Assembly (NCBI RefSeq): GCF_017161565.1
Contig: NZ_CP066796.1
Coordinates: 2,356,001-2,420,000, forward strand
DNA from: Erwinia amylovora
GTDB lineage: Bacteria > Pseudomonadota > Gammaproteobacteria > Enterobacterales > Enterobacteriaceae
DNA: 64,000 nt
Direction of reading: 5' to 3'
Part shown: piece by piece, positions 1 through 64,000 of the stretch
Layout of the letters: each line of letters opens with the position of its first letter
Numbering within the stretch: position 1 is the first letter of the stretch
The notes under the pieces: generated by a model
Told to the model about the DNA's origin: nothing
Database searches by the model: none
Seen by the model: only the letters and a program-made list of their open reading frames with translations
Program-made: the position numbers and the translations under genes

Positions 1-80
1 TTCTGGGACTGGTGCTGTTTATCTGGCTGATGGCCGGCGGCGGTGCGATCAATCTGCTGGTACGGCATTTGATGGCATAA
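1..80 (+). CDS. C-terminal end of a YeiH-like (UPF0324) membrane protein, partial
   Basis: An open frame enters from the left edge (first full codon at base 3) and stops with TAA at 78-80. It gives about 25 residues that are strongly hydrophobic with a glycine cluster (LMAGGGAIN) and end in RHLMA. In E. coli the gene immediately before nfo on the same strand is yeiH, a UPF0324 multi-pass membrane protein. Position and composition fit its last transmembrane helix. With only 25 residues visible the identity rests on synteny, so no gene symbol is given. Confidence 0.5.
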   Translation, partial: LGLVLFIWLMAGGGAINLLVRHLMA

Positions 81-145
81 TTTCGCGCATTTTCCGGTTA
101 TCATGGCCAGCCTGCTATTCAGCAGGTCATTAACAGGAGAACGGC

Positions 146-988
146 ATGAAATATATTGGTGCCCACGTGAGCGCAGCGGGCGGCGTGGATCGGGCGGTGG
201 AACGCGCTGCGGAGTTGGAAGCGACGGCTTTTGCCCTTTTCACCAAAAACCAGCGCCAGTGGCGCGCGGCCCCGCTAACTGATGAAGTGATTTGCGCCTT
301 TCGCCGCGCCTGTGAAAAACACCATTATACTCCGGCGCAGATCCTGCCCCACGACAGCTATCTGATTAATCTGGGCCATCCGATGGCTGAAGCCCTGGAA
401 AAATCGCGTGAGGCGTTTCTCGATGAAGTGACTCGCTGCCAGCAGCTGGGCCTGACGCTGCTTAACTTCCATCCCGGCAGTCATCTGCAGCAGATTACGG
501 AAGATCAGTGCCTGAAGCGCATCGCCGAGTCGATCAACCTCGTGCTGGATAAAACCACCGGCGTAACCGCAGTAATTGAAAATACCGCCGGTCAGGGCAG
601 CAACCTTGGGTTTCGCTTCGAGCATCTGGCGGCGATTATTGACGGCGTGGAAGATAAATCACGCGTTGGCGTATGTATTGATACCTGTCATGCTTTCGCC
701 GGCGGTTACGATCTGCGCAGTGAAGAAGCCTGTATCAACACCTTCGCCGAGTTCGATCGCATCGTGGGTTTCCAGTATCTGCGCGGTATGCATCTTAACG
801 ATGCCAAAAGTGAATTTAACAGCCGGGTCGACCGACATCACAGTCTGGGCGAAGGCAATATCGGCAAGACGGTATTCAGCTGGCTGATGAAGGATAAGCG
901 CTTTGACGGTATTCCGATGATTCTGGAAACGATCAATCCCGCCATCTGGCAAGATGAGATTGCCTGGTTGAAGTCAGAACAGAAATAA
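146..988 (+). CDS. nfo: Endonuclease IV (AP endonuclease)
   Basis: The 280-residue product matches endonuclease IV over full length. The start [14 protein letters not shown], the central NFHPGSH and ENTAGQG motifs, [13 protein letters not shown] and HLNDAK are family hallmarks carrying the His/Glu/Asp ligands of the three-zinc site. The enzyme cleaves DNA 5' to abasic sites and processes damaged 3' ends in base-excision repair. The start is supported by a purine-rich AGGAG element about 8 bases upstream. It sits between the yeiH tail and the fru operon as in E. coli. Its last 29 bases are repeated near 1653-1681, see the repeat entry. In E. coli nfo is SoxRS-induced; no SoxS site was identified here. 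Confidence 0.97.
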
Positions 989-989
989 T
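961..989 (+). repeat. 3' end of nfo, direct repeat copy 1
   Basis: The last codons of nfo (encoding WLKSEQK and the stop) match bases 1653-1681 at about 26 of 29 positions in direct orientation. Together the two copies flank roughly 660 bp of unrecognised DNA. Confidence 0.75.
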
Positions 990-1026
990 ACGTTGCCTTT
1001 AACAGGCCATTTTCGGCGGTTTAACG

Positions 1027-1049
1027 GAGTCGCCCGGTGCGGGCGACTC
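1027..1049 (+). terminator. Strong hairpin downstream of nfo
   Basis: Perfect 10-bp inverted repeat GAGTCGCCCG / CGGGCGACTC with a three-base GTG loop, 38 bases after the nfo stop. No T-run follows, so it is terminator-like rather than a canonical intrinsic terminator. Confidence 0.5.
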
Positions 1050-1098
1050 ATAGCATTAACCTGATCTGTCATATTCGCTTAATCATAAGCTCAGGTAA

Positions 1099-1350
1099 GG
1101 CGGCCTGAAGCTTCACCGCGATGCTGATGAAATCCGTATTCATCAATCCCTGATTGACCAGTTGCCCACTCTCGCCGATTTACGCCGGGCTTTATGCAGC
1201 GATGATGAAGAAACCGCACCCCTCACAGATAAAACTCCTCTTGCTGTGCAATCATCAATAAAAAAGCAATTACCTGCTATGGAGAATTTAATCTACGTTG
1301 TTGCTGAAAAAGAGGCTGAGTTGATCGGCGTTCTCCGCTATTTGTGGTGA
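1099..1350 (+). pseudogene. Unrecognised coding-like remnant between nfo and fruA
   Basis: An open frame follows the TAA at 1096-1098 and runs to TGA at 1348-1350. It reads as a plausible soluble polypeptide (HQSLIDQLPTLADLRRAL, then an acidic stretch, then VVAEKEAELIGVLRYLW). The only start codons inside are weak (TTG at 1162), and I see no good ribosome-binding site. I do not recognise the family. The surrounding 1.35-1.68 kb also lacks intact genes. It lies inside the segment flanked by the duplicated nfo end, so it is best read as the remains of inserted DNA. A small intact gene using the TTG start is a less likely alternative. Confidence 0.3.
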
Positions 1351-1652
1351 ATAAAATCTCATCTCTGAACTTAATCAATCGGTGCCGGGGAAAGGTCACT
1401 CATGTATAGGTGAAGCCTGAATGTCGGGATCTTGGGTCGGTAACAAGCTATTGAATTTGTCAAGGAGCGGGCGCTTGAGCATCGCTGCGAATGGTTAGTC
1501 TCATGGCCAGGTGACAAAAATTTTCCCTTTATAAAGAGCAGGATGTAATTCTGAAAAATGGGAACAGGCCCCTCTGGTTTTGGTGCTTTGACCTGAGAGT
1601 CAGATTACCCGGTATTAAAGATGACGGATGCAGATAGCTGGAAAGGTGAAAG

Positions 1653-1681
1653 TGCGTGGTTGAAATCAGAACAGAAACAAT
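1653..1681 (+). repeat. 3' end of nfo, direct repeat copy 2 (degenerate)
   Basis: Reads as a second copy of the nfo carboxy terminus (WLKSEQK), differing at three bases from 961-989, one of which changes the stop codon to CAA. The frame then continues to a TGA near 1735. Consistent with an insertion that duplicated or imported the nfo end, followed by divergence. Confidence 0.7.
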
Positions 1682-1684
1682 TAA

Positions 1685-1711
1685 GGACGGAGCGAAATAA
1701 ACGCTCCGCCC
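1685..1711 (-). terminator. Hairpin downstream of the fru operon
   Basis: Inverted repeat GGACGGAGCG / CGCTCCGCCC around a seven-base loop, one mismatch. Read on the minus strand it is followed by TTAATTGTTT. It lies about 45 bases past the fruA stop and is the likely end of the fruBKA transcript. Confidence 0.55.
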
Positions 1712-1756
1712 TTGTCAAGGCTGGGCGAAACTGAGCATTGACCCTTTAGCGGTCAA

Positions 1757-3447
1757 TCAGGCCTGAGCCAGCTCGGTTTCCGGGCGTTTCAGCAGCGCGT
1801 AAGACAGGCCAGCCACCAGCGTGCCGGCGATAATCGCCAGCAGGTAACCCACCACCGGGGTGATCGCCCCCGGGATCAGCAGCACAAACAGGCCGCCATG
1901 TGGGGCCATCAGCCTGGCACCGATGGTCATGGAGATCGCCCCCGTCACTGCACCACCGATAACACAGCATGGAAGGACGCGCATCGGGTCACGGGCGGCA
2001 AACGGAATGGCACCTTCAGAGATAAAGCACATCCCCAGTACCAGTGCTGCCTTGCCTCCTTCCTGCTGGCTTTTGCTGAACTTGCTGCGTGCTGCCAGCG
2101 TTGCCACCCCCATCGCCAACGGGGGAACCATACCGGCCGCCATGATCGCCGCCATTGGCGCATAGGTTTGCGAGCTAAGCAGGCCCACGCCGAAAGCGTA
2201 GGCGACTTTGTTCAACGGCCCACCCATATCCAGACACATCATGCCACCAAGGATAGCCCCCAGCACCACGGCGTTAGCGGTGCCCATATTCGCCAGCCAG
2301 CTGGTCAGGCCAGACATAATACCGGCAACCGGTTTACCCACCACATAGATCATCAGCAAACCAGTGACCAGGCTGGACACCAGCGGGATTATTAGTATCG
2401 GCTTGAGCGCTTCCATACTGGTCGGCAGCTTCAGTTTCGAACTGAGGAATTTCGCCGCATAACCGGCGATAAAGCCGGCGATAATCCCGCCGAGGAAACC
2501 GGCATTGATGGTGGTGGCCAGCATTCCGCCTACCAGGCCCGGTGCCAGCCCCGGACGGTCGGCTATTGAGAAAGCAATAAAGCCTGCCAGCACCGGCACC
2601 ATCAGTGCCAGGGCGGTATTACCGCCAATCTGCATCAGCGCCGCCGCCAGCGTACCCGGCTCTTTGAACGCAGTGATACCAAACGCGAACGACAGAGCGG
2701 TAATCAGCCCCCCGCGACCACCATCGGCAGCATGTAGGAGACGCCGGTCAACAGGTGACGATAGGCCCCGGCCTTCTCTTTCTTCTCTGGCTGTGCACTA
2801 CTCTGCTCGCTACCCTGTGGCTGGTATAGCTGCGCTTCCGCCACCGCTTTGTCCAGCTCCTGCACGGTTTTCTTCAGCGCAAGGCCAGTTGAGGTGCGGT
2901 ACATCGGTTTGCCGACGAATTTTGCCAGATCCACTTCAATGTCCGCCGCGACGATCACCAGGTCGGCCGCCGCCACTTCTTCTGCGGTGATGACATTGCC
3001 TGCACCGACCGAACCCCGCGTTTCAACCTTGACCCACCAGCCACGCTTTTTCGCTTCGGTATCAATCGCTTCTGCCGCCATAAAGGTATGCGCCACGCCG
3101 GTTGGGCAAGCGGTCACCGCCAACACACGTTTTGGCCCGTTGCCTGCTGCCACGGGAGCTGCCGCCGTTGCCGTGGGTGCGCTATAGGGCTGGGCATCAG
3201 TTTGCGCTTGTGCCAGCACCTGCCCCGGTTGACGTATCAGCCGCTCAATGTCCGCCAGATAAATGGCTTTGCCGTTAAGCGCGCTGTCTGCCGGAATGTT
3301 CTTACCTGCCACGATCGCCCGATCGGCTTCTGCCGGATTATCGGTCAGCGTGATCCCGGCGCTGGCTGCTGCCGCGCCGGTGATTTTTTTGGCCAGATAA
3401 CCTGTAGCCAGTCCCAGTGAAGCATCAATTATCAGCAGCGTTTTCAT
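1757..3447 (-). pseudogene. fruA: PTS fructose-specific EIIB'BC, frameshifted
   Basis: The protein would be about 563 residues, the usual FruA length. Start MKTLLIIDASLGLATGYL at 3447 gives the EIIB' domain, then EIIB with phosphorylated cysteine C114 in VTACPTGVAHTFM, then the membrane EIIC domain. The frame closes at 2704 just after MLPMVVAGG; the rest of EIIC continues in another frame from about 2700 (expected L-x-x-A-L-S-F-A-F-G) to the stop at 1757. The break lies at a run of six C at 2708-2713 (G on the coding strand); seven would restore the frame. If real, fructose uptake by this PTS is lost while fruK and fruB stay intact. A sequencing or assembly error in the homopolymer is an equally good explanation. 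FruA imports fructose as fructose-1-phosphate using phosphate from FruB. Confidence 0.9.
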
Positions 3448-3463
3448 TATGTGTCTCCTGCTG

Positions 3464-4405
3464 TCAGTGGTTAATAGGTTGTAAGTCGACACGCGCCATC
3501 ATCGCAGCCAGCTGCGTGCGATCGGTCACGCCAACATTGCTCTGGCTGACGGCCAGCGCCGCCACGGCGGTCGCCAGGCGCAGCGTGTGCTCGCTGGATT
3601 CACGCATCAGCAGTCCGTAAATCAGCCCGCCGACCATAGAATCGCCCGCCCCTACGGTGCTCACCACTTCACAAGCGGGTGGCTTCGCCATCCATTCGCC
3701 GGAGGCATTGACCCACAAGGCCCCTTCGGCACCCAGCGAAATAACCACATGCGCAATACCCTGTTCGCGCAGCGCATGGGCGGCGGCGATCACATCCTGT
3801 AAGGTCGGTAATTTGCGTCCGGCCCAAATTTCAAGTTCGCGGCGGTTAGGTTTTACCAGCCAGGGAGCGGCTTTCAGTCCGGCAACCAGCGCTTCGCGGC
3901 TGCTGTCGAAAATGATACACGGGCAGTGGCTGCGGAGCTGGGTCATCCACGCGGTGAAGGCATCTGCATCGACCCCAGCCGGCAGGCTGCCGCTGACGCA
4001 AACCATGTCGAACTGGCCAAGCCAGGTCAGTGAATCGGTGGTAAAACGCTCCCAGTCCTGAACAGTCACCTCAAAACCGGAAAAATTCAGGTCGGTTACG
4101 TCGCCCTCTTTTTCCGTCAGTTTGACGTTGATACGGGTTCGCCCTTCCACCACCTGGAAGCGGTTAGCGATGCCCAGTTCGCTAAACAGCAGCTGGAAGC
4201 CGTCCTGATTTTCTTTCCCCAGGAAACCGCCGACCGTGACGTCAATACCCAAGTCTTTCAGCACCTTGGCAACGTTAATCCCCTTCCCTGCCGCGTGCAA
4301 CCCGGTGGTTTTCACCAGGTTAACTTCACCGCGCTCGATTTCCGCGGTATATCCCACCAGATCATAGGCGGGATTAAGAGTGATGGTGGCTACGCGTCTG
4401 CTCAT
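3464..4405 (-). CDS. fruK: 1-Phosphofructokinase
   Basis: The 313-residue PfkB/ribokinase-family kinase converts fructose-1-phosphate to fructose-1,6-bisphosphate with ATP. Family signatures seen: N-terminal [15 protein letters not shown], the substrate-binding KPNRRELE region, and the anion-hole/catalytic motif GAGDSMVGG near residue 255. Its ATG overlaps the fruB stop in an ATGA, and fruA starts 16 bases after its stop. This is the standard fruBKA order with translational coupling. Confidence 0.96.
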
Positions 4406-5535
4406 GCTGCCCCCTCGCCCAGGCCTGCGGCGATGGCTTCACCGACTGCATCCAGCGCCCGGCGCGCATCTTCGCCGCTGGCGGTAAAGCGCAGACGGTG
4501 ACCTTTTTTCACGCCCAGCGCCACGACTTTCATCAGGCTGCGGCCGTTGGCCGGTTTCCCGCTGCCGTCGAGATTAATCACGCTGACATCGCAGTTAAAC
4601 TGCTTGATGACGCTGACTAACGCGGTGCCCGGACGGGCATGCAGGCCGTGCTCGTTGCGGATGGTAAACTCTTCGCTCACCGCATCAGCCTGTTCAGCCA
4701 CTTCGCTGGTGAGCAGGGCCAGAATGCCGGCAGCATCTGCACTTAACAGGCGGTCGGCCTGCTGTTTGATCAGCAGCTCGCTTAAGTAGTTCAGCACGTT
4801 CATCGGCTGGTCATCGGCAACGGAGACGGTGATCAACAGCGCTGCCGCTTCACCCTGGACATCGAAAGGTTTAGCCGCACGGCTGACCGCGACGGCGCTG
4901 GTCAGGTTGCCATCAGCGCAGTCGCTTAGCCAAATGCCCTGGCCGAGATGGAGTGGTTTAGCCGAAATGACGCCGGTAACGAAGGAGGTATCCACGGCAG
5001 CAGCCTGTTGTAAACGTCCGGCGTTAAGCGCCTGCAGCGTCATCAGATCGCTGGCGGCCACGTCGGTAGCAATCAGCGAGGTATCAAACTTAAATTCAGC
5101 GGCCAGTTTTTCACCCATCAGGATGCTGCGCAAGGTTTCCGCTGAATCGGTGGTTTTAAGCTGTTCCGCGACGCTGTCATCACTCAATACATGGGTCAAC
5201 TGACGTAACAGCGCCAGGTGCTCATCTGATTTTGCGGCAATGCCGATCGCCACATAGGCCGTCTGGTTATCGCCCCAGGCAACCCCCGGCGGGAACTGGA
5301 ACACCTGGACACCGGTTTTCAGCACCAGATCGCGGGTATCGGTTGTACCGTGCGGAATAGCAATACCATTGCCCAGGTAGGTAGAGGTTTGCTGCTCACG
5401 CGCCAGCATACCGTCAACGTAGCCTGCGCCGACGTTTCCGGCAGCGGTTAATGCCGCAGCAACCTGACGAATAGCATCCTGTTTGTCGCCAGCCCGTGCT
5501 CCGGGCTTGATGGCATTGAGTTCTAGCTGGAACAT
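4402..5535 (-). CDS. fruB: PTS fructose EIIA-HPr diphosphoryl transfer protein (FPr)
   Basis: 377 residues, matching E. coli FPr (376). The N-terminal EIIA domain carries the active-site histidine H62 in GIAIPHGT. A central linker domain follows, and the C-terminal HPr-like domain carries H299 in [11 protein letters not shown]. FruB passes phosphate from enzyme I to FruA. It is the first gene of the minus-strand fruBKA operon. The upstream region holds two near-perfect Cra operators (5557-5568 and 5624-5635), so fructose-1-phosphate release of Cra repression is expected. Confidence 0.96.
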
Positions 5536-5556
5536 AGTTCTCCCCGTTGCTGAATT

Positions 5557-5568
5557 TGAATCGTTTCA
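5557..5568. promoter_or_regulatory. Cra (FruR) operator 1 upstream of fruB
   Basis: TGAATCGTTTCA matches the Cra consensus core (TGAAWCGWTTCA) and lies 21 bases upstream of the fruB ATG. Cra represses fruBKA in E. coli at equivalent sites and is displaced by fructose-1-phosphate. Confidence 0.85.
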
Positions 5569-5623
5569 GCTTATTTGAGAAAAAAAGCGCAACCACGTCA
5601 GTAATAACCTGAAGAGACCGCGC

Positions 5624-5635
5624 TGAAACGTTTCA
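5624..5635. promoter_or_regulatory. Cra (FruR) operator 2 upstream of fruB
   Basis: TGAAACGTTTCA is a perfect 12-bp palindrome and an ideal Cra half-site pair. It is centred 67 bp from operator 1; paired sites are also found in the E. coli fru promoter. Confidence 0.88.
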
Positions 5636-5855
5636 ATGATTTTGTTACGGTTATCAGTTTCGTTGCAAGTTTTAACGTAATCCACTTAGCAGATTTTTGA
5701 CAGCCAGCACATTTTATTGCGCATTTTCGGAAAAATGCGCTTGTCAGAAATGAAAACTGAAGCCTCGCCAGGAGTGGCTGATCCTTGTTAAAAGCGCGAT
5801 AAGCCTGGGCGACGAGGATTACAGCGGCGGACAGGTGACGCGCACGCCGGCATCT

Positions 5856-6110
5856 TCAGGGAGCCGTTTGCGCCTCCAGATCCAGCAGGAACACCATCGC
5901 CTGCTCGCGGCTGCGGCCGCACATTTCCTGATGCGGCTGTAGCCGGACACAGACCTTTGGCCGCAGCGCGGAGCCAAAAATCATGCAGCGCAACTGAGCG
6001 TCCAGCTGGACGCAAGGTGTGTTCGCCGGCTTGCCATGCGGCATACCGGGTATAGGCGATGAGATTGAAGGGGCGGTACAACAGGCCCCACATGCGGCTC
6101 GACACTCCAC
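5856..6110 (-). CDS. yeiW: YkgJ-type cysteine cluster protein YeiW
   Basis: The 84-residue product starts at GTG ([11 protein letters not shown]) and closely resembles E. coli YeiW (also 84 aa). Conserved cysteines CxxxCGACC, then ANTPC, LRCMIF, KVC and EMCG suggest bound metal or an iron-sulfur cluster, as proposed for the UPF0153/CxxCxxCC family. Its function is not known. It lies between fruB and divergent yeiP. In E. coli setB separates fruB from yeiW; setB is absent here. Confidence 0.85.
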
Positions 6111-6288
6111 GGCTGACCTCTCTAAGCAAAGCGCGATAATAGCAGCCCGTCAGGGCGAATACTCATCATATCATCATGCAAAAAGATCCTCTTTACTCTG
6201 GATGACACAGGCAGATCTTGCCTGGCGACGCGGGCGCGAGTAACGTGTCGCAATAAATTCCCACTTACCTGTACGCGAGACCTGTTTT

Positions 6289-6861
6289 ATGCCAAGAGCC
6301 AACGAAATTAAAAAGGGCATGGCCGTCAACCTTAACGGCAAGCTGCTGTTAGTAAAGGATATTGACGTGCAAAGCCCGAGCGCCCGTGGCGCGTCCACGC
6401 TTTACAAAATGCGCTTCACCGACATCCGTAGCGGTTTGAAAGTTGAAGAGCGCTTCAAAGGCGATGAGATTATCGACACCATCTCCCTGAGCCGACGTCA
6501 GGTGACCTTCTCGTATATTGATGGTGACGAATATGTGTTTATGGATGATGAGGATTTCACCCCATATAACTTCAAGCAGGATCAGATTGAAGAAGAACTG
6601 CTGTTCCTGCCTGAAGGAGGCATTCCGGGCATCCAGGTCCTGACCATGGATGGACAAATCCTGGCGCTGGAACTGCCGCAAACGGTAGACATGGAAATTG
6701 TCGAAACCACGCCGGGCATAAAAGGCGCTTCGGCCAGTGCTCGCACTAAACCGGCCACCATGAGCACCGGCCTGATTATTCAGGTGCCTGAGTACCTCAG
6801 TAACGGGGACAAAATTCGCATTCATATTCCGGAACGCCGTTATATGAGCCGCGCGGACTAG
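6289..6861 (+). CDS. yeiP: Elongation factor P-like protein EfpL (YeiP)
   Basis: 190 residues in the three-domain EF-P fold: KOW-like N domain ([20 protein letters not shown]), OB domain, and C-terminal OB domain ending [17 protein letters not shown]. At the loop where EF-P carries its modified lysine this protein has SPSARGAS, that is an arginine, which separates the EfpL/YeiP clade from EF-P. It binds stalled ribosomes and eases translation of difficult proline-containing and related motifs. Neighbours match E. coli except that yeiQ and yeiR are missing downstream. Confidence 0.93.
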
Positions 6862-7009
6862 CCCTGTGGACGCCATCGCCGGTGGCGTCTTGCGTTTAAG
6901 GTGATAGTCTTGAACGCTTTTGGAATTTTTTGCAAAGTTCTCGCTTCAATATTGGTTTATTATCTCGCGCATACTCAAATGACGACTTTTCTGAAGATTT
7001 TGAACAGAT

Positions 7010-7717
7010 ATGACTGTTAAACGTATGTTGCTCATCCTGCTGCTAAATACAGCCGGGCTGCTGCTGTTTTATTCCTGGTATCTGCCAGCCGATCATGGCC
7101 TGTGGTTCACCATTGATAAAACGATTTTCTACTGGTTCAACACGCATATGGTCACCAGTCCGGCCCTGCTGTGGCTGGTGGCGATGACCAATTTCCGGGC
7201 TTTCGACGGCGTATCGCTACTGGCGATGGGAGGACTGTATTTCTGGTTCTGGCGACGGGAGACGCCCGCCGGGCGTCGCCGCATGTTCGCCATCGGTATA
7301 ACTATGCTTATCAGTGCGATAGGTTTGAACCAGCTCGGTCATCTGATCCCCGTTTCGCACCCCAGCCCAACCCGTTTCTTCCCGGACGTGAACCATGTCG
7401 CAGAGCTGACCGGCATTGCGACCAAAGATTCTGCCGCTGACAGTTTCCCAGGCGACCACGGCTTAATGCTGATGATATTCGCCTGCTTTATGCTGCGCTA
7501 TTTCACCCGTGGCGCTTTTGCTGTCGCAGTATTCATTGTGCTGCTCTTTGCCCTGCCACGCGTCATGATCGGCGCACACTGGTTTACCGATATTGCCGTC
7601 GGATCGCTGTCGATTGCGCTGGTTGGCATGAGCTGGTGGCTGCTTACCCCGGCCAGCGATTATCTGGTGAACTGGCTATATCGTAATTTGCCGGGAAAAT
7701 ATAAACCGCTGAAATAA
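7010..7717 (+). CDS. lpxT: Lipid A 1-diphosphate synthase, PAP2 family
   Basis: The 235-residue membrane protein has about six hydrophobic segments and the PAP2 phosphatase signature in order: a basic SHPSPTRFF region, SFPGDHGLMLM, and GAHWFTDIAVGS with the catalytic histidines. LpxT (YeiU) transfers phosphate from undecaprenyl pyrophosphate to lipid A at the periplasmic face, linking carrier recycling with LPS charge. Position just before mepS matches E. coli yeiU. A pgp/bacA-like undecaprenyl-PP phosphatase role alone cannot be excluded by sequence. Confidence 0.85.
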   Translation: MTVKRMLLILLLNTAGLLLFYSWYLPADHGLWFTIDKTIFYWFNTHMVTSPALLWLVAMTNFRAFDGVSLLAMGGLYFWFWRRETPAGRRRMFAIGITMLISAIGLNQLGHLIPVSHPSPTRFFPDVNHVAELTGIATKDSAADSFPGDHGLMLMIFACFMLRYFTRGAFAVAVFIVLLFALPRVMIGAHWFTDIAVGSLSIALVGMSWWLLTPASDYLVNWLYRNLPGKYKPLK

Positions 7718-8205
7718 TATATCGCCCGCAGCGGACGCAAGTGTTTCCGTGGCCCGCTGCACCAGCTTAACAAACGCCGTTAGCGGCTTTCGCGCTGCTG
7801 GCAGCCACATTTCATCGCCTGCGGCTGATTGCCTCTTCCTTCTTTTATACGGGCCTGTCATGCGCCACCCCATTCCTCATTCGCGCTAGAATTGCCGTCA
7901 GACGGGTTCAATAGCGCGAATTGACAACGTTATTGTAGCTAATTTATGACATTGTCATTTCACAGGGAAAAAACCTAAGAAAGTACTTAAAAGCTCTCGC
8001 CTTGCGGCTTGCGATCGGGTAACCTCGACTTCGGTTAGATAATGCAGACTAAATTATTGCGGTAATTTACGTTTTGAAGTGCGCTTATTTACACTTCTTA
8101 ACTTTTTACCAATTGTCTTACCACGATGTACTCATTTAATCTCGTTTCGTCTTCGCCATTTTCTAACGACTTCGTCGTTAAGGACTTCAAGGGATCACAC
8201 ATATA
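7718..8205 (+). promoter_or_regulatory. Long upstream region and structured leader of mepS
   Basis: No gene is seen in these 488 bases. The AT-rich half from about 7920 probably holds the mepS promoter and a long 5' UTR. Two hairpins are visible: around 8019-8038 (TAACC ... GGTTA), and TAACGAC-TTC-GTCGTTA at 8164-8180, a perfect 7-bp stem that ends 25 bases before the mepS ATG, immediately before the weak AAGGGA ribosome-binding site. It could affect mepS translation; that is inference. Confidence 0.4.
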
Positions 8206-8778
8206 ATGGTCACGTCTCAACCTTTCCTGAGATATATCCTGCGGGCACTCCCCGCTGTCGCATTAGCGACACTGTTGTCAGCATGTAGTTCGAACAGCGG
8301 ACACAACGTACAAACTGATACTCATGCAGTGAAAAGTCAAAATGGTTTTTTACTGCAAGCGTCTCAGGATGAATTCGAACAGATGGTTCAGAACGTGGAT
8401 ATCAAATCCCGCCTGATGGATCAATATGCCAGCTGGAAAGGTGTACGCTACCGGCTTGGCGGTACCAGTAAACGCGGTATTGATTGCTCCGCCTTCGTCC
8501 AGACTACGTTCCGTGAACAGTTTTCTCTGGAACTGCCACGTTCAACGTATCAGCAGGAAGACACGGGTAGAAGCATTCAGCGCAGCAAACTGCGTCCCGG
8601 CGACTTAGTAATGTTTCGTGCCGGAAGCACCGGCCGTCATGTCGGTATTTATCTCAGTAACGATAATTTTGTCCATGCCTCTACCAGCAGTGGCGTAATG
8701 ATTTCGAACCTGAACGACTCCTATTGGAAAAGCCGATATCGCGAAGCACGTCGGGTACTGAGCAAAACGCAAAGTTGA
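8206..8778 (+). CDS. mepS: Murein DD-endopeptidase MepS (Spr), lipoprotein
   Basis: 190-residue NlpC/P60 protein. The signal peptide ends in lipobox LLSAC, so it is an outer-membrane lipoprotein. The catalytic triad is C94 in GIDCSAF, H145 in GRHVGIY and H157 in NFVHAST. The enzyme cleaves D-Ala-mDAP cross-links so new peptidoglycan can be inserted. In E. coli it is kept low by NlpI-Prc proteolysis. Flanked by lpxT and pdeN as in E. coli (minus nothing downstream). A strong intrinsic terminator follows. Confidence 0.96.
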
Positions 8779-8810
8779 TTTCAATCCCTTGAACTCTGCG
8801 AAATCGAGAA

Positions 8811-8843
8811 AAAAAAACGCTGCCTGTGGCAGCGTTTTTTTTT
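8811..8843 (+). terminator. Intrinsic terminator after mepS
   Basis: AACGCTGCC / GGCAGCGTT stem with a three-base loop, A-run before and nine T after; usable in both directions. Confidence 0.92.
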
Positions 8844-9064
8844 ATTGCCCGGGCTGTCTTCGATGTTGATGTCCGCGTATTTGTCCGACAACACCAGACG
8901 GTTGCGTCTTTTCTGCTTACAATGCTCAGGCGTAACAAGATTTAAAGGTATTGATAAGCTTCAATAAGTTAGAGACAAACTGTCCACTGCGTTATATCCT
9001 CGTTCAATGACGATCGCGTAAGTAATTTGCACCCGATACAGGCTAAAACAAGAGAAATGACTCT

Positions 9065-10675
9065 ATGCCATTATCTACCACCGTCAGACGGCATGTTATC
9101 CAGCCGCGCAGAGTCACCTTTCTGAGTGTGAGTATCGGCTTTGTTGTTTTCCTGCTTTTTGTCTGTTGCTCAATAGCCCTTACCTGTTACCAACGCTCTG
9201 AAGACCACGACCGACTGGTCAACTATAGCAAGAACTACCTCATCCACGTTATGAGGGAGTTGCAGCAAACCCTGCTGCCTTTGCAGGCGGAAACGAATGC
9301 CAACTGCGACCGTGTACGCGACAACTTAGCCGAGCGGGCAGCATTTACTTCCAATATCCGCGCTATTTTATTGGTCAATCACAATGTTGTCGTTTGTTCA
9401 TCGGCTACCGGCGCGATGAACATGGACATCCGTAAAATATCCCCTTATACAAATGCAAATGAAGCAACGGATACACAGCTGATTTCAGGTACGCCAATGT
9501 TAAAGGGTAAACCTGCTATGATGCTATGGCTGAAAAACGCCGCTCTTCCCGGCAGCGGTATTCTGACTACCCTGAATATAAATATGGCCCCCTATCTGCT
9601 GCTGACATCACGTCAGCATGAGAATTGCGGAGTGGCCATTGTCACCGGTGATACGGCCATCACCACCTGGAACGAACAGGTCGTGAATGCGCGTGCGCTG
9701 CCGCCAGATCCGCTCCGGCGTGTTGTCATTCCCGGCTACCCAATAACGCTGTTCCTGTACGGTGAAACGCTGCCCAACCGCGACCTGCACATTATCGTAT
9801 TGGCCGGGCTGTTACTCGGGATAACTGTCGCCTGCGGCTGCTATTTGTTATTTACATTACGTTCGCGGCCCGGCAGAGAGATATTACAGGGGATCAAGCG
9901 TGGTGAGTTCCACGTTGAATACCAGCCCATTATCGCCACCAACAGCGCTCAACCTTTCGGGCTGGAAGCGCTGCTGCGCTGGACCCATCCCACCGAGGGG
10001 CCGGTGCCAGCCGATGCATTTATCAGCTATGCCGAAGGGCAGAACCTGATTGTGCCGCTCACGCGCCATTTGTTTACCCTGATTGCTCAGGACGCCCAGT
10101 TTTTGCGCCATGTGGTGCCAGCCGGAACCCAATTGGGGCTTAATCTCTCCCCTAATCACTTGATAAGCCCCGGCTTCCGCAACGATGTGTATGAATGGCT
10201 GGCGATGATGCCCGTTGATCATTTCGAGTATGTCTTTGAAATGACTGAACGCACGATGGTTTCGGAAAGCAACGCCAATGAAATGTTTGACTGGATCCGT
10301 GAACAAAATATCAAAATTGCCATTGATGACTTTGGCACCGGTCACAGCGCTTTGCTTTATCTGGAAAAGTTTCACTTTGACTATCTCAAAATAGATCGCG
10401 GTTTTGTGCAAAGTATCGGCATCAAATCGGTGACTTCTCAGGTGCTTGATACGGTGCTTGCGCTGGCGAGCAAACTGAATTTAAAAACGGTTGCGGAAGG
10501 TGTTGAAACCCGGGAGCAGGCTCTATGGCTGATTGATCGTGGGGTCACTCATCTGCAAGGTTACCTGTATAGCCATCCTCTTACCGTGGCGCGGCTAACC
10601 GAGTATTACATTCAGTGGCCAGATCCTGCTTTGGATTGCGCTGACACGGACATTTCGCGCGTGCCAAGCAGATGA
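9065..10675 (+). CDS. pdeN: Cyclic-di-GMP phosphodiesterase with periplasmic CSS domain (Rtn/PdeN)
   Basis: 536 residues. An N-terminal membrane helix (about 20-40), a periplasmic CSS-motif domain with C111-S112-S113, a second helix near 240-260, then a cytoplasmic EAL domain starting with E301-A302-L303 in FGLEALLRW. DDFGTGHS, DYLKIDRGFV and the VAEGVE motif complete the catalytic set, so c-di-GMP hydrolysis is expected. CSS-domain EAL proteins respond to periplasmic redox state via DsbA/DsbB in E. coli. Synteny (mepS-rtn-yejA) supports the name. Confidence 0.9.
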   Translation: MPLSTTVRRHVIQPRRVTFLSVSIGFVVFLLFVCCSIALTCYQRSEDHDRLVNYSKNYLIHVMRELQQTLLPLQAETNANCDRVRDNLAERAAFTSNIRAILLVNHNVVVCSSATGAMNMDIRKISPYTNANEATDTQLISGTPMLKGKPAMMLWLKNAALPGSGILTTLNINMAPYLLLTSRQHENCGVAIVTGDTAITTWNEQVVNARALPPDPLRRVVIPGYPITLFLYGETLPNRDLHIIVLAGLLLGITVACGCYLLFTLRSRPGREILQGIKRGEFHVEYQPIIATNSAQPFGLEALLRWTHPTEGPVPADAFISYAEGQNLIVPLTRHLFTLIAQDAQFLRHVVPAGTQLGLNLSPNHLISPGFRNDVYEWLAMMPVDHFEYVFEMTERTMVSESNANEMFDWIREQNIKIAIDDFGTGHSALLYLEKFHFDYLKIDRGFVQSIGIKSVTSQVLDTVLALASKLNLKTVAEGVETREQALWLIDRGVTHLQGYLYSHPLTVARLTEYYIQWPDPALDCADTDISRVPSR

Positions 10676-10758
10676 AAAATTGCGGTTAATCTCATTACCC
10701 GAGCAACACATTTTATATGACAGATAGAGAATCCATCACTGCCGGAGCCAGTCAAATC

Positions 10759-12566
10759 ATGATCGTGCGTATTGCTGTCCTTGCCCTGCTCAGCCTGTCC
10801 GCTGGCTATCTTCACGCTGAAAAAATCAATCAGGGCTACAGCTTCGCCCAGCTTGGTACGGCAAAGTATGCCAACGGCTTTACCCATTTTGATTATGCCA
10901 ATCCGGCTGCGCCAAAAGGCGGCGCGGTGACGCTCTCCGCAATAGGGACCTTCGATAACTTCAACCGTTCGGCGCTACGTGGTAATCCCGGCATCGGCAC
11001 TGATACGCTGTATGACCGTCTGTTTGTTTCTTCAGACGATGAAGCGAGTAGCCTCTACCCGCTGATTGCGCTCTTTGCCCGCTACCCGGACGACTACCGC
11101 TGGGTAGAAATCGCCCTCAATCCCCAGGCGCGTTTTCAGGATGGTTCCCCAATGACCGCTCAAGATGTGGTCTTCACTTTCAATATGTTTATGACCCAGG
11201 GAACCCCTCAATACCGCCTGTTTTATAAGGGCGTGACGGCTAAGGTGACTTCCCGGCTAACGGTGCGTTTTGATTTGCCCAAAGCCGATCGCGACCAGAT
11301 GCTCTCCCTGCTTTCCACACCGGTTTACCCCAAAAAATTCTGGGCAGATCACAATCTTGCCGACCCGCTGCCAACCCCGCCGCCGTCAAGTGGGCCTTAT
11401 CGCATCACCGCCTGGAAAATGGGCCAGTCAGTCACCTATTCGCGGGTAAAGGATTACTGGGCAGCCAACCTCCCGGTGAATAAAGGCCGCTATAACTTTG
11501 ACCGCATCCGCTACGACTACTATCTGGATGATAACGTCGCCTTTGAAGCGTTTAAGGCAGGATCATTCGATTTCCGTCGCGAAGGCTCCGCCAAAAAATG
11601 GGCCACCCAGTATTCCGGCAGCAATTTTGCAGACGGTTATATCGTTAAACAACAACAGCCTGATACTGTTGCCACCGATACTCAGTGGCTGGCGTTTAAC
11701 ATCCAGAATCCGCAATTTGCCGACCGGCGAGTACGCGAGGCAATATCGCTGCTGTTTGATTTCGAATGGATGAATAAAGCGCTGTTTTATAACGCTTATA
11801 AACGTGTGGACAGCTATTTCCAGAATACGGAATTTGCGGCGCGCGATTATCCCGATGCGAAAGAACTGGCCATTCTGGCACCGTTAAAAGAGCAGTATCC
11901 GGCGGAAGTGCTCGACAGAATTTATCAACCGCCGAAGACCGATGGTTCAGGCTACGATCGCGGGAAGCTGTTACAGGCACTGGCCTTGCTGAAGCAGGCG
12001 GGGTGGGAGCTGAAAAATCAGCGGCTGGTCAACATGAAAAGCGGTCAACCATTGCGTTTCGAACTGCTGTTACCGGGCGGTGGCAGCTATTCATGGGTGC
12101 TTCCGTATCAGCATAATCTGGCACGCATCGGCATAACGATCGATCTGCGCCAGGTGGACAGCTCACAGTATCTGGCACGCTTACGCAAGCGCGACTTCGA
12201 TATGACGCCAACGCGTTACCTCGCTTTTGCCACTCCTGATACTAACTTAAAGATTTTTGGGCATCGGCCTATATCAATTCCACATGGAATACCCCGGGGG
12301 TAAGCAGCCCACTGGTCGATAATCTGATCGACCAGATTGTTCAACATCAGGGCGATAAAGACGCGCTGTTAACGCTCGCCAGGGTGCTGGACCGGGTGCT
12401 GTTGTGGAATTATTATATGATCCCGATGTGGTACACCGCTAACGATCGCTTCGCTTACTGGAATAAATTTTCCATGCCAGTTATACGCCCCACCTATGCG
12501 CAAGGCTTCGATAACTGGTGGTTTGATGCCAACAAAGCCGCCCGGTTGCCGGCACAACGTCGTTAA
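10759..12566 (+). pseudogene. yejA: YejA peptide ABC transporter periplasmic binding protein, frameshifted
   Basis: Start at ATG 10759 gives a signal peptide MIVRIAVLALLSLSAGYLHA; a farther ATG at 10717 is in frame but would bury the signal. The SBP_bac_5 domain follows normally until about residue 499, where the frame shifts in a run of five T at 12254-12258; six T would restore W-A-S-A-Y-I-N-S-T-W and the normal end ([14 protein letters not shown], stop 12564-12566). The truncated frame ends at 12303. The lost part, about 100 residues, is part of the solute-binding lobe, so the product is probably inactive. A homopolymer sequencing error is the main alternative. YejABEF imports oligopeptides, including microcin C in E. 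coli. Confidence 0.9.
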
Positions 12567-12577
12567 GGAGCCTGACC

Positions 12578-13672
12578 GTGGGTGCTTATTTAGTCCGTCG
12601 CTTATTATTAGTCGTTCCCACCCTGTGGGCGATCATTACTATTAACTTTTTTATTGTGCAGGTCGCACCAGGGGGGCCGGTAGACCAGGCGCTGGCCAAC
12701 ATCCAGTTTGGTCAAACCAGCGGCATGCCCGGCGCTACCGCAGAAGGTTCGGCGCTCGGGCGTGGCGCGCTGAAAGCCCAGCCGGGCGACAGCCAGTATC
12801 GCGGATCGCGCGGTCTGGATCCGGAAATCGTTGCCGAGATAACCAAACGCTACGGATTTGATAAACCGCTGCATGAGCGTTATTTCACTATGCTGTGGAA
12901 CTATTTGCGCTTTGACTTTGGCGACAGCCTGTTTCGCAGCAGTTCGGTTACTCAGTTAATCAAAGAGAGCCTGCCGGTTTCGGCATCACTTGGGCTGTGG
13001 AGCACGCTAATTATCTATCTGGTTTCAATCCCGTTGGGGATTAAAAAGGCGGTGCGTAACGGCAGCGCCTTTGATATCTGGAGCAGCACGCTGATTATCA
13101 TCGGCTACGCCATCCCGGCATTCCTGTTTGCCAATATCATGATCGTGGTATTTGCTGGCGGCAGCTATGTCGACTGGTTCCCACTGCGCGGATTGACCTC
13201 GCCTCAATTCGACAGCCTGCCGTGGTACGGCAAAATAACCGACTATCTGTGGCACATCTGCCTGCCGGTGCTGGCTACCACCATCGGTGGCTTTGCCACG
13301 TTAACCATGTTGACCAAAAACGCATTTATGGATGAGATCCGTAAACAGTACGTGGTAACCGCACGCGCCAAAGGGCTGGAGGAAAAGAAAATCCTCTATC
13401 GTCACGTATTCCGTAATGCCATGCTGCTGGTCATTGCCAGTTTCCCGGCGACCTTCGTCAGTATGTTTTTTACTGGTTCGCTACTTATCGAAGTGATGTT
13501 CTCCCTGAACGGCCTCGGATTGCTGGGTTACGACGCCACTATCCAGCGAGATTATCCGCTGATGTTCGCCACACTGTATATTTTTACCCTGATTGGACTG
13601 CTGCTGAATATTATGAGCGATATTATCTATACGCTGGTCGATCCGCGCATTGATTTTGAGGGCCGCCAATGA
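12578..13672 (+). CDS. yejB: Peptide ABC transporter permease YejB
   Basis: 364-residue inner-membrane permease of the DppB/OppB type. N-terminal helix [19 protein letters not shown], a periplasmic insertion after residue 35, and the BPD_transp_1 domain with the EAA-like loop ([21 protein letters not shown]) that contacts the ATPase. GTG start with an excellent AAGGAG site at 12565-12570 that overlaps the yejA stop. The yejE start overlaps its stop (ATGA). Confidence 0.95.
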
Positions 13673-14694
13673 GCCGGTTAAACCCGATTAATCAGGCACG
13701 CTGGGCGCGCTTTAAACACAACCGTCGCGGTTACTGGTCGCTGTGGATGCTGGCGCTGCTGTTTATTCTTTGTCTTGGCGCGGAGCTGCTGGCCAATGAC
13801 AAACCCCTGGTGATGCATTACCAGGGGAACACCTGGTTCCCGCTGCTGGTGAACTATCAGGAGAGTGACTTTGGCGGGCCACTGGCGACGCCCGCAGATT
13901 ATCAGGACCCGTGGTTACAATCACGTCTGGCGCAGAATGGCTGGGCTGTCTGGGCGCCCGTCCGCTTCAGCGATGACACCATTAACTTCGCTACCCGCAC
14001 TCCCTTCCCTTCGCCGCCTTCTGCGCAAAACTGGTTGGGTACTGACGATAAAGGGGGTGATGTGCTGGCGCGTATTCTTTACGGTACGCGAATTTCACTG
14101 CTGTTCGGCCTGATGCTCACCCTTTCTTCCAGCGTGATTGGTGTCTTCGCCGGAGCGGTGCAGGGCTATTTTGGTGGCCGTGTTGACCTGTGGGGACAGC
14201 GCTTTATTGAGGTATGGTCCGGCACGCCAACGCTGTTCTTAATCATCCTGCTTTCCAGCGTGATCCAGCCCGGTTTCTGGTGGCTGTTGGCCATCACCCT
14301 GCTATTTGGCTGGATGAGCCTGGTTGGCGTGGTACGCGCCGAATTCCTGCGCACGCGCAATTTTGACTATATTCGCGCCGCTCAGGCGATGGGCGTCAGT
14401 GACTGGCGCATTATCTCTCGCCATATGCTGCCTAATGCGATGGTGGCTACCCTGACTTATCTGCCGTTTATCCTCTGCGGTTCGATCACTACTCTGACCT
14501 CGCTGGACTTCCTCGGCTTTGGTTTACCGCTGGGATCGCCTTCACTGGGTGAGCTGCTGCTACAGGGCAAAAATAATCTGCAGGCCCCCTGGCTGGGTCT
14601 GAGCGCTTTCTTCACGCTGGCGATCCTGCTGTCGCTGTTAATCTTCATTGGTGAAGCGGTACGCGACGCCTTTGATCCGGGCAAGGTGTATTGA
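13669..14694 (+). CDS. yejE: Peptide ABC transporter permease YejE
   Basis: 341 residues, DppC/OppC type. N-terminal anchor after a cationic start, a long periplasmic segment (residues 45-125), then the permease domain with the EAA-like loop [21 protein letters not shown]. Starts within the yejB stop (ATGA) and ends one base before yejF, so it is translated as part of yejABEF. Confidence 0.95.
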
Positions 14695-14695
14695 T

Positions 14696-16279
14696 ATGGC
14701 GCTTCTTTCGATTAAGGATCTGAGTATCGCTTTCCTTCAGCAGGGCGAGCAACGCCAGGTGGTTGACGGGCTGTCGCTGTCGGTGGATGCCGGAGAAACG
14801 CTGGCGCTGGTCGGCGAGTCTGGCAGCGGGAAAAGCGTCACTGCCCTGTCGGTGATGGGCCTGCTGCCAACACCGCCAGTGGTTTACCCACAGGGCGATA
14901 TTCTGTTTGCCGGTCAGAGCGTGCTGCACGCCGATGAACGTACGCTGCGCGGCCTGCGTGGCAACCGCATAGCGATGATTTTCCAGGAACCGATGGTTTC
15001 GCTGAATCCGCTGCATAATATTGAAAAGCAGCTGTATGAGGTGCTGTCGCTACATCGTGGAATGCGGCGTGAAGCCGCGCGCGGTGAAATGCTAAGCTGC
15101 CTGGAGCGGGTCGGGATCCGCCAGGCAGCTAAACGCCTGCATGATTATCCGCATCAGCTCTCCGGCGGTGAACGCCAGCGCGTGATGATTGCCATGGCGC
15201 TACTGACACAGCCCGAGCTGCTGATTGCCGATGAGCCAACCACCGCGCTGGACGTTACCGTGCAGGCGCAGATCCTTACCCTGCTGAAAGAGCTGAAGCA
15301 AGAGCTAAATATGGGGCTGCTGTTCATTACCCATAATCTGAATATCGTGCGCAAAATCGCCGACAACGTTAGCGTAATGCGCCACGGCAAGGCGGTGGAA
15401 CACCGCGCCACCCGGGAGCTGTTCAACGCGGCCCGGCACCCTTACACCCGGCAACTGCTGAATTCGGAGCCGGAAGGTTATCCCGATCCGGCTGATGAGC
15501 AGGCAGCGCCTTTACTACGTGTTGAAAACCTGCAGGTGGCTTTTCCGATCAGACAGGGGCTGATGAAACGCACCGTGGGCTATCATCACGCGCTAAAGTC
15601 ACTCAGCTTTACGCTGCGTCCGGGGGAAAGCCTGGGGCTGGTCGGCGAATCCGGTTCCGGTAAAAGTACTGCTGCCCTGGCGCTACTACGCCTGATCGGC
15701 TCACAAGGTGAGATCTGGTTTAATGGCTCACCACTGCATCTGTGGCGGCGAAAAAAAATGCTGCCGGTGCGCCGCCAGATCCAGGTGGTGTTTCAGGACC
15801 CCAACTCTGCGCTTAATCCCCGACTGAACGTATTGCAGATCATCGCCGAGGGCCTGCAGGTACATCATCCGCACCTGAATGCCGCCGAGCGGGAAGCGCG
15901 GGTGATTACCGCGCTGGAAGAGGTCGGACTCGATCCGGCGACGCGCCAGCGTTACCCCTCCGAGTTTTCCGGCGGGCAGCGACAGCGTATTGCCATCGCC
16001 CGGGCACTTATTCTGCAACCGCAGTTGATTATTCTGGATGAACCCACGTCATCCCTTGATCGTACGGTGCAGAAACAGATCCTTGAGCTACTTAAGAAGC
16101 TGCAGCAGCAGCACCGGCTGGCCTACATCTTTATCAGCCATGATTTGCGGATAGTTCGGTCGCTGTGTCATCAGCTGGTAGTTTTACGTCAGGGGGAAGT
16201 GGTGGAACAGGGGCGCTGCGAAACGATATTTAATGCGGCCAGTCAGCGCTACACGCGAGAGCTACTGGCTCTGGCATAG
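14696..16279 (+). CDS. yejF: Peptide ABC transporter ATPase YejF (two ABC domains)
   Basis: 527 residues with two full ABC cassettes: Walker A GESGSGKS near residue 40 and again near 320, signature SGGERQR and SGGQRQR, Walker B LLIADEPT and LIILDEPT. The start chosen is ATG 14696, one base after the yejE stop; a longer frame from 14648 would overlap yejE. It powers the YejABEF peptide importer. It converges with yejG, stop against stop. Confidence 0.95.
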
Positions 16280-16630
16280 TTAGCAGGGCAAGCGCTCAGA
16301 AACAAATGGCTCGGCAATACCCACACCAAAATTCTTCAGGCGGCAGGTGGTCGAGCTTTCATCGGCGCGGTAAACAAACAGGCAAGGCTCTCCTTCCCAT
16401 TCCACCACCGAACACACCAGGCGAATTTCTGCCAGCGCTGCTTCAATTTTCTGCATAATTTCCCAGGCACTGGCACCAGTGTGACTGAGCAAACGCAACC
16501 CGATAAGGTCGTCGTCACTGTTAAGGTGATTTAGCGCCAGGGGTTCCAGAACCAAACCTGTATGGCCGGAGCACCAGCGATAACTATGCGGTAACCGATG
16601 TACTACCGAATGTTGCAGCGTATTCAACAT
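16280..16630 (-). CDS. yejG: YejG family protein
   Basis: 116 residues from ATG 16630. The body matches E. coli YejG: SIVHRLP-like start, AWEIMQKIEAAL, CSVVEWEGEPCLFV and a conserved TCRLKNFGVGIAEPF tail. Its function is unknown; it is linked to aminoglycoside tolerance in E. coli genetics only loosely. Convergent with yejF with no intergenic base. Confidence 0.85.
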   Translation of the reverse strand: MLNTLQHSVVHRLPHSYRWCSGHTGLVLEPLALNHLNSDDDLIGLRLLSHTGASAWEIMQKIEAALAEIRLVCSVVEWEGEPCLFVYRADESSTTCRLKNFGVGIAEPFVSERLPC

Positions 16631-17008
16631 AGTTCCCCCCCAGAGCAAATAGTGAACAATAATTTCACATTTAGTTCACAAGGTAAATCATCGATTTGCA
16701 GGATAGAATTAACTTATTGATTATAATTGATATATTTGCCTTTTCTTTTACCATTTCACCTGGTAAAAACCGTATCAGGCTGTTTTTTTGAGAAGTAATG
16801 CTCATTTATTCGACATATCTACCGCCTTGATGCACGGATGACAATCATTACTGCCGCAAATTAATTGTATTTACACAATATTTATTCACAAAAAATCAAC
16901 ATTAAACGGGGGTTTTAGTACGCACGGGTTGACAGGTAAGCGGTAAAGGGAATGTCGCAAAGCTGTTATTGAAGAGGGATCGACCGCCAGGCTCGCCGTT
17001 TTTCTCGC
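16631..17008. other. AT-rich intergenic region between yejG and bcr
   Basis: 378 bases without a supported gene. It must hold the yejG promoter (minus strand, upstream of 16630) and the bcr 3' end region. A run of seven C near 16636 and TGTTTTTTTGAG near 16780 are seen, but no clear hairpin terminator. Confidence 0.5.
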
Positions 17009-18208
17009 TTACGCCAACGTTGTTTGCAGCGGACGCGAAGCGTACAGAAATAGCAATATCGACAGCGTGGAGCAGATAAACATCGCCACGACCATTGGCC
17101 ATGCGCTGGTAAAATTAAGGGCTGACAGTAATGCTCCGGCCAGCCCCCCTACGCCAAAACGCAGAGTGCCGGCAAGGGACGAAGCCGTACCTGCCATATG
17201 CGGAAATTCTTCTAAAATAACCGCCATTGCATTAGAGGAAACCATCGACACACAGCCAATAAACATTGCGACGCCGAATACCAGCGGCAGAAATCCGAGG
17301 TTCAGGGCACTGACCACTACCAGCCATATGCCCATGGAAAACTGTATCAGCAGCCCGAGACGGAACATCAGCACCGGCCCGAAACGGCGCACGCAACGGC
17401 TATTCAGCAGCGTCATCAGGAACAAAAATACGATATTCAGCGCGAAGTAATAACCGAAATTCTGTGGAGAAATGTGGTTCAGTTCAATATAAACAAACGG
17501 CCCGCTATTGATAAACGCAAACAGCCCGGCAAAAGAGAAACCGCTCGCCAACATGTAGCTGAGTACGCGCTGATGACGAAACAGCAACAGGAAATTGCCC
17601 AGAGTGGCACGCAAACTAAATTTTTGCCGCTTTTCCTTTGGCAGCGTCTCTTTGATTTGCGTCACCACCAGCAGCGTGGTGATAACAGCCACTGCGGAGA
17701 TAATCCAGAAAATGGCATGCCAGCTCCATAACAGCAGCACCCAGCCGCCAAGAATCGGCGCTACCAGCGGGGCTACGGTCATCACCAGCAGCACAAAAGA
17801 CATCATGCGGGAAAACTCTTCTTTTGAGTAGCTGTCACGCATCAGGGCGCTGATCACCACGCTGCCTGCCGCTGCTGAAAGACCGTGCAGAAAACGTATA
17901 TAAATAAGTTGTTCGATAGTTTGTGCCACGGCACAGGCTGCTGCTGTGATGGCGAAGATCAACGTACCGATGGCGATCACCGGCTTGCGGCCAAAGCTGT
18001 CAGCCAGTGGGCCATAGATCAGCTGACCCAGAGAAAAACCGAGGATATACACATTAAGCGTCATCTGCACGCTGCCCGCCGACACCGAGAATTCACGCGC
18101 AATCTGTGGCAAGGCCGGCAGATACATATCGATCGATAGCGGCATTAACATCGCCAACAGTCCGAGGATCACGACCAGTCCTGCGGGCGAATTTTTTTCC
18201 ATAGCCAT
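17009..18208 (-). CDS. bcr: Bcr/CflA-type multidrug efflux MFS transporter
   Basis: 399 residues with 12 transmembrane segments of the DHA1 family. High similarity to E. coli Bcr: [35 protein letters not shown] (motif A) and [15 protein letters not shown] 18208 is preferred: AGGTGG lies five bases upstream, whereas upstream GTG codons overlap that site. Proton-driven export of bicyclomycin, sulfonamides or cysteine is known for the E. coli protein; the substrate here is inferred. Confidence 0.92.
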
Positions 18209-18238
18209 TTGCACCACCTGCCTGCCCCTGATCCGTTT

Positions 18239-18943
18239 TTAGCGCGCCAGCCCGACACTGGCAATTTCTTCGGCGCTCAGGGGACGATATTCGCCCGGCT
18301 GCAAATCACTATCGAGGCGAATGGCACCGATACGTTCACGATGCAGGGCCACCACGCGATTACCTACGGCGGCAAACATACGTTTAACCTGGTGATAGCG
18401 CCCCTCGCTGATAGTCAGGCGCACCAGATTCGGCGCTATCACTGCCAGCATGGCCGGTTTGGTCAGTGTCTTTTCATTATGCAACTGAACGCCGTCAGCA
18501 AACTGCTGCGCGGTGTCATCACTGATGGCTGATTCAAGCGTCACAAGATAGGTTTTCTCGCAGTGGTGCCGCGGAGAAGTAATACGATGCGACCACTGAC
18601 CGTCATCGGTCATCAGCACCAGTCCGGTGGTGTCAATATCCAGGCGCCCGGCGGCATGCAGCCTGAACGCGCCCGGCTCCTCAAGGAAGTACAATATGGT
18701 CGGATGATCCGGATCGTCAGTAGAACAGACATAGCCCACCGGCTTGTTGAGCATAAAGTAGCGTGGCCCCAACTGCTGTTCCAGCACCTTGCCATCGTAT
18801 GCTACCGTGCTGTCCGCACTTAATTGATATGAACCTTCGCGAACAACTTCACCATCCACGGTGACTTTTCTTGCACGTAGCTCACGCGCGGCGATGGCGC
18901 GGCTGACTTCCAGCTGCCGGGAGATAAATTTATCAAGTCGCAT
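18239..18943 (-). CDS. rsuA: 16S rRNA pseudouridine(516) synthase
   Basis: 234 residues. N-terminal S4 RNA-binding domain ([20 protein letters not shown]), then the RsuA-type synthase domain with catalytic aspartate in [14 protein letters not shown] and the [16 protein letters not shown] motif. Modifies U516 in 16S rRNA during assembly. Upstream of bcr on the same strand as in E. coli; divergent from radD. Confidence 0.95.
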
Positions 18944-19130
18944 TAACTCTGCACTGCCTGTTTAGGTTTGGAATGAAAACTGACGCTGTACGTCTGTTGA
19001 TGTGGCGCATCGCGCTCATCCTGAATGGAGCGCGTATTATAACTGCACAACCCCTGAAGGCCATAGGGGGGGGCACACTTATCGTGCTTTCATGACATAA
19101 TAAGCTATTGTTGACCATTTTCGAGTATTC

Positions 19131-20885
19131 ATGTCATTTACCTTACGCCCCTATCAGCAGGAAGCGGTGGATGCCGCTATCCGCTATTTTCGCCGATCCA
19201 TTCAGCCAGCGGTCATTGTTTTGCCCACCGGTGCGGGAAAAAGTCTGGTGATTGCTGAACTGGCGCGCTTGGCGCGTGGTCGCGTATTGGTGCTGGCCCA
19301 TGTCAAAGAGCTGATAGCGCAGAATCATGCCAAATACCTTGCTTACGGTCTGGAGGCGGACATTTTCGCCGCCGGCCTGCAGCGCAAAGAGAGCCAGGCA
19401 AAGGTGGTATTTGGCAGCGTACAGTCGGTAGCGCGTAATCTTGAGCAGTTCAACGCGCAGTTTTCGTTGCTGATTATCGATGAGTGCCATCGCATCAGCG
19501 ATGCCGATGACAGCCAGTACCAGCAAATCATCAACCAGCTGCGCCAGTATAATCCCGGGCTGCGGCTGCTCGGACTGACCGCCACGCCCTACCGGCTGGG
19601 CAAAGGCTGGATTTATCAGTTCCACTATCATGGTATGGTAAGAGGCGCTGAAAGCGCGCTGTTCCGCGACTGCATTTACGAACTGCCGCTGCGCTATATG
19701 ATTAAACACGGCTTTCTGGTTCCGCCAGAGCGGCTGGATATGCCGGTGGTGCAGTACGATTTCAGTCGTTTGCAGGTGCAGGAAAGCGGGCTGTTCAGCG
19801 AGGCCGACCTCAACCGTGAATTGAAACAGCAACAGCGTATTACTCCACATATTATCCAGCAGATTGTTGAATTTGCGCAGCAGCGTGAGGGCGTGATGAT
19901 CTTCGCCGCCACGGTAGAACATGCACGAGAGATCCTCGGCCTGCTACCGGGGAGTAAAGCGCTGATCTCTGCCGCCACCCCCGCCGCTGAGCGCGATGCA
20001 CTGATCGCCGCTTTTAAGGCGCGCAAACTGTTATACATGGTCAACGTTGCGGTACTAACGACCGGCTTTGATGCGCCGCATGTTGACCTGATTGCCATTT
20101 TACGCCCTACCGAATCGGTCAGCCTGTACCAGCAAATCGTCGGGCGCGGTCTGCGCCTCAGTCCGGGTAAAAGCGATTGTCTGATCCTCGATTATGCCGG
20201 AAATCCGCACGATCTGTTTACGCCAGAAGTGGGCGCACCAAAGGGTAAGAGCGACAACCAGCCGGTGCAGGTTTTCTGCCCGGGCTGTGGCTTTGCCAAC
20301 ATCTTCTGGGGCAAAACCACCAGCGATGGCACCCTTATTGAACATTTCGGCCGCCGCTGTCAGGGCATTCTGGAGGATGATGAAGGCCGGCGTGAGCAGT
20401 GCGATTACCGTTTTCGCTTTAAAAGCTGCCCGCACTGCAACGCCGGAAATGACATTGCTGCACGCCGCTGCCGCGAGTGTGACGCCATTCTGGTCGACCC
20501 GGACGACATGCTGAAAGCGGCGCTGAAGTTAAAGGATGCGCTGGTGCTACGCTGTGCGGCGATGGTACTGGAAAGCGGCAGTGATGAGCATGGCGAATGG
20601 CTACAGGCCCGATATTATGACGAAGACGCCAGCGAAGTCAGCGAGCGCTTCCGCTTAAAAACCCCCGCACAGCGCACCGCTTTTGAGCAGCTCTTTTTGC
20701 GGCCTCATCAGCGCGCGCCCGGCGTTCCGCTCGGCTGGAAAAACGCGGCGGATATCGTCGCGCTCCAGCCGCTGCTGCGCCATCCGGACTTTATTGTGGC
20801 GCGTAAACAGCGTCATTTCTGGTCAGTGCGCGAGAAAGTCTTTGATTACCAGGGCCGTTTCCGTCGGGCAAATGAGCTGCGCTAG
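19131..20885 (+). CDS. radD: SF2 DNA-repair helicase RadD (YejH)
   Basis: 584 residues. Helicase motifs: Walker A LPTGAGKS (31-38), DECH box at 117-120, GLTATPYR, and motif [15 protein letters not shown]. The C-terminal region has four-cysteine zinc-finger-like clusters (CPGCG, CPHCNAG, CREC). RadD works with RecA/SSB in double-strand-break repair in E. coli. Starts downstream of divergent rsuA. Confidence 0.94.
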
Positions 20886-21011
20886 CGTTAATACATTGCC
20901 CGCTGCGGCAAACATCGTTATAATGCCGCCCGCTTTTGCTATGTGAAAGCTGAACAAGACTACCTGCTGCTGGGTCGCCTGTAGCAGGAATAAAACCTGA
21001 AGAGACTTAAA

Positions 21012-21296
21012 ATGTTCACTATTAATGTTGAAACCCGTAAAGAGCAGGGCAAGGGTGCGAGCCGCCGCCTGCGTACAGCTAACAAATTCCCGGCAATTAT
21101 CTATGGCGGAAACGAAGCAGCTGTTGCTATCGAACTGGACCACGACTCCGTATTGAACCTGCAATCTAAGCCTGGTTTCTACGAAGAAGTGCTGACTCTG
21201 GTTGTAGATGGTAAAGAAACCAAAGTGAAAGTGCAGGCTGTACAGCGTCACCCGTTCAAGCCAAAACTGCACCACATCGACTTCGTTCGCGCTTAA
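21012..21296 (+). CDS. rplY: 50S ribosomal protein L25
   Basis: 94 residues, the short (non-CTC) L25 that binds 5S r[30 protein letters not shown] and the [15 protein letters not shown] end are typical. A potential hairpin in the leader just before the GAAGAGA site may act in autoregulation, which is inference. Confidence 0.97.
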
Positions 21297-21320
21297 TCGC
21301 CCGACATTAACAGATGTGAA

Positions 21321-21348
21321 AAACGCCGCTTAATGCGGCGTTTTTTTT
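21321..21348 (+). terminator. Intrinsic terminator after rplY
   Basis: AACGCCGC-TTAAT-GCGGCGTT stem-loop followed by eight T. Confidence 0.92.
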
Positions 21349-21432
21349 GCGTCAGTTTCCCACCCGGGCACAATAATACTGTCCCGGGCAACGGCACGTT
21401 CAGCCAGTCACAGCATTGCTGCACATCGTCAA

Positions 21433-22437
21433 TTATTTAGCGCTGGTGCGGCGCTGCAGCTGGTCACGCAGATTGGGCGGGGTACCTTTGATGGTTAACG
21501 TATCGGTGTTGGCATCCCAGAATATGCGTTCACCTAGCAGCATTGCGTCAAAGTTCAACGTCACACCGCCACCGCTCCCGGCGAATTTAGTCAGCTGGCG
21601 CAGCGTGCTGCGATCTGCCGGGAAGCTTTCTTCCAGTTCGTAGCCCTGCTCTTGAGTGAAAGCCTGGAAGGTTTTCTCGCCCAGCGGAGCCAGTTCGTTT
21701 GAAAGATCCTGTAATTCGATCTCTTCACCCGCCTGCAGCTGCTCATTACAATAGCTGTAAACCTGCTGACGGTAATTTTGCCGCTCGTTTTTGTCCAGGC
21801 TGGCTTCCGCACAGTAATCGTCCACCGCCTGTAACAAACCACGGTTTTGCGCTTTGGTGTCCAAACCGACGCTGGCACCAAGGAAGTCCATAAAGAAATC
21901 GGCAACTTTGCGCCCCACCCGCCCGCGCAGAAAGGTCAAATAGCGCGTCGATTGGGGTTGCGTTTCCCATTCGGTCAGATCGATACGCGCAACGATATCC
22001 GCATGATTGATATCAAGATAATGCGTGCTGCTGATATCAAGCTCTTCGTTAACCCGCATGCTGTTCTGGCTGCTCAACACCGCAATCAGCAGATATTCCA
22101 CCGCCAGGTAGCGATAGTGACCAAACAATACGATCCCGCCTTCGGCAAAGGGATACTTACCTAACTCATCACGCAGGCGCGCACTGGCAGCCCGACTGAA
22201 AGCAAGAAAATCACCCTCACCTTTGCGGCAGTTGCGCAGCGCATCGGCCAGTTCGCTCTCTTCATTAAACAGGCCATAGGCTTTACTTTTGGCACTGTAA
22301 ACACGATGTAATTCTTCCATCATCGCCATGACGGTCGGGTTAGACGGCAGCAATGAGTCGCGCAGAACCAGTTCCAGCGTTTGTTCATCGCGCTTAATCA
22401 TCTGATGAAGGGCGATCTGATCGATATCCAGACTCAT
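21433..22437 (-). CDS. yejK: Nucleoid-associated protein YejK (NdpA)
   Basis: 334 residues from ATG 22437 ([19 protein letters not shown]), matching E. coli YejK length; an upstream in-frame start at 22476 lacks support and would extend the conserved N terminus. The 37-kDa nucleoid protein family is abundant on the chromosome and binds topoisomerases in E. coli. Divergent from yejL. Confidence 0.94.
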
Positions 22438-22604
22438 GGTAAACTCTCCTTTATGCACAGGCGCGTATTCAAACACTGTGCGTCTTTACGATCAACTGCA
22501 ACAACACTGCTTGATTCATTCGTGGTTGATGACGATAAAAATGCAGAAAAAAACGCGCTCTTACGGTAAGATAGCGCCCTTTAGACCCTAGTAAAACTGA
22601 CTTC

Positions 22605-22832
22605 ATGGCACAATCATCCCGTTACAGCAACGAACGCGTGGAGAAGATCCTCGCAGAACTGGTTCAGGTGCTGGAGAAAAACCAGGCCCCGACCGACCTT
22701 TCCCTGATGGTATTGGGAAACATGGTGACCAACTTACTCAACACCAGCGTGGCTCCGGCCCAACGCCAGGCAATGGCTCGCTCTTTTGCCAGTGCTTTGC
22801 AGGCCTCGGTGCGCGATGACCGCTCCCACTGA
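22605..22832 (+). CDS. yejL: YejL family (UPF0352) protein
   Basis: 75 residues: [20 protein letters not shown], then [13 protein letters not shown], a small helical protein conserved in gammaproteobacteria. Its role is unknown. It is 21 bases upstream of yejM, so likely co-transcribed. Confidence 0.92.
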
Positions 22833-22853
22833 TGAGATAACACTGATTCCATT

Positions 22854-24605
22854 ATGGTAACCAACCGACAGCGCTACCGTGAAAAAGTGTCCCAGATGAT
22901 CGGCTGGGGGCACTGGTTCGCCCTGTTTAATATCATCTTTGCTGTTATTCTGGGTAGTCGTTACCTTTTTATTTCCGACTGGCCAGCGTCGCTGGCCGGA
23001 CGCCTCTATGCATTCAGCAGCTGGATTGGGCACTTTAGCTTCATCGTTTTTGCTGCCTACCTGCTGATTATATTCCCGCTTACCTTCCTGGTGATGTCGC
23101 AGCGCTTGCTGCGCTTCCTGTCGGCAATCATCGCCACTGCCGGGCTGACCCTTATTCTGGTCGACAGTGCGGTATTTGCTCGCTTCCACCTGCATCTCAA
23201 TCCGGTGGTGTGGGAACTGGTGGTTAACCCCGATCAGAGCGAGATGGCACGCGACTGGCAGCTGATGTTTATCAGCGTACCGGTTATTTTTCTGGTGGAA
23301 ATGCTGTTTGCTACCTGGAGTTGGCAGAAGCTGCGCAGCCTGAATCGCCGCACCTTCGGTAAACCTCTCGCCGGGTTGTTGATCAGCGCTTTCTTTGCCA
23401 GCCATCTGATGTATATCTGGGCGGATGCAAATTTCTACCGGCCGATCACCATGCAACGCTCAAATCTGCCGCTCTCCTACCCCATGACTGCCCGACGTTT
23501 TCTGGAGAAACACGGGCTGCTGGACGCAAAAGAGTATCAGCGGCGTCTGGTGCAACAGGGTAGTCCGGAGGCGCTGTCGGTAGCCTATCCACTCAGTGAC
23601 ATCACCTTCAGCAATAATGCCACGCACAATAATCTGCTGGTGATCACGGTTGATGGCCTTAATCAAGTCTCAATGGCGCAAGCGTTACCCAATTTGACAC
23701 GCTTTGCGGATAGCAACGTGCGCTTCAGCCAACACTTTAGTGCCGGGACCAGTGATGATACCGGGCTGTTTAGTCTGTTTTACGGTATATCGCCAGGTTA
23801 CATGGATGGCGTGCTGTCATCGCGTACTCCTTCTGCGCTGATGAGTGCCCTGGGGCAGCGCGGCTACCAGTTTGGCATGTTTGCCAGCGACGGTTTTAGT
23901 TCCCCACTTTATCGTCAGGCCCTGTTATCCGATTTCTCACTGCCAACGGTCAAAAATCAGTCTAATGCAGAGACCACCCTGCAGTGGATGAACTGGCTGA
24001 ACGGACATAACAATGGGACGGCTCCGTGGTTCTCTTATCTTTCGCTGACGACCTCTGCCGCCAGCAGTGAGCGACTGCTGTCGAACGAGCGCCACTACCA
24101 GCGCGCTGCGGCTGACGTCGACCAGCAAATCCACAACGTGCTGAACACGCTCGAGCAGAAAGGCCTGCTGGCAAACACCGTGGTGGTGATCACCGCCCAG
24201 CATGGCGTAGTGTTGGACGATAATTCTCATGATGGTAATCGTGCCATGCTGCAGGTTCCGCTGGTGGTGCACTGGCCATCTACACCGGCACAAACGGTGA
24301 ATAAACTGACCGTTCATCAGGACATTATGACCACACTGATGCAACGCCTGTTGCAGGTTAATACACCAGCTTCTGACTACTCTCAGGGCGAGGACTTGTT
24401 TGCCGCTCAACGCCGTCATAACTGGGTTACCGGCAGGAACGCCGATCAATTGCTGATTTCCACGCCTGAGGAGACGCTGGCGCTGGATAGTAACGGCAAT
24501 TATTCCGCCTGGGATCTGCAGGGCAAACGGCTGAAAGATCGTAAACCCCAGCTGGCGCTGCTGCTGCAGGTATTGACCGACGAAAAACGATTTATCGCCA
24601 ATTAG
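22854..24605 (+). CDS. yejM: LPS biosynthesis regulator YejM (PbgA/LapC)
   Basis: 583 residues: five N-terminal transmembrane helices (residues about 20-190) and a periplasmic sulfatase/alkaline-phosphatase-like domain (VITVDGLNQVSM, HFSAGTSDDTGLFSLFYG, TAQHGVVLDD). In E. coli the protein senses periplasmic LPS and signals through LapB to control LpxC stability, and is essential through its transmembrane part. Follows yejL and precedes proL as in E. coli. Confidence 0.94.
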   Translation: MVTNRQRYREKVSQMIGWGHWFALFNIIFAVILGSRYLFISDWPASLAGRLYAFSSWIGHFSFIVFAAYLLIIFPLTFLVMSQRLLRFLSAIIATAGLTLILVDSAVFARFHLHLNPVVWELVVNPDQSEMARDWQLMFISVPVIFLVEMLFATWSWQKLRSLNRRTFGKPLAGLLISAFFASHLMYIWADANFYRPITMQRSNLPLSYPMTARRFLEKHGLLDAKEYQRRLVQQGSPEALSVAYPLSDITFSNNATHNNLLVITVDGLNQVSMAQALPNLTRFADSNVRFSQHFSAGTSDDTGLFSLFYGISPGYMDGVLSSRTPSALMSALGQRGYQFGMFASDGFSSPLYRQALLSDFSLPTVKNQSNAETTLQWMNWLNGHNNGTAPWFSYLSLTTSAASSERLLSNERHYQRAAADVDQQIHNVLNTLEQKGLLANTVVVITAQHGVVLDDNSHDGNRAMLQVPLVVHWPSTPAQTVNKLTVHQDIMTTLMQRLLQVNTPASDYSQGEDLFAAQRRHNWVTGRNADQLLISTPEETLALDSNGNYSAWDLQGKRLKDRKPQLALLLQVLTDEKRFIAN

Positions 24606-24680
24606 CTGTATAAATCTAAAGCAGTCAACGCGTTAGCAGCTTGCATTCACGTTTCATTTGAGTAAGATAGTGGCAACTGT

Positions 24681-24757
24681 CGGCACGTAGCGCAGTTTGG
24701 TAGCGCACCGTCATGGGGTGTCGGGGGTCGGAGGTTCAAATCCTCTCGTGCCGACCA
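24681..24757 (+). tRNA. proL: tRNA-Pro (GGG)
   Basis: 77 nt including encoded CCA. Acceptor stem CGGCACG pairs with CGTGCCG, the D arm is TAGCGCAG...GGTAGCGCA, the anticodon loop ATGGGGT gives GGG at 24715-24717, and the T arm is GGAGGTTCAAATCCTCT. Nearly identical to E. coli proL, which also follows yejM. It is the integration point of the island: a P4-type integrase remnant lies 215 bases downstream. Confidence 0.97.
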
Positions 24758-24816
24758 AATTACCCCAAACGTTTTGTCTGGTGAAGTCCAGAGAGAACCA
24801 TAAAAAACAGTTTAGA

Positions 24817-24844
24817 CAGCAGGTTGTTGAAACCTGCTGTTTTT
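24817..24844 (+). terminator. Intrinsic terminator after proL
   Basis: CAGCAGGTT / AACCTGCTG stem (9 bp) with a five-base loop, then five T, about 60 bases past the tRNA. Confidence 0.9.
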
Positions 24845-24972
24845 CTGTTTTCTAGTGAAATCCTGATTGATACAGTCGAATCCACCTGATTTAGGCATAC
24901 TCATGGGCATACGTTTCTAAGACTGCCTTTTAATATGCCTAAGCCTTCCGAGGAACAGAATGGAGACTGCTC

Positions 24973-26138
24973 ATGGCAAGACAGACCAAGCCCTTAAACA
25001 ATACCGAAGTTAAGAACGCCAAAGTTGCTGGACGAGCATTGGTTCTTTATGACGGGGACGCTCTGGAACTGCAGGTAACTCCCGGAGGCTCAAAACTCTG
25101 GCGGTTTCGTTATTACAAACCCTTCACCCGTAAACGGGCCATGATCAGCTTTGGTTCATACCCTTCCGTTTCGCTTTCTGAACCCCGCCAAAATCGCGAA
25201 TCAGCCCGCGCTCTTCTCAGCAAAGACGTCAACCCTCAAGAGCACTAAAAGGCAGAGCAACGTCGTCAGAAGAGTGTGAGTGAAAGTACGTTTGAAAAAG
25301 TTGCAGCTGAGTGGTTTAAGACCAAAGAGGCAGCCGGATTAACAACCCATACTCTTAACGATATCTGGCGCTCAATGAGTAAATATGTGTTCCCACATAT
25401 TGGCTCGATGCCTATTTCCAGCATTACAGCCCAACAATTCATTGGATCCCTTAGCCCAACTTATGCAGCAGGCAGACTCGAAACTGTTGAAAGGTTAAGT
25501 CCGCGTATTAATGAGGTTATGGATTACGCTTTGAACTCTGGCTTAGTGACTTCAAACCCAGCGGCTAAAATCGGTCAGACGTTCCATAAGCCAAAAGTAA
25601 AACACCGCCCCGCCCTCTTACCTGAACAGCCACCTCTGCTTATGAAGAATCTCGCATTTGCGAGTATTGGCAAACAGACGCGCTGTCTCATCGAATGGCA
25701 GCTCCTTACAATGACACGACCGGCAGAAGCGGCGATGACACGCTGGGATGAGATCAACTTCGAGACAAAGGAATTGCGCATTCCTGCCGGGCGCATGAAA
25801 TGAAACGCATGCATATTGTTCCACTATCTGAGCAGATTCTTGCTGTACCAGAAGTTATGAAGCCAATCAGCCAGCACAGACCACACGTTTTTCCCGGGCA
25901 CCGCAATCCACTGGAACCAATGAACAGTCAGACGGCAAACATGGCGCTGAAACGTATGGGCTTCAAAGATATCCTTGTTGCGCATGGTATGAGATCCATA
26001 GCTTCAACTGTTCTTAATGAGAAGGGGTTTCAACCTGACGTCATTGAAGCAGCACTGACTCACATTGATACCATTGGAGTTAGGAGAGCATACAATCTTT
26101 CTCAGTATTTGGAGCAACGAAGAAATATGATGGCGTAG
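24973..26138 (+). pseudogene. P4-type tyrosine integrase, broken by a stop and a frameshift
   Basis: Three consecutive pieces make one integrase of about 388 residues. The first (MARQTKPLNNTEVKNAK) is the DUF4102-type arm-binding domain and ends at an in-frame TAA at 25246-25248. The second reads on in the same frame through the core-binding domain into the catalytic region (CLIEWQLLTMTRPAEAA has the catalytic R) up to ...GRMK. There one A is missing near 25798-25801 (P4 integrases read RMKMKR) and the frame moves, giving MKRMHIVPLS, HGMRSIASTVLNEKGF with the catalytic H-x-x-R, and AYNLSQYLEQRR with the tyrosine. All catalytic residues are still present in the pieces. Two independent lesions argue for real decay. 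Its position behind proL marks the left end of an island. Confidence 0.92.
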
Positions 26139-26285
26139 TTGGGCGAACATGTTCAACTGTCAGCAAGGGGTAATTATAGCATTTACTCTGGCTTAGATTA
26201 GTGTTGATGATTTTTTTATTGGTCTTTTATGGAAAGAAAAAAAGCCCCGAAAGCCTTATTTATTATGTAGTACTTAGAAATGTAA

Positions 26286-26414
26286 CTATGGTTTTGAATT
26301 TTTACCAGGCTTTACCTTTGGATTATTTCCCGGAGTTTTCTTGTTATCACGCTGACGCTGGTCAGGTTGTCCTGTTGAGTCAGCAATACGTTTCGGACCA
26401 AACTTGCGTGCCAT
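26286..26414 (-). CDS. Small basic hypothetical protein (42 aa)
   Basis: Starts at ATG 26414 with a textbook AGGAG site six bases upstream. The product starts MARKFGPKRIADSTGQPDQR and is rich in Lys, Arg, Asn and Pro with no hydrophobic segment, so it is probably disordered or nucleic-acid binding. I do not recognise the family. Gene call rests on the ribosome-binding site and composition. A longer frame from 26513 exists but has no ribosome-binding site. Confidence 0.5.
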   Translation of the reverse strand: MARKFGPKRIADSTGQPDQRQRDNKKTPGNNPKVKPGKNSKP

Positions 26415-27213
26415 AGAAATTCTCCTGTGAACGCTTAAGAGGGAACCCTTCTGTTCAAAATATGATCGATAATTGGCTATATCAAGAGATCTTTTTGACA
26501 AATTGATGGGCACTTGATCAATGTCTAATTATTAATAGTTCCCCACAAGATAAACATAGATACTATTAATGTTAAATGTCGTTTTGGCCGAGCTACTATC
26601 TGAGTATCGTATTGCCTGGCTGGAGGATTACACTCGAATCCAGCAAAGGTTTAGTCACATAATCTGAGTAATCAACCAACATAACTAGAGTTATACGTAC
26701 TCGCTTCAAGCATTAACACTAGTAGTCGAAAGTCACCTCCCGAAATTTAACGATAAAATCACAAAATAAATCATATACTTGCGCACACAAACCTTAATTA
26801 TATCTAGAAACCATTTCTTTATAGTTACCTAAAGCATTCAATAGATTACCTAATAATGTATCTGTCCCTGGATTAGGCATAAAATTTTTTAAGCCCAACC
26901 AAATCTTTTTCACAACGTTATGCTGTTTGGGGATGAACAACCTCCAACTTGACTACCTATTTTCTGAACTTTAAAGCACAAAAGCATCAATATTACTTAT
27001 GTCAAACCCTTTTAACCTTAGCTAAGGCTTACACAGTAGTATTTAACTATATGATTTTTAACAGTTAAAAAATACAAACCAAAATTAATTAGAAAATTCT
27101 TAATTTTCATATCAAAACACTCTAATATGTATAGAAAAATTTTAGTTACTTAGCTATAAAGTGATAATGCACTGATAAGCACAGTAAAATCCCCAATTCA
27201 AAGGTTATGCGTA
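26415..27213. other. AT-rich intergenic region before the helicase gene
   Basis: Nearly 0.8 kb with no supported gene on either strand. Base composition falls sharply compared with the core genes. It must carry the promoter of the helicase operon; GATAAT at 27163-27168 is a possible -10. No repeats or hairpins of note were seen. Confidence 0.5.
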
Positions 27214-30200
27214 ATGGACGAAATTGAAGGCTCACTTTACAAAAACTCCAATCTGTCACTCAGCCAGAAACTTGAAAAGTCGCGAGCAGAATTACTCGAT
27301 CTGACAGCAAGAAATCGTTTACTTAACATACCAAAATCAAAAACTACAAAATTTTTGGAAGTAGTTAATGAAAGGTCTGACATTCTGTTCAAGATGCTTT
27401 TTGAAGAAGGCAAGCCGTTCACTTTTCTTCATGGTCGAGAAGATAAAAAGACAGATGAAAGCAATGAGAACAGTGAGACAGACTCAGGGTCCGAAGATAT
27501 TATTTTCTTAGATGACTCTGAAACCAACCATAATGATACAAAACTCCAAACCAAGCTCACGCCAAAGACATTACAAAAAAAATTATTAGATTTATATTAC
27601 GACTCAAAAACCCTTGAAGAAGAGCAAGGCGTAAACATCCTGTTTCTGTCGCTAGGATCGCTTAAATGGATAGATCCTAATAACAAAGAAAACATACGCC
27701 ATGCCCCTCTTTTATTATTGCCAGTTGAATTAATGCGAGCTAAAGCAGGAGAACGCTTTAAAATTAAAGTCAGGGATGAGGACATCATTAGCAACCTGTC
27801 GCTTGAGACATTCCTCAGCCGCGTTCACCAAATAACTCCACCCTCACTAAATATCGATGACGAGTTTTCTTTAACGGACTACTTTGCTGATTTCAAGAAA
27901 ACTATTTCATTGAAAGAAGGCTGGGAAGTATTAGAAAATGAAGTGAATTTAGAACTTTTTTCTTACGCTAAATTCATGATGTACACAGATTTAGATCCTG
28001 ATAACTGGCCCCCAGATTCAAAAATCACAGATCAGGAATCAATAAAGTCTCTTTTAGAAACAGGATTCTCTGGTGGAGAGTTAACCTCTGACGACATTAT
28101 AATTGACTCAGTCATTCCTCCCCGAGAAATGCTTCATATTTTGGACAGTGATAGCTCACAGACTCTTGCCATTCACGAAGTACGTAATGGTAAAAGCTTG
28201 GTTATTCAGGGTCCTCCAGGAACTGGTAAATCTCAGACAATCGCAAACATCATAGCTTCAGCAGTAGCAGATGGTAAAAAAGTATTGTTTGTAGCTGAAA
28301 AAATGGCGGCTCTTGAAGTAGTTAAGCGCAGACTTGATCAGGCGGGTGTCGGAGATGCTTGTTTAGAGCTACATAGCAACAAAACCAATAAAAGAGCATT
28401 CCTTGAAGAACTGAAGCGAGTTTGGGAACTTGGTTCCCCTCGAGGAGAATTTCCAGATACATTAGTCAATAATCTCACAGAAAGCAGAGATATCCTCAAC
28501 AATCACCCCGCAAGACTTCATAAAACGTACATGCCATCTGGGTTAACGCCATATAAGGTTATGGCGCAACTGGTACGTCTCAGACAATCAGATTTTGATC
28601 CTAACGATTATAAGCTCAACGGGTATGAATTATGGAGTAACGACGATTTCTCCAAAAGACATGCACTTATTGATGAATTAATTGAAAGGATAAGTGATAT
28701 TGGCATTCCTGATTCGCACCCATGGAATGGTATCGATAGAACTGAGATACTTCCTAGTGAAGTTGAAAGACTCACTGCTTCATTAACGAACCTGAAGTCT
28801 GAACTTTCAGATTCTATTGAAGAGTCTATCAATCTTTTTGAACTAACAAATGAAGTCTATCATATAGACTCATCAAAAGATTTACAGGAATTCATTCGAA
28901 CAGCTGAATTAATTAACTTAGCGCCTAATTTATCACCTGAATCGTTAAGCTCGCCGTTATGGGCCACTTCTAAAGATGAGATAAAAACGTTAATTGAAAC
29001 TGTATTCTCATTTAAAGAGCTCTACACCAAGCTTGAAAAAGAATTACATGCTGATAAATTCAACACCGAGGTCGCCAGCCTTTCAGAAGGCTATCGTAAA
29101 TTACCTGCAGATATTAATATTAATGCTTTTACTGCTGCGTATAAACTGAAGACACTTACACCTAAGATCTTAAAAGAGTCTTCAAGATTACAGCAGGAGT
29201 TGGGTTCAAAAATCGGATTCTCTAATTTAAGTGAGATTGAAAGTCTTATTGAGTTGGGAAAAAGTATTACTCAAGCTCCTAATGTAAGTCCAGAAGCATT
29301 CATTGCCACTGTCTGGGAAGGTGGTATTGAAAAAGCGGCAAGTCTGGTTACAGATATTAAACAACTTAGTGTTTATAAAGAAAAAATCAATCTTATCTTC
29401 GTTGAAAAGGCATGGGAAACAGATTTAGAAAGCACCCGAAACAGCCTTGAAAACAACACTGGCGCTTTGAAATTCCTTAATAGCGAATGGCGAAAGTCGA
29501 AAAAGCTTACTCTTTCATTGATAAATGATAAAAGCTTAACGATCCCTCAGCAGGTTGAGTATCTCGAGCTGTTAATAAAAGCACAGCAATTAAGAAAATC
29601 CATCATTGATTTGAACGAGTTCGGACAGTCTGCATTTGGTTCAGACTGGCGAGGTGAGAATAGCGATAGTGAATTGCTGAAATCACTTGTCGAATGGATG
29701 CGTACCTTACGTGGTATCAACTCTGAAGCCAGAATGATTGCAAGTCGCCTCTCCAACAAAGACGCCTTAGCATATCAAGTGAGTCAGCTTAAAAAACTCA
29801 CCCATGAAATTTTAGATGAAAGTCGTATTCTTTGGGAATCATTGGGAGCCACGCCAGAAGAGTATTTTGATAACTATTATTCCGTTAAAAACATTCCATT
29901 GGAATCACTTTTAGTAAAATCTGATGTGCTAAGCGCTATGGATTCCGCATATAAAGAAGTTTTCGTCAAAAATGAATCCTCGGTTTCTGATCGTATTGAA
30001 TTGTTGAACTTGTTATCAAGCACTCAGCAAAAACTCAATATTATTCAGACTTTCGATAATTTAGCTCAGTCAACCATGCACCCATTATGGTTGAAAGAAA
30101 ACAGTGATTGGGATCTGTTACTTCAAGCTCACTCATGGATTGAAGAAAATAACGACCTAAGAATCATAGCGTCTAAAATAGATGACAAACAGGGTTTAGT

Positions 30201-32727
30201 TGATAAATCCAGAAGTTTAAGCGAGTCTATTCAAGCGCAGTTTGCCAAACTCACATCAGTGATTAGTTCTCTTAAATCTTCCTATGGATCAATTTTCGAA
30301 AATGAAAATGCTCATGAAATACCATTTAATTTAGTCTATGACAAGATTACTCTTTGGATAGATAATTCTGAACAACTTTCAAAATGGGTTTCCTGGCAAA
30401 ACCGTGTAGAGTTGGCGAAAAAATTTGGTATTTATCCATTAATCTCCGATTTGAGTAGTGGCGTTCTTTCCCCGGAACGTTTACTGGGTACTTTTGACAG
30501 AACTTATTTCGACTCAATTCTATCTTTAATGGTCGAAGATGAGCCAGAACTGGCTCGTTTTGATGGTGATTTACATTCAAGAAGAATAGCAAGCTTCGCT
30601 GAGATGGATCTGCGAAGAATTAAAGCTTCTAGTTTTGAAGTTGTAAGAGCTCACCACAGAGCAATTCCCTCTAAAGTTGGCGTAGGCCCTGTGGGTGTCC
30701 TGCGGGGTGAGATGGCACGCAAACGTGGTCATATGGCGATTCGACAGCTCATGATAAAAGCTGGTGCAGCTATTCAGGCCTTAAAGCCAGTTATGATGAT
30801 GAGCCCTCTGTCAGTTGCCCAGTTTTTAGTGCCAAGTAAGCAGTCGTTTGATTTACTGGTAATGGATGAAGCCAGTCAGATCCAACCTGTAGATGCATTA
30901 GGAGCTATTGCACGAAGTAAGCAGATAGTCGTTGTCGGAGACGAACGTCAGTTACCTCCAACTTCTTTCTTCGCCAAAATGACAGGTTCCGCAGATGAGC
31001 AGGATGATGAAGACTCTGCGCAAGTGGCAGACATTGAGAGCATACTTGGACTTTTTGTTGCCAGAGGGTTGCCTCAAAAAATGCTTCGCTGGCATTACAG
31101 AAGCCGTCACCAGTCATTGATTGCTGTGTCGAATAGCCAGTTTTATGAAAACAAGCTTTATATAGTTCCCAGCCCCTATACACAAGGTGCAGGTATGGGC
31201 CTACGTTTCCATAAAGTTGAAGATGGCGTATTCGAATCTGGAAGCAATGCAAACGAAGCAAAACGCGTAGCAACAGCAATTCTTGAACACGCAAGAAGCC
31301 ACCCTCATTTATCTTTAGGTGTTGCTACCTTTTCTGTTACCCAGAGAAAGCGTATTCAGGACGAGCTTGAAGTGCTTCGCAGGTTGAACCCTGAGTTCGA
31401 GGACTTTTTCTATGCGCACCCAAGCGAACCGTTTTTTGTAAAAAACCTTGAAAACATTCAGGGTGACGAACGCGACGTCATTATCATTTCTGTTGGATAT
31501 GCCAGAAATCCACAAAACTATATCGCAATGAGATTTGGTCCTCTTGGAGCAGAGGGTGGTGAAAGACGCTTGAACGTTCTTATCAGTCGAGCCAAAAGGC
31601 GGTGCGAAGTTTATGCCTCAATCACTGACGAAGATATCGATCTTGAAAGGGCTAAAGGTAGAGGTGTATTCGCTTTTAAACTTTTCCTGCAATATGCAAG
31701 AACTGGACGCTTGTCAGTTGCAAAACAAAGTGGCCGTTCAATGGACAGTGTGTTCGAAGAACAGGTTGCAAATGCTCTGCAAAAAGAAGGCTTCCAGGTC
31801 CACCCTCAAGTCGGCATTGCAGGTTTCTTTATTGATTTAGCCATTGCCGACCCTGATATGCCGGGCCGCTACCTTATCGGGATTGAATGCGATGGTATGA
31901 CTTACCACTCTTCCCGTTCTTCGAGAGAAAGAGATCGCCTACGTCAGGCAGTGCTTGAGGATCATGGTTGGATCATTCACAGGATTTGGAGCACGGATTG
32001 GTTCCAGCGCCCCGAAGAGCAACTACAGAAAACTCTCTCTGCTATTCAGGCGGCTAAGAAAGAGCTCGAAAATCGTTCTGAAACTTCTCTCTCTCGTTCA
32101 AGAGCTGTTCCTGTCGAGATTGTGACAGTGGAAAGAGAGACTGTCACAGAAATTGGGCTAGAGACAATTGAAGACAGCTTCAATGAAGCTATCACATATG
32201 TTGAGGCTGTTCCTGAGGTTGACACAAGATTTCAGATTCATGAGACCCCTGTGGGGGTTCTCGCCAAGATAGTCGAGCAGATTGTTCTTGTTGAGGCCCC
32301 GATACATGTGAGCGAAGTGATCACTCGTATCAGGTCAGCATGGGGTCTACAACGTGCAGGGGCTCGTATTGAAGCCATTGTTAAAGATGCGATAAAAATC
32401 ACAACCTCAAATTCCTCAATTTGCCTTGAAGATGACTTTATATACAACGATAATCTTTCGATAAGATTGAGAGACAGAACGAATGTTAAATCAGCAGGAT
32501 TAAGAAAGTCGGAAAACATATCTAATAAGGAAATGGAGGCAGGAATTATTGATATTATCAATAAAAGCTTCGGTGCTACCCAAGACGAGCTGGTCAATTC
32601 TGTATCAAGGGCAATAGGCTTCAAGGCTACAAGTGGTACTTTAAAAGGCATTATCATATCCATAATTCAAAAAATGGAAAGTGATAATAAAATCGTTTTT
32701 AAAGAACCAATGTACTATATCATATGA
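27214..32727 (+). CDS. DUF4011-type SF1 helicase with C-terminal Vsr/MTES_1575-like nuclease and DUF3320
   Basis: 1837 residues. The N terminus (LSQKLEKSRAELLDLTARNR, and later LSLGSLKWID) is DUF4011-like. An SF1 (AAA_11/AAA_12) helicase is split by a long helical insertion: Walker A GPPGTGKS at 333-340, then after about 850 residues DEAS Walker B at 1218-1221, GDERQLPP at 1242-1249, LRWHYRSRH at 1291-1299, NIQGDERDV near 1414-1422 and the arginine-bearing RLNVLISRAKRR at 1452-1463. A PD-(D/E)XK nuclease follows (D1541, E1558-C-D1560-G, plus R/W-rich end), then a DUF3320-like segment near 1675-1725. This domain order is known from large defence-island proteins. The cell function is inferred as nucleic-acid surveillance or phage defence. 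AT-rich composition differs from the flanking core. Confidence 0.85.
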   Translation: MDEIEGSLYKNSNLSLSQKLEKSRAELLDLTARNRLLNIPKSKTTKFLEVVNERSDILFKMLFEEGKPFTFLHGREDKKTDESNENSETDSGSEDIIFLDDSETNHNDTKLQTKLTPKTLQKKLLDLYYDSKTLEEEQGVNILFLSLGSLKWIDPNNKENIRHAPLLLLPVELMRAKAGERFKIKVRDEDIISNLSLETFLSRVHQITPPSLNIDDEFSLTDYFADFKKTISLKEGWEVLENEVNLELFSYAKFMMYTDLDPDNWPPDSKITDQESIKSLLETGFSGGELTSDDIIIDSVIPPREMLHILDSDSSQTLAIHEVRNGKSLVIQGPPGTGKSQTIANIIASAVADGKKVLFVAEKMAALEVVKRRLDQAGVGDACLELHSNKTNKRAFLEELKRVWELGSPRGEFPDTLVNNLTESRDILNNHPARLHKTYMPSGLTPYKVMAQLVRLRQSDFDPNDYKLNGYELWSNDDFSKRHALIDELIERISDIGIPDSHPWNGIDRTEILPSEVERLTASLTNLKSELSDSIEESINLFELTNEVYHIDSSKDLQEFIRTAELINLAPNLSPESLSSPLWATSKDEIKTLIETVFSFKELYTKLEKELHADKFNTEVASLSEGYRKLPADININAFTAAYKLKTLTPKILKESSRLQQELGSKIGFSNLSEIESLIELGKSITQAPNVSPEAFIATVWEGGIEKAASLVTDIKQLSVYKEKINLIFVEKAWETDLESTRNSLENNTGALKFLNSEWRKSKKLTLSLINDKSLTIPQQVEYLELLIKAQQLRKSIIDLNEFGQSAFGSDWRGENSDSELLKSLVEWMRTLRGINSEARMIASRLSNKDALAYQVSQLKKLTHEILDESRILWESLGATPEEYFDNYYSVKNIPLESLLVKSDVLSAMDSAYKEVFVKNESSVSDRIELLNLLSSTQQKLNIIQTFDNLAQSTMHPLWLKENSDWDLLLQAHSWIEENNDLRIIASKIDDKQGLVDKSRSLSESIQAQFAKLTSVISSLKSSYGSIFENENAHEIPFNLVYDKITLWIDNSEQLSKWVSWQNRVELAKKFGIYPLISDLSSGVLSPERLLGTFDRTYFDSILSLMVEDEPELARFDGDLHSRRIASFAEMDLRRIKASSFEVVRAHHRAIPSKVGVGPVGVLRGEMARKRGHMAIRQLMIKAGAAIQALKPVMMMSPLSVAQFLVPSKQSFDLLVMDEASQIQPVDALGAIARSKQIVVVGDERQLPPTSFFAKMTGSADEQDDEDSAQVADIESILGLFVARGLPQKMLRWHYRSRHQSLIAVSNSQFYENKLYIVPSPYTQGAGMGLRFHKVEDGVFESGSNANEAKRVATAILEHARSHPHLSLGVATFSVTQRKRIQDELEVLRRLNPEFEDFFYAHPSEPFFVKNLENIQGDERDVIIISVGYARNPQNYIAMRFGPLGAEGGERRLNVLISRAKRRCEVYASITDEDIDLERAKGRGVFAFKLFLQYARTGRLSVAKQSGRSMDSVFEEQVANALQKEGFQVHPQVGIAGFFIDLAIADPDMPGRYLIGIECDGMTYHSSRSSRERDRLRQAVLEDHGWIIHRIWSTDWFQRPEEQLQKTLSAIQAAKKELENRSETSLSRSRAVPVEIVTVERETVTEIGLETIEDSFNEAITYVEAVPEVDTRFQIHETPVGVLAKIVEQIVLVEAPIHVSEVITRIRSAWGLQRAGARIEAIVKDAIKITTSNSSICLEDDFIYNDNLSIRLRDRTNVKSAGLRKSENISNKEMEAGIIDIINKSFGATQDELVNSVSRAIGFKATSGTLKGIIISIIQKMESDNKIVFKEPMYYII

Positions 32728-32858
32728 TACTAATTTAGTGGCTTGCATTCCAAGGCCACTAAATGCGCAGAAACTTGAGACACAGAATATCATTCTCGTG
32801 TCTCACTCAATAAAAAGCTCACGTTAACTCACTATTAAAAAAATATGGACAACACTTT

Positions 32859-34025
32859 ATGATTTATCAATGTTATTCATGCAGCAAGACATCTTTCGAA
32901 ATTATTTGCCCATGGTGTTCTGGCGGAGTTCCAACGGCAACAAATTCATGGGGTACAAAAACACACACACCCATAACCTCAGAAGAAATGATACCTCTTA
33001 ACCCTTCTTTTTATCCTGAATTCCAATATCAGTCAAAAGGAGTTATAAAAGACCTGTTCGGAAAAAAGAAAGAGCAATCCCAACTCAATAGTCTTCTGCA
33101 AAACGTTCTAGATAAATATGCAGCGTTTAAGGATCCTTACTTCACCAATTTCATTCACACGACAAAGTTTTCACATGATAAGCGTTCAGAGAATAATTTT
33201 ACTGAAGACAAAAGTACTTATTCTGATTTTGTTTTGTTTCGTGAGGTGCTTGTCAGGAAGGGCTTTAATGAGTTAGAAGAGTTGCCAATGCTTTTGGACA
33301 AGCTTTTACTTACCACATCATTTAACGCTTTATATAATGGATTTGCGAAAGAGATCAAAAGGCATATCAAACCTACATTCACAGAATCTTTGAAATCATG
33401 GATTGAAGAAGCAGGAACAACATTTAGAGCGGATCTATCTTTATTTCTATATTTTGTCTGGAACAATAAAATTACTTTCCCTGAATTAGATTTCAATGAG
33501 AATGCATATAACACCCCCGGCACACCATTAATCTCAATGGATAATATTAGAAACTATATATCAATCTGTGAAACTATATACTTTGACATATTAGTCGAGA
33601 GATTGGCTACGCGACTTGAGCACTTCAATCCCGATAAGTATGTTAATATGTACTCAGTGGATTCAATGAATGGTTTTGAATTTGAAGACTTCTTAGTCAA
33701 GATATTCCAGACTCTTGGGTATGATGTTAAAGAAACCAAGAGAACACAAGATCAAGGTGCAGATTTATTTGTTACTCGTTTCGACAAAAATATTGTTATA
33801 CAGGCAAAAAACTATTCTGGCTCAGTTGGTAATTCAGCAGTACAACAAGCCATCTCCGCAAAGACATTTTATTCATGTGACGAAGCAATGGTTATTACAA
33901 ACTCATATTTTACTAATTCGGCTAAAGAGCTTGCAGAATCAGCAAAAGTACGTTTGATTGACAGAAATGAATTACAGAGATATCTTGAGGATTATAATCA
34001 AAAATTAATAGAAGACTTCAATTAA
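32859..34025 (+). CDS. Zinc-ribbon protein with Mrr-like restriction endonuclease domain
   Basis: 388 residues. The N terminus has a zinc ribbon (CYSC at 5-8 and CPWC at 18-21). The middle is helical and not recognised. The C terminus (about 268-385) is an Mrr_cat-like PD-(D/E)XK domain: E274/E276 in GFEFEDFLV, D302 in GADLFV, and Q315-A-K317 in IVIQAKNYSG, the QxK form typical of Mrr. It follows the helicase on the same strand after 131 bases, so co-expression is likely but a separate promoter is possible. Mrr enzymes cut modified DNA; the target here is unknown. Confidence 0.85.
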   Translation: MIYQCYSCSKTSFEIICPWCSGGVPTATNSWGTKTHTPITSEEMIPLNPSFYPEFQYQSKGVIKDLFGKKKEQSQLNSLLQNVLDKYAAFKDPYFTNFIHTTKFSHDKRSENNFTEDKSTYSDFVLFREVLVRKGFNELEELPMLLDKLLLTTSFNALYNGFAKEIKRHIKPTFTESLKSWIEEAGTTFRADLSLFLYFVWNNKITFPELDFNENAYNTPGTPLISMDNIRNYISICETIYFDILVERLATRLEHFNPDKYVNMYSVDSMNGFEFEDFLVKIFQTLGYDVKETKRTQDQGADLFVTRFDKNIVIQAKNYSGSVGNSAVQQAISAKTFYSCDEAMVITNSYFTNSAKELAESAKVRLIDRNELQRYLEDYNQKLIEDFN

Positions 34026-34144
34026 GTCAATCATATTGAATTTAGCAAACTTAGATCTGTAAATTATATTATATTCACGTTAAGTTATCTTATTAAAATT
34101 AAAATCCTTGTAGACAAGGTTTAAGTTAGATACTAAGGAATTAA

Positions 34145-34870
34145 ATGGATAGAATTAATCAGATAGTAGGCATTCTTAGTAAAATGGAATCACACACTCC
34201 TTTTGCGACGATGAAAGCAAAGAAAAGAATTTCAATAAAAATTCAAAACTACTCTTTACTTGGATGTATTTTTTCTTTTCTTTTGTTAATGATTTTGTTT
34301 GTAATATGCCTAACATTCAAGATTGAAAAAAACAGTGTAAAAACTTTCGCACTAATACTACTTGTGATAAATCATATTTTTGGGATTGTATGTTTATTAA
34401 CACCTGTAATCAGTGGTATGAAATTTATCTTCAACATGCGTAACGAAGTAATGAACGACTTTCAAATGGAAATTAACCACGATGAGAAGAACGTTGAACA
34501 ACTTGAGCATTATTCCATTCCCGAGCTGGATTATGCAACACATTTGTTAGCTTTTAAAATCGAACGTTTTAAGGCACGTATCTCAGATTTTTTCGGCACC
34601 AAAACAGCAATATTATCTATTCTAGGGCTATCATACTCTGCTGTACAAGCTTTAGGAGGATTTGAAAAAATAACCCATATCTTAGCTAAGGGGTTATTCA
34701 ATTCTGACATCGCCAATATAATTTCGATATTTGGTTTATCTTTTCTACTTGGTATTTCCATAGGGGCTATTATAATGAAAAACATTATTAATCATTTTGA
34801 ATATTTGAAAAGCATCTTGGAACTTGCGAAGCAGCGTAAAAATCGTTCAATCATCAAAACGCCTGATTGA
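34145..34870 (+). CDS. Hypothetical multi-pass membrane protein next to helicase/Mrr genes
   Basis: 241 residues, not recognised. Hydrophobic segments: about 38-60 (LLGCIFSFLLLMILFVICL), 68-92, 152-170 and 195-215. The middle part (residues 95-150) is polar and charged, and the C terminus is basic. It lies 119 bases after the Mrr-like gene, same strand, same AT-rich composition. A membrane partner beside nuclease genes is a common arrangement in abortive-infection systems, but function here is inference only. Confidence 0.6.
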   Translation: MDRINQIVGILSKMESHTPFATMKAKKRISIKIQNYSLLGCIFSFLLLMILFVICLTFKIEKNSVKTFALILLVINHIFGIVCLLTPVISGMKFIFNMRNEVMNDFQMEINHDEKNVEQLEHYSIPELDYATHLLAFKIERFKARISDFFGTKTAILSILGLSYSAVQALGGFEKITHILAKGLFNSDIANIISIFGLSFLLGISIGAIIMKNIINHFEYLKSILELAKQRKNRSIIKTPD

Positions 34871-34927
34871 AAAAAACTTACCCAAGCCCTTATAAACTGG
34901 CAGGGTAAGATATGCTGAAAGTAATTT

Positions 34928-35175
34928 TTATAACCAGCCGTATTTTAACTTATCAAACAAACAAGCTAATTTTTTAAAGTAAGTTGCATAACTTGAATGG
35001 TCAGAGTTGATTTTCTCAAGATTTGCAAAAGGAAAATCGCGTGTAATATCAAGATTAAGTTTATCCCAAAGAAATGGGATATAAATCGTAGCAGACTCTG
35101 GAGTACTGGGTTCAATTATATATTTTACATCCTTACCTTTGAACTTTCTTACATAGGATCGTAAGATAGGTGTGC
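34928..35175 (-). pseudogene. 3' fragment of an unrecognised gene
   Basis: An open minus-strand frame gives about 80 residues ending in a TAA at 34930-34928. It includes SYVRKFKGKDVKYIIEPST, then ATIYIPFLWDKLNL and DFPFANLEKINSDHSSY. There is no start codon with a ribosome-binding site; the upstream side runs into the DUF4062 remnant of the opposite strand. It looks like the carboxy end of a real protein left by a deletion or insertion. Family not recognised. Confidence 0.45.
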
Positions 35176-36143
35176 AAGAATCAGACGTTGTAATCTTGAT
35201 TTCAGGTTCTCGCTATGGTTATGAACAGTTATAAGGGTTATTTGCCACTCATGAGAAAGCATTAGAAGCCCGAACTACTATGCAACTGATTATCTTTGTT
35301 CAGTCAGATATTGAGCCTGAGCCGAAAAAAGCAAATCTGATAAGTGAAGTGAGTTGTTGGTAGATAGGGATTTTCTGAGAGGAATTTACTTCCGCGGAAG
35401 ATCTTTTTGAGAAGTCCATTAAGGCTATTAGTCAGTTACAGCTTGCTCATGCACAATCACCAATGGACCCAGAAGGATCGAAAAGCCGAGCCATTCGGAA
35501 TTTGCCAAATGACACTAAAGTTATTTTCACAGCTCAGTTAAATTGCACATATCTGTGACAGCAGGTCCTGATACTACAATCATTCGTCCTGCTCAAATAG
35601 ATTCAATAAAACTTGTAGATATGATTTTGCAGGAGACACTTTTTTGAAATAATACGGGTAAAGTGCAATTTTCTACAGGCAATCTGATTTTAATGAGAGC
35701 TTAGACAATGTCTAGTTATGTGTCAGCCAGAATAAAATCGGGAAATGCACAACCTCGTTAAACTTTCTCCGTAAGGGGACATACTATTGATTTCGTTCAC
35801 GCCAATGCAATCAGTTGGACAGCCGGTAATTCTTGAGGAAACTGTGAATGAAACGTTATCGAGAGGTTTTGACTTCACCTCCTCACTTCTGTCAGAGATG
35901 GATAGCACGCAACGATTGACTCATGTTGTTCCTGCCGTAAGCATAGCGGGAACATCTTCTGCTGGCTGGCTTACTATTGCTGAGCATCAGGCTAGTCCAA
36001 ACTCAATGCAGTCTTTAGGTATGGGTCAAAGTAAGGAGCCTGTGCTTTTAAGTCCAGCTCACATTGTGAGACAGTCTTTTGCCTTAACATCAGACCGAAA
36101 ATCCTACGTCGAGGACTTTGTAGCCCTTCTGAGACGTATGTGA
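35165..36143 (+). pseudogene. Decayed DUF4062-domain protein gene
   Basis: From about 35185 the frame reads SDVVILISGSRYGYEQL, stop, GLFATHEKALEAR, IIFVQSDIEPEPKKANLI, stop, then TSAEDLFEKSIKAISQLQLA. This is the pattern of DUF4062 proteins (IGxRYG, SATHxEYxEA, PExxQAxFI...). In-frame stops at TAA, TAG and TGA and frame changes show it is dead. The downstream piece, open from 35787 to 36143 (ETVNETLSRGFDFTSSLL ... YVEDFVALLRRM), is the likely carboxy end of the same protein. DUF4062 proteins are often found with NTPase or nuclease domains in defence loci, which is consistent with the island. Confidence 0.6.
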
Positions 36144-36249
36144 AAAGAGCAAAGGTATTAAGATTGCTGCGAACCCTATGACTTGCTGATGGTAAAACGA
36201 TGGTTAAACCACTGCCTTTTCATGTTGATACCGCGGTATTGATCACTGG

Positions 36250-36272
36250 CTCGACTCCCGCCAGCCCACCAA
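36250..36272 (+). repeat. ssrA 3'-end-like sequence, possible old attachment site
   Basis: CTCGACTCCCGCCAGCCCACCAA is close to the 3' end of enterobacterial tmRNA (TTCAACTCCCGCCAGCTCCACCA), lacking one T. Many P4-type elements use this as attB. No tmRNA gene is here, so it would be a leftover att site of a different element inside the island. Similarity was judged by eye. Confidence 0.45.
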
Positions 36273-36387
36273 TTTTAGTCAAACTTCCCCTGACAGTAGC
36301 TTTTAAACGGTTACAGATTGCAGGATTCACCTTAAATTAATGATATAATTCATGTTATCTAATTTATTGTGGAACTAAGGAAGAAGG

Positions 36388-37434
36388 ATGAATAGAGACA
36401 TCCAGGTACTAAGGTGTATCGCAATTATCTTTGTGGTTTTTGTCCATGTCGGCATGATCATCCCGGAGAACTTTCAACAGCTCTACAAAAAGGTCGACAG
36501 CATTTTTCACACCAACATGGGGGTTGAGTTATTTTTTGTCATAGCGGGATATTTCTTATCTCACTCACTCTCTAAATATCAAGTTCCCGATCGAAAAAAT
36601 GGATTTGAAAAAATACTCATATTCTCGATAAATAAATTTAAGAGATTGTTTCTACCCGTATATTTTTGGGCGGCCATTCCTATGGTAATGGCATTGTTAA
36701 CCAGAAACACCGATCTCTGGTATTCTCCAGACGTTATGATTCAAAAGTTTCTATCAACCGTTGCGTGGATGAGGGATTTCAGCGAGGCGGTCAGCCAGAA
36801 CTCGTTTGGTTATTTTTGGGCGGTGTCTCTTGAGATGCAGACATTTTTAATTTTTGCCGCAGTATATATTTTAGCCGGAAAAAGAATTGCAGTAGCTCTA
36901 TCTGTTGTCATTTGCTTTATTATGACACTCTACCGACCAGGCGGAGAGCAGTTCTGGTGGTTCAGGTTTGATCCTGTTCTCTTCGGTGTGATTGCTCACT
37001 ACGTGCTTCATGATTCTATAGGTCTTAACAGGATTAAGGAGTTAACTAAATGCAGCAAAGTGAACAAGGCGTTTATTTCATCTCTTCTGATACTGTGCCT
37101 TGGTGCTACATATAATTCCTTAAAACCCCTGACTCACTTTGTTTCAACGTCAGGTTCACTTATTTCATGCGTGATGCTTATGCTTGCAGTGAGTGAGAAT
37201 TCATTCTACACATTCCTGCCATCCGCCATCAATAAAGTGACGACATTTATTGGAGACAGAAGTTTCTCACTGTTTTGCTGCCATATACCTTCGTGGTTAT
37301 TGGTAAGGCAATTATTTGAGGGTCTTCAAATAAACGAGGATTACCTTTTTTTAGCTCAGGTGGCAGGCATGATTATTTTTACAGAATTGACATTTAAACT
37401 CCTTGAGATTAAGCCAAATAAGCGGGTATTTTAG
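36388..37434 (+). CDS. Acyltransferase 3 family membrane protein
   Basis: 348 residues, about ten transmembrane helices. The N-terminal [20 protein letters not shown], with R and H conserved, and [19 protein letters not shown] are hallmarks of the acyltransferase-3 (OafA/WecH-like) family. Such enzymes transfer acetyl or other acyl groups to extracellular or LPS sugars. The substrate is unknown. It is intact and carries an AAGGA-type site upstream (AGGAAGAAGGATG). It lies alone among remnants, so it may be horizontally acquired cargo affecting surface antigens. Confidence 0.82.
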
Positions 37435-37725
37435 GCCATTCAATACCAGGTGCTTTTGATGTGTCGACACGAGTTAAACGCACCCTATATTTTTTCCATT
37501 CCAAAAGCCGATCCTTCTCTTCTTCTGTCGCCATATCAGTTTTACAGCATTCTGAAGAACAGCTACTTTCTGTGAAATCTCGTCCATTAGTGCCTTTTGC
37601 GCACGTTTGCCTCGCTTAAGTAATCGACAACAGGGTCTTGCAGTATGGGTAATTCCCTGCCACTGGGGGTGACTATTTTTCCGTTTGACTGTCCAATCAT
37701 CAGATAATTGTAGTGCTCAACGGTA
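37433..37725 (-). pseudogene. Phage tail fibre assembly (Tfa) gene remnant
   Basis: The minus strand reads VEHYNYLMIGQSNGKIV and [15 protein letters not shown], then [17 protein letters not shown], then [19 protein letters not shown] and [13 protein letters not shown] in three successive frames. Both ends of this pattern (the QSxGK segment, and WKKYRV...VDTS..P.IEWP) are typical of tail fibre assembly chaperones. Two frameshifts make it non-functional. It abuts the acyltransferase stop and the IS3 remnant, so it is a cut prophage fragment. Confidence 0.65.
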
Positions 37726-37727
37726 AA

Positions 37728-38493
37728 TAAGACCAAAGACCTGGAAAATGAGAATCATCGTCTGAAGCAGATGTTTGCCAATCTGAGCCTTGAGTGCCGG
37801 GCGCTGAAGAATGTGACCGAACAAAACTCTGAAACCCGCAGTGAAGCAGGAGCTGGCCACATATATTGTTCAGACATTTTCGCTGAGTGTCCGGCAGGCC
37901 CGCCGGGTGCTGTCGCTGAGCCGAACGGTTTATCATTATCGCCCGGACTCAGAACGTGATGACCCATTATCAGTGCGCTTCAGCAGGCGGCTGAGCGTTA
38001 TCCACGCTACGGTTTCAGCAAGCTGTTCCGGCTACTGCGCCGGAATGGACACCCGTGGAATCACAAGCGTGTGCACCGGATATACTGCCTGCTGAAACTG
38101 AATTTCAGGCGTGAAAGAAAAAACGCTTACCTGCCGCAATGCGGAACCGCTGGCGGTGCCGGCATCGTTGAACCAGAGCTGGTCGATAGAATTTATGCAC
38201 GATGCACTGACGTGTGGACGGCGGTTTCGTACTTTCAACGTCGTAGACGATTTTAATCGTGAGGCACTGGCGATTGAAATTGACTTTAAACTGCCCGCAC
38301 AACGCGTAATCCGGGTACTGGATCGTATTGCATACAGCCGGGGCTATCCGCTGAAGCTGCGGATGGACAATGGCCATGAGTTTATTTCTCTGATGCTGGC
38401 TGAATGGGCAGAAACCCGGGAAGTAGTACTGGAATTTATTAAACCGGGCAAACCGACCCAGAATGCGTTTATTGAACGTTTTAACCGCACTTA
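37728..38493 (+). pseudogene. IS3-family transposase remnant (OrfA end and truncated OrfB)
   Basis: Starts inside OrfA (DLENENHRLKQMFANLSLE, the leucine-zipper end), then OrfB in several frames: VQTFSLSVRQARRVLSLSRT, then HRIYCLLKLNFRR, then the rve/DDE core SLNQSWSIEFMHDAL, VVDDFNREALAIE, LRMDNGHEFISLML and KPGKPTQNAFIERFNRT. The D, D and E catalytic residues are present but the frame is broken repeatedly, OrfA lacks its start, and OrfB ends in a TAA directly after NRT, well short of the usual end. No terminal inverted repeats were found. Confidence 0.85.
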
Positions 38494-38552
38494 ACGGACA
38501 GGTAACCAGAATTCTTTATGGATAGTCTGGGCCTGTTTACCAGGCTCACTTT

Positions 38553-38640
38553 GCTTTAGCGCTAAAGCGGTGGGCCCTTGTTCGCCTGTGACTCTGACAA
38601 CGGGTGAATGGCTGGTGGATGCGACTAACACCCACCAGCC
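38553..38640. other. Perfect palindrome and long-stem hairpin downstream of the IS remnant
   Basis: GCTTTAGCGCTAAAGC at 38553-38568 is a perfect 16-bp palindrome. GGCTGGTGG at 38610-38618 pairs with CCACCAGCC at 38632-38640 around a 13-base loop. No T-run follows the hairpin. They lie in a gap without genes, and could be operator or element-end structures; function unknown. Confidence 0.4.
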
Positions 38641-38667
38641 GCCCATTTCACAGCTAAGAATTGCCCG

Positions 38668-38898
38668 TTACAGGCAGCGTTTGTTCATTTCCCCGTCAGC
38701 ACCCTCAATCGCCATCCCTGCCATAACAAGCTGGGTCAGCATCAGCTGGCAGCGCCCCACGCTTATACGCATAAGGTTCGCCAGATATTCAACCGACTTC
38801 CAGTGTGTGTTATTGAGACAGCAATAAAGAATATTCGCGGAACATGTTATATCCTGCTGTTTTAACATGTCTTTTATACGTTCCGTGTCTGATATCAT
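38668..38898 (-). CDS. Small winged-helix-like protein (76 aa), hypothetical
   Basis: 76 residues, MISDTERIKDMLKQQDIT, followed by ILYCCLNNTHWKSVEYLANL and a helix RISVGRCQLMLTQLVMAGMA that fit a winged helix-turn-helix of the MarR/PapI-like kind. It has no hydrophobic segment and a strong Leu/Met pattern. The ribosome-binding site is weak. It could be a small regulator of the toxin-like genes that run divergently from 39145. I do not recognise a named family. Confidence 0.45.
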   Translation of the reverse strand: MISDTERIKDMLKQQDITCSANILYCCLNNTHWKSVEYLANLMRISVGRCQLMLTQLVMAGMAIEGADGEMNKRCL

Positions 38899-39144
38899 AC
38901 AGATAACTCGTGTTCAATTTAACAGCAACTCATTTATCGCTTTCAGAATAAAAAAAGCCCCGGCAGAGGCCAGGGCTGTCAATTTTTACGATGGTAAGCT
39001 GTTGTCGTTGTCACCACCCTTAACACGTTACAATACTTTTTGCGTAACGCAGCAGAATTATTTACTATTGCAGCGCGATTGCCTTGAATAACTGAGTATT
39101 ATGGCCAGCTGACGCCATGCTCAAACTCAACGGAGAACGGATGC
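38899..39144. other. Region between the small regulator-like gene and the toxin-like gene
   Basis: No gene seen. AGCCCCGGCAGAGGCCAGGGCT near 38960 forms an imperfect hairpin preceded by seven A on the plus strand, so it can act as a terminator for minus-strand transcription. The last 20 bases before 39145 hold GGAGAACGG, the ribosome-binding site of the toxin-like gene. Confidence 0.4.
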
Positions 39145-40143
39145 ATGGCACGTCAGATTGCGCCTGGTTACTGTATTGTCGAACGTCCGGGAAACCTGGA
39201 TTTCCAGGCGCGGGAGCTGTTCAGGGATACCCGCTCCCCTGCGGCCAGCCTGTTTATGAAACTCAATGCTGATACACAGTGGCTAAAGCCCGGTCAGATA
39301 CTGATAGTGGCCGATCCGGATACGACCGCACCTGTCACTACGCAGATGCTGCACAAACTCAGGCAGGCAAAACAAAATACCAATAACGCCCTTATCGGCG
39401 TCAGCGCAGAGGATGCCGGCTTTCTTCAAAAGCACTACGGCATGATTGCCGGACTGACCAGCGCCGGTGATAAAATATTTGGCACTGCGGGAGACGTGGG
39501 AGAAAAGTATTTTTCTGCCATTGAGCAGACCCTGAAGAAAATCGAAGCCAGCTATCAGAACCAGTACCGCACGCAGGGTACGCTCATCGGTCAACAGTTT
39601 TATGCTGAGCGCAATCAGCTACTGCATCAGTTAAAAGAGCTGGTCAACAAGCCACTGGTCAAATCCCTTGCCCGCCACTCCGTTAAATTCAGGCCCTACG
39701 AAGATATGCGCAGAGCGCTAAATCTCTCCAGTCGTTCTATTGTGCATGAATGGTCAACGGCCGGCGTCACTGGCATACCGGGTTATTCCACCTATGTCGG
39801 CAACGCCGCAAAAGCCGCGCGCTTCCTCAAGTACGGGGGATATATTGGCATCGGGTTCGCTTTTGCCGGAACGACTAATGACGTGGCGGATACCTGCACC
39901 AAAGGGCGTGAAGGTGAATGCGGGAAGATAGCTATTAAAGAATATACTGAATTCGCAACCGGTACAGTTACAGGGATCGCTGGAGGCGCCCTGGGTGCAT
40001 CTGCTGGTATGGGCATTTGCGTTGCGGTAGGCATAGTAACCGCTGGTGCCGGAGGTGTTGCTTGCGCCGCTGTGGGTTCACTGGTCGGTGGAACTGTTGC
40101 CAGTTCTGCAAACGATTATATTATTGACAGATGGTTAAACTAG
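39145..40143 (+). CDS. Putative polymorphic toxin with LysM-like N terminus and glycine-zipper C terminus
   Basis: 332 residues. The N terminus (about 5-55) resembles a peptidoglycan/carrier LysM-like module: IAPGYCIVERPG, FMKLNADTQWLKPGQILIVA. A helical middle follows (residues 75-215). The C terminus (about 225-320) is Gly/Ala rich with hydrophobic stretches and small-residue repeats: YIGIGFAFAG, GTVTGIAGGALGASAG, GGVACAAVGSLVGG. This glycine-zipper pattern is typical of pore-forming or membrane-inserting effectors. One base after its stop a small three-helix membrane protein starts, the usual layout for a membrane toxin and its immunity protein. Two further copies of the C-terminal module lie downstream as remnants. 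Delivery (for example type VI secretion) is inference; no Hcp, VgrG or PAAR gene is in the window. Confidence 0.55.
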   Translation: MARQIAPGYCIVERPGNLDFQARELFRDTRSPAASLFMKLNADTQWLKPGQILIVADPDTTAPVTTQMLHKLRQAKQNTNNALIGVSAEDAGFLQKHYGMIAGLTSAGDKIFGTAGDVGEKYFSAIEQTLKKIEASYQNQYRTQGTLIGQQFYAERNQLLHQLKELVNKPLVKSLARHSVKFRPYEDMRRALNLSSRSIVHEWSTAGVTGIPGYSTYVGNAAKAARFLKYGGYIGIGFAFAGTTNDVADTCTKGREGECGKIAIKEYTEFATGTVTGIAGGALGASAGMGICVAVGIVTAGAGGVACAAVGSLVGGTVASSANDYIIDRWLN

Positions 40144-40144
40144 C

Positions 40145-40543
40145 ATGAAAAGTATGATTTATTACACCGGGCTTGTATTTGCTATCGTTCCTTTCTTCAT
40201 TCTTGTTATACAGTTCTTTATTTTTTCTATCAACAACAAAAAATATAGCACTTTGTTATCCATGTATCACAGTAACGAATTTCAACTCCCTCCCCTGTAC
40301 CAATTTTACGGCTCAATGGGATTTTTTGGTTCTTTTGGAATGGCATACTTTTTTTCAAGAATTAAAAAAGGGAAAAAAATAATCTTCCAACCCAAAGAAC
40401 ACCTTGATATTTCCAACTTTCTGAGACGTGTTGACGTGAACCTCACTAAGTGGATCGATACTTATTATTGTATGTCAATTGCAGCAATGATTTTGTACAT
40501 GATTTTTGTTGTAATGGTCCTGATAAAAATGGTTGTTACCTAA
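40145..40543 (+). CDS. Putative immunity protein, small membrane protein
   Basis: 132 residues with hydrophobic segments at about 5-28, 55-70 and 108-131 and a basic loop in between (FSRIKKGKKIIF). The start lies one base after the toxin-like stop (TAG-C-ATG), so the two are translated together. Lower GC than its neighbour. Membrane immunity proteins of pore-forming bacteriocins and effectors have this size and layout. The family is not recognised. Confidence 0.5.
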   Translation: MKSMIYYTGLVFAIVPFFILVIQFFIFSINNKKYSTLLSMYHSNEFQLPPLYQFYGSMGFFGSFGMAYFFSRIKKGKKIIFQPKEHLDISNFLRRVDVNLTKWIDTYYCMSIAAMILYMIFVVMVLIKMVVT

Positions 40544-40548
40544 CGTTA

Positions 40549-40572
40549 AAAGCCCACAAGGTGGGCTATTCC
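40549..40572 (+). terminator. Hairpin after the toxin/immunity pair
   Basis: AGCCCAC-AAG-GTGGGCT (7-bp stem) followed by TATTCCTT, starting eight bases after the immunity-like stop. Confidence 0.7.
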
Positions 40573-40689
40573 TTCCTTCATTAAGTTAACTGTCCATCTC
40601 CAGCTCAACGTACAGCATCGCCAGTCAGCCATCCATAACCCCTTCCGCCATCCGGAACTTTATCCGGACCATGCCTTCTGACAAGTACG

Positions 40690-41023
40690 GGTGGAGGCAT
40701 GGCTGGTGGTGCCTGGGGCAGTAGCGCTAAGGTAGGGGTTTGTGCTGCAGTCGGCGTTGGCGGCGTAGCATGTGCGGCAGTCGGATCTGTCGCCGGTGGT
40801 TACGCTGGTCGTGTGGCTGGCGAGAAACTCTTCAACATGAGTACTGCCAGGCGGACTGTATGGCGGTGCAGCAATGATAGTTGTCTGTGCTGGCGCAGGG
40901 ATCGTCACAGCCGGAGTGGCAGGTGTTGCATGTGCAGCCGTGGGGTCAGTGATTGGAGGGCATATGGGAAGCACAGGCGCAGAAGCAGCAATCAACAAAG
41001 TGATAGAATTGTACAGGCAGTGA
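40690..41023 (+). pseudogene. Two orphan toxin-tail modules (glycine-zipper C termini)
   Basis: Two degenerate copies of the toxin carboxy terminus lie in tandem. First, from 40699: GGAWGSSAKVGVCAAVGVGG, then VACAAVGSVAGGYAG. Second, in another frame from about 40856 to a TGA at 41021-41023: GIVTAGVAGVACAAVGSVIG, then EAAINKVIELYRQ. The intact gene has GIVTAGAGGVACAAVGSLVG at the equivalent place. Neither copy has a full N terminus or its own immunity gene. This is the arrangement of displaced alternative tips seen in polymorphic toxin loci. Confidence 0.6.
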
Positions 41024-41151
41024 CTGGAGAGGGACAACGCCATATGATGTCGCTATCCGTATTAGCGCCTCATTCATACTAATTAGTTTATTTTGATCTC
41101 CTCACGCTAACCTGCTTAAATAATTTATCTTTGCATTACAGGTGAGTCGCT

Positions 41152-41880
41152 TTGTCCGTCCTGAACATTCCCCTGCTACCGCCGTTTATCACTCACGCCT
41201 CCCTGCAACCGCTCGACGGCCACCCTTGCGTTGATCGGCTCGATGTGCGTTTCGACGCCGGCCATTTCACGCCGTCGCTGTTCAGCACGCTAGATATTCC
41301 CTGCCCCGCTCATCTGGAGCGCTCGGTAAACAAGCGCCGGGCGGAGTATCTGGTCAGCCGCTACGGCCTGCAGCAGGCATTGGCCAGCCTGGGCATTGCG
41401 CGTTTTGTGCTGGGTAATGATGAAAATCGCGCACCGATCTGGCCAGCGGGAATAGCCGGCTCGCTGTCGCACACCCACCAGCAGGTTTGCGCTTTGCTCA
41501 CGCGCGATGACAATCTGCTGCTGGGGATTGACTGTGAACAAATGATGACGCTGGATACCGCCAGCGAGATGCAAAGTATGCTGATTAATCAGCGAGAAAG
41601 AGAGCGACTTGAGCAATGCTCACTGCCGTTTAACCACGCGCTGACGGTGGTTTTTTCGTTAAAGGAGAGTCTGTATAAAGCGCTTTATCCGCGCCTTAAG
41701 CAGTTTATGGATTTCAGCGCGGCCGAAGTGATGGAGTGCTACCCCGATATGCAGCAGGTTAGTCTGCGTTTAACGCAGACGTTTTCCGCTGAAATGGTGG
41801 CTGGCAGGGTGTTCACGGGTCATGCCGTGCTGCAACCCGATCGGGTAATGACTTGGGTTGTCGAACCGCAGCCACGCTGA
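41152..41880 (+). CDS. EntD/Sfp-type 4'-phosphopantetheinyl transferase
   Basis: 242 residues. Conserved motifs of the family: NRAPIWPAGIAGSLSHT (P1a/P1), GIDCEQ with metal ligands D127 and E129, and the catalytic FSLKESLYKAL with K171/E172/K176. It activates carrier domains of peptide or polyketide synthases, or siderophore assembly lines, by adding phosphopantetheine from CoA. Start is TTG 41152 with AGGTGAG upstream; no ATG fits. No carrier protein or synthase is in the window, so the target lies elsewhere. High GC relative to the island suggests it belongs to the core. Confidence 0.9.
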   Translation: MSVLNIPLLPPFITHASLQPLDGHPCVDRLDVRFDAGHFTPSLFSTLDIPCPAHLERSVNKRRAEYLVSRYGLQQALASLGIARFVLGNDENRAPIWPAGIAGSLSHTHQQVCALLTRDDNLLLGIDCEQMMTLDTASEMQSMLINQRERERLEQCSLPFNHALTVVFSLKESLYKALYPRLKQFMDFSAAEVMECYPDMQQVSLRLTQTFSAEMVAGRVFTGHAVLQPDRVMTWVVEPQPR

Positions 41881-42102
41881 AAGCAGGCAGCTGTCGCTTT
41901 CCTGTAGCATGCTGATGGCGGTAACGCACCAGACAGGTTTCGCCTGCAAGGCGGCTGGCAGTCGGGTCTTAAAGGTCCGGGGTAAAAGGCTGAACAACGC
42001 TGCGCCCACCGGGTACTGAGCCAGCCGCAGCAACTCCGAACCCGTCATTTTGCGCCAAAGTCCTTTTATTATCAGGGAGTACAAGCCCCTACGCCATATC
42101 AT
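41770..42102 (-). CDS. Possible small gene coupled to yojI (uncertain)
   Basis: A 110-codon minus-strand frame starts at ATG 42102, overlapping the stop of the yojI-like gene in an ATGA. It overlaps the 3' end of the phosphopantetheinyl transferase by 111 bases. The product ([16 protein letters not shown]...) is basic and is not recognised. Overlap with a real gene on the other strand is against it, and the ATGA coupling is the only point in favour. Confidence 0.22.
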
Positions 42103-43755
42103 CTCTTCGATGTATCGGTACGCTGCACCGCATCCAGCGTCGCCTGCTCACGCTCAATGCCGGTCAGTTCGGTCAGAACCCCTGCGCGCATCTCCAGCAG
42201 CCGGTCGGCATGGAGGAAATAGTGGTCATCATGGCTAATGGCAAATACCGTTTTGCCCATTTCTCGCAGCCACGGCAGCAGCTCACGGTAGAAGATACGC
42301 CGGAAATGCGGGTCCTGATCCGCAGCCCACTCATCCAGCAGCAAAATATCGCGCTGTTCGGCGGTGGCCAACAGCAGCGCCAGCCGTTTAGTCTGACCTT
42401 TAGACAGCTTAAGGTTCAGTACGCGGTTGCCCTCCAGCTCAATTTTGTCCTGCATTTGCAGGCGCACCAGCCAGTTCTGCACCAGCGCCGGATCGGCCGG
42501 CTGTCCGCGATCGTCCATCAGGCGGTCAAAAAGATGCACGTTGGTGAATACCGCCGAGAACAGCCGTCGGTAGCTCTCCATTGCAGAAGGATGCACCACC
42601 CGGCCATCGAGCAGGATTTTCGCCAGAAACCGGCTGATAAAGCCCGGTGAGCAGCATCGCCAGCGTTGACTTGCCGCTGCCGTTGCCGCCAATCAGAAAC
42701 ACCAGCTCACCGCGTTTCAGCGTCAGGTTAACCGGCCCGACGTTAAAACCGTGGTTTCCGTAGTGAAACGACAGATTGCGCAGCTCCAGCGTTTGCCAGC
42801 TTTTCGCCGCCGACGGCGGTGGGAAATCAGCCTGATATGCGGCCAGCTTAAAAGTACTGAGTTTGTTTAACGCCACCTGTGCGCTCAACAATGTTGGCAG
42901 CGCGCCGACCGCCGACAGCATTGGGGTGCGCAAAAACAGCAGAGTAATACCGTAAGTGGCCGCGACAGCGGTATCTGCCCAGCCAAGACCGTTTGCCAGC
43001 CAGAAGGCCAGCCCGATGGCCCCCAGCATCATGATATTTGACCAGTTTACCGCGCTAAGATGAAAGGTGTCGGCGCGCACGATATGATGACGGTAGGTTT
43101 TCGCATCTTCGCCGTACACGTTATCGAAGATTTGCTGCGCGCGCTGGCGATTCAGCGCCAGCTCTTTGCACCCTTCAATGATGGTCTGGAAGTCAGTGTA
43201 AAGGCGATCTTCAGTATCGCGCAGCGTTGCCATATGCCGGTAGACGCGCGCCACCAGCAGCCAGCCACCGATAATAGTGATCGTCACCCATATTGCGGTG
43301 ACCAGCAGCATTTTGGCTGACAGCCAGCCGAGATAAGCCGCTGAAGCAACGGTCAGGATAATTCCCTGAATAAGCTCAGGCAGACGCACAAAGGCTAAAG
43401 TGATATTGCGCACATCACTGGTCAGTGCCGCCAGCAGACTGGCGCTGCCAACCTCCTCAATGCGCTCGACCCGGGTATCAAGGATGCGTTTGATAAACTC
43501 ACCCCGCAGACGATAGACAAAATGGTGCCCAAGCAGGGTGAGCGCCAGCTGAGAGCCAAGCGTGACCGCCAGCAGCAGCAGCAATAAGCCAAGAAACTGC
43601 GGCAACACCCCTGGTGAAGAATTCAGGCTAACGATCAGTTCGCGATTGATAAAGGCGATCAGGCCAATGCCCAGCGCGGCGCTGAACAGGCTTAGCACGA
43701 TGACCAGAATAAACGGCCAGCGATACTGTTTATAAACGATGTGAAGCAGCTCCAT
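42099..43755 (-). pseudogene. yojI: YojI-like ABC exporter, frameshifted
   Basis: Two frames together match the E. coli microcin J25 exporter YojI (about 547 aa). The first (43755-42526) has six transmembrane helices and the start of the ATPase, with Walker [11 protein letters not shown]. After YQPVSG the frame is lost at a run of four T at 42617-42620 (A on the coding strand): the normal ILLDG continues in the frame of the 197-residue piece to 42099, with ABC signature [16 protein letters not shown] and Walker [18 protein letters not shown]. One A too many, or two too few, explains it. YojI-family proteins export peptides such as siderophore-like or lasso peptides. Pseudogene or sequencing error; the two ends are otherwise well conserved. 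It sits next to alkB, as in E. coli. Confidence 0.88.
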
Positions 43756-43817
43756 CAGGACATCCCGCCAGGTAAAAAGCAGCCCGCAGTGTAATCAGAA
43801 CGCCGATGAGATCAAAA

Positions 43818-44492
43818 TCAATTCTTACCCGTGATGAATGCAGCCGAGTTCTGGCCCGCGCAACGGAAAGTCAAATTAAAACGAAATGCCCCGGTCAGGG
43901 GATGAATTCCGGCTTTGAGCGGCAAAATGCCGTGATAGCGCAAACGCGACGGCCCGCCCCACACCACCACATCGCCGTGTTCCAACAGCACGCGCCGGCT
44001 GGCGTCACTCCGTGTAAACCCGCCGAATAAAAAGACCGCCGGCAGCCCGAGCGATACCGAGACAATCGGCTGACGCAGATCGCGCTCGTCTTTATCCTGA
44101 TGCAGGGTCATCTTCGCGCCCGACTCATAGCGGTTTATCAGGCAGGCGTCCGGATCAAATCCCCCAAACCCCGCCTCGCGCGCGCATTCCTGAGCCAGCT
44201 GGCGGAACGGCGGCGGCATCGCCGGCCAGCGCTGCCCGCTGGCCTCATCCAGCGTGCGGTAATGATACCCGCGTGAGTCGCTGGACCAGCCGAGGTCGCC
44301 GCAGTTGGTCATCGCAACCGACATACGATGCCCCCCCGGCGTAATGCAGTGACGAAACGCATTGCGGGCAGCAATATCTTTAATCTCCGCCATCAGCCGT
44401 GGCGCGATATCACGGGCGCGGCGGCGCAGGATCAGCGCGCCCTCGGCCAGCGGTTCTTGCCAGGGTTCGTCTTCTGCGAACAGATCGAGCAT
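43818..44492 (-). CDS. alkB: Alpha-ketoglutarate-dependent DNA dioxygenase AlkB
   Basis: 224 residues, Fe(II)/2-oxoglutarate fold. Iron ligands H131-x-D133 in LHQDKDER and H187 in LRYHGIL; R204 and R210 in AFRFNLTFR bind 2-oxoglutarate. It removes methyl groups from 1-meA and 3-meC in DNA and RNA. Ten bases downstream of apbE on the same strand. In E. coli ada lies between them; ada is missing here, so the Ada-regulated arrangement has been lost. Confidence 0.94.
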   Translation of the reverse strand: MLDLFAEDEPWQEPLAEGALILRRRARDIAPRLMAEIKDIAARNAFRHCITPGGHRMSVAMTNCGDLGWSSDSRGYHYRTLDEASGQRWPAMPPPFRQLAQECAREAGFGGFDPDACLINRYESGAKMTLHQDKDERDLRQPIVSVSLGLPAVFLFGGFTRSDASRRVLLEHGDVVVWGGPSRLRYHGILPLKAGIHPLTGAFRFNLTFRCAGQNSAAFITGKN

Positions 44493-44501
44493 CCTGGCTC
44501 C

Positions 44502-45557
44502 TTAACTATCGCTGCGGGATGGAGACGAAATGAAAGCCGCAAACTGAGGCGACATCCAGCGGGTAAATTCATCACCCTGCTTGAAAATCAGGTAGACCGC
44601 CAGTTTATGACGCAGCGCCAGCGCTTTAGCCCGCTCAGGCCCTGATACCATCAGTGCGGTATCCCACCCGTCCGCTTCCAGCGCAGTGGTGGCAATCACC
44701 GTGGCAGAGACCAGCTTATGCTGGATCGGCCGCCCGGTTGCCGGGTCAATAACGTGGGAAATACGCTTGCCGTCCAGTTCATAGTAGTTACGGTAGCTGC
44801 CGGAGGTGCTGATACCATGCCCCTGCAAATCAACGATGGCCTGCACCGCGTTTTCACGATCGGTCGGTTTCTGGATCGCCACCTGCCAGGCCTTACCCTG
44901 CGCGTTTTTACCCCGTGTCAGTACCGCGCCTCCGACAGAGACAAGATAGTTAGTGATGCCCTCCTGTTCCATCAGCCGTGCCAGATGGTCAGTGGCAAAC
45001 CCTTCGCCAACGGTGGAGAGGTCAACGTACAGCTCCGGCAGGTCTTTTTGCAGATACGATTGATCAGCACGATTTACCACCTGTAAATGGGACGGGCCGG
45101 TTAGCGCCCTGGCGGTATCAATCTGCGGCTGCGTCGGGGTTTTCAGCGGCTGCCTGGTCGGGCCAAACCCCCACAGATTCACCAGCGGCCCAATGGTAAT
45201 ATCCATTGCGCCGCCAGTCTGCTGGCCTATACGCAACGCCTGAGTGACAATATCGGCCATCTCCGCGCTGACCGGCTGTGGTTCACTGCCGCGATATTGA
45301 TTAAAGCGTGACAGCACCGAGTCACTTTTCCAGGTGGATAACTGGCGATCGTCGTCGTCGAGACGCTGCTGTATGGCAATTTGCAACGCCTTTTGCCGGG
45401 ACGGATCCACTTCGGCGAGGCTTACCCGCCAGATTGTTCCCATTGTGTGCCCTTGCAACACTACTCTTTCAGGTCCTGCTGATAACTGAGAGTCGTTACA
45501 GGACGCCAGCAGGTAAACCACGAGAAAGCTTGTAAAACACCGCCAAGAATTGTTCAT
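44502..45557 (-). CDS. apbE: FAD:protein FMN transferase ApbE, lipoprotein
   Basis: 351 residues. A signal peptide ends in the lipobox LLASC (C20). The ApbE core has GTIWRV, SRFNQYRGSEP, DLSTVGEGFATD, and the SGSYRNYYELDGKRISHVID region, then ATTALEADGWDTALMV with the flavin/metal-binding residues. It attaches FMN covalently to Thr/Ser of flavoproteins such as Rnf/Nqr subunits in the periplasm. Stop lies nine bases before alkB, so the two are likely one transcript. Confidence 0.94.
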   Translation of the reverse strand: MNNSWRCFTSFLVVYLLASCNDSQLSAGPERVVLQGHTMGTIWRVSLAEVDPSRQKALQIAIQQRLDDDDRQLSTWKSDSVLSRFNQYRGSEPQPVSAEMADIVTQALRIGQQTGGAMDITIGPLVNLWGFGPTRQPLKTPTQPQIDTARALTGPSHLQVVNRADQSYLQKDLPELYVDLSTVGEGFATDHLARLMEQEGITNYLVSVGGAVLTRGKNAQGKAWQVAIQKPTDRENAVQAIVDLQGHGISTSGSYRNYYELDGKRISHVIDPATGRPIQHKLVSATVIATTALEADGWDTALMVSGPERAKALALRHKLAVYLIFKQGDEFTRWMSPQFAAFISSPSRSDS

Positions 45558-45714
45558 TTATTTTCTGCAACCTTGATTAAAAGCTGGTATCAATCATGCA
45601 ACTTCGCCGAAAAAAGGGGATTCCACCCCCTTTATCTCCCCTTAATTACATATCACAATAGCCTCAGGCTGAACGCAAACAGCGCCCTCATTCCATCTTT
45701 ACTGGAGAGCCAAA

Positions 45715-45825
45715 ATGATTTTTTGCCTACTGCTAGTGATAGCAGTTGCTGTGATTATCTTTGCGGGCTATAAGCATTACAAGCATACCCGCATGAAACG
45801 CCTGCACGGCCCCTATCAACGTTAG
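45715..45825 (+). CDS. Small single-pass membrane protein (36 aa), hypothetical
   Basis: ATG 45715 preceded by GGAG eight bases upstream. The product MIFCLLLVIAVAVIIFAGYK is one hydrophobic helix followed by a basic tail (HTRMKRLHGPYQR). Size and shape fit small membrane proteins of enterobacteria. The family is not recognised. The frame is closed by TAG at 45823-45825. Confidence 0.5.
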   Translation: MIFCLLLVIAVAVIIFAGYKHYKHTRMKRLHGPYQR

Positions 45826-45998
45826 CAGCGGGCCAACCGGCCCGTCTTCATCCTGAGGCACCACTTCGGCACAGGCTGCACCTGATTAATGCAGACAGGA
45901 TGCCACCAACAGCCTGACTGTCCCTCATCTCATACTTTTGCAGCTGGCACGTTTAGTGCTTCTCCCCTGCTGACGTTAAATAAGGCGAGGAGCATGAT

Positions 45999-46154
45999 AT
46001 GCACAATAAAAATCAGCTGAAAGACAACCTGAAGCAGCAGCGGCTGCTCCGTTTCTTATCCTTTACTCTTGGTGGCGTCGGTCTGGAAGGCAGCTATCTG
46101 CAAGCCGCAGAGGAAAAACGGGTGAAAAAACTTGCGGGCGATATTCTGGCCTGA
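45999..46154 (+). CDS. Small hypothetical protein (51 aa)
   Basis: ATG 45999 with AGGAG 9 bases upstream (GCGAGGAGCATGAT). The product MHNKNQLKDNLKQQRLLRFL is followed by a mildly hydrophobic segment (SFTLGGVGLEGSYLQAA) and a charged end. Gene call rests on the ribosome-binding site and clean frame. Function unknown; unannotated in most related genomes as far as I can tell. Confidence 0.5.
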   Translation: MHNKNQLKDNLKQQRLLRFLSFTLGGVGLEGSYLQAAEEKRVKKLAGDILA

Positions 46155-46290
46155 TTCAATCCAATTTCGGCAAGGTGCAATTCATGATTGCGTACCACGG
46201 CATCGGCGATGCTTGCCCGTTGCGCGCAAGAGTCGGGGCGATGAGATGACGCCCTCCGGCACAGGCTACATAAAGGTTTTCATAGCAGAC

Positions 46291-46327
46291 AAAAACGCCC
46301 GTTGCATTGCATGCATTGGGCGTTTTT
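46291..46327. terminator. Terminator shared by ompC (minus) and the small upstream gene (plus)
   Basis: AAAAACGCCC / GGGCGTTTTT stem with a 17-base loop. A-run on one side and T-run on the other make it usable on both strands. It lies 36 bases past the ompC stop. Confidence 0.8.
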
Positions 46328-46362
46328 TTAACGTTCAGCCATCGCCGGAAGACCGGTTCAGA

Positions 46363-47469
46363 TCAAAACTGATACACGAGACCCACAGCCATCACATTGT
46401 CGGTATTGATGCCGGCCGCTTTAGTGAAGTCATTTTTATCCAGCAGGTTGATTTGGTAATCAACATAGGTAGACATGTTTTTGTTGAAGTAGTAAGCCGC
46501 ACCTACTTCAATGTACTGCTTCAGGTTCTGGCTTCCCCAGTTCTGAATATCGTCACCGCGCGATGTCACATAGGAGAGAGAAGGACGCAGGCCAAAGTCA
46601 AACTGGTATTGTGCCACCAGCTCCCAGTTTTGCGCTTTATCCGCAAAACCATACGCGGCCAGGTTATTGCTGCTGCCGAAACGCGTCGCGTTGAAAGATT
46701 TGGTATACAAGGCCGCCAGGTACAAGTCTTTGGCGTCATACTTCAGACCACCGGAGTAAGCTTCTGCTTTATCACCCTTACCTGATAGCGCCCCCCGGTT
46801 CTGGGTATCGGTACGATCGGCTGAAAACATCGCAGCACCGGCGCTGAAACCGGGAGCCAGCTCGTAAGTGGCGGACAAACCATAGCCGTCACCATTTTGC
46901 GCAACAGCACTGCGGTTACCGGCAACTTCGGCGTTGCTATCGTTCTTGCCCTGATACTGAATGGCAAAGTTCAGGCCATCAACCAGTCCAAAGAAATTGT
47001 TGTTACGATAGGTCGCCATGCCGCTGCCGCGCTGGAACATGAAGTTGTCCGCACCGTAAGTATCCCCGCCGAACTCCGGCAGTACGTCGGTCCAGGCTCC
47101 GATGTCGTAGAGCACGCCGTAGTTACGGCCATAATCAAAGGATCCCGCATCGCCGAACTTCAAGCCGGCGAAGCCAACGCGGGTGAAGCTGTTAGCTGTA
47201 CCCTCTGCTTCAGTGGTGTTCAATGCCGCCTGATACTCCCACTGGCCGTAGCCGGTCAGGAGATCGGAAATCTGTGTTTCGCCTTTAAAACCAAGACGCA
47301 TATACGACTTGTCGCCATCTGAATCAGAATTGTTGGAAAAATAGTGCAGGCCATCAACTTTGCCAAACAGGTCAAGCTTGTTTCCTTCTTTATTATAAAT
47401 TTCAGCCGCACCTGCTGAACCAGCAGCCAGCAGTGCAGGAACCATCAGGGAAAGAACGCGAAGTTTCAT
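46363..47469 (-). CDS. ompC: Outer membrane porin OmpC
   Basis: 368 residues. Signal peptide [21 protein letters not shown], then mature [16 protein letters not shown], the loop-3 region of the trimeric general porin family ([14 protein letters not shown]), and the C-terminal phenylalanine of LVYQF for BAM recognition. General diffusion pore for small hydrophilic solutes. The upstream micF RNA (divergent) and rcsDB match E. coli ompC synteny, supporting OmpC rather than OmpF/PhoE. Confidence 0.94.
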
Positions 47470-47790
47470 TTTACTACCTCTTTATTATTAGCTTTATAAT
47501 GCCACTGCGTGCTCAACGTCAAATTAAGCACAGAGCGTCATATTAAGCAGCAAAGGCTAATAATCCACCGGGAAAATGATACTAATTTTCCAAAAGTGTT
47601 TCATACAGACATGAAGTCATTGCGATATGTGTAAATACAAGAAACTTCTGAGTGAGAGGGCAGACGGGATCAATGACACAAAAAAGTGAAAAAATAATGA
47701 AATCATTACTTTTCATGTAGTTAGTTTTAAAACTACATTATAGGCACTGAATGATAAAAATTTCATGATACTAGAAGTTATTATTTCCCC

Positions 47791-47885
47791 GCTATCATCA
47801 TTTTTATTTCATAATTACCTTCGTTTCCCGAAATGAACTGTACGACTTAGTATTCACGCCAGGCTTAATGCCTGGCGTTTTTTTT
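47791..47885 (+). ncRNA. micF: MicF antisense RNA
   Basis: The 5' end GCTATCATCATTTTTATTTC is almost the E. coli MicF start, divergent from ompC and about 320 bases upstream of it, as in E. coli. The RNA ends in a strong intrinsic terminator (ACGCCAGGC-TTAAT-GCCTGGCGT, then T8, 47856-47885). MicF base-pairs with the 5' end of ompF mRNA with Hfq and blocks translation. Length about 95 nt, similar to E. coli (93). Confidence 0.88.
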
Positions 47886-48559
47886 ACGCTTACCTTTATC
47901 CTGCGACAGGATCATACAATGACTGAGTCAGATATTTCGTGTTAACACCCGATCAAAATCAGACAAAAAAATATACTTTATACGGGAAAAAGACATCACC
48001 TTGGTGGCTTATTCTAAGAATAATTAACCCTACCTGCTTCCGGGGCTAAATCCAGACGGGAAAACGGGTTTGTCTGTATTCCTGCACGGGCGTGATGAAA
48101 GTTTCACAACGTTAATACTAAGCAGCATGATGAGAGCCACCGTCTGAGAACGGCCATGCACAGCATTTGCCGGGGATTTATGCCCATTGAGTTTCTGGCT
48201 GAGATTTATAAGCGGATGTGTGGTGTGCCCGGATGCGCATCAGGAGAGCTTAGCCGCGTTGCTTCACCGTGAAAGCCACGTTTGCCCATGCCTGCCATCA
48301 CCGGAGGTTACAGGCGCGAGGATGATTCACTTTCCCCTTTTTGCTCAGATGACTGAGCCAGTTTCCATAAGATAATTTCATCCAGTCAACGGCTGATTGA
48401 AGTGCCTTTAAAGGAATATTCCGATAAACAAGAGGAATTATTTAGGTTATTAAGCTAGCACAATTCACAAGGTTGGACTAATGCCTCTTCAACTAAGGGA
48501 TTTTCTTTTTAACTGGTCGTACTTGTGATAGAAGTTGGCACTGATTACATGACACGCAC
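47886..48559. other. Intergenic region between micF and rcsD side, no clear gene
   Basis: About 670 bases. The palindrome TTATTCTAAGAATAA at 48009-48023 has the TAAGAAT core seen in RcsB/RcsAB boxes. Other frames here (such as 48187-48375) have no supporting ribosome-binding site. The -35/-10 of rcsD could not be placed. Confidence 0.4.
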
Positions 48560-49006
48560 ATGGATAAAATGTATAAAATGGACGTTCGGGCTTTTGTGAG
48601 TGGATCACGGGTGACTCAAGATGCGCCACGCGCACCAGGGTTATTTGCTGACATTGGCGAGTTATCCGGCCACTCTGTCTGTCACCGTGCCGTTGCCAAC
48701 GGCCGTGTCATGCTGCTGCCATTTCTGTCAGCCGTCCTGCCTGCTGGCTGGAGCCTGGCTCATGCCGTGATGATTTTTGCCGCCCATAACGCGCTGCAAG
48801 CATTGCCCGATGCGGCGGGGAAGCGCTATGGAATGGCGTCAACTTTCACCGTTTCGTCTATTACAATCACAGGACATACGGGTATTCTGACCGTCCCAAT
48901 GGCGGTCGGAATAATCTTATTTTTTGCCAGCCGCTCTTTGGCGTTCCGCACCACGGCCTGGCTACTTTTAGTTGTGGTGGCCAACGCCCGACTGATTACA
49001 AGGTAA
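48560..49006 (+). pseudogene. Membrane-protein-like fragment before rcsD (uncertain)
   Basis: An open frame of 148 codons ends 13 bases before rcsD. The end (TVSSITITGHTGILTVPMAV, then IILFFASRSLAFRTTAW and LLLVVVANARLI) looks like three transmembrane helices, whereas the start is polar and not convincing. It might be the carboxy end of a decayed transporter. The family is not recognised. Confidence 0.3.
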
Positions 49007-49019
49007 TTGGGGTTACAGC

Positions 49020-51677
49020 ATGTTGCCATATAAATTTCCGCTAACTTCCGGCAATGTAACACGATTTTTTGTGGTGTTTATCCTGGTGCTGATACTGGCC
49101 ACCGGATTTATGATCCACAATGCGGTTAACGCCTGGTTAACGGAAAAGCGTTATGCTGTGGAAGACATCACTCATGCCATGCAAAAACGCATTGATGCCT
49201 ACCGTTTGGCCGCCTGGCAGATTTATGAAAATCTGGCGGCCAATGCTGTTGGTAGCGCAACAAACAGCAGTTTGCGGGAAACCCCTCTGCACCCGGATGT
49301 CTATTATGTAGACAAAACCCGGCGTAAAACCGAAGCGCTGATTTTTGGTCCGCATGAAAGTACCGCGCTGGATATGTCGCAGCGCATGTCCGGGTACCTT
49401 GATACCCTTTGGGGAGCGGAAAACAGCACCTGGTCAATGTATTTTCTCAATGGCCAGGATAACAGCCTGATCCTCATCTCCACTCTCCCGCTGAAAGATA
49501 TGACAATACGCGACAAAGATAATGCCATCAGCAATATCGTTGAAGCGCGCCGCGCAGAGATGCTGCAGATGGCCAATGCGCTGGATGAGCGCGAGAGCTT
49601 CTCACCATTACGTCGCTTTACATGGCAAAACGATCACTATTTTACCGTGCGCACGACTTTTAATCAGCCAGGCCATCTGGCTACCGTGGTCGCTTTTGAT
49701 CTGCCGGTTAATGACATTATCCAGCGCAATATGCCGCTGGATAATTTCCAGTTGAAGCAGGATGCTGCCCCGCTCCCTGAAGAGGGAGATAATCCGGGGG
49801 GCAGCACGCATATCACTTGGATGAATCCGAATATTGCCATTGCTGCCGCCCTGCCCGGTACCCCACTTCAGCTTATTTATCGCGTCCCGATCACCGTCCT
49901 GGTGGCTGATATCATGCGTAATCTGCTATGGCCGCTACTGGCTAATCTGGGGCTGCTGTTACTGTCGCTGGCGGGTTTGTCCCTGCTGCGCCAGCAGTCG
50001 TTGCGCCCGAGTGAAAATCTGAGCTCAGAACTGGAAGCGGCGCGGCTGCTAAATGAAGAAATCGTTGGCAGGCTACCACTCGGGCTGCTGGTGTATGATT
50101 TTGTCAATAACCGCACCATCATCAGTAATAAAGTTGCCGATCATCTGTTGCCTCATCTTAACCTGCAAAAAATTATCAATATGTCCGATCAACATCAGGG
50201 CGTGTTGCAGGCTACGGTCAATAACGAAGTCTATGAAATCCGCCATGCGCGCAGCGAACTGTCACCGCATACACAGCTGTTTATGATGCGCGATCAGGAC
50301 CGGGAATTGCTGGTAAATAAAAAATTGCAGAAAGCCCAGCAGGTATTAGATAAAAATCACCTGTCGCGCCAGCAATTGTTACAGCATCTGGGCCAGGCGT
50401 TGCAGCGCCCGTTACATACCGTGATTGCCAATTTACAGCTGCTCGGCCACAAGCAGGAGTCTGAGCAGCTGGACGCTTCTCTGGAGGCTTCCCAGGCCCT
50501 GAGCCGTCTGGTCGACGATATCGTTTTGCTTAATCAGTTAGAGACCTTCGATTGGACGCCGGATATCAGCAGCTTCAAACTGCAATCCCTGCTGGATGAG
50601 CGGGTGGGCGAAATCCTGCCGATGATACGGCGTAAAGGGCTGTCGCTGACCATTGCCAATCACCTCAACAGCGATGAAACGCGCTTTGGCGATCGTAAAG
50701 CCTTTGCCAAAATCCTCTCTACTTTGCTGCATTACGCCGTCACCACCACCAACTGGGGGCGGATAAGCGTCACCGTCACCTCTCCCACCGATCGCCTTGA
50801 TCGGTTGCTGATTGAGATTGTAGATACGGGAGCGGGACTGTCCGCTGAAGAGATGGCCAACGCTGAATTTCCTTTTCTCGGTGATACTTATCAGGATCGC
50901 TACGGCCAGGCGTCGGGAATGGCTTTTTTCCTCTGCAAGCAACTGTGTAAACAGCTGGGGGGGCACCTGGAGATTGGCGCTCGTGCGGATATTGGCACGC
51001 GCTATAACATCGAACTTCAGGCTCCGCTGGAGCCACAACAGGACCATGAAGAGAAGCTTTTAGACGGGGTTAATGCGCTGATTGATATTACCGTTGAGGA
51101 CGTGCGTAAAATCGTCGTTCGCCAGTTAGAAAACTGGGGGGCCAGCTGTATCACTCCCGACGAGCGCTTCTCCGGTCAGCTGCACGATGTTCTGATCACT
51201 GACCAACCAGAACATTTAGCCCCATGGTCACTACTGGTCACGGATGACGAACCCGGTTTTACCCCGCTAGCTGGAAACCAGTATCGGGTAAATTTCAATA
51301 TCAGTCAGGCAATGCAGGATGCGTTGCTGATGCTGATTGAACAACAGCTGGCGCAGGATGAGCTGGCTGACGATGGCGCTGAGCAGCAGGACACTGCTCA
51401 GTTGTTTGCCAGTGGCTACCTGCAGCTTTTTATTGAGACAGTACCAGATGATATCAAGAGACTGTATAATGAAGCTGCAAACAGGGATTACAGTACGCTG
51501 GCGCAGACCGCACATCGGCTGAAAGGTGTGTTTGCCATGTTAAATTTATCACCCGGCAAGCAGCTTTGTGAAACTTTAGAGCGTCACATTCAACATTGTG
51601 ATGAAACTAACATTAAAAATACCACCAGTGAAGTTGACACTTATGTCAAAGATCTCCTGCAGCAAGGTAACCAATAA
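49020..51677 (+). CDS. rcsD: Phosphotransfer intermediate protein RcsD
   Basis: 885 residues (E. coli 890). Two transmembrane helices at about 13-33 and 300-325 flank a periplasmic domain. A degenerate histidine-kinase-like domain lacks the catalytic His, an ABL domain follows, and the C-terminal HPt has the phospho-acceptor H832 in AQTAHRLKGVFAML. It relays phosphate from RcsC to RcsB in the envelope-stress and capsule phosphorelay. Its stop is one base before the rcsB start. Confidence 0.95.
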   Translation: MLPYKFPLTSGNVTRFFVVFILVLILATGFMIHNAVNAWLTEKRYAVEDITHAMQKRIDAYRLAAWQIYENLAANAVGSATNSSLRETPLHPDVYYVDKTRRKTEALIFGPHESTALDMSQRMSGYLDTLWGAENSTWSMYFLNGQDNSLILISTLPLKDMTIRDKDNAISNIVEARRAEMLQMANALDERESFSPLRRFTWQNDHYFTVRTTFNQPGHLATVVAFDLPVNDIIQRNMPLDNFQLKQDAAPLPEEGDNPGGSTHITWMNPNIAIAAALPGTPLQLIYRVPITVLVADIMRNLLWPLLANLGLLLLSLAGLSLLRQQSLRPSENLSSELEAARLLNEEIVGRLPLGLLVYDFVNNRTIISNKVADHLLPHLNLQKIINMSDQHQGVLQATVNNEVYEIRHARSELSPHTQLFMMRDQDRELLVNKKLQKAQQVLDKNHLSRQQLLQHLGQALQRPLHTVIANLQLLGHKQESEQLDASLEASQALSRLVDDIVLLNQLETFDWTPDISSFKLQSLLDERVGEILPMIRRKGLSLTIANHLNSDETRFGDRKAFAKILSTLLHYAVTTTNWGRISVTVTSPTDRLDRLLIEIVDTGAGLSAEEMANAEFPFLGDTYQDRYGQASGMAFFLCKQLCKQLGGHLEIGARADIGTRYNIELQAPLEPQQDHEEKLLDGVNALIDITVEDVRKIVVRQLENWGASCITPDERFSGQLHDVLITDQPEHLAPWSLLVTDDEPGFTPLAGNQYRVNFNISQAMQDALLMLIEQQLAQDELADDGAEQQDTAQLFASGYLQLFIETVPDDIKRLYNEAANRDYSTLAQTAHRLKGVFAMLNLSPGKQLCETLERHIQHCDETNIKNTTSEVDTYVKDLLQQGNQ

Positions 51678-51678
51678 T

Positions 51679-52326
51679 ATGAATAATCTGAATGTCATTA
51701 TTGCCGACGACCATCCTATTGTTCTGTTCGGCATTCGTAAGTCACTCGAGCAAATTGAGTGGGTCAATGTGGTTGGCGAGTTTGAAGACTCTACGGCGTT
51801 AATTAACAGCCTGTCCAAACTCGATGCTAACGTGCTGGTCACCGACCTTTCGATGCCTGGCGAAAAATACGGTGACGGCATCACGCTGATCAAATACATC
51901 AAACGCCATTATCCTGACCTGTCGATCATTGTTCTGACCATGAACAACAACCCGGCCATTCTTAGCGCCGTACTGGATCTTGATATCGAAGGCATCGTGC
52001 TGAAACAGGGTGCGCCAACTGACCTGCCTAAGGCACTGGCAGCCTTGCAGAAAGGCAAAAAGTATACCCCGGAAAGCGTGGCGAAACTGCTGGAGAAAAT
52101 CAGCGCGGGTGGTTACGGTGATAAGCGTTTGTCACCGAAAGAGAGCGAAGTTCTGCGCCTGTTCGCCGAAGGTTTCCTGGTAACCGAAATTGCCAAGAAG
52201 CTTAACCGCAGCATTAAAACCATCAGCAGCCAGAAAAAATCAGCGATGATGAAATTAGGAGTAGATAACGATATTGCTTTGCTTAACTACCTGTCATCAG
52301 TAAGCATGACGCCGGTAGATAAATAA
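51679..52326 (+). CDS. rcsB: Response regulator RcsB
   Basis: 215 residues from ATG 51679 (MNNLNVIIADDHPIVLFGIR), the conserved start one base after rcsD; an in-frame upstream start would overlap rcsD. Receiver domain with phospho-acceptor D56 in LVTDLSMPGE and the acidic pair DD10-11, and a LuxR/FixJ helix-turn-helix (RLSPKESEVLRLFAEGFLVT ... SIKTISSQKKSAMMKLG). Activates colanic-acid-type capsule, rprA and other genes; in Erwinia it also affects virulence exopolysaccharide. Confidence 0.97.
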   Translation: MNNLNVIIADDHPIVLFGIRKSLEQIEWVNVVGEFEDSTALINSLSKLDANVLVTDLSMPGEKYGDGITLIKYIKRHYPDLSIIVLTMNNNPAILSAVLDLDIEGIVLKQGAPTDLPKALAALQKGKKYTPESVAKLLEKISAGGYGDKRLSPKESEVLRLFAEGFLVTEIAKKLNRSIKTISSQKKSAMMKLGVDNDIALLNYLSSVSMTPVDK

Positions 52327-52426
52327 GGTTTTGTCCGCGCTAAATGTGCCGTGGCGGCCTTATCAAAAGTCGATCTCACCGTCTGTAAGGGGCATACGCC
52401 ATAACAAGGCGGCCCTGTTTTCTTGA

Positions 52427-52447
52427 AAATCCGCCGTATTACGGCGG
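52427..52447 (-). terminator. Terminator of rcsC, between convergent rcsB and rcsC
   Basis: CCGCCGTA-T-TACGGCGG palindrome followed on the minus strand by ATTTTC. Lies nine bases beyond the rcsC stop. Confidence 0.65.
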
Positions 52448-52455
52448 GTTCACCC

Positions 52456-55326
52456 TTACCGCAACCTGTTACTTAGCGCTTCCCGGCTCTTTCTTACCCG
52501 CCCGGCATAAAATGACAATGCCTGCTGCAATGTTTCCATCGTGACCGGTTTGGACAGACAATTATCCATTCCGGCTTCGATACAGCGCTGTTTCTCTTCC
52601 GCTAACGCATTGGCCGTTACGCCTATCACCGGGAAGGTTTTACCCAGTTCACGCAGGCGCTGCGTGAGACGATAGCCATCCATATTCGGCATATTGACAT
52701 CGGTCAGCACAATATCTATCTCGTTGCGGCCAATCACGTTGAGCGCATCAACACCGTCCTGAGCGGTTTTCACCCGGTAGCCCAGCGATCCGAGCTGATC
52801 GGACAATAACATGCGGTTGATCGGATGGTCGTCTACTACCAGGATGAGAATATCGTCGTTTCCAACGTTTTCACCGGCTTTCGTCAGCACCGTCTGTGTG
52901 CCTTCAGGCACTGCCACCTCGACCCGATAGATGCGCCCCAGCAGTAGCGGCAGTTCATTAGGAGTGGTCGTTGAGCAAATCCATCGCCCGGGTGCCAGCT
53001 CTCTTGGCGCGTCGTTATGACACCCGTCAAAGCGGATCACCGCACGCACGCTCTGTAGCGGCTGGAACTCATGATCGCTAATAATGATGTCGTCAGCCGC
53101 CGCCTGACCTTCATAGTTCTCAACCTGCATCCCATGCTCATGCAGTAAACGGCTAAGGAAAGTGGCCAGGCTGGCATTACGCAACTGTAGCCAGCACTGC
53201 TTACCCTGCAGGCCATCACGCGGTTCCAGCGTCACCACCCGGCTGTTATAAAGCGGAATGCGAATGATAAACTGACTCCCCATGCCCGGCTCCGACTCTA
53301 CCTCAATATCACCATCCATCATGTTCATTAGTTTCTCGCAGATCGCCAGCCCCAGCCCGGTGCCCTGGAAATGACGCTGAACGCCGCTACCGACCTGGAA
53401 AAAAGGATCAAACAGGCGCGTAATTTCCTTCGCCGGTATCCCAACCCCGCTGTCGCGCACGCGAAAAGCCAGATAGTCGCCTTTGACATAAGCCTGGAGG
53501 ATAATACCGCCAGTATGGGTGAATTTAATCGCGTTATTAAGCAGGTTAGAGATGACCTGCTGCAAACGCATCGGGTCACCTTCCAGAAGCACCGGCACAT
53601 CGCTGTCAATAAAGCACCACAGCGTAAGGCGTTTTTTCACTGCCATCGCCAGATAATTTGCGGTGATATGAGCAATCACTTCTCGCGGTGAGAATTCTCG
53701 TGGTTCAATCTTCAGTTGCTCCGACTCAATCTTAGAGAAATCAAGAATATCGCTGATAATTTTCAGTAGCAGGCTGGAAGAGTTGTTCATCGCCGTCACC
53801 AGCGAATCGGCACCGGCTGGCAGCGCTTTGGTTTTTAACAGGTCGAGATTACCAATGATCCCGTACAGCGGGGTGCGAAGTTCATGGCTAACGGTCGCCA
53901 GGAACATGGATTTAGACTGGCTTGCCTGCTCTGCCTCTTGAGCAATCTCGTGCAGAGACTGTTCCATTTTCACACGTGCGCTGACATCAACCAGTACGCA
54001 AATCGCCACGTTCTCATTACGATAGCGTGAATGGACAAAACTGATTTGCAGGTTGGTATTACTGCCGGTCAGGACATCAACAAAATTGACCTGTTGCCCG
54101 CAGATCATTTCGGTCAGGCGCAGTCTGTCTTCCTGAGTCAGCAATGTCAGATAGTTATGCGCCAGTTCGTTGCTAAGAATATTGGTGCCGTCGCTGGTGC
54201 GCAGAATGCAGATCCCCACCGGCGCCGAGGCCACTATTTTGCGGTTAAATTGCTCCTGTTCTTCCAGACGATAAGCATTCTCTTCCGCGGGCAGGAACAT
54301 TCTGCGTTCGAACAAGCGGGCAAAAATAAACAGGAGTATGGCGCTGATCAGATTGAGCAGGACAGAATTAACCATCAGCATTTTCAACCTGTCAATCATT
54401 GCGCTGGTCGAAACGGCATAAACCACGCTGAGCGAAGAGGACGGCAGCTTCTTTTTCATTATCAGCTGGCTGTAACCCGAAATATAGCCAAACCATACGG
54501 CATCACCGGGCAGGTCTTCTGCTGAAAAGCTCTCTGAGCCGCGCTCTGAAGAAAGGATAAGCCTGTTGTTCTGGTCGACCAGCATTGCCGTCATCGGCAG
54601 GCTGCCGGGCGTCATCAGATCTTCTATGCGGACACTCTGCTCAATCCCCAGCAGCGCAGTGACGTTATTGGTGAGGTAGACCGGGGTGATCATGTAGTAG
54701 TTACCAACGCCCGGCTGCACCGCCGGAGCAACCCACGACAGGTTATTTTTGCGCTCTTCTTTAGAGCCATTACGGTAGATGGAAATCCGCTCACGCAACA
54801 CTTTCATCATTCTGCTACGGTCTGCTGGCATCGGCGCCAGATCGAAGCTGGCCAGGCACTGATCTTCTTCGCCAACGAAAAGCACCCTGTTAAGACGAGT
54901 GGTGGAAGCGAAGTTATCTCGCCAATAGTCAAGAAAATAACTGAAGGAACCCAGGGAGTTATACAAAGTATGACGCGTAGAGTTACAGTCTGATGCGGCA
55001 TACAGCGGTTCGATCTGTGGCTGCAAGAGCGTGCGGGGATGGAGATCGCCGCCCCACAGATTGCCGCTGTTTCCTGAAGCATTGAGGTGGTTGTCAGCAA
55101 TAAATTTTATCTCTCGCATCACATCCATCGAGTGGCGGACATACCACTGAGCCTGCTGGTAGCTGGCAGTGAAATCATGCCGAACCTGAGATTCTCTTTC
55201 TCGTAATAAATTATTATTGTAAAAGACAGTCAGTAGTGCTCCCAGCGTCCACAGCATCATTGCCAGAACGCGGAACAAGTAGCGAGAGATCTTTAACGTT
55301 GTGCGAAACGAGACAGGATATTTCAA
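52456..55326 (-). CDS. rcsC: Hybrid sensor histidine kinase RcsC
   Basis: About 956 residues. TTG 55326 (LKYPVSFRTTLKISRYLF) aligns with the start of E. coli RcsC (MKYLASFRTTLKASR); a longer frame opens at 55419, and ATG 55347 is a possible alternative. Two transmembrane helices, a periplasmic domain and PAS-like linker lead to the HisKA H481 in TVSHELRTPLYG, the ATP-binding HATPase_c (NLLNNAIKFT, DSGVGIP, GTGLGL) and the C-terminal receiver with D876 in IVLTDVNMPNMDG. Phosphate moves H481 to D876, then RcsD, then RcsB. Convergent with rcsB. Confidence 0.95.
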   Translation of the reverse strand: MKYPVSFRTTLKISRYLFRVLAMMLWTLGALLTVFYNNNLLRERESQVRHDFTASYQQAQWYVRHSMDVMREIKFIADNHLNASGNSGNLWGGDLHPRTLLQPQIEPLYAASDCNSTRHTLYNSLGSFSYFLDYWRDNFASTTRLNRVLFVGEEDQCLASFDLAPMPADRSRMMKVLRERISIYRNGSKEERKNNLSWVAPAVQPGVGNYYMITPVYLTNNVTALLGIEQSVRIEDLMTPGSLPMTAMLVDQNNRLILSSERGSESFSAEDLPGDAVWFGYISGYSQLIMKKKLPSSSLSVVYAVSTSAMIDRLKMLMVNSVLLNLISAILLFIFARLFERRMFLPAEENAYRLEEQEQFNRKIVASAPVGICILRTSDGTNILSNELAHNYLTLLTQEDRLRLTEMICGQQVNFVDVLTGSNTNLQISFVHSRYRNENVAICVLVDVSARVKMEQSLHEIAQEAEQASQSKSMFLATVSHELRTPLYGIIGNLDLLKTKALPAGADSLVTAMNNSSSLLLKIISDILDFSKIESEQLKIEPREFSPREVIAHITANYLAMAVKKRLTLWCFIDSDVPVLLEGDPMRLQQVISNLLNNAIKFTHTGGIILQAYVKGDYLAFRVRDSGVGIPAKEITRLFDPFFQVGSGVQRHFQGTGLGLAICEKLMNMMDGDIEVESEPGMGSQFIIRIPLYNSRVVTLEPRDGLQGKQCWLQLRNASLATFLSRLLHEHGMQVENYEGQAAADDIIISDHEFQPLQSVRAVIRFDGCHNDAPRELAPGRWICSTTTPNELPLLLGRIYRVEVAVPEGTQTVLTKAGENVGNDDILILVVDDHPINRMLLSDQLGSLGYRVKTAQDGVDALNVIGRNEIDIVLTDVNMPNMDGYRLTQRLRELGKTFPVIGVTANALAEEKQRCIEAGMDNCLSKPVTMETLQQALSFYAGRVRKSREALSNRLR

Positions 55327-55439
55327 GCGTAACCCACTGGCAGCCATAGCGGACAAAAGAAAAAATGAGTGCCGATACAGTAGCGCCGGGAGGCAGAAAA
55401 AGCCAGTTATCCCGGCCATCCTGCGCAGATATTGACGGC

Positions 55440-55717
55440 ACTTTCATCCTGTTCCCAGGCGTATAGTGCCGCTAAGAGGGCATTTCAACGGTCATGCGAC
55501 GCAGCGCATGGCCAAAACCAGCATTAGTCAGCAAACCCGGGCTTTCCATCGCCTTAATCACTGACTGCTGACCACGGCTTAGCGGCGAACAAGCTGCCCT
55601 GCATGCGCCAGAACGCCATTGCGGCAGAACCTCTCTGTCCGTAGCTCAACCCCTTGCTTTATGGTATCTGCAGGCAGATTAAAATACCCTTTAGCCACAT
55701 TCAGTGATAAAAAAAAA
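55440..55717. other. Gap between rcsC start region and gyrA end
   Basis: About 280 bases upstream of rcsC hold its promoter. One minus-strand stretch reads QQSVIKAMESPGLLTNAGFG without a start codon and looks coding-like, a possible gene fragment, not recognised. Nothing else is supported. Confidence 0.35.
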
Positions 55718-55745
55718 CCGGTTCAAAAGAACCGGCTCTGTTTTC
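55718..55745 (-). terminator. Intrinsic terminator after gyrA
   Basis: CCGGTTC-TTTT-GAACCGG stem followed on the minus strand by a run of T, 17 bases past the gyrA stop. Confidence 0.85.
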
Positions 55746-55762
55746 GGACTGGGGTTTAACGC

Positions 55763-58399
55763 TTACTCGTCGTCGGCTTCAGGTGATTCGTCATCGGTGT
55801 CCACTTCAGGGGCGATATCATCGTCCCCTTCCGCAGCGCTGCCGTCGATAGCGTCGAGCTCTTCTTCGGCAACCGGTTCGGCCACACGTTGCAGCCCTAC
55901 CACGTTTTCGTCTTCGGCAGTGCGGATAAGGATAACGCCCTGGGTGTTACGCCCTACCACGCTGACCTCGGACACGCGGGTACGTACCAGCGTGCCGGCA
56001 TCGGTGATCATCATGATCTGATCGCCATCGACCACCTGCACCGCACCGATAACCGGCCCGTTACGCTCGGTTACCTTGATCGAGATAACCCCCTGAGTCG
56101 CACGCGACTTGGTGGGATATTCGACGTTAGCCGTTCGTTTACCGTAGCCGTTTTGCGTCACGGTCATGATAGCGCCATCATCACGCGGCACGATCAGCGA
56201 CACCACGCGGTCGCCTTCAGCCAGCTTGATGCCGCGTACGCCGGAGGCGGTACGGCCCATCGTACGCACCGCGCTCTCCGCGAATCGCACCACTTTACCG
56301 GCGGCAGAAAACAGCATCGCTTCATCACTACCGTTCGTCAGCGACACGCCGATCAGTTCATCGTCATCACGCAGATTGACGGCAATAATACCGGCGCTGC
56401 GCGGTCGGCTGAAGTCAGTCAGCGCGGTTTTCTTCACCGTTCCGCTGGCGGTAGCCATAAAGATATTCCAGCCTTCGGCATATTCACGCACCGGCAGAAT
56501 TGCAGTAATACGCTCGTTGGCTTCCAGCGGCAGCAGGTTGACGATAGGACGCCCTCGCGCACCACGGCTGGCTTCCGGCAGCTGGTAAACCTTCATCCAG
56601 TACAAACGGCCCCGGCTGGAGAAGCACAGGATCGTGTCATGGGTGTTGGCCACCAGCAGGCGGTCAATAAAGTCTTCTTCTTTGATCCGTGCCGCCGACT
56701 TACCTTTACCGCCGCGGCGCTGCGCTTCGTAATCAGACAATGGCTGATACTTAACGTAGCCCTGATGCGACAGGGTGACAACCACATCTTCCTGGTTGAT
56801 CAAGTCTTCGATATTGATATCGGCCGTATTGGCGGTGATTTCGGTGCGGCGTTTGTCACCGAACTGATCGCGGATCAGCTCCAGCTCTTCACGGATCACT
56901 TCCATCAAACGCTCTGAACTGGCCAGAATACGCAGCAGTTCGGCAATCTGTGCCAACAGATCTTTGTACTCATCAAGCAGTTTTTCGTGCTCAAGGCCGG
57001 TCAGTTTCTGCAGGCGTAAATCAAGGATCGCCTGGGCCTGCTGCTCGGTCAGATAATACTGCCCGTTGTGAATGCCGTACTGCTCTTCCAACCACTCAGG
57101 GCGCGCGGCGTTGTCGCCCGCACGCTCCAGCATGGCAGAAACGTTACCCAGTTCCCACGGGCGGGCAATCAGGCCCGCTTTGGCTTCCGCTGGCGTTGGT
57201 GCGGCACGGATCAGCTCGATAATTGGGTCAATATTGGCCAGCGCCACGGCCAGCGCTTCAAGGATATGGGCGCGGTCACGCGCTTTGCGCAGTTCGAAAA
57301 TGGTACGGCGGGTGATGACTTCCCGGCGATGACGCACGAAGGCTTCAAGGATATCCTTCAGCGGCATGATTTTTGGCTGGCCCTGATGCAGCGCCACCAT
57401 GTTAATGCCGAAAGAGGTCTGCAATTGCGTCAACGAGTAGAGATTGTTCAGCACCACCTCGCCCACCGCATCGCGTTTGACTTCAATCACGATACGCATA
57501 CCGTCCTTGTCGGATTCATCGCGCAAGGCGCTGATGCCTTCCAGACGCTTCTCTTTCACCAGCTCGGCGATTTTCTCAATCAGGCGCGCCTTGTTCACCT
57601 GATACGGAATTTCATGCACGATGATCGTTTCGCGGCCGGTTTTAGCATCAACTTCAACTTCACCACGGGCGCGGATATAAATTTTGCCGCGGCCGGTACG
57701 ATAGGCTTCTTCAATGCCACGACGGCCGTTGATGATGGCGGCGGTCGGGAAGTCCGGGCCGGGTATATGCTCCATCAGGCCTTCGACGGTAATATTTTCG
57801 TCAGCGATGTAGGCCAGGCAGCCGTTGATCACCTCGGTGATGTTGTGCGGCGGGATATTGGTCGCCATACCCACGGCGATCCCAGAAGAACCGTTAATCA
57901 ACAGGTTCGGGATGCGGGTTGGCATCACTTCAGGGATCTGTTCGGTGCCGTCATAGTTCGGCACGAAGTCAACGGTCTCTTTTTCCAAATCCGCCAGCAG
58001 TTCGTGAGCGATTTTGGACATGCGCACTTCGGTGTAACGCATCGCTGCGGCGGAGTCGCCATCGACGGAACCAAAGTTGCCCTGACCATCGACCAGCATG
58101 TAGCGCAGCGAGAATGGCTGCGCCATACGTACGATGGTGTCATAGACGGCGCTGTCGCCATGGGGGTGATATTTACCGATAACGTCGCCGACGACACGGG
58201 CGGATTTTTTATAAGCTTTGTTCCAGTCGTTACCGAGCACGTTCATAGCGTAAAGCACACGGCGGTGAACCGGCTTTAAGCCATCACGGACATCTGGCAG
58301 CGCACGGCCAACGATGACCGACATTGCATAATCCAGATAGGAGTTCTTTAACTCTTCTTCGATATTGACCGGTGTAATTTCGCGGGCGAGGTCGCTCAT
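55763..58399 (-). CDS. gyrA: DNA gyrase subunit A
   Basis: 878 residues from ATG 58399 ([20 protein letters not shown]); the upstream in-frame ATG at 58435 lacks support. The breakage-reunion domain has Tyr122 (AAMRYTE). The quinolone-resistance region has the susceptible S83 and D87 in GDSAVYDT. The C-terminal beta-pinwheel wraps DNA, with QRRGGKG (GyrA box), and ends in an acidic tail. Essential type II topoisomerase that introduces negative supercoils with GyrB. Divergent from ubiG. Confidence 0.97.
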
Positions 58400-58591
58400 G
58401 GACGCGCTTTCCTTTCTATTTAATCCCGGATTCAAAGGTGCGAAAGTATATCACATTGCGTCCTGGTGGTGAATGGAAAGCGTGGCTGCAGGCGCTCAAT
58501 TACTTTCTGTATGATTAGCTTAGCGCTGTTCTGCCCATCACAAAGCGTTAAGATGTATACTGCAACCCACTTTGGCTGGAGTGATACCCCA

Positions 58592-59323
58592 ATGAAAACA
58601 GAACAAAATACAAACGCGTACAACGTTGACAACAGTGAAATCGCCAAGTTTGAAGCAGTCGCATCACGCTGGTGGGATCTGGAAGGTGAATTTAAACCGC
58701 TGCACCGCATTAATCCGCTGCGCCTTGGCTGGATTTCACAACATTCTAACGGCCTGTTTGGTAAAAAGGTGCTGGATGTCGGCTGCGGTGGCGGGATCCT
58801 TTCCGAAAGCATGGCGCGTGAAGGGGCAAATGTCACCGGGCTGGACATGGGGGCGGAACCGCTGCAGGTCGCGCGTTTGCACGCACTCGACAGCGGCGTG
58901 ACCGTGGATTACGTCCAACAAACGGTAGAAGAACATGCCGAACAGTTTGCCGGGCAATATGATGTGGTCACCTGCATGGAGATGCTGGAGCACGTCCCGG
59001 ACCCCCGTTCGGTGGTACATGCCTGCGCCCGGCTGGTGAAACCGGGTGGCGAGGTGTTTTTCTCCACCCTCAACCGCAACAGCAAATCATGGCTGATGGC
59101 GATTATCGGCGCGGAATACGTGCTGCGCATGGTGCCTCGCGGTACGCATGATATTAAGAAGTTCATCCGTCCGGGAGAACTGCTCAACTGGGTGGATGAA
59201 ACGCCGCTGCGTGAACGTCATATTATCGGCCTGCACTATAATCTGCTGACCAACCGTTTCAAGCTCGCACCCGGCGTTGACGTAAACTATATGGTGCATA
59301 CGCACCGCGCGATGAATGGCTAA
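58592..59323 (+). CDS. ubiG: Ubiquinone O-methyltransferase UbiG
   Basis: 243 residues from ATG 58592; E. coli UbiG has 240. Conserved start [23 protein letters not shown]-binding [12 protein letters not shown] (61-72), and the membrane/lipid-binding [11 protein letters not shown] region. It carries out both O-methylation steps of ubiquinone synthesis. Upstream in-frame codons to 58466 are rejected: they lack conservation and a ribosome-binding site. Divergent from gyrA as in E. coli. Confidence 0.95.
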
Positions 59324-59689
59324 TTTATCCTGTTATTTTCATCTGGCGGGGGAATCTCCGCCTGATGAAATGTCAACGGTGCTTATCAAACACGGGCTAT
59401 TTCCGCCTGTTTTCGTTCGCCCACCTTCCCTAAGCTGCACGTACTTATACCTTATGCTGTTACTGGCGATGAGGGACATTCAAGGCGCGCATTTTTCCGG
59501 CAAAGTAAAAGTTGCCGGTTGCCTGGCTGAACAAGAAACCCGCGCCTGGTCAAAAAACTAAAAATATTCTTAACCCATTGACAACGACACAGGCCCTTGA
59601 GAAACGCGGACTTAGGAAAAAAGCCAGCCTCGCACTCCCACTTTTAGACGAAAATCAAGCCTTGTTAACCGCGTGGAAGTTACTAGAAT

Positions 59690-59736
59690 ACTCACTATAT
59701 TGTTATCGGAACTTCTTTCACCCCCTATATGTTGTG
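59690..59736. promoter_or_regulatory. Paired NrdR-box-like sites upstream of nrdA
   Basis: Two sites, ACTCACTATATTGTTA at 59690-59705 and CCCCCTATATGTTGTG at 59721-59736, resemble the ACACTATATATTGTGT NrdR box. They are 31 bp apart, about three helical turns, as for known NrdR pairs. NrdR represses nrd operons when dATP is high. Matches are partial. Confidence 0.65.
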
Positions 59737-59737
59737 T

Positions 59738-59746
59738 TTATCCACA
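59738..59746 (+). promoter_or_regulatory. DnaA box upstream of nrdA
   Basis: TTATCCACA is the perfect DnaA consensus. DnaA is known to bind and regulate the nrdAB promoter in E. coli. Confidence 0.78.
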
Positions 59747-59769
59747 GAGTTACTCACAAAGAGCTACCT

Positions 59770-59778
59770 GTGTATAAA
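59770..59778 (-). promoter_or_regulatory. Second DnaA box upstream of nrdA (minus strand)
   Basis: TGTGTATAA, the reverse complement of TTATACACA, 32 bases from the first box and in opposite orientation. Confidence 0.6.
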
Positions 59779-59815
59779 CGTGGGGATTATTTGTTAAGGA
59801 CAGGTAAAACGCGAC

Positions 59816-62101
59816 ATGAATCAGAGTCTGCTTGTAACCAAACGCGATGGCCGCACCGAGCGTATCGATCTCGATAAAATCCACCGTGTTCTCGACTGGG
59901 CTGCCGAAGATTTGCAAAACGTCTCCGTCTCTCAGGTTGAACTGCGTTCGCATATCCAGTTCTACGAAGGTATCCGCACTTCTGATATCCATGAAACTAT
60001 CATCAAGTCAGCCGCCGATCTGATCTCCCGTGATGCGCCTGATTACCAATATATGGCCGCACGCCTGGCTATCTTCCACCTGCGTAAAAAAGCCTACGGC
60101 CAGTTTGAGCCGCCAAAATTGATCGACCAGGTGACGCGCATGGTGGAAATGGGTAAATATGACCCGCATCTGCTAACGGACTACAGCGCTGAAGAGTTTG
60201 AGCAGATGGATGGCTTTATTGATCACTGGCGCGATATGAACTTCTCTTACGCCGCGGTCAAGCAGTTGGAAGGCAAGTATCTGGTGCAGAACCGCGTCAG
60301 CGGTGATATCTATGAAAGCGCCCAGTTCCTGTACATCCTGGTCGCCGCCTGCCTGTTCTCAGGTTACCCGCGCGCCACGCGTCTGGATTACGTCAAGCGC
60401 TTCTATGACGCGATTTCAACCTTCAAAATTTCGTTGCCAACGCCGATCATGTCCGGCGTACGCACGCCAACGCGTCAGTTCAGCTCCTGTGTACTGATTG
60501 AGTGCGGCGACAGTCTGGACTCGATCAATGCCACCTCCAGCGCGATTGTGAAGTACGTTTCCCAGCGTGCCGGTATTGGTATCAATGCGGGCCGTATTCG
60601 TGCACTGGGCAGCCCGATCCGTGGCGGTGAAGCTTTCCATACCGGTTGTATTCCGTTCTACAAACACTTCCAGACGGCGGTGAAATCCTGCTCTCAGGGC
60701 GGCGTGCGCGGGGGCGCGGCTACGCTGTTCTACCCGATGTGGCATATGGAAGTGGAAAGCCTGCTGGTACTGAAAAATAACCGTGGCGTCGAAGGCAACC
60801 GCGTACGCCATATGGACTACGGGGTACAGCTCAACAAGCTGATGTATCAACGCCTGCTGAAGGGCGAAGATATCACCCTGTTCAGCCCGTCAGACGTGCC
60901 GGGCCTGTACGATGCGTTCTTCGCCAACCAGGAGGAGTTCGAACGCCTGTATACCCAATATGAGCAAGACGGCAGCATCCGCAAGCAGCGCGTGAAGGCC
61001 GTCGATCTGTTCTCCCTGATGATGCAGGAGCGGGCTTCGACCGGTCGTATCTATATTCAGAATGTGGACCACTGCAATACTCACAGCCCGTTTGACCCGG
61101 CCATCGCGCCGGTGCGTCAGTCGAACCTGTGCCTGGAAATTGCGCTGCCCACCAAGCCCATGCAGGATGTTAACGACGAAAACGGTGAAATCGCGCTTTG
61201 TACGCTTTCTGCGTTTAACCTTGGTGCTATCGACAGCCTGGACGATTTACAGGAGCTGGCAACGCTGGCGGTGCGTGCGCTCGACGCATTGCTTGACTAC
61301 CAGGATTACCCTATCCCGGCGGCGAAACGTGGGGCAATGGGACGTCGTACCCTGGGTATTGGCGTGATCAACTATGCATACTATCTGGCGAAGCACGGCG
61401 TACGTTACTCTGACGGTAGCGCCAACATCCTGACGCATCAGACATTTGAAGCGATTCAGTACTGGCTGCTGAAAGCCTCCAACGAGCTGGCAATCGAACA
61501 GGGTGCCTGCCCGTGGTTTGCAGAAACCACTTACGCTCAGGGTATTATGCCGATCGATACCTACAAAAAAGACCTGGATGCCATCTGCAATACCCCGCTC
61601 TTGCTCGATTGGGAAGCCCTGCGTGAGTCAGTGAAAACCCACGGTCTGCGTAACTCCACGCTTTCTGCTCTGATGCCGTCAGAAACGTCTTCACAAATTT
61701 CCAACGCCACCAACGGCATTGAACCGCCGCGCGGCCATATCAGCATTAAAGCCTCTAAAGACGGTATTCTGCGCCAGGTGGTGCCCGAGTACGAGCTTCT
61801 GAAGGATAACTATGAGCTGCTATGGGATATGCCGAATAATGACGGCTATTTGCAGCTGGTTGGGTTGATGCAGAAGTTTGTCGACCAGGCCATTTCGTCG
61901 AACACCAACTACGACCCGACGCGCTTCGCTAACGGAAAGGTGCCGATGAAACAGCTGCTGAAAGATTTGCTGACCGCCTATAAATTCGGCGTAAAAACGC
62001 TCTATTACCAGAATACCCGCGACGGAGCAGAAGATTCACAGGACGACCTCGTACCCTCCATTCAGGACGATGGCTGTGAGAGCGGCGCCTGCAAAATCTA
62101 A
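59816..62101 (+). CDS. nrdA: Ribonucleoside-diphosphate reductase class Ia, alpha subunit
   Basis: 761 residues, identical length to E. coli NrdA. ATP-cone at the N terminus (LLVTKRDGRTERIDLDK) for allosteric dATP/ATP sensing, RFSSCVLIECGDS-like Cys225 region, NLCLEIALPT with the active-site region, and the C-terminal pair C754/C759 in DGCESGACKI that shuttles electrons from thioredoxin/glutaredoxin. Makes dNDPs from NDPs with NrdB. Upstream holds NrdR-like and DnaA sites. Confidence 0.97.
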   Translation: MNQSLLVTKRDGRTERIDLDKIHRVLDWAAEDLQNVSVSQVELRSHIQFYEGIRTSDIHETIIKSAADLISRDAPDYQYMAARLAIFHLRKKAYGQFEPPKLIDQVTRMVEMGKYDPHLLTDYSAEEFEQMDGFIDHWRDMNFSYAAVKQLEGKYLVQNRVSGDIYESAQFLYILVAACLFSGYPRATRLDYVKRFYDAISTFKISLPTPIMSGVRTPTRQFSSCVLIECGDSLDSINATSSAIVKYVSQRAGIGINAGRIRALGSPIRGGEAFHTGCIPFYKHFQTAVKSCSQGGVRGGAATLFYPMWHMEVESLLVLKNNRGVEGNRVRHMDYGVQLNKLMYQRLLKGEDITLFSPSDVPGLYDAFFANQEEFERLYTQYEQDGSIRKQRVKAVDLFSLMMQERASTGRIYIQNVDHCNTHSPFDPAIAPVRQSNLCLEIALPTKPMQDVNDENGEIALCTLSAFNLGAIDSLDDLQELATLAVRALDALLDYQDYPIPAAKRGAMGRRTLGIGVINYAYYLAKHGVRYSDGSANILTHQTFEAIQYWLLKASNELAIEQGACPWFAETTYAQGIMPIDTYKKDLDAICNTPLLLDWEALRESVKTHGLRNSTLSALMPSETSSQISNATNGIEPPRGHISIKASKDGILRQVVPEYELLKDNYELLWDMPNNDGYLQLVGLMQKFVDQAISSNTNYDPTRFANGKVPMKQLLKDLLTAYKFGVKTLYYQNTRDGAEDSQDDLVPSIQDDGCESGACKI

Positions 62102-62112
62102 CCTTTATCTCC

Positions 62113-62141
62113 GGGGGCTGGCCTGCCAGCCCCCCGTTTTT
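62113..62141 (+). terminator. Strong hairpin with T-run between nrdA and nrdB
   Basis: GGGGGCTGGC-CT-GCCAGCCCCC is a perfect 10-bp stem followed by CGTTTTT, just before the nrdB ribosome-binding site TGGAG. It could partly terminate or protect the transcript and set the NrdA:NrdB ratio, which is inference. Confidence 0.7.
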
Positions 62142-62151
62142 GGAGTAAATC

Positions 62152-63282
62152 ATGGCTTACACCACGTTTTCGCAGAATAAAAACAATCAGCTGTTGGAAC
62201 CGATGTTCTTCGGTCAGTCGGTTAACGTTGCGCGCTTCGACCAGCAAAAATACGATATCTTCGAGAAGCTGATCGAAAAGCAGCTTTCCTTCTTCTGGCG
62301 ACCGGAAGAAGTTGACGTCTCGCGCGATCGCATAGACTATCAGGCGCTGCCGGAGCACGAAAAACACATATTTATCAGTAATCTGAAATACCAGACGCTG
62401 CTGGATTCAATTCAGGGGCGCAGCCCGAACGTTGCGCTACTGCCGCTGATCTCTATTCCAGAACTGGAAACCTGGATTGAAACCTGGGCGTTTTCCGAAA
62501 CGATCCATTCTCGTTCCTATACTCATATCATTCGCAATATTGTTAACGACCCGGCGCTGGTGTTTGACGATATCGTCACCAACGAACAGATCCTGTCGCG
62601 CGCCAAAGATATTTCCGGCTACTACGACGATCTGATTGAGATGACCAGCTACTGGCATCTGCTGGGAGAAGGAACGCATCAGGTCAATGGCAAAACCGTC
62701 ACCGTTAACCTGCGCGCGCTGAAAAAACAGCTTTATCTCTGCCTGATGAGCGTCAATGCGCTGGAGGCGATCCGCTTCTATGTCAGCTTTGCCTGCTCCT
62801 TTGCCTTCGCCGAGCGCGAGCTGATGGAGGGAAATGCCAAGATCATCAAACTGATTGCCCGCGATGAGGCGCTGCACCTGACCGGAACTCAGCATATGCT
62901 GAACCTGCTGCGCAGCGGTGTGGACGACCCGGAAATGGCAGAAATTGCTAAAGAGTGTCGTCAGGAGTGCTACGACCTGTTTGTGCTGGCAGCAGAACAG
63001 GAAAAAGAGTGGGCCGAGTACCTGTTCAGCGGCGGTTCGATGATTGGCCTGAATAAAGACATCCTGTGGCAGTACATTGAATATATTACCAATATTCGCA
63101 TGAATGCCGTAGGGCTGGATCTGCCGTTCAAGACCCGATCAAACCCAATCCCGTGGATTAATTCATGGCTGGTTTCGGATAACGTACAGGTCGCCCCGCA
63201 AGAAGTGGAAGTCAGCTCATATCTGGTCGGCCAGATTGACTCCGAAGTCAACGCTGATGACCTCAGCGATTTCCAGCTTTAA
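62152..63282 (+). CDS. nrdB: Ribonucleoside-diphosphate reductase class Ia, beta subunit
   Basis: 376 residues. Di-iron ligands D85, E116 and H119 in LLDSIQG and [12 protein letters not shown], and the radical tyrosine Y123 (Y122 of the mature E. coli numbering). C-terminal peptide ending DLSDFQL docks on NrdA. Co-transcribed with nrdA and yfaE, separated from nrdA by the hairpin at 62113. Confidence 0.97.
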
Positions 63283-63284
63283 AT

Positions 63285-63545
63285 ATGGCGCGTTCGACCA
63301 TTACGCTGCGGACTTCCGGTACGCAGCTTGAATGCCACGACGAGCACCCTTCCCTGCTGGCAGCGCTGGAATCGCACCGCGTGTGTGTCGAGTATCAGTG
63401 CCGTGAAGGCTATTGCGGCTCCTGCCGTACCCGCCTGCTGAAGGGTGAAGTCAGCTACAGCGCAACACCGCTGGCCTTTGTGCAACCGGGGGAAATTTTG
63501 CCCTGCTGCTGCCGGGCCAGCGGCGATATAGAGATTGAGCTGTAA
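63285..63545 (+). CDS. yfaE: 2Fe-2S ferredoxin YfaE
   Basis: 86 residues starting two bases after the nrdB stop. Cysteine ligands of the plant-type cluster in CREGYCGSC and LPCCCRASG. It keeps or regenerates the di-iron/tyrosyl cofactor of NrdB. The 2-base gap and order nrdA-nrdB-yfaE match E. coli. Confidence 0.94.
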   Translation: MARSTITLRTSGTQLECHDEHPSLLAALESHRVCVEYQCREGYCGSCRTRLLKGEVSYSATPLAFVQPGEILPCCCRASGDIEIEL

Positions 63546-63618
63546 GTAACCGCCTCTTTGATCAGGGAAGCCGAGAAAATTTCAACGGATTTTCAATCAT
63601 ACCAGACAGGAGTTGAAT

Positions 63619-63876
63619 ATGATTTGTCAGCAACAACATCGTTACTCCCCTGATTTTAGCGCACTCCCGGACGATCAAAGTAAATTCAATGGCCGACATA
63701 AGTGTGCCGGTTGTGCTTATGAGAAGGGTTACGAACGAGGGCGTACAAAGGCTCAGTTTCTGAATATTGATTACAGTGAGTTGCCAGATAGTCAGGCTGG
63801 CACTGTAAGGCACAAAAGCGTTCAGGCCGCCTTTGCTAAGGGGTATTTTGAAGGTGTCCTGGCTTCTTATTCATAA
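63619..63876 (+). CDS. Small protein with two tandem repeats, hypothetical
   Basis: 85 residues from ATG 63619 with AGGAG upstream (ACAGGAGTTGAAT); a TTG at 63613 is in frame but less likely. Two repeats of about 35 residues: FSALPDDQ...GRHKCAGCAYEKGYERG and YSELPDSQ...VRHKSVQAAFAKGYFEG. The first has a C-x-x-C-like pair (CAGC), the second does not. Family not recognised; a stand-alone gene after yfaE in Erwinia-like genomes. No signal peptide or membrane segment. Confidence 0.6.
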   Translation: MICQQQHRYSPDFSALPDDQSKFNGRHKCAGCAYEKGYERGRTKAQFLNIDYSELPDSQAGTVRHKSVQAAFAKGYFEGVLASYS

Positions 63877-64000
63877 AGCTGAAACGCTCTGTCAGAGAAA
63901 TACTTCGTGAAGCCGGGCAGACGCGCCTGACTGAGATAACCAACACATCAAGCGCAACGGCTTGCACAACCGGAAGCTCACGCCATTGAGCGGGCGTCAG
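63877..64000. other. Right edge, no feature seen
   Basis: 124 bases to the window end with no supported gene, hairpin or site. Confidence 0.4.

Follow-up and report, generated by a model that had tools for sequence, protein, structure and literature searches.

Genes and integration site

The window, the whole stretch of 64,000 nucleotides of Erwinia amylovora DNA that was analysed, lies within a genome of 3.84 Mb and carries three genes following each other on the forward strand. Gene A (27214..32727, +) has an open frame of 1837 aa comprising DUF4011, a split SF1 helicase, an MTES_1575 Vsr-like nuclease and DUF3320, and was assigned by profile matches to the ProA/PDC-S37 family. Gene B (32859..34025, +; 388 aa) encodes a putative N-terminal four-cysteine zinc ribbon and a C-terminal Mrr_cat nuclease domain, and gene C (34145..34870, +; 241 aa) a predicted orphan membrane protein with three strongly hydrophobic stretches and no family. 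The gaps between the genes are 131 bases (A-B) and 119 bases (B-C). The GC content is 54.1% in yejM, 40.4% in A, 34.5% in B and 31.8% in C, and 50.2% in the whole window. An earlier sequence-only reading of this DNA had described three AT-rich genes on the same strand, and this was borne out. The domains that it had assigned to A and the Mrr domain of B were recovered by Pfam, and the residues that it had named (K339 and E1558 in A, K317 in B) were present.

The start of the island is marked by a gene for tRNA-Pro with the anticodon GGG (24681..24757, +), detected with ARAGORN, and a broken integrase gene follows it (24973..26138, +). The Pfam domains Arm-DNA-bind_3, Phage_int_M and Phage_integrase matched successive pieces of this integrase, which is divided into three frames (24973-25248, 25276-25803 and 25800-26138), whereas it is a single frame of 421 aa in the loci L002 and L003. 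Insertion at tRNA-Pro(GGG) recurs: in L002, L003, L055, L087 and L089 the cargo, which is B-C, B, A-B or B, likewise comes after this tRNA and a related integrase. The far boundary of the island could be marked by a direct repeat of at least 11 bases of the tRNA 3' end, but none was found in the window. No near DNA matches of the window were obtained in E. coli genomes. Plasmid DNA matches occurred in 21 records; among the 20 listed, 19 covered the yejM/tRNA end only, and the remaining one was a short piece near window position 37.7 kb. The stretch is foreign DNA beside a tRNA gene and looks like an ordinary defence island; in other genomes B and C are mostly found without A.

Gene A and the ProA family

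The Pfam matches on A were DUF4011 (residues 26-201), AAA_11 (from residue 312), AAA_12 (1285-1466), the MTES_1575 nuclease (1514-1611) and DUF3320 (1675-1720). The active-site residues of helicase and nuclease, K339, D1218/E1219 and E1558, were present and invariant in all 12 aligned A sequences. Among solved structures, the best sequence matches to A were the helicases SMUBP-2 and UPF1. According to a 2013 paper (PMC3710099), the DUF3320 region is a winged helix and MTES_1575 a nuclease with the Vsr fold. Relatives of A are abundant, with 7753 of the 8000 candidates scored passing an E-value of 0.001.

Against the NCBIfam model NF058533, "anti-phage protein ProA", A scored 1540.7 bits over most of its length and thereby narrowly passed the curated cut-off of 1500. 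The profile check against PADLOC, which had been proposed beforehand, gave 1800 bits with the candidate PDC-S37. Judged by these profiles, A is a member of the named anti-phage family ProA/PDC-S37. It differs from ProA in the small margin above the cut-off and in the adjoining Mrr-like gene B, which is absent beside most other A relatives found. The sequence-only reading had rightly tied the domain types to phage defence; its statement that the trio could not be assigned to a named system does not hold for A. Among the papers listed by the literature searches (20 of 458 in one of them), none naming ProA or PDC-S37 as protein A was found. Membership in the Hhe family was also considered. A shares with Hhe the general plan of DUF4011, helicase and nuclease and reached 757 bits with the PADLOC Hhe model, but its 1061.6 bits are far under the NCBIfam cut-off of 2000 (NF042953), so that Hhe would be a sister family and A not a member of it.

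Gene B

The Mrr_cat domain of B extends from residue 268 to 375 (Pfam, E-value 1.5e-29). The residues D302, Q315 and K317 and the cysteines C5, C8, C17 and C20 were invariant in 30 of 30 B sequences, and the four cysteines probably form a zinc ribbon. For both A and B, the family matches together with the invariant residues are far beyond chance. B resembles the Mrr-type restriction endonucleases in its Mrr_cat domain with invariant D302, Q315 and K317, but differs from them in the N-terminal four-cysteine ribbon and in a middle part that no Pfam family matched. B received no name from NCBIfam, PADLOC models matched its C-terminal part only, and no solved structure was related to it by sequence.

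Relatives of B passing an E-value of 0.001 numbered 286, of which the best 120 were listed. A full-length B of 388 aa is annotated in Erwinia pyrifoliae (P0002). None of 59 plasmid records covered B by at least 80%, and relatives of B or C were not confirmed in IMG/VR viral contigs.

Joint and separate occurrence of genes A and B

In the family sample of 295 genomes, using thresholds of E 1e-100 for A and 1e-40 for B, A was detected in 14 genomes and B in 7, with both in three (the window genome, G086 and G146). The class sample of 369 genomes yielded 13 with A and one with B, the latter being the window genome itself. A was present in 4 and B in 5 of the 37 genomes of the genus sample, and both in three (the window genome, G666 and G679). 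The samples overlap, as the window genome is included in all three and three further genomes are common to the family and genus samples. A without detectable B was thus found in 11 of 14 family, 12 of 13 class and one of 4 genus genomes having A. In all five genomes with close relatives of both genes, A and B were adjacent in the same order. The pairing is therefore no random meeting, and the adjacency is real.

The window was the only one of these five genomes in which both genes were intact. In G146, G086 and G666 the tblastn match of B ended before the Mrr domain, at residues 161, 225 and 126, respectively, while A was open there; the genome search with B gave a match of residues 1-185 with two stops in G146. 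In G679, A was in pieces, its middle being unmatched, and B contained one stop. Conversely, an open B without A was found at the same tRNA in G671 (locus L003, from Erwinia mallotivora), G685 (locus L087) and L002 (Ca. Pantoea varia). The DNA matches of the window to L002 or L003 stopped just past the integrase and resumed at the first base of B. Since A persists in three genomes that have lost the catalytic domain of B, and B in turn is found at this tRNA where A is missing, A seems to be retained without B. Gain and loss gene by gene is the simplest reading of this distribution; alternatively, the truncation of B could be a sign that the entire A-B pair is dying in those genomes.

We consider it likely that the three genes belong to the cargo of a defence island integrated at tRNA-Pro(GGG): A as a self-sufficient anti-phage protein of the ProA/PDC-S37 family, B as a separate Mrr-type DNase and C as a third, unassigned membrane protein. 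The data show the gene order, the domains, the invariant catalytic residues, the family membership of A, and the separate occurrence and loss of A and B; that DNA is cut, that A is self-sufficient and that B and C are defence genes at all is inferred. A would act alone against phages: with its SF1 helicase motor it would move along invading DNA, aided by the terminal DUF4011 and winged-helix DUF3320 parts, and with the Vsr-like nuclease it would cut this DNA. B would be a separate restriction-type DNase with a zinc-ribbon front end. By family, A belongs to a named anti-phage group, B is of the Mrr kind but has no name, and C is an orphan.

An island with independent genes is supported by the scores of A with ProA and PDC-S37. 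The independence of A and B is further supported by the many A genomes without B and by the open B without A in G671, G685 and L002, by the three genomes in which A is open and B ends before its Mrr domain, by the varied other defence neighbours of B (see below), and by the DNA matches to L002 and L003 that resume at the first base of B. A and B are most likely independent DNA-cleaving defences. Several points count against this explanation: the ProA cut-off was passed by a small margin only, A and B were adjacent in the same order in all genomes having close relatives of both, a full-length annotated B exists in E. pyrifoliae, and the truncated B copies may reflect the decay of the pair. For the assembly of such islands, the data would mean that genes join and decay singly, several times at one tRNA site.

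The constant adjacency could also be explained if A and B formed a two-gene system, a helicase-nuclease with a second nuclease, in the Erwinia/Pantoea lineage, C being a bystander. The A-B spacer aligns among the window, G146 and G086, and the pair may occupy other sites too, as the stretches fetched from G086 and G679 contained no tRNA-Pro. However, three of the four other genomes with the pair have lost the Mrr domain of B, the fourth (G679) has a fragmented A and a stop in B, and most A genomes lack B while B is found without A. Such a partnership in the Erwinia/Pantoea lineage is possible, but rather unlikely and less likely than the independence of A and B.

Neighbourhoods of gene B

The surroundings of B were surveyed in 22 loci of genome contigs. 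L009, L018 and L023 were shorter than 5 kb and L005, L011 and L016 began less than 600 bases before B, so that neighbours may have been missed in those six. Among the 22 loci, a close A adjoined B once (L015, Pantoea ananatis, with a truncated B), and C likewise adjoined it in one locus, L002. In L004, L006, L007, L008, L014 and L021, the genes ahead of B were those of type I restriction, a YgjP-like gene and one or both of a GmrSD-like and a PDC-S26 gene; the copies of L004 and L007 were scanned with Pfam and PADLOC, and the other four were placed via their BLAST cluster. An AbiO/Nhi-like helicase of one cluster lay directly upstream of B in L009 and L010, the copy of L010 being the one scanned. 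Further neighbours were MzaA and MzaC after B (L007), a PDC-S06 protein before B (L019) and a PDC-S25 protein near B (L003). B is a conserved, unnamed Mrr nuclease with a probable zinc ribbon that is found in varied defence surroundings, and this family would be worth study in its own right.

The position of B near large helicases recurs in L009/L010 and in L012, where a distant A-like gene of 2108 aa lies about 2.6 kb downstream of the B relative, and this counts against the independence of A and B. B might conceivably be a plug-in nuclease module that repeatedly came to lie beside unrelated large defence ATPases and nucleases, for instance ProA, AbiO/Nhi-like helicases or type I restriction together with GmrSD or PDC-S26, and that added to whichever of them it joined. 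We regard this as improbable. If B were indeed a general add-on to other defences, it would say something about how cooperation arises in defence islands.

Two of the loci had an extended arrangement. In L007:9983-18021 the type I restriction/PDC-S26 cluster lies on one side of the B relative, and MzaA and MzaC genes of full length lie on the other. In L012:4256-14759 the B relative is followed by a ClpB-like AAA gene, a gene of 214 aa and the 2108-aa PDC-S37/Hhe-like protein, the N-terminal part of which also matches the PD-T4-6 and mad6 models.

Gene C

C gave no Pfam match at an E-value of 0.1, and none of its E-values with NCBIfam models was meaningful. Its strongly hydrophobic stretches comprise residues 33-63, 64-92 and 188-216, and from these features C is predicted to be an orphan membrane protein without a family. 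The protein search with C yielded 6 proteins, the window's own included. Likewise including its own genome, C was present in 3 of 295 family and one of 37 genus genomes. The one other locus in which C adjoined B was L002, with 84% DNA identity to the B-C stretch of the window; in L056, C was located beside an integrase without A or B.

Distant relatives of C occurred in 93 plasmid records, 89 of them from Escherichia and 77 predicted to be conjugative; the 20 listed among these records were 31.9-38.2% identical to C. Three were inspected. One of them (L073:6001-6735, from a plasmid of E. coli) is located downstream of a DotA/TraY conjugation gene, the place of excA in R64, and the other two follow an autotransporter gene. 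C shares with ExcA of IncI1 the nature of a small membrane protein, and the position of the one distant relative is a hint in the same direction. However, this relative, which was compared in place of C itself, had no significant similarity to R64 ExcA (E 4.2), and the lead towards an ExcA-type exclusion role of C gained no sequence support.

The sequence-only reading had combined the three genes into an undescribed system of two nucleases and a membrane partner. That the three genes make up a single system of phage defence or plasmid exclusion, to which C would contribute the membrane part, is highly improbable: the common strand, the short gaps, the B-C neighbourhood in L002 and the plasmid relatives of C speak for it, but C is rare, stands without A or B in L056 and has a plasmid relative with only E 4.2 to ExcA, and no second genome or locus with all three genes was found among the loci and the family and genus genomes searched (A and B also in the class sample). 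The trio was therefore rejected as a conserved unit, and the proposed new system was not supported, as A is already named and the trio did not recur in the genomes and loci searched. The expected co-occurrence was seen for pairs, A-B in five genomes and B-C in one other locus, with A-B decaying gene by gene; the three genes as neighbours were not encountered again. The assigned domains and the connection with phage defence stood, and the view of the three genes as one unit did not. Further downstream, at 36388-38494, C is followed by an Acyl_transf_3 gene and a short piece of a transposase (rve).
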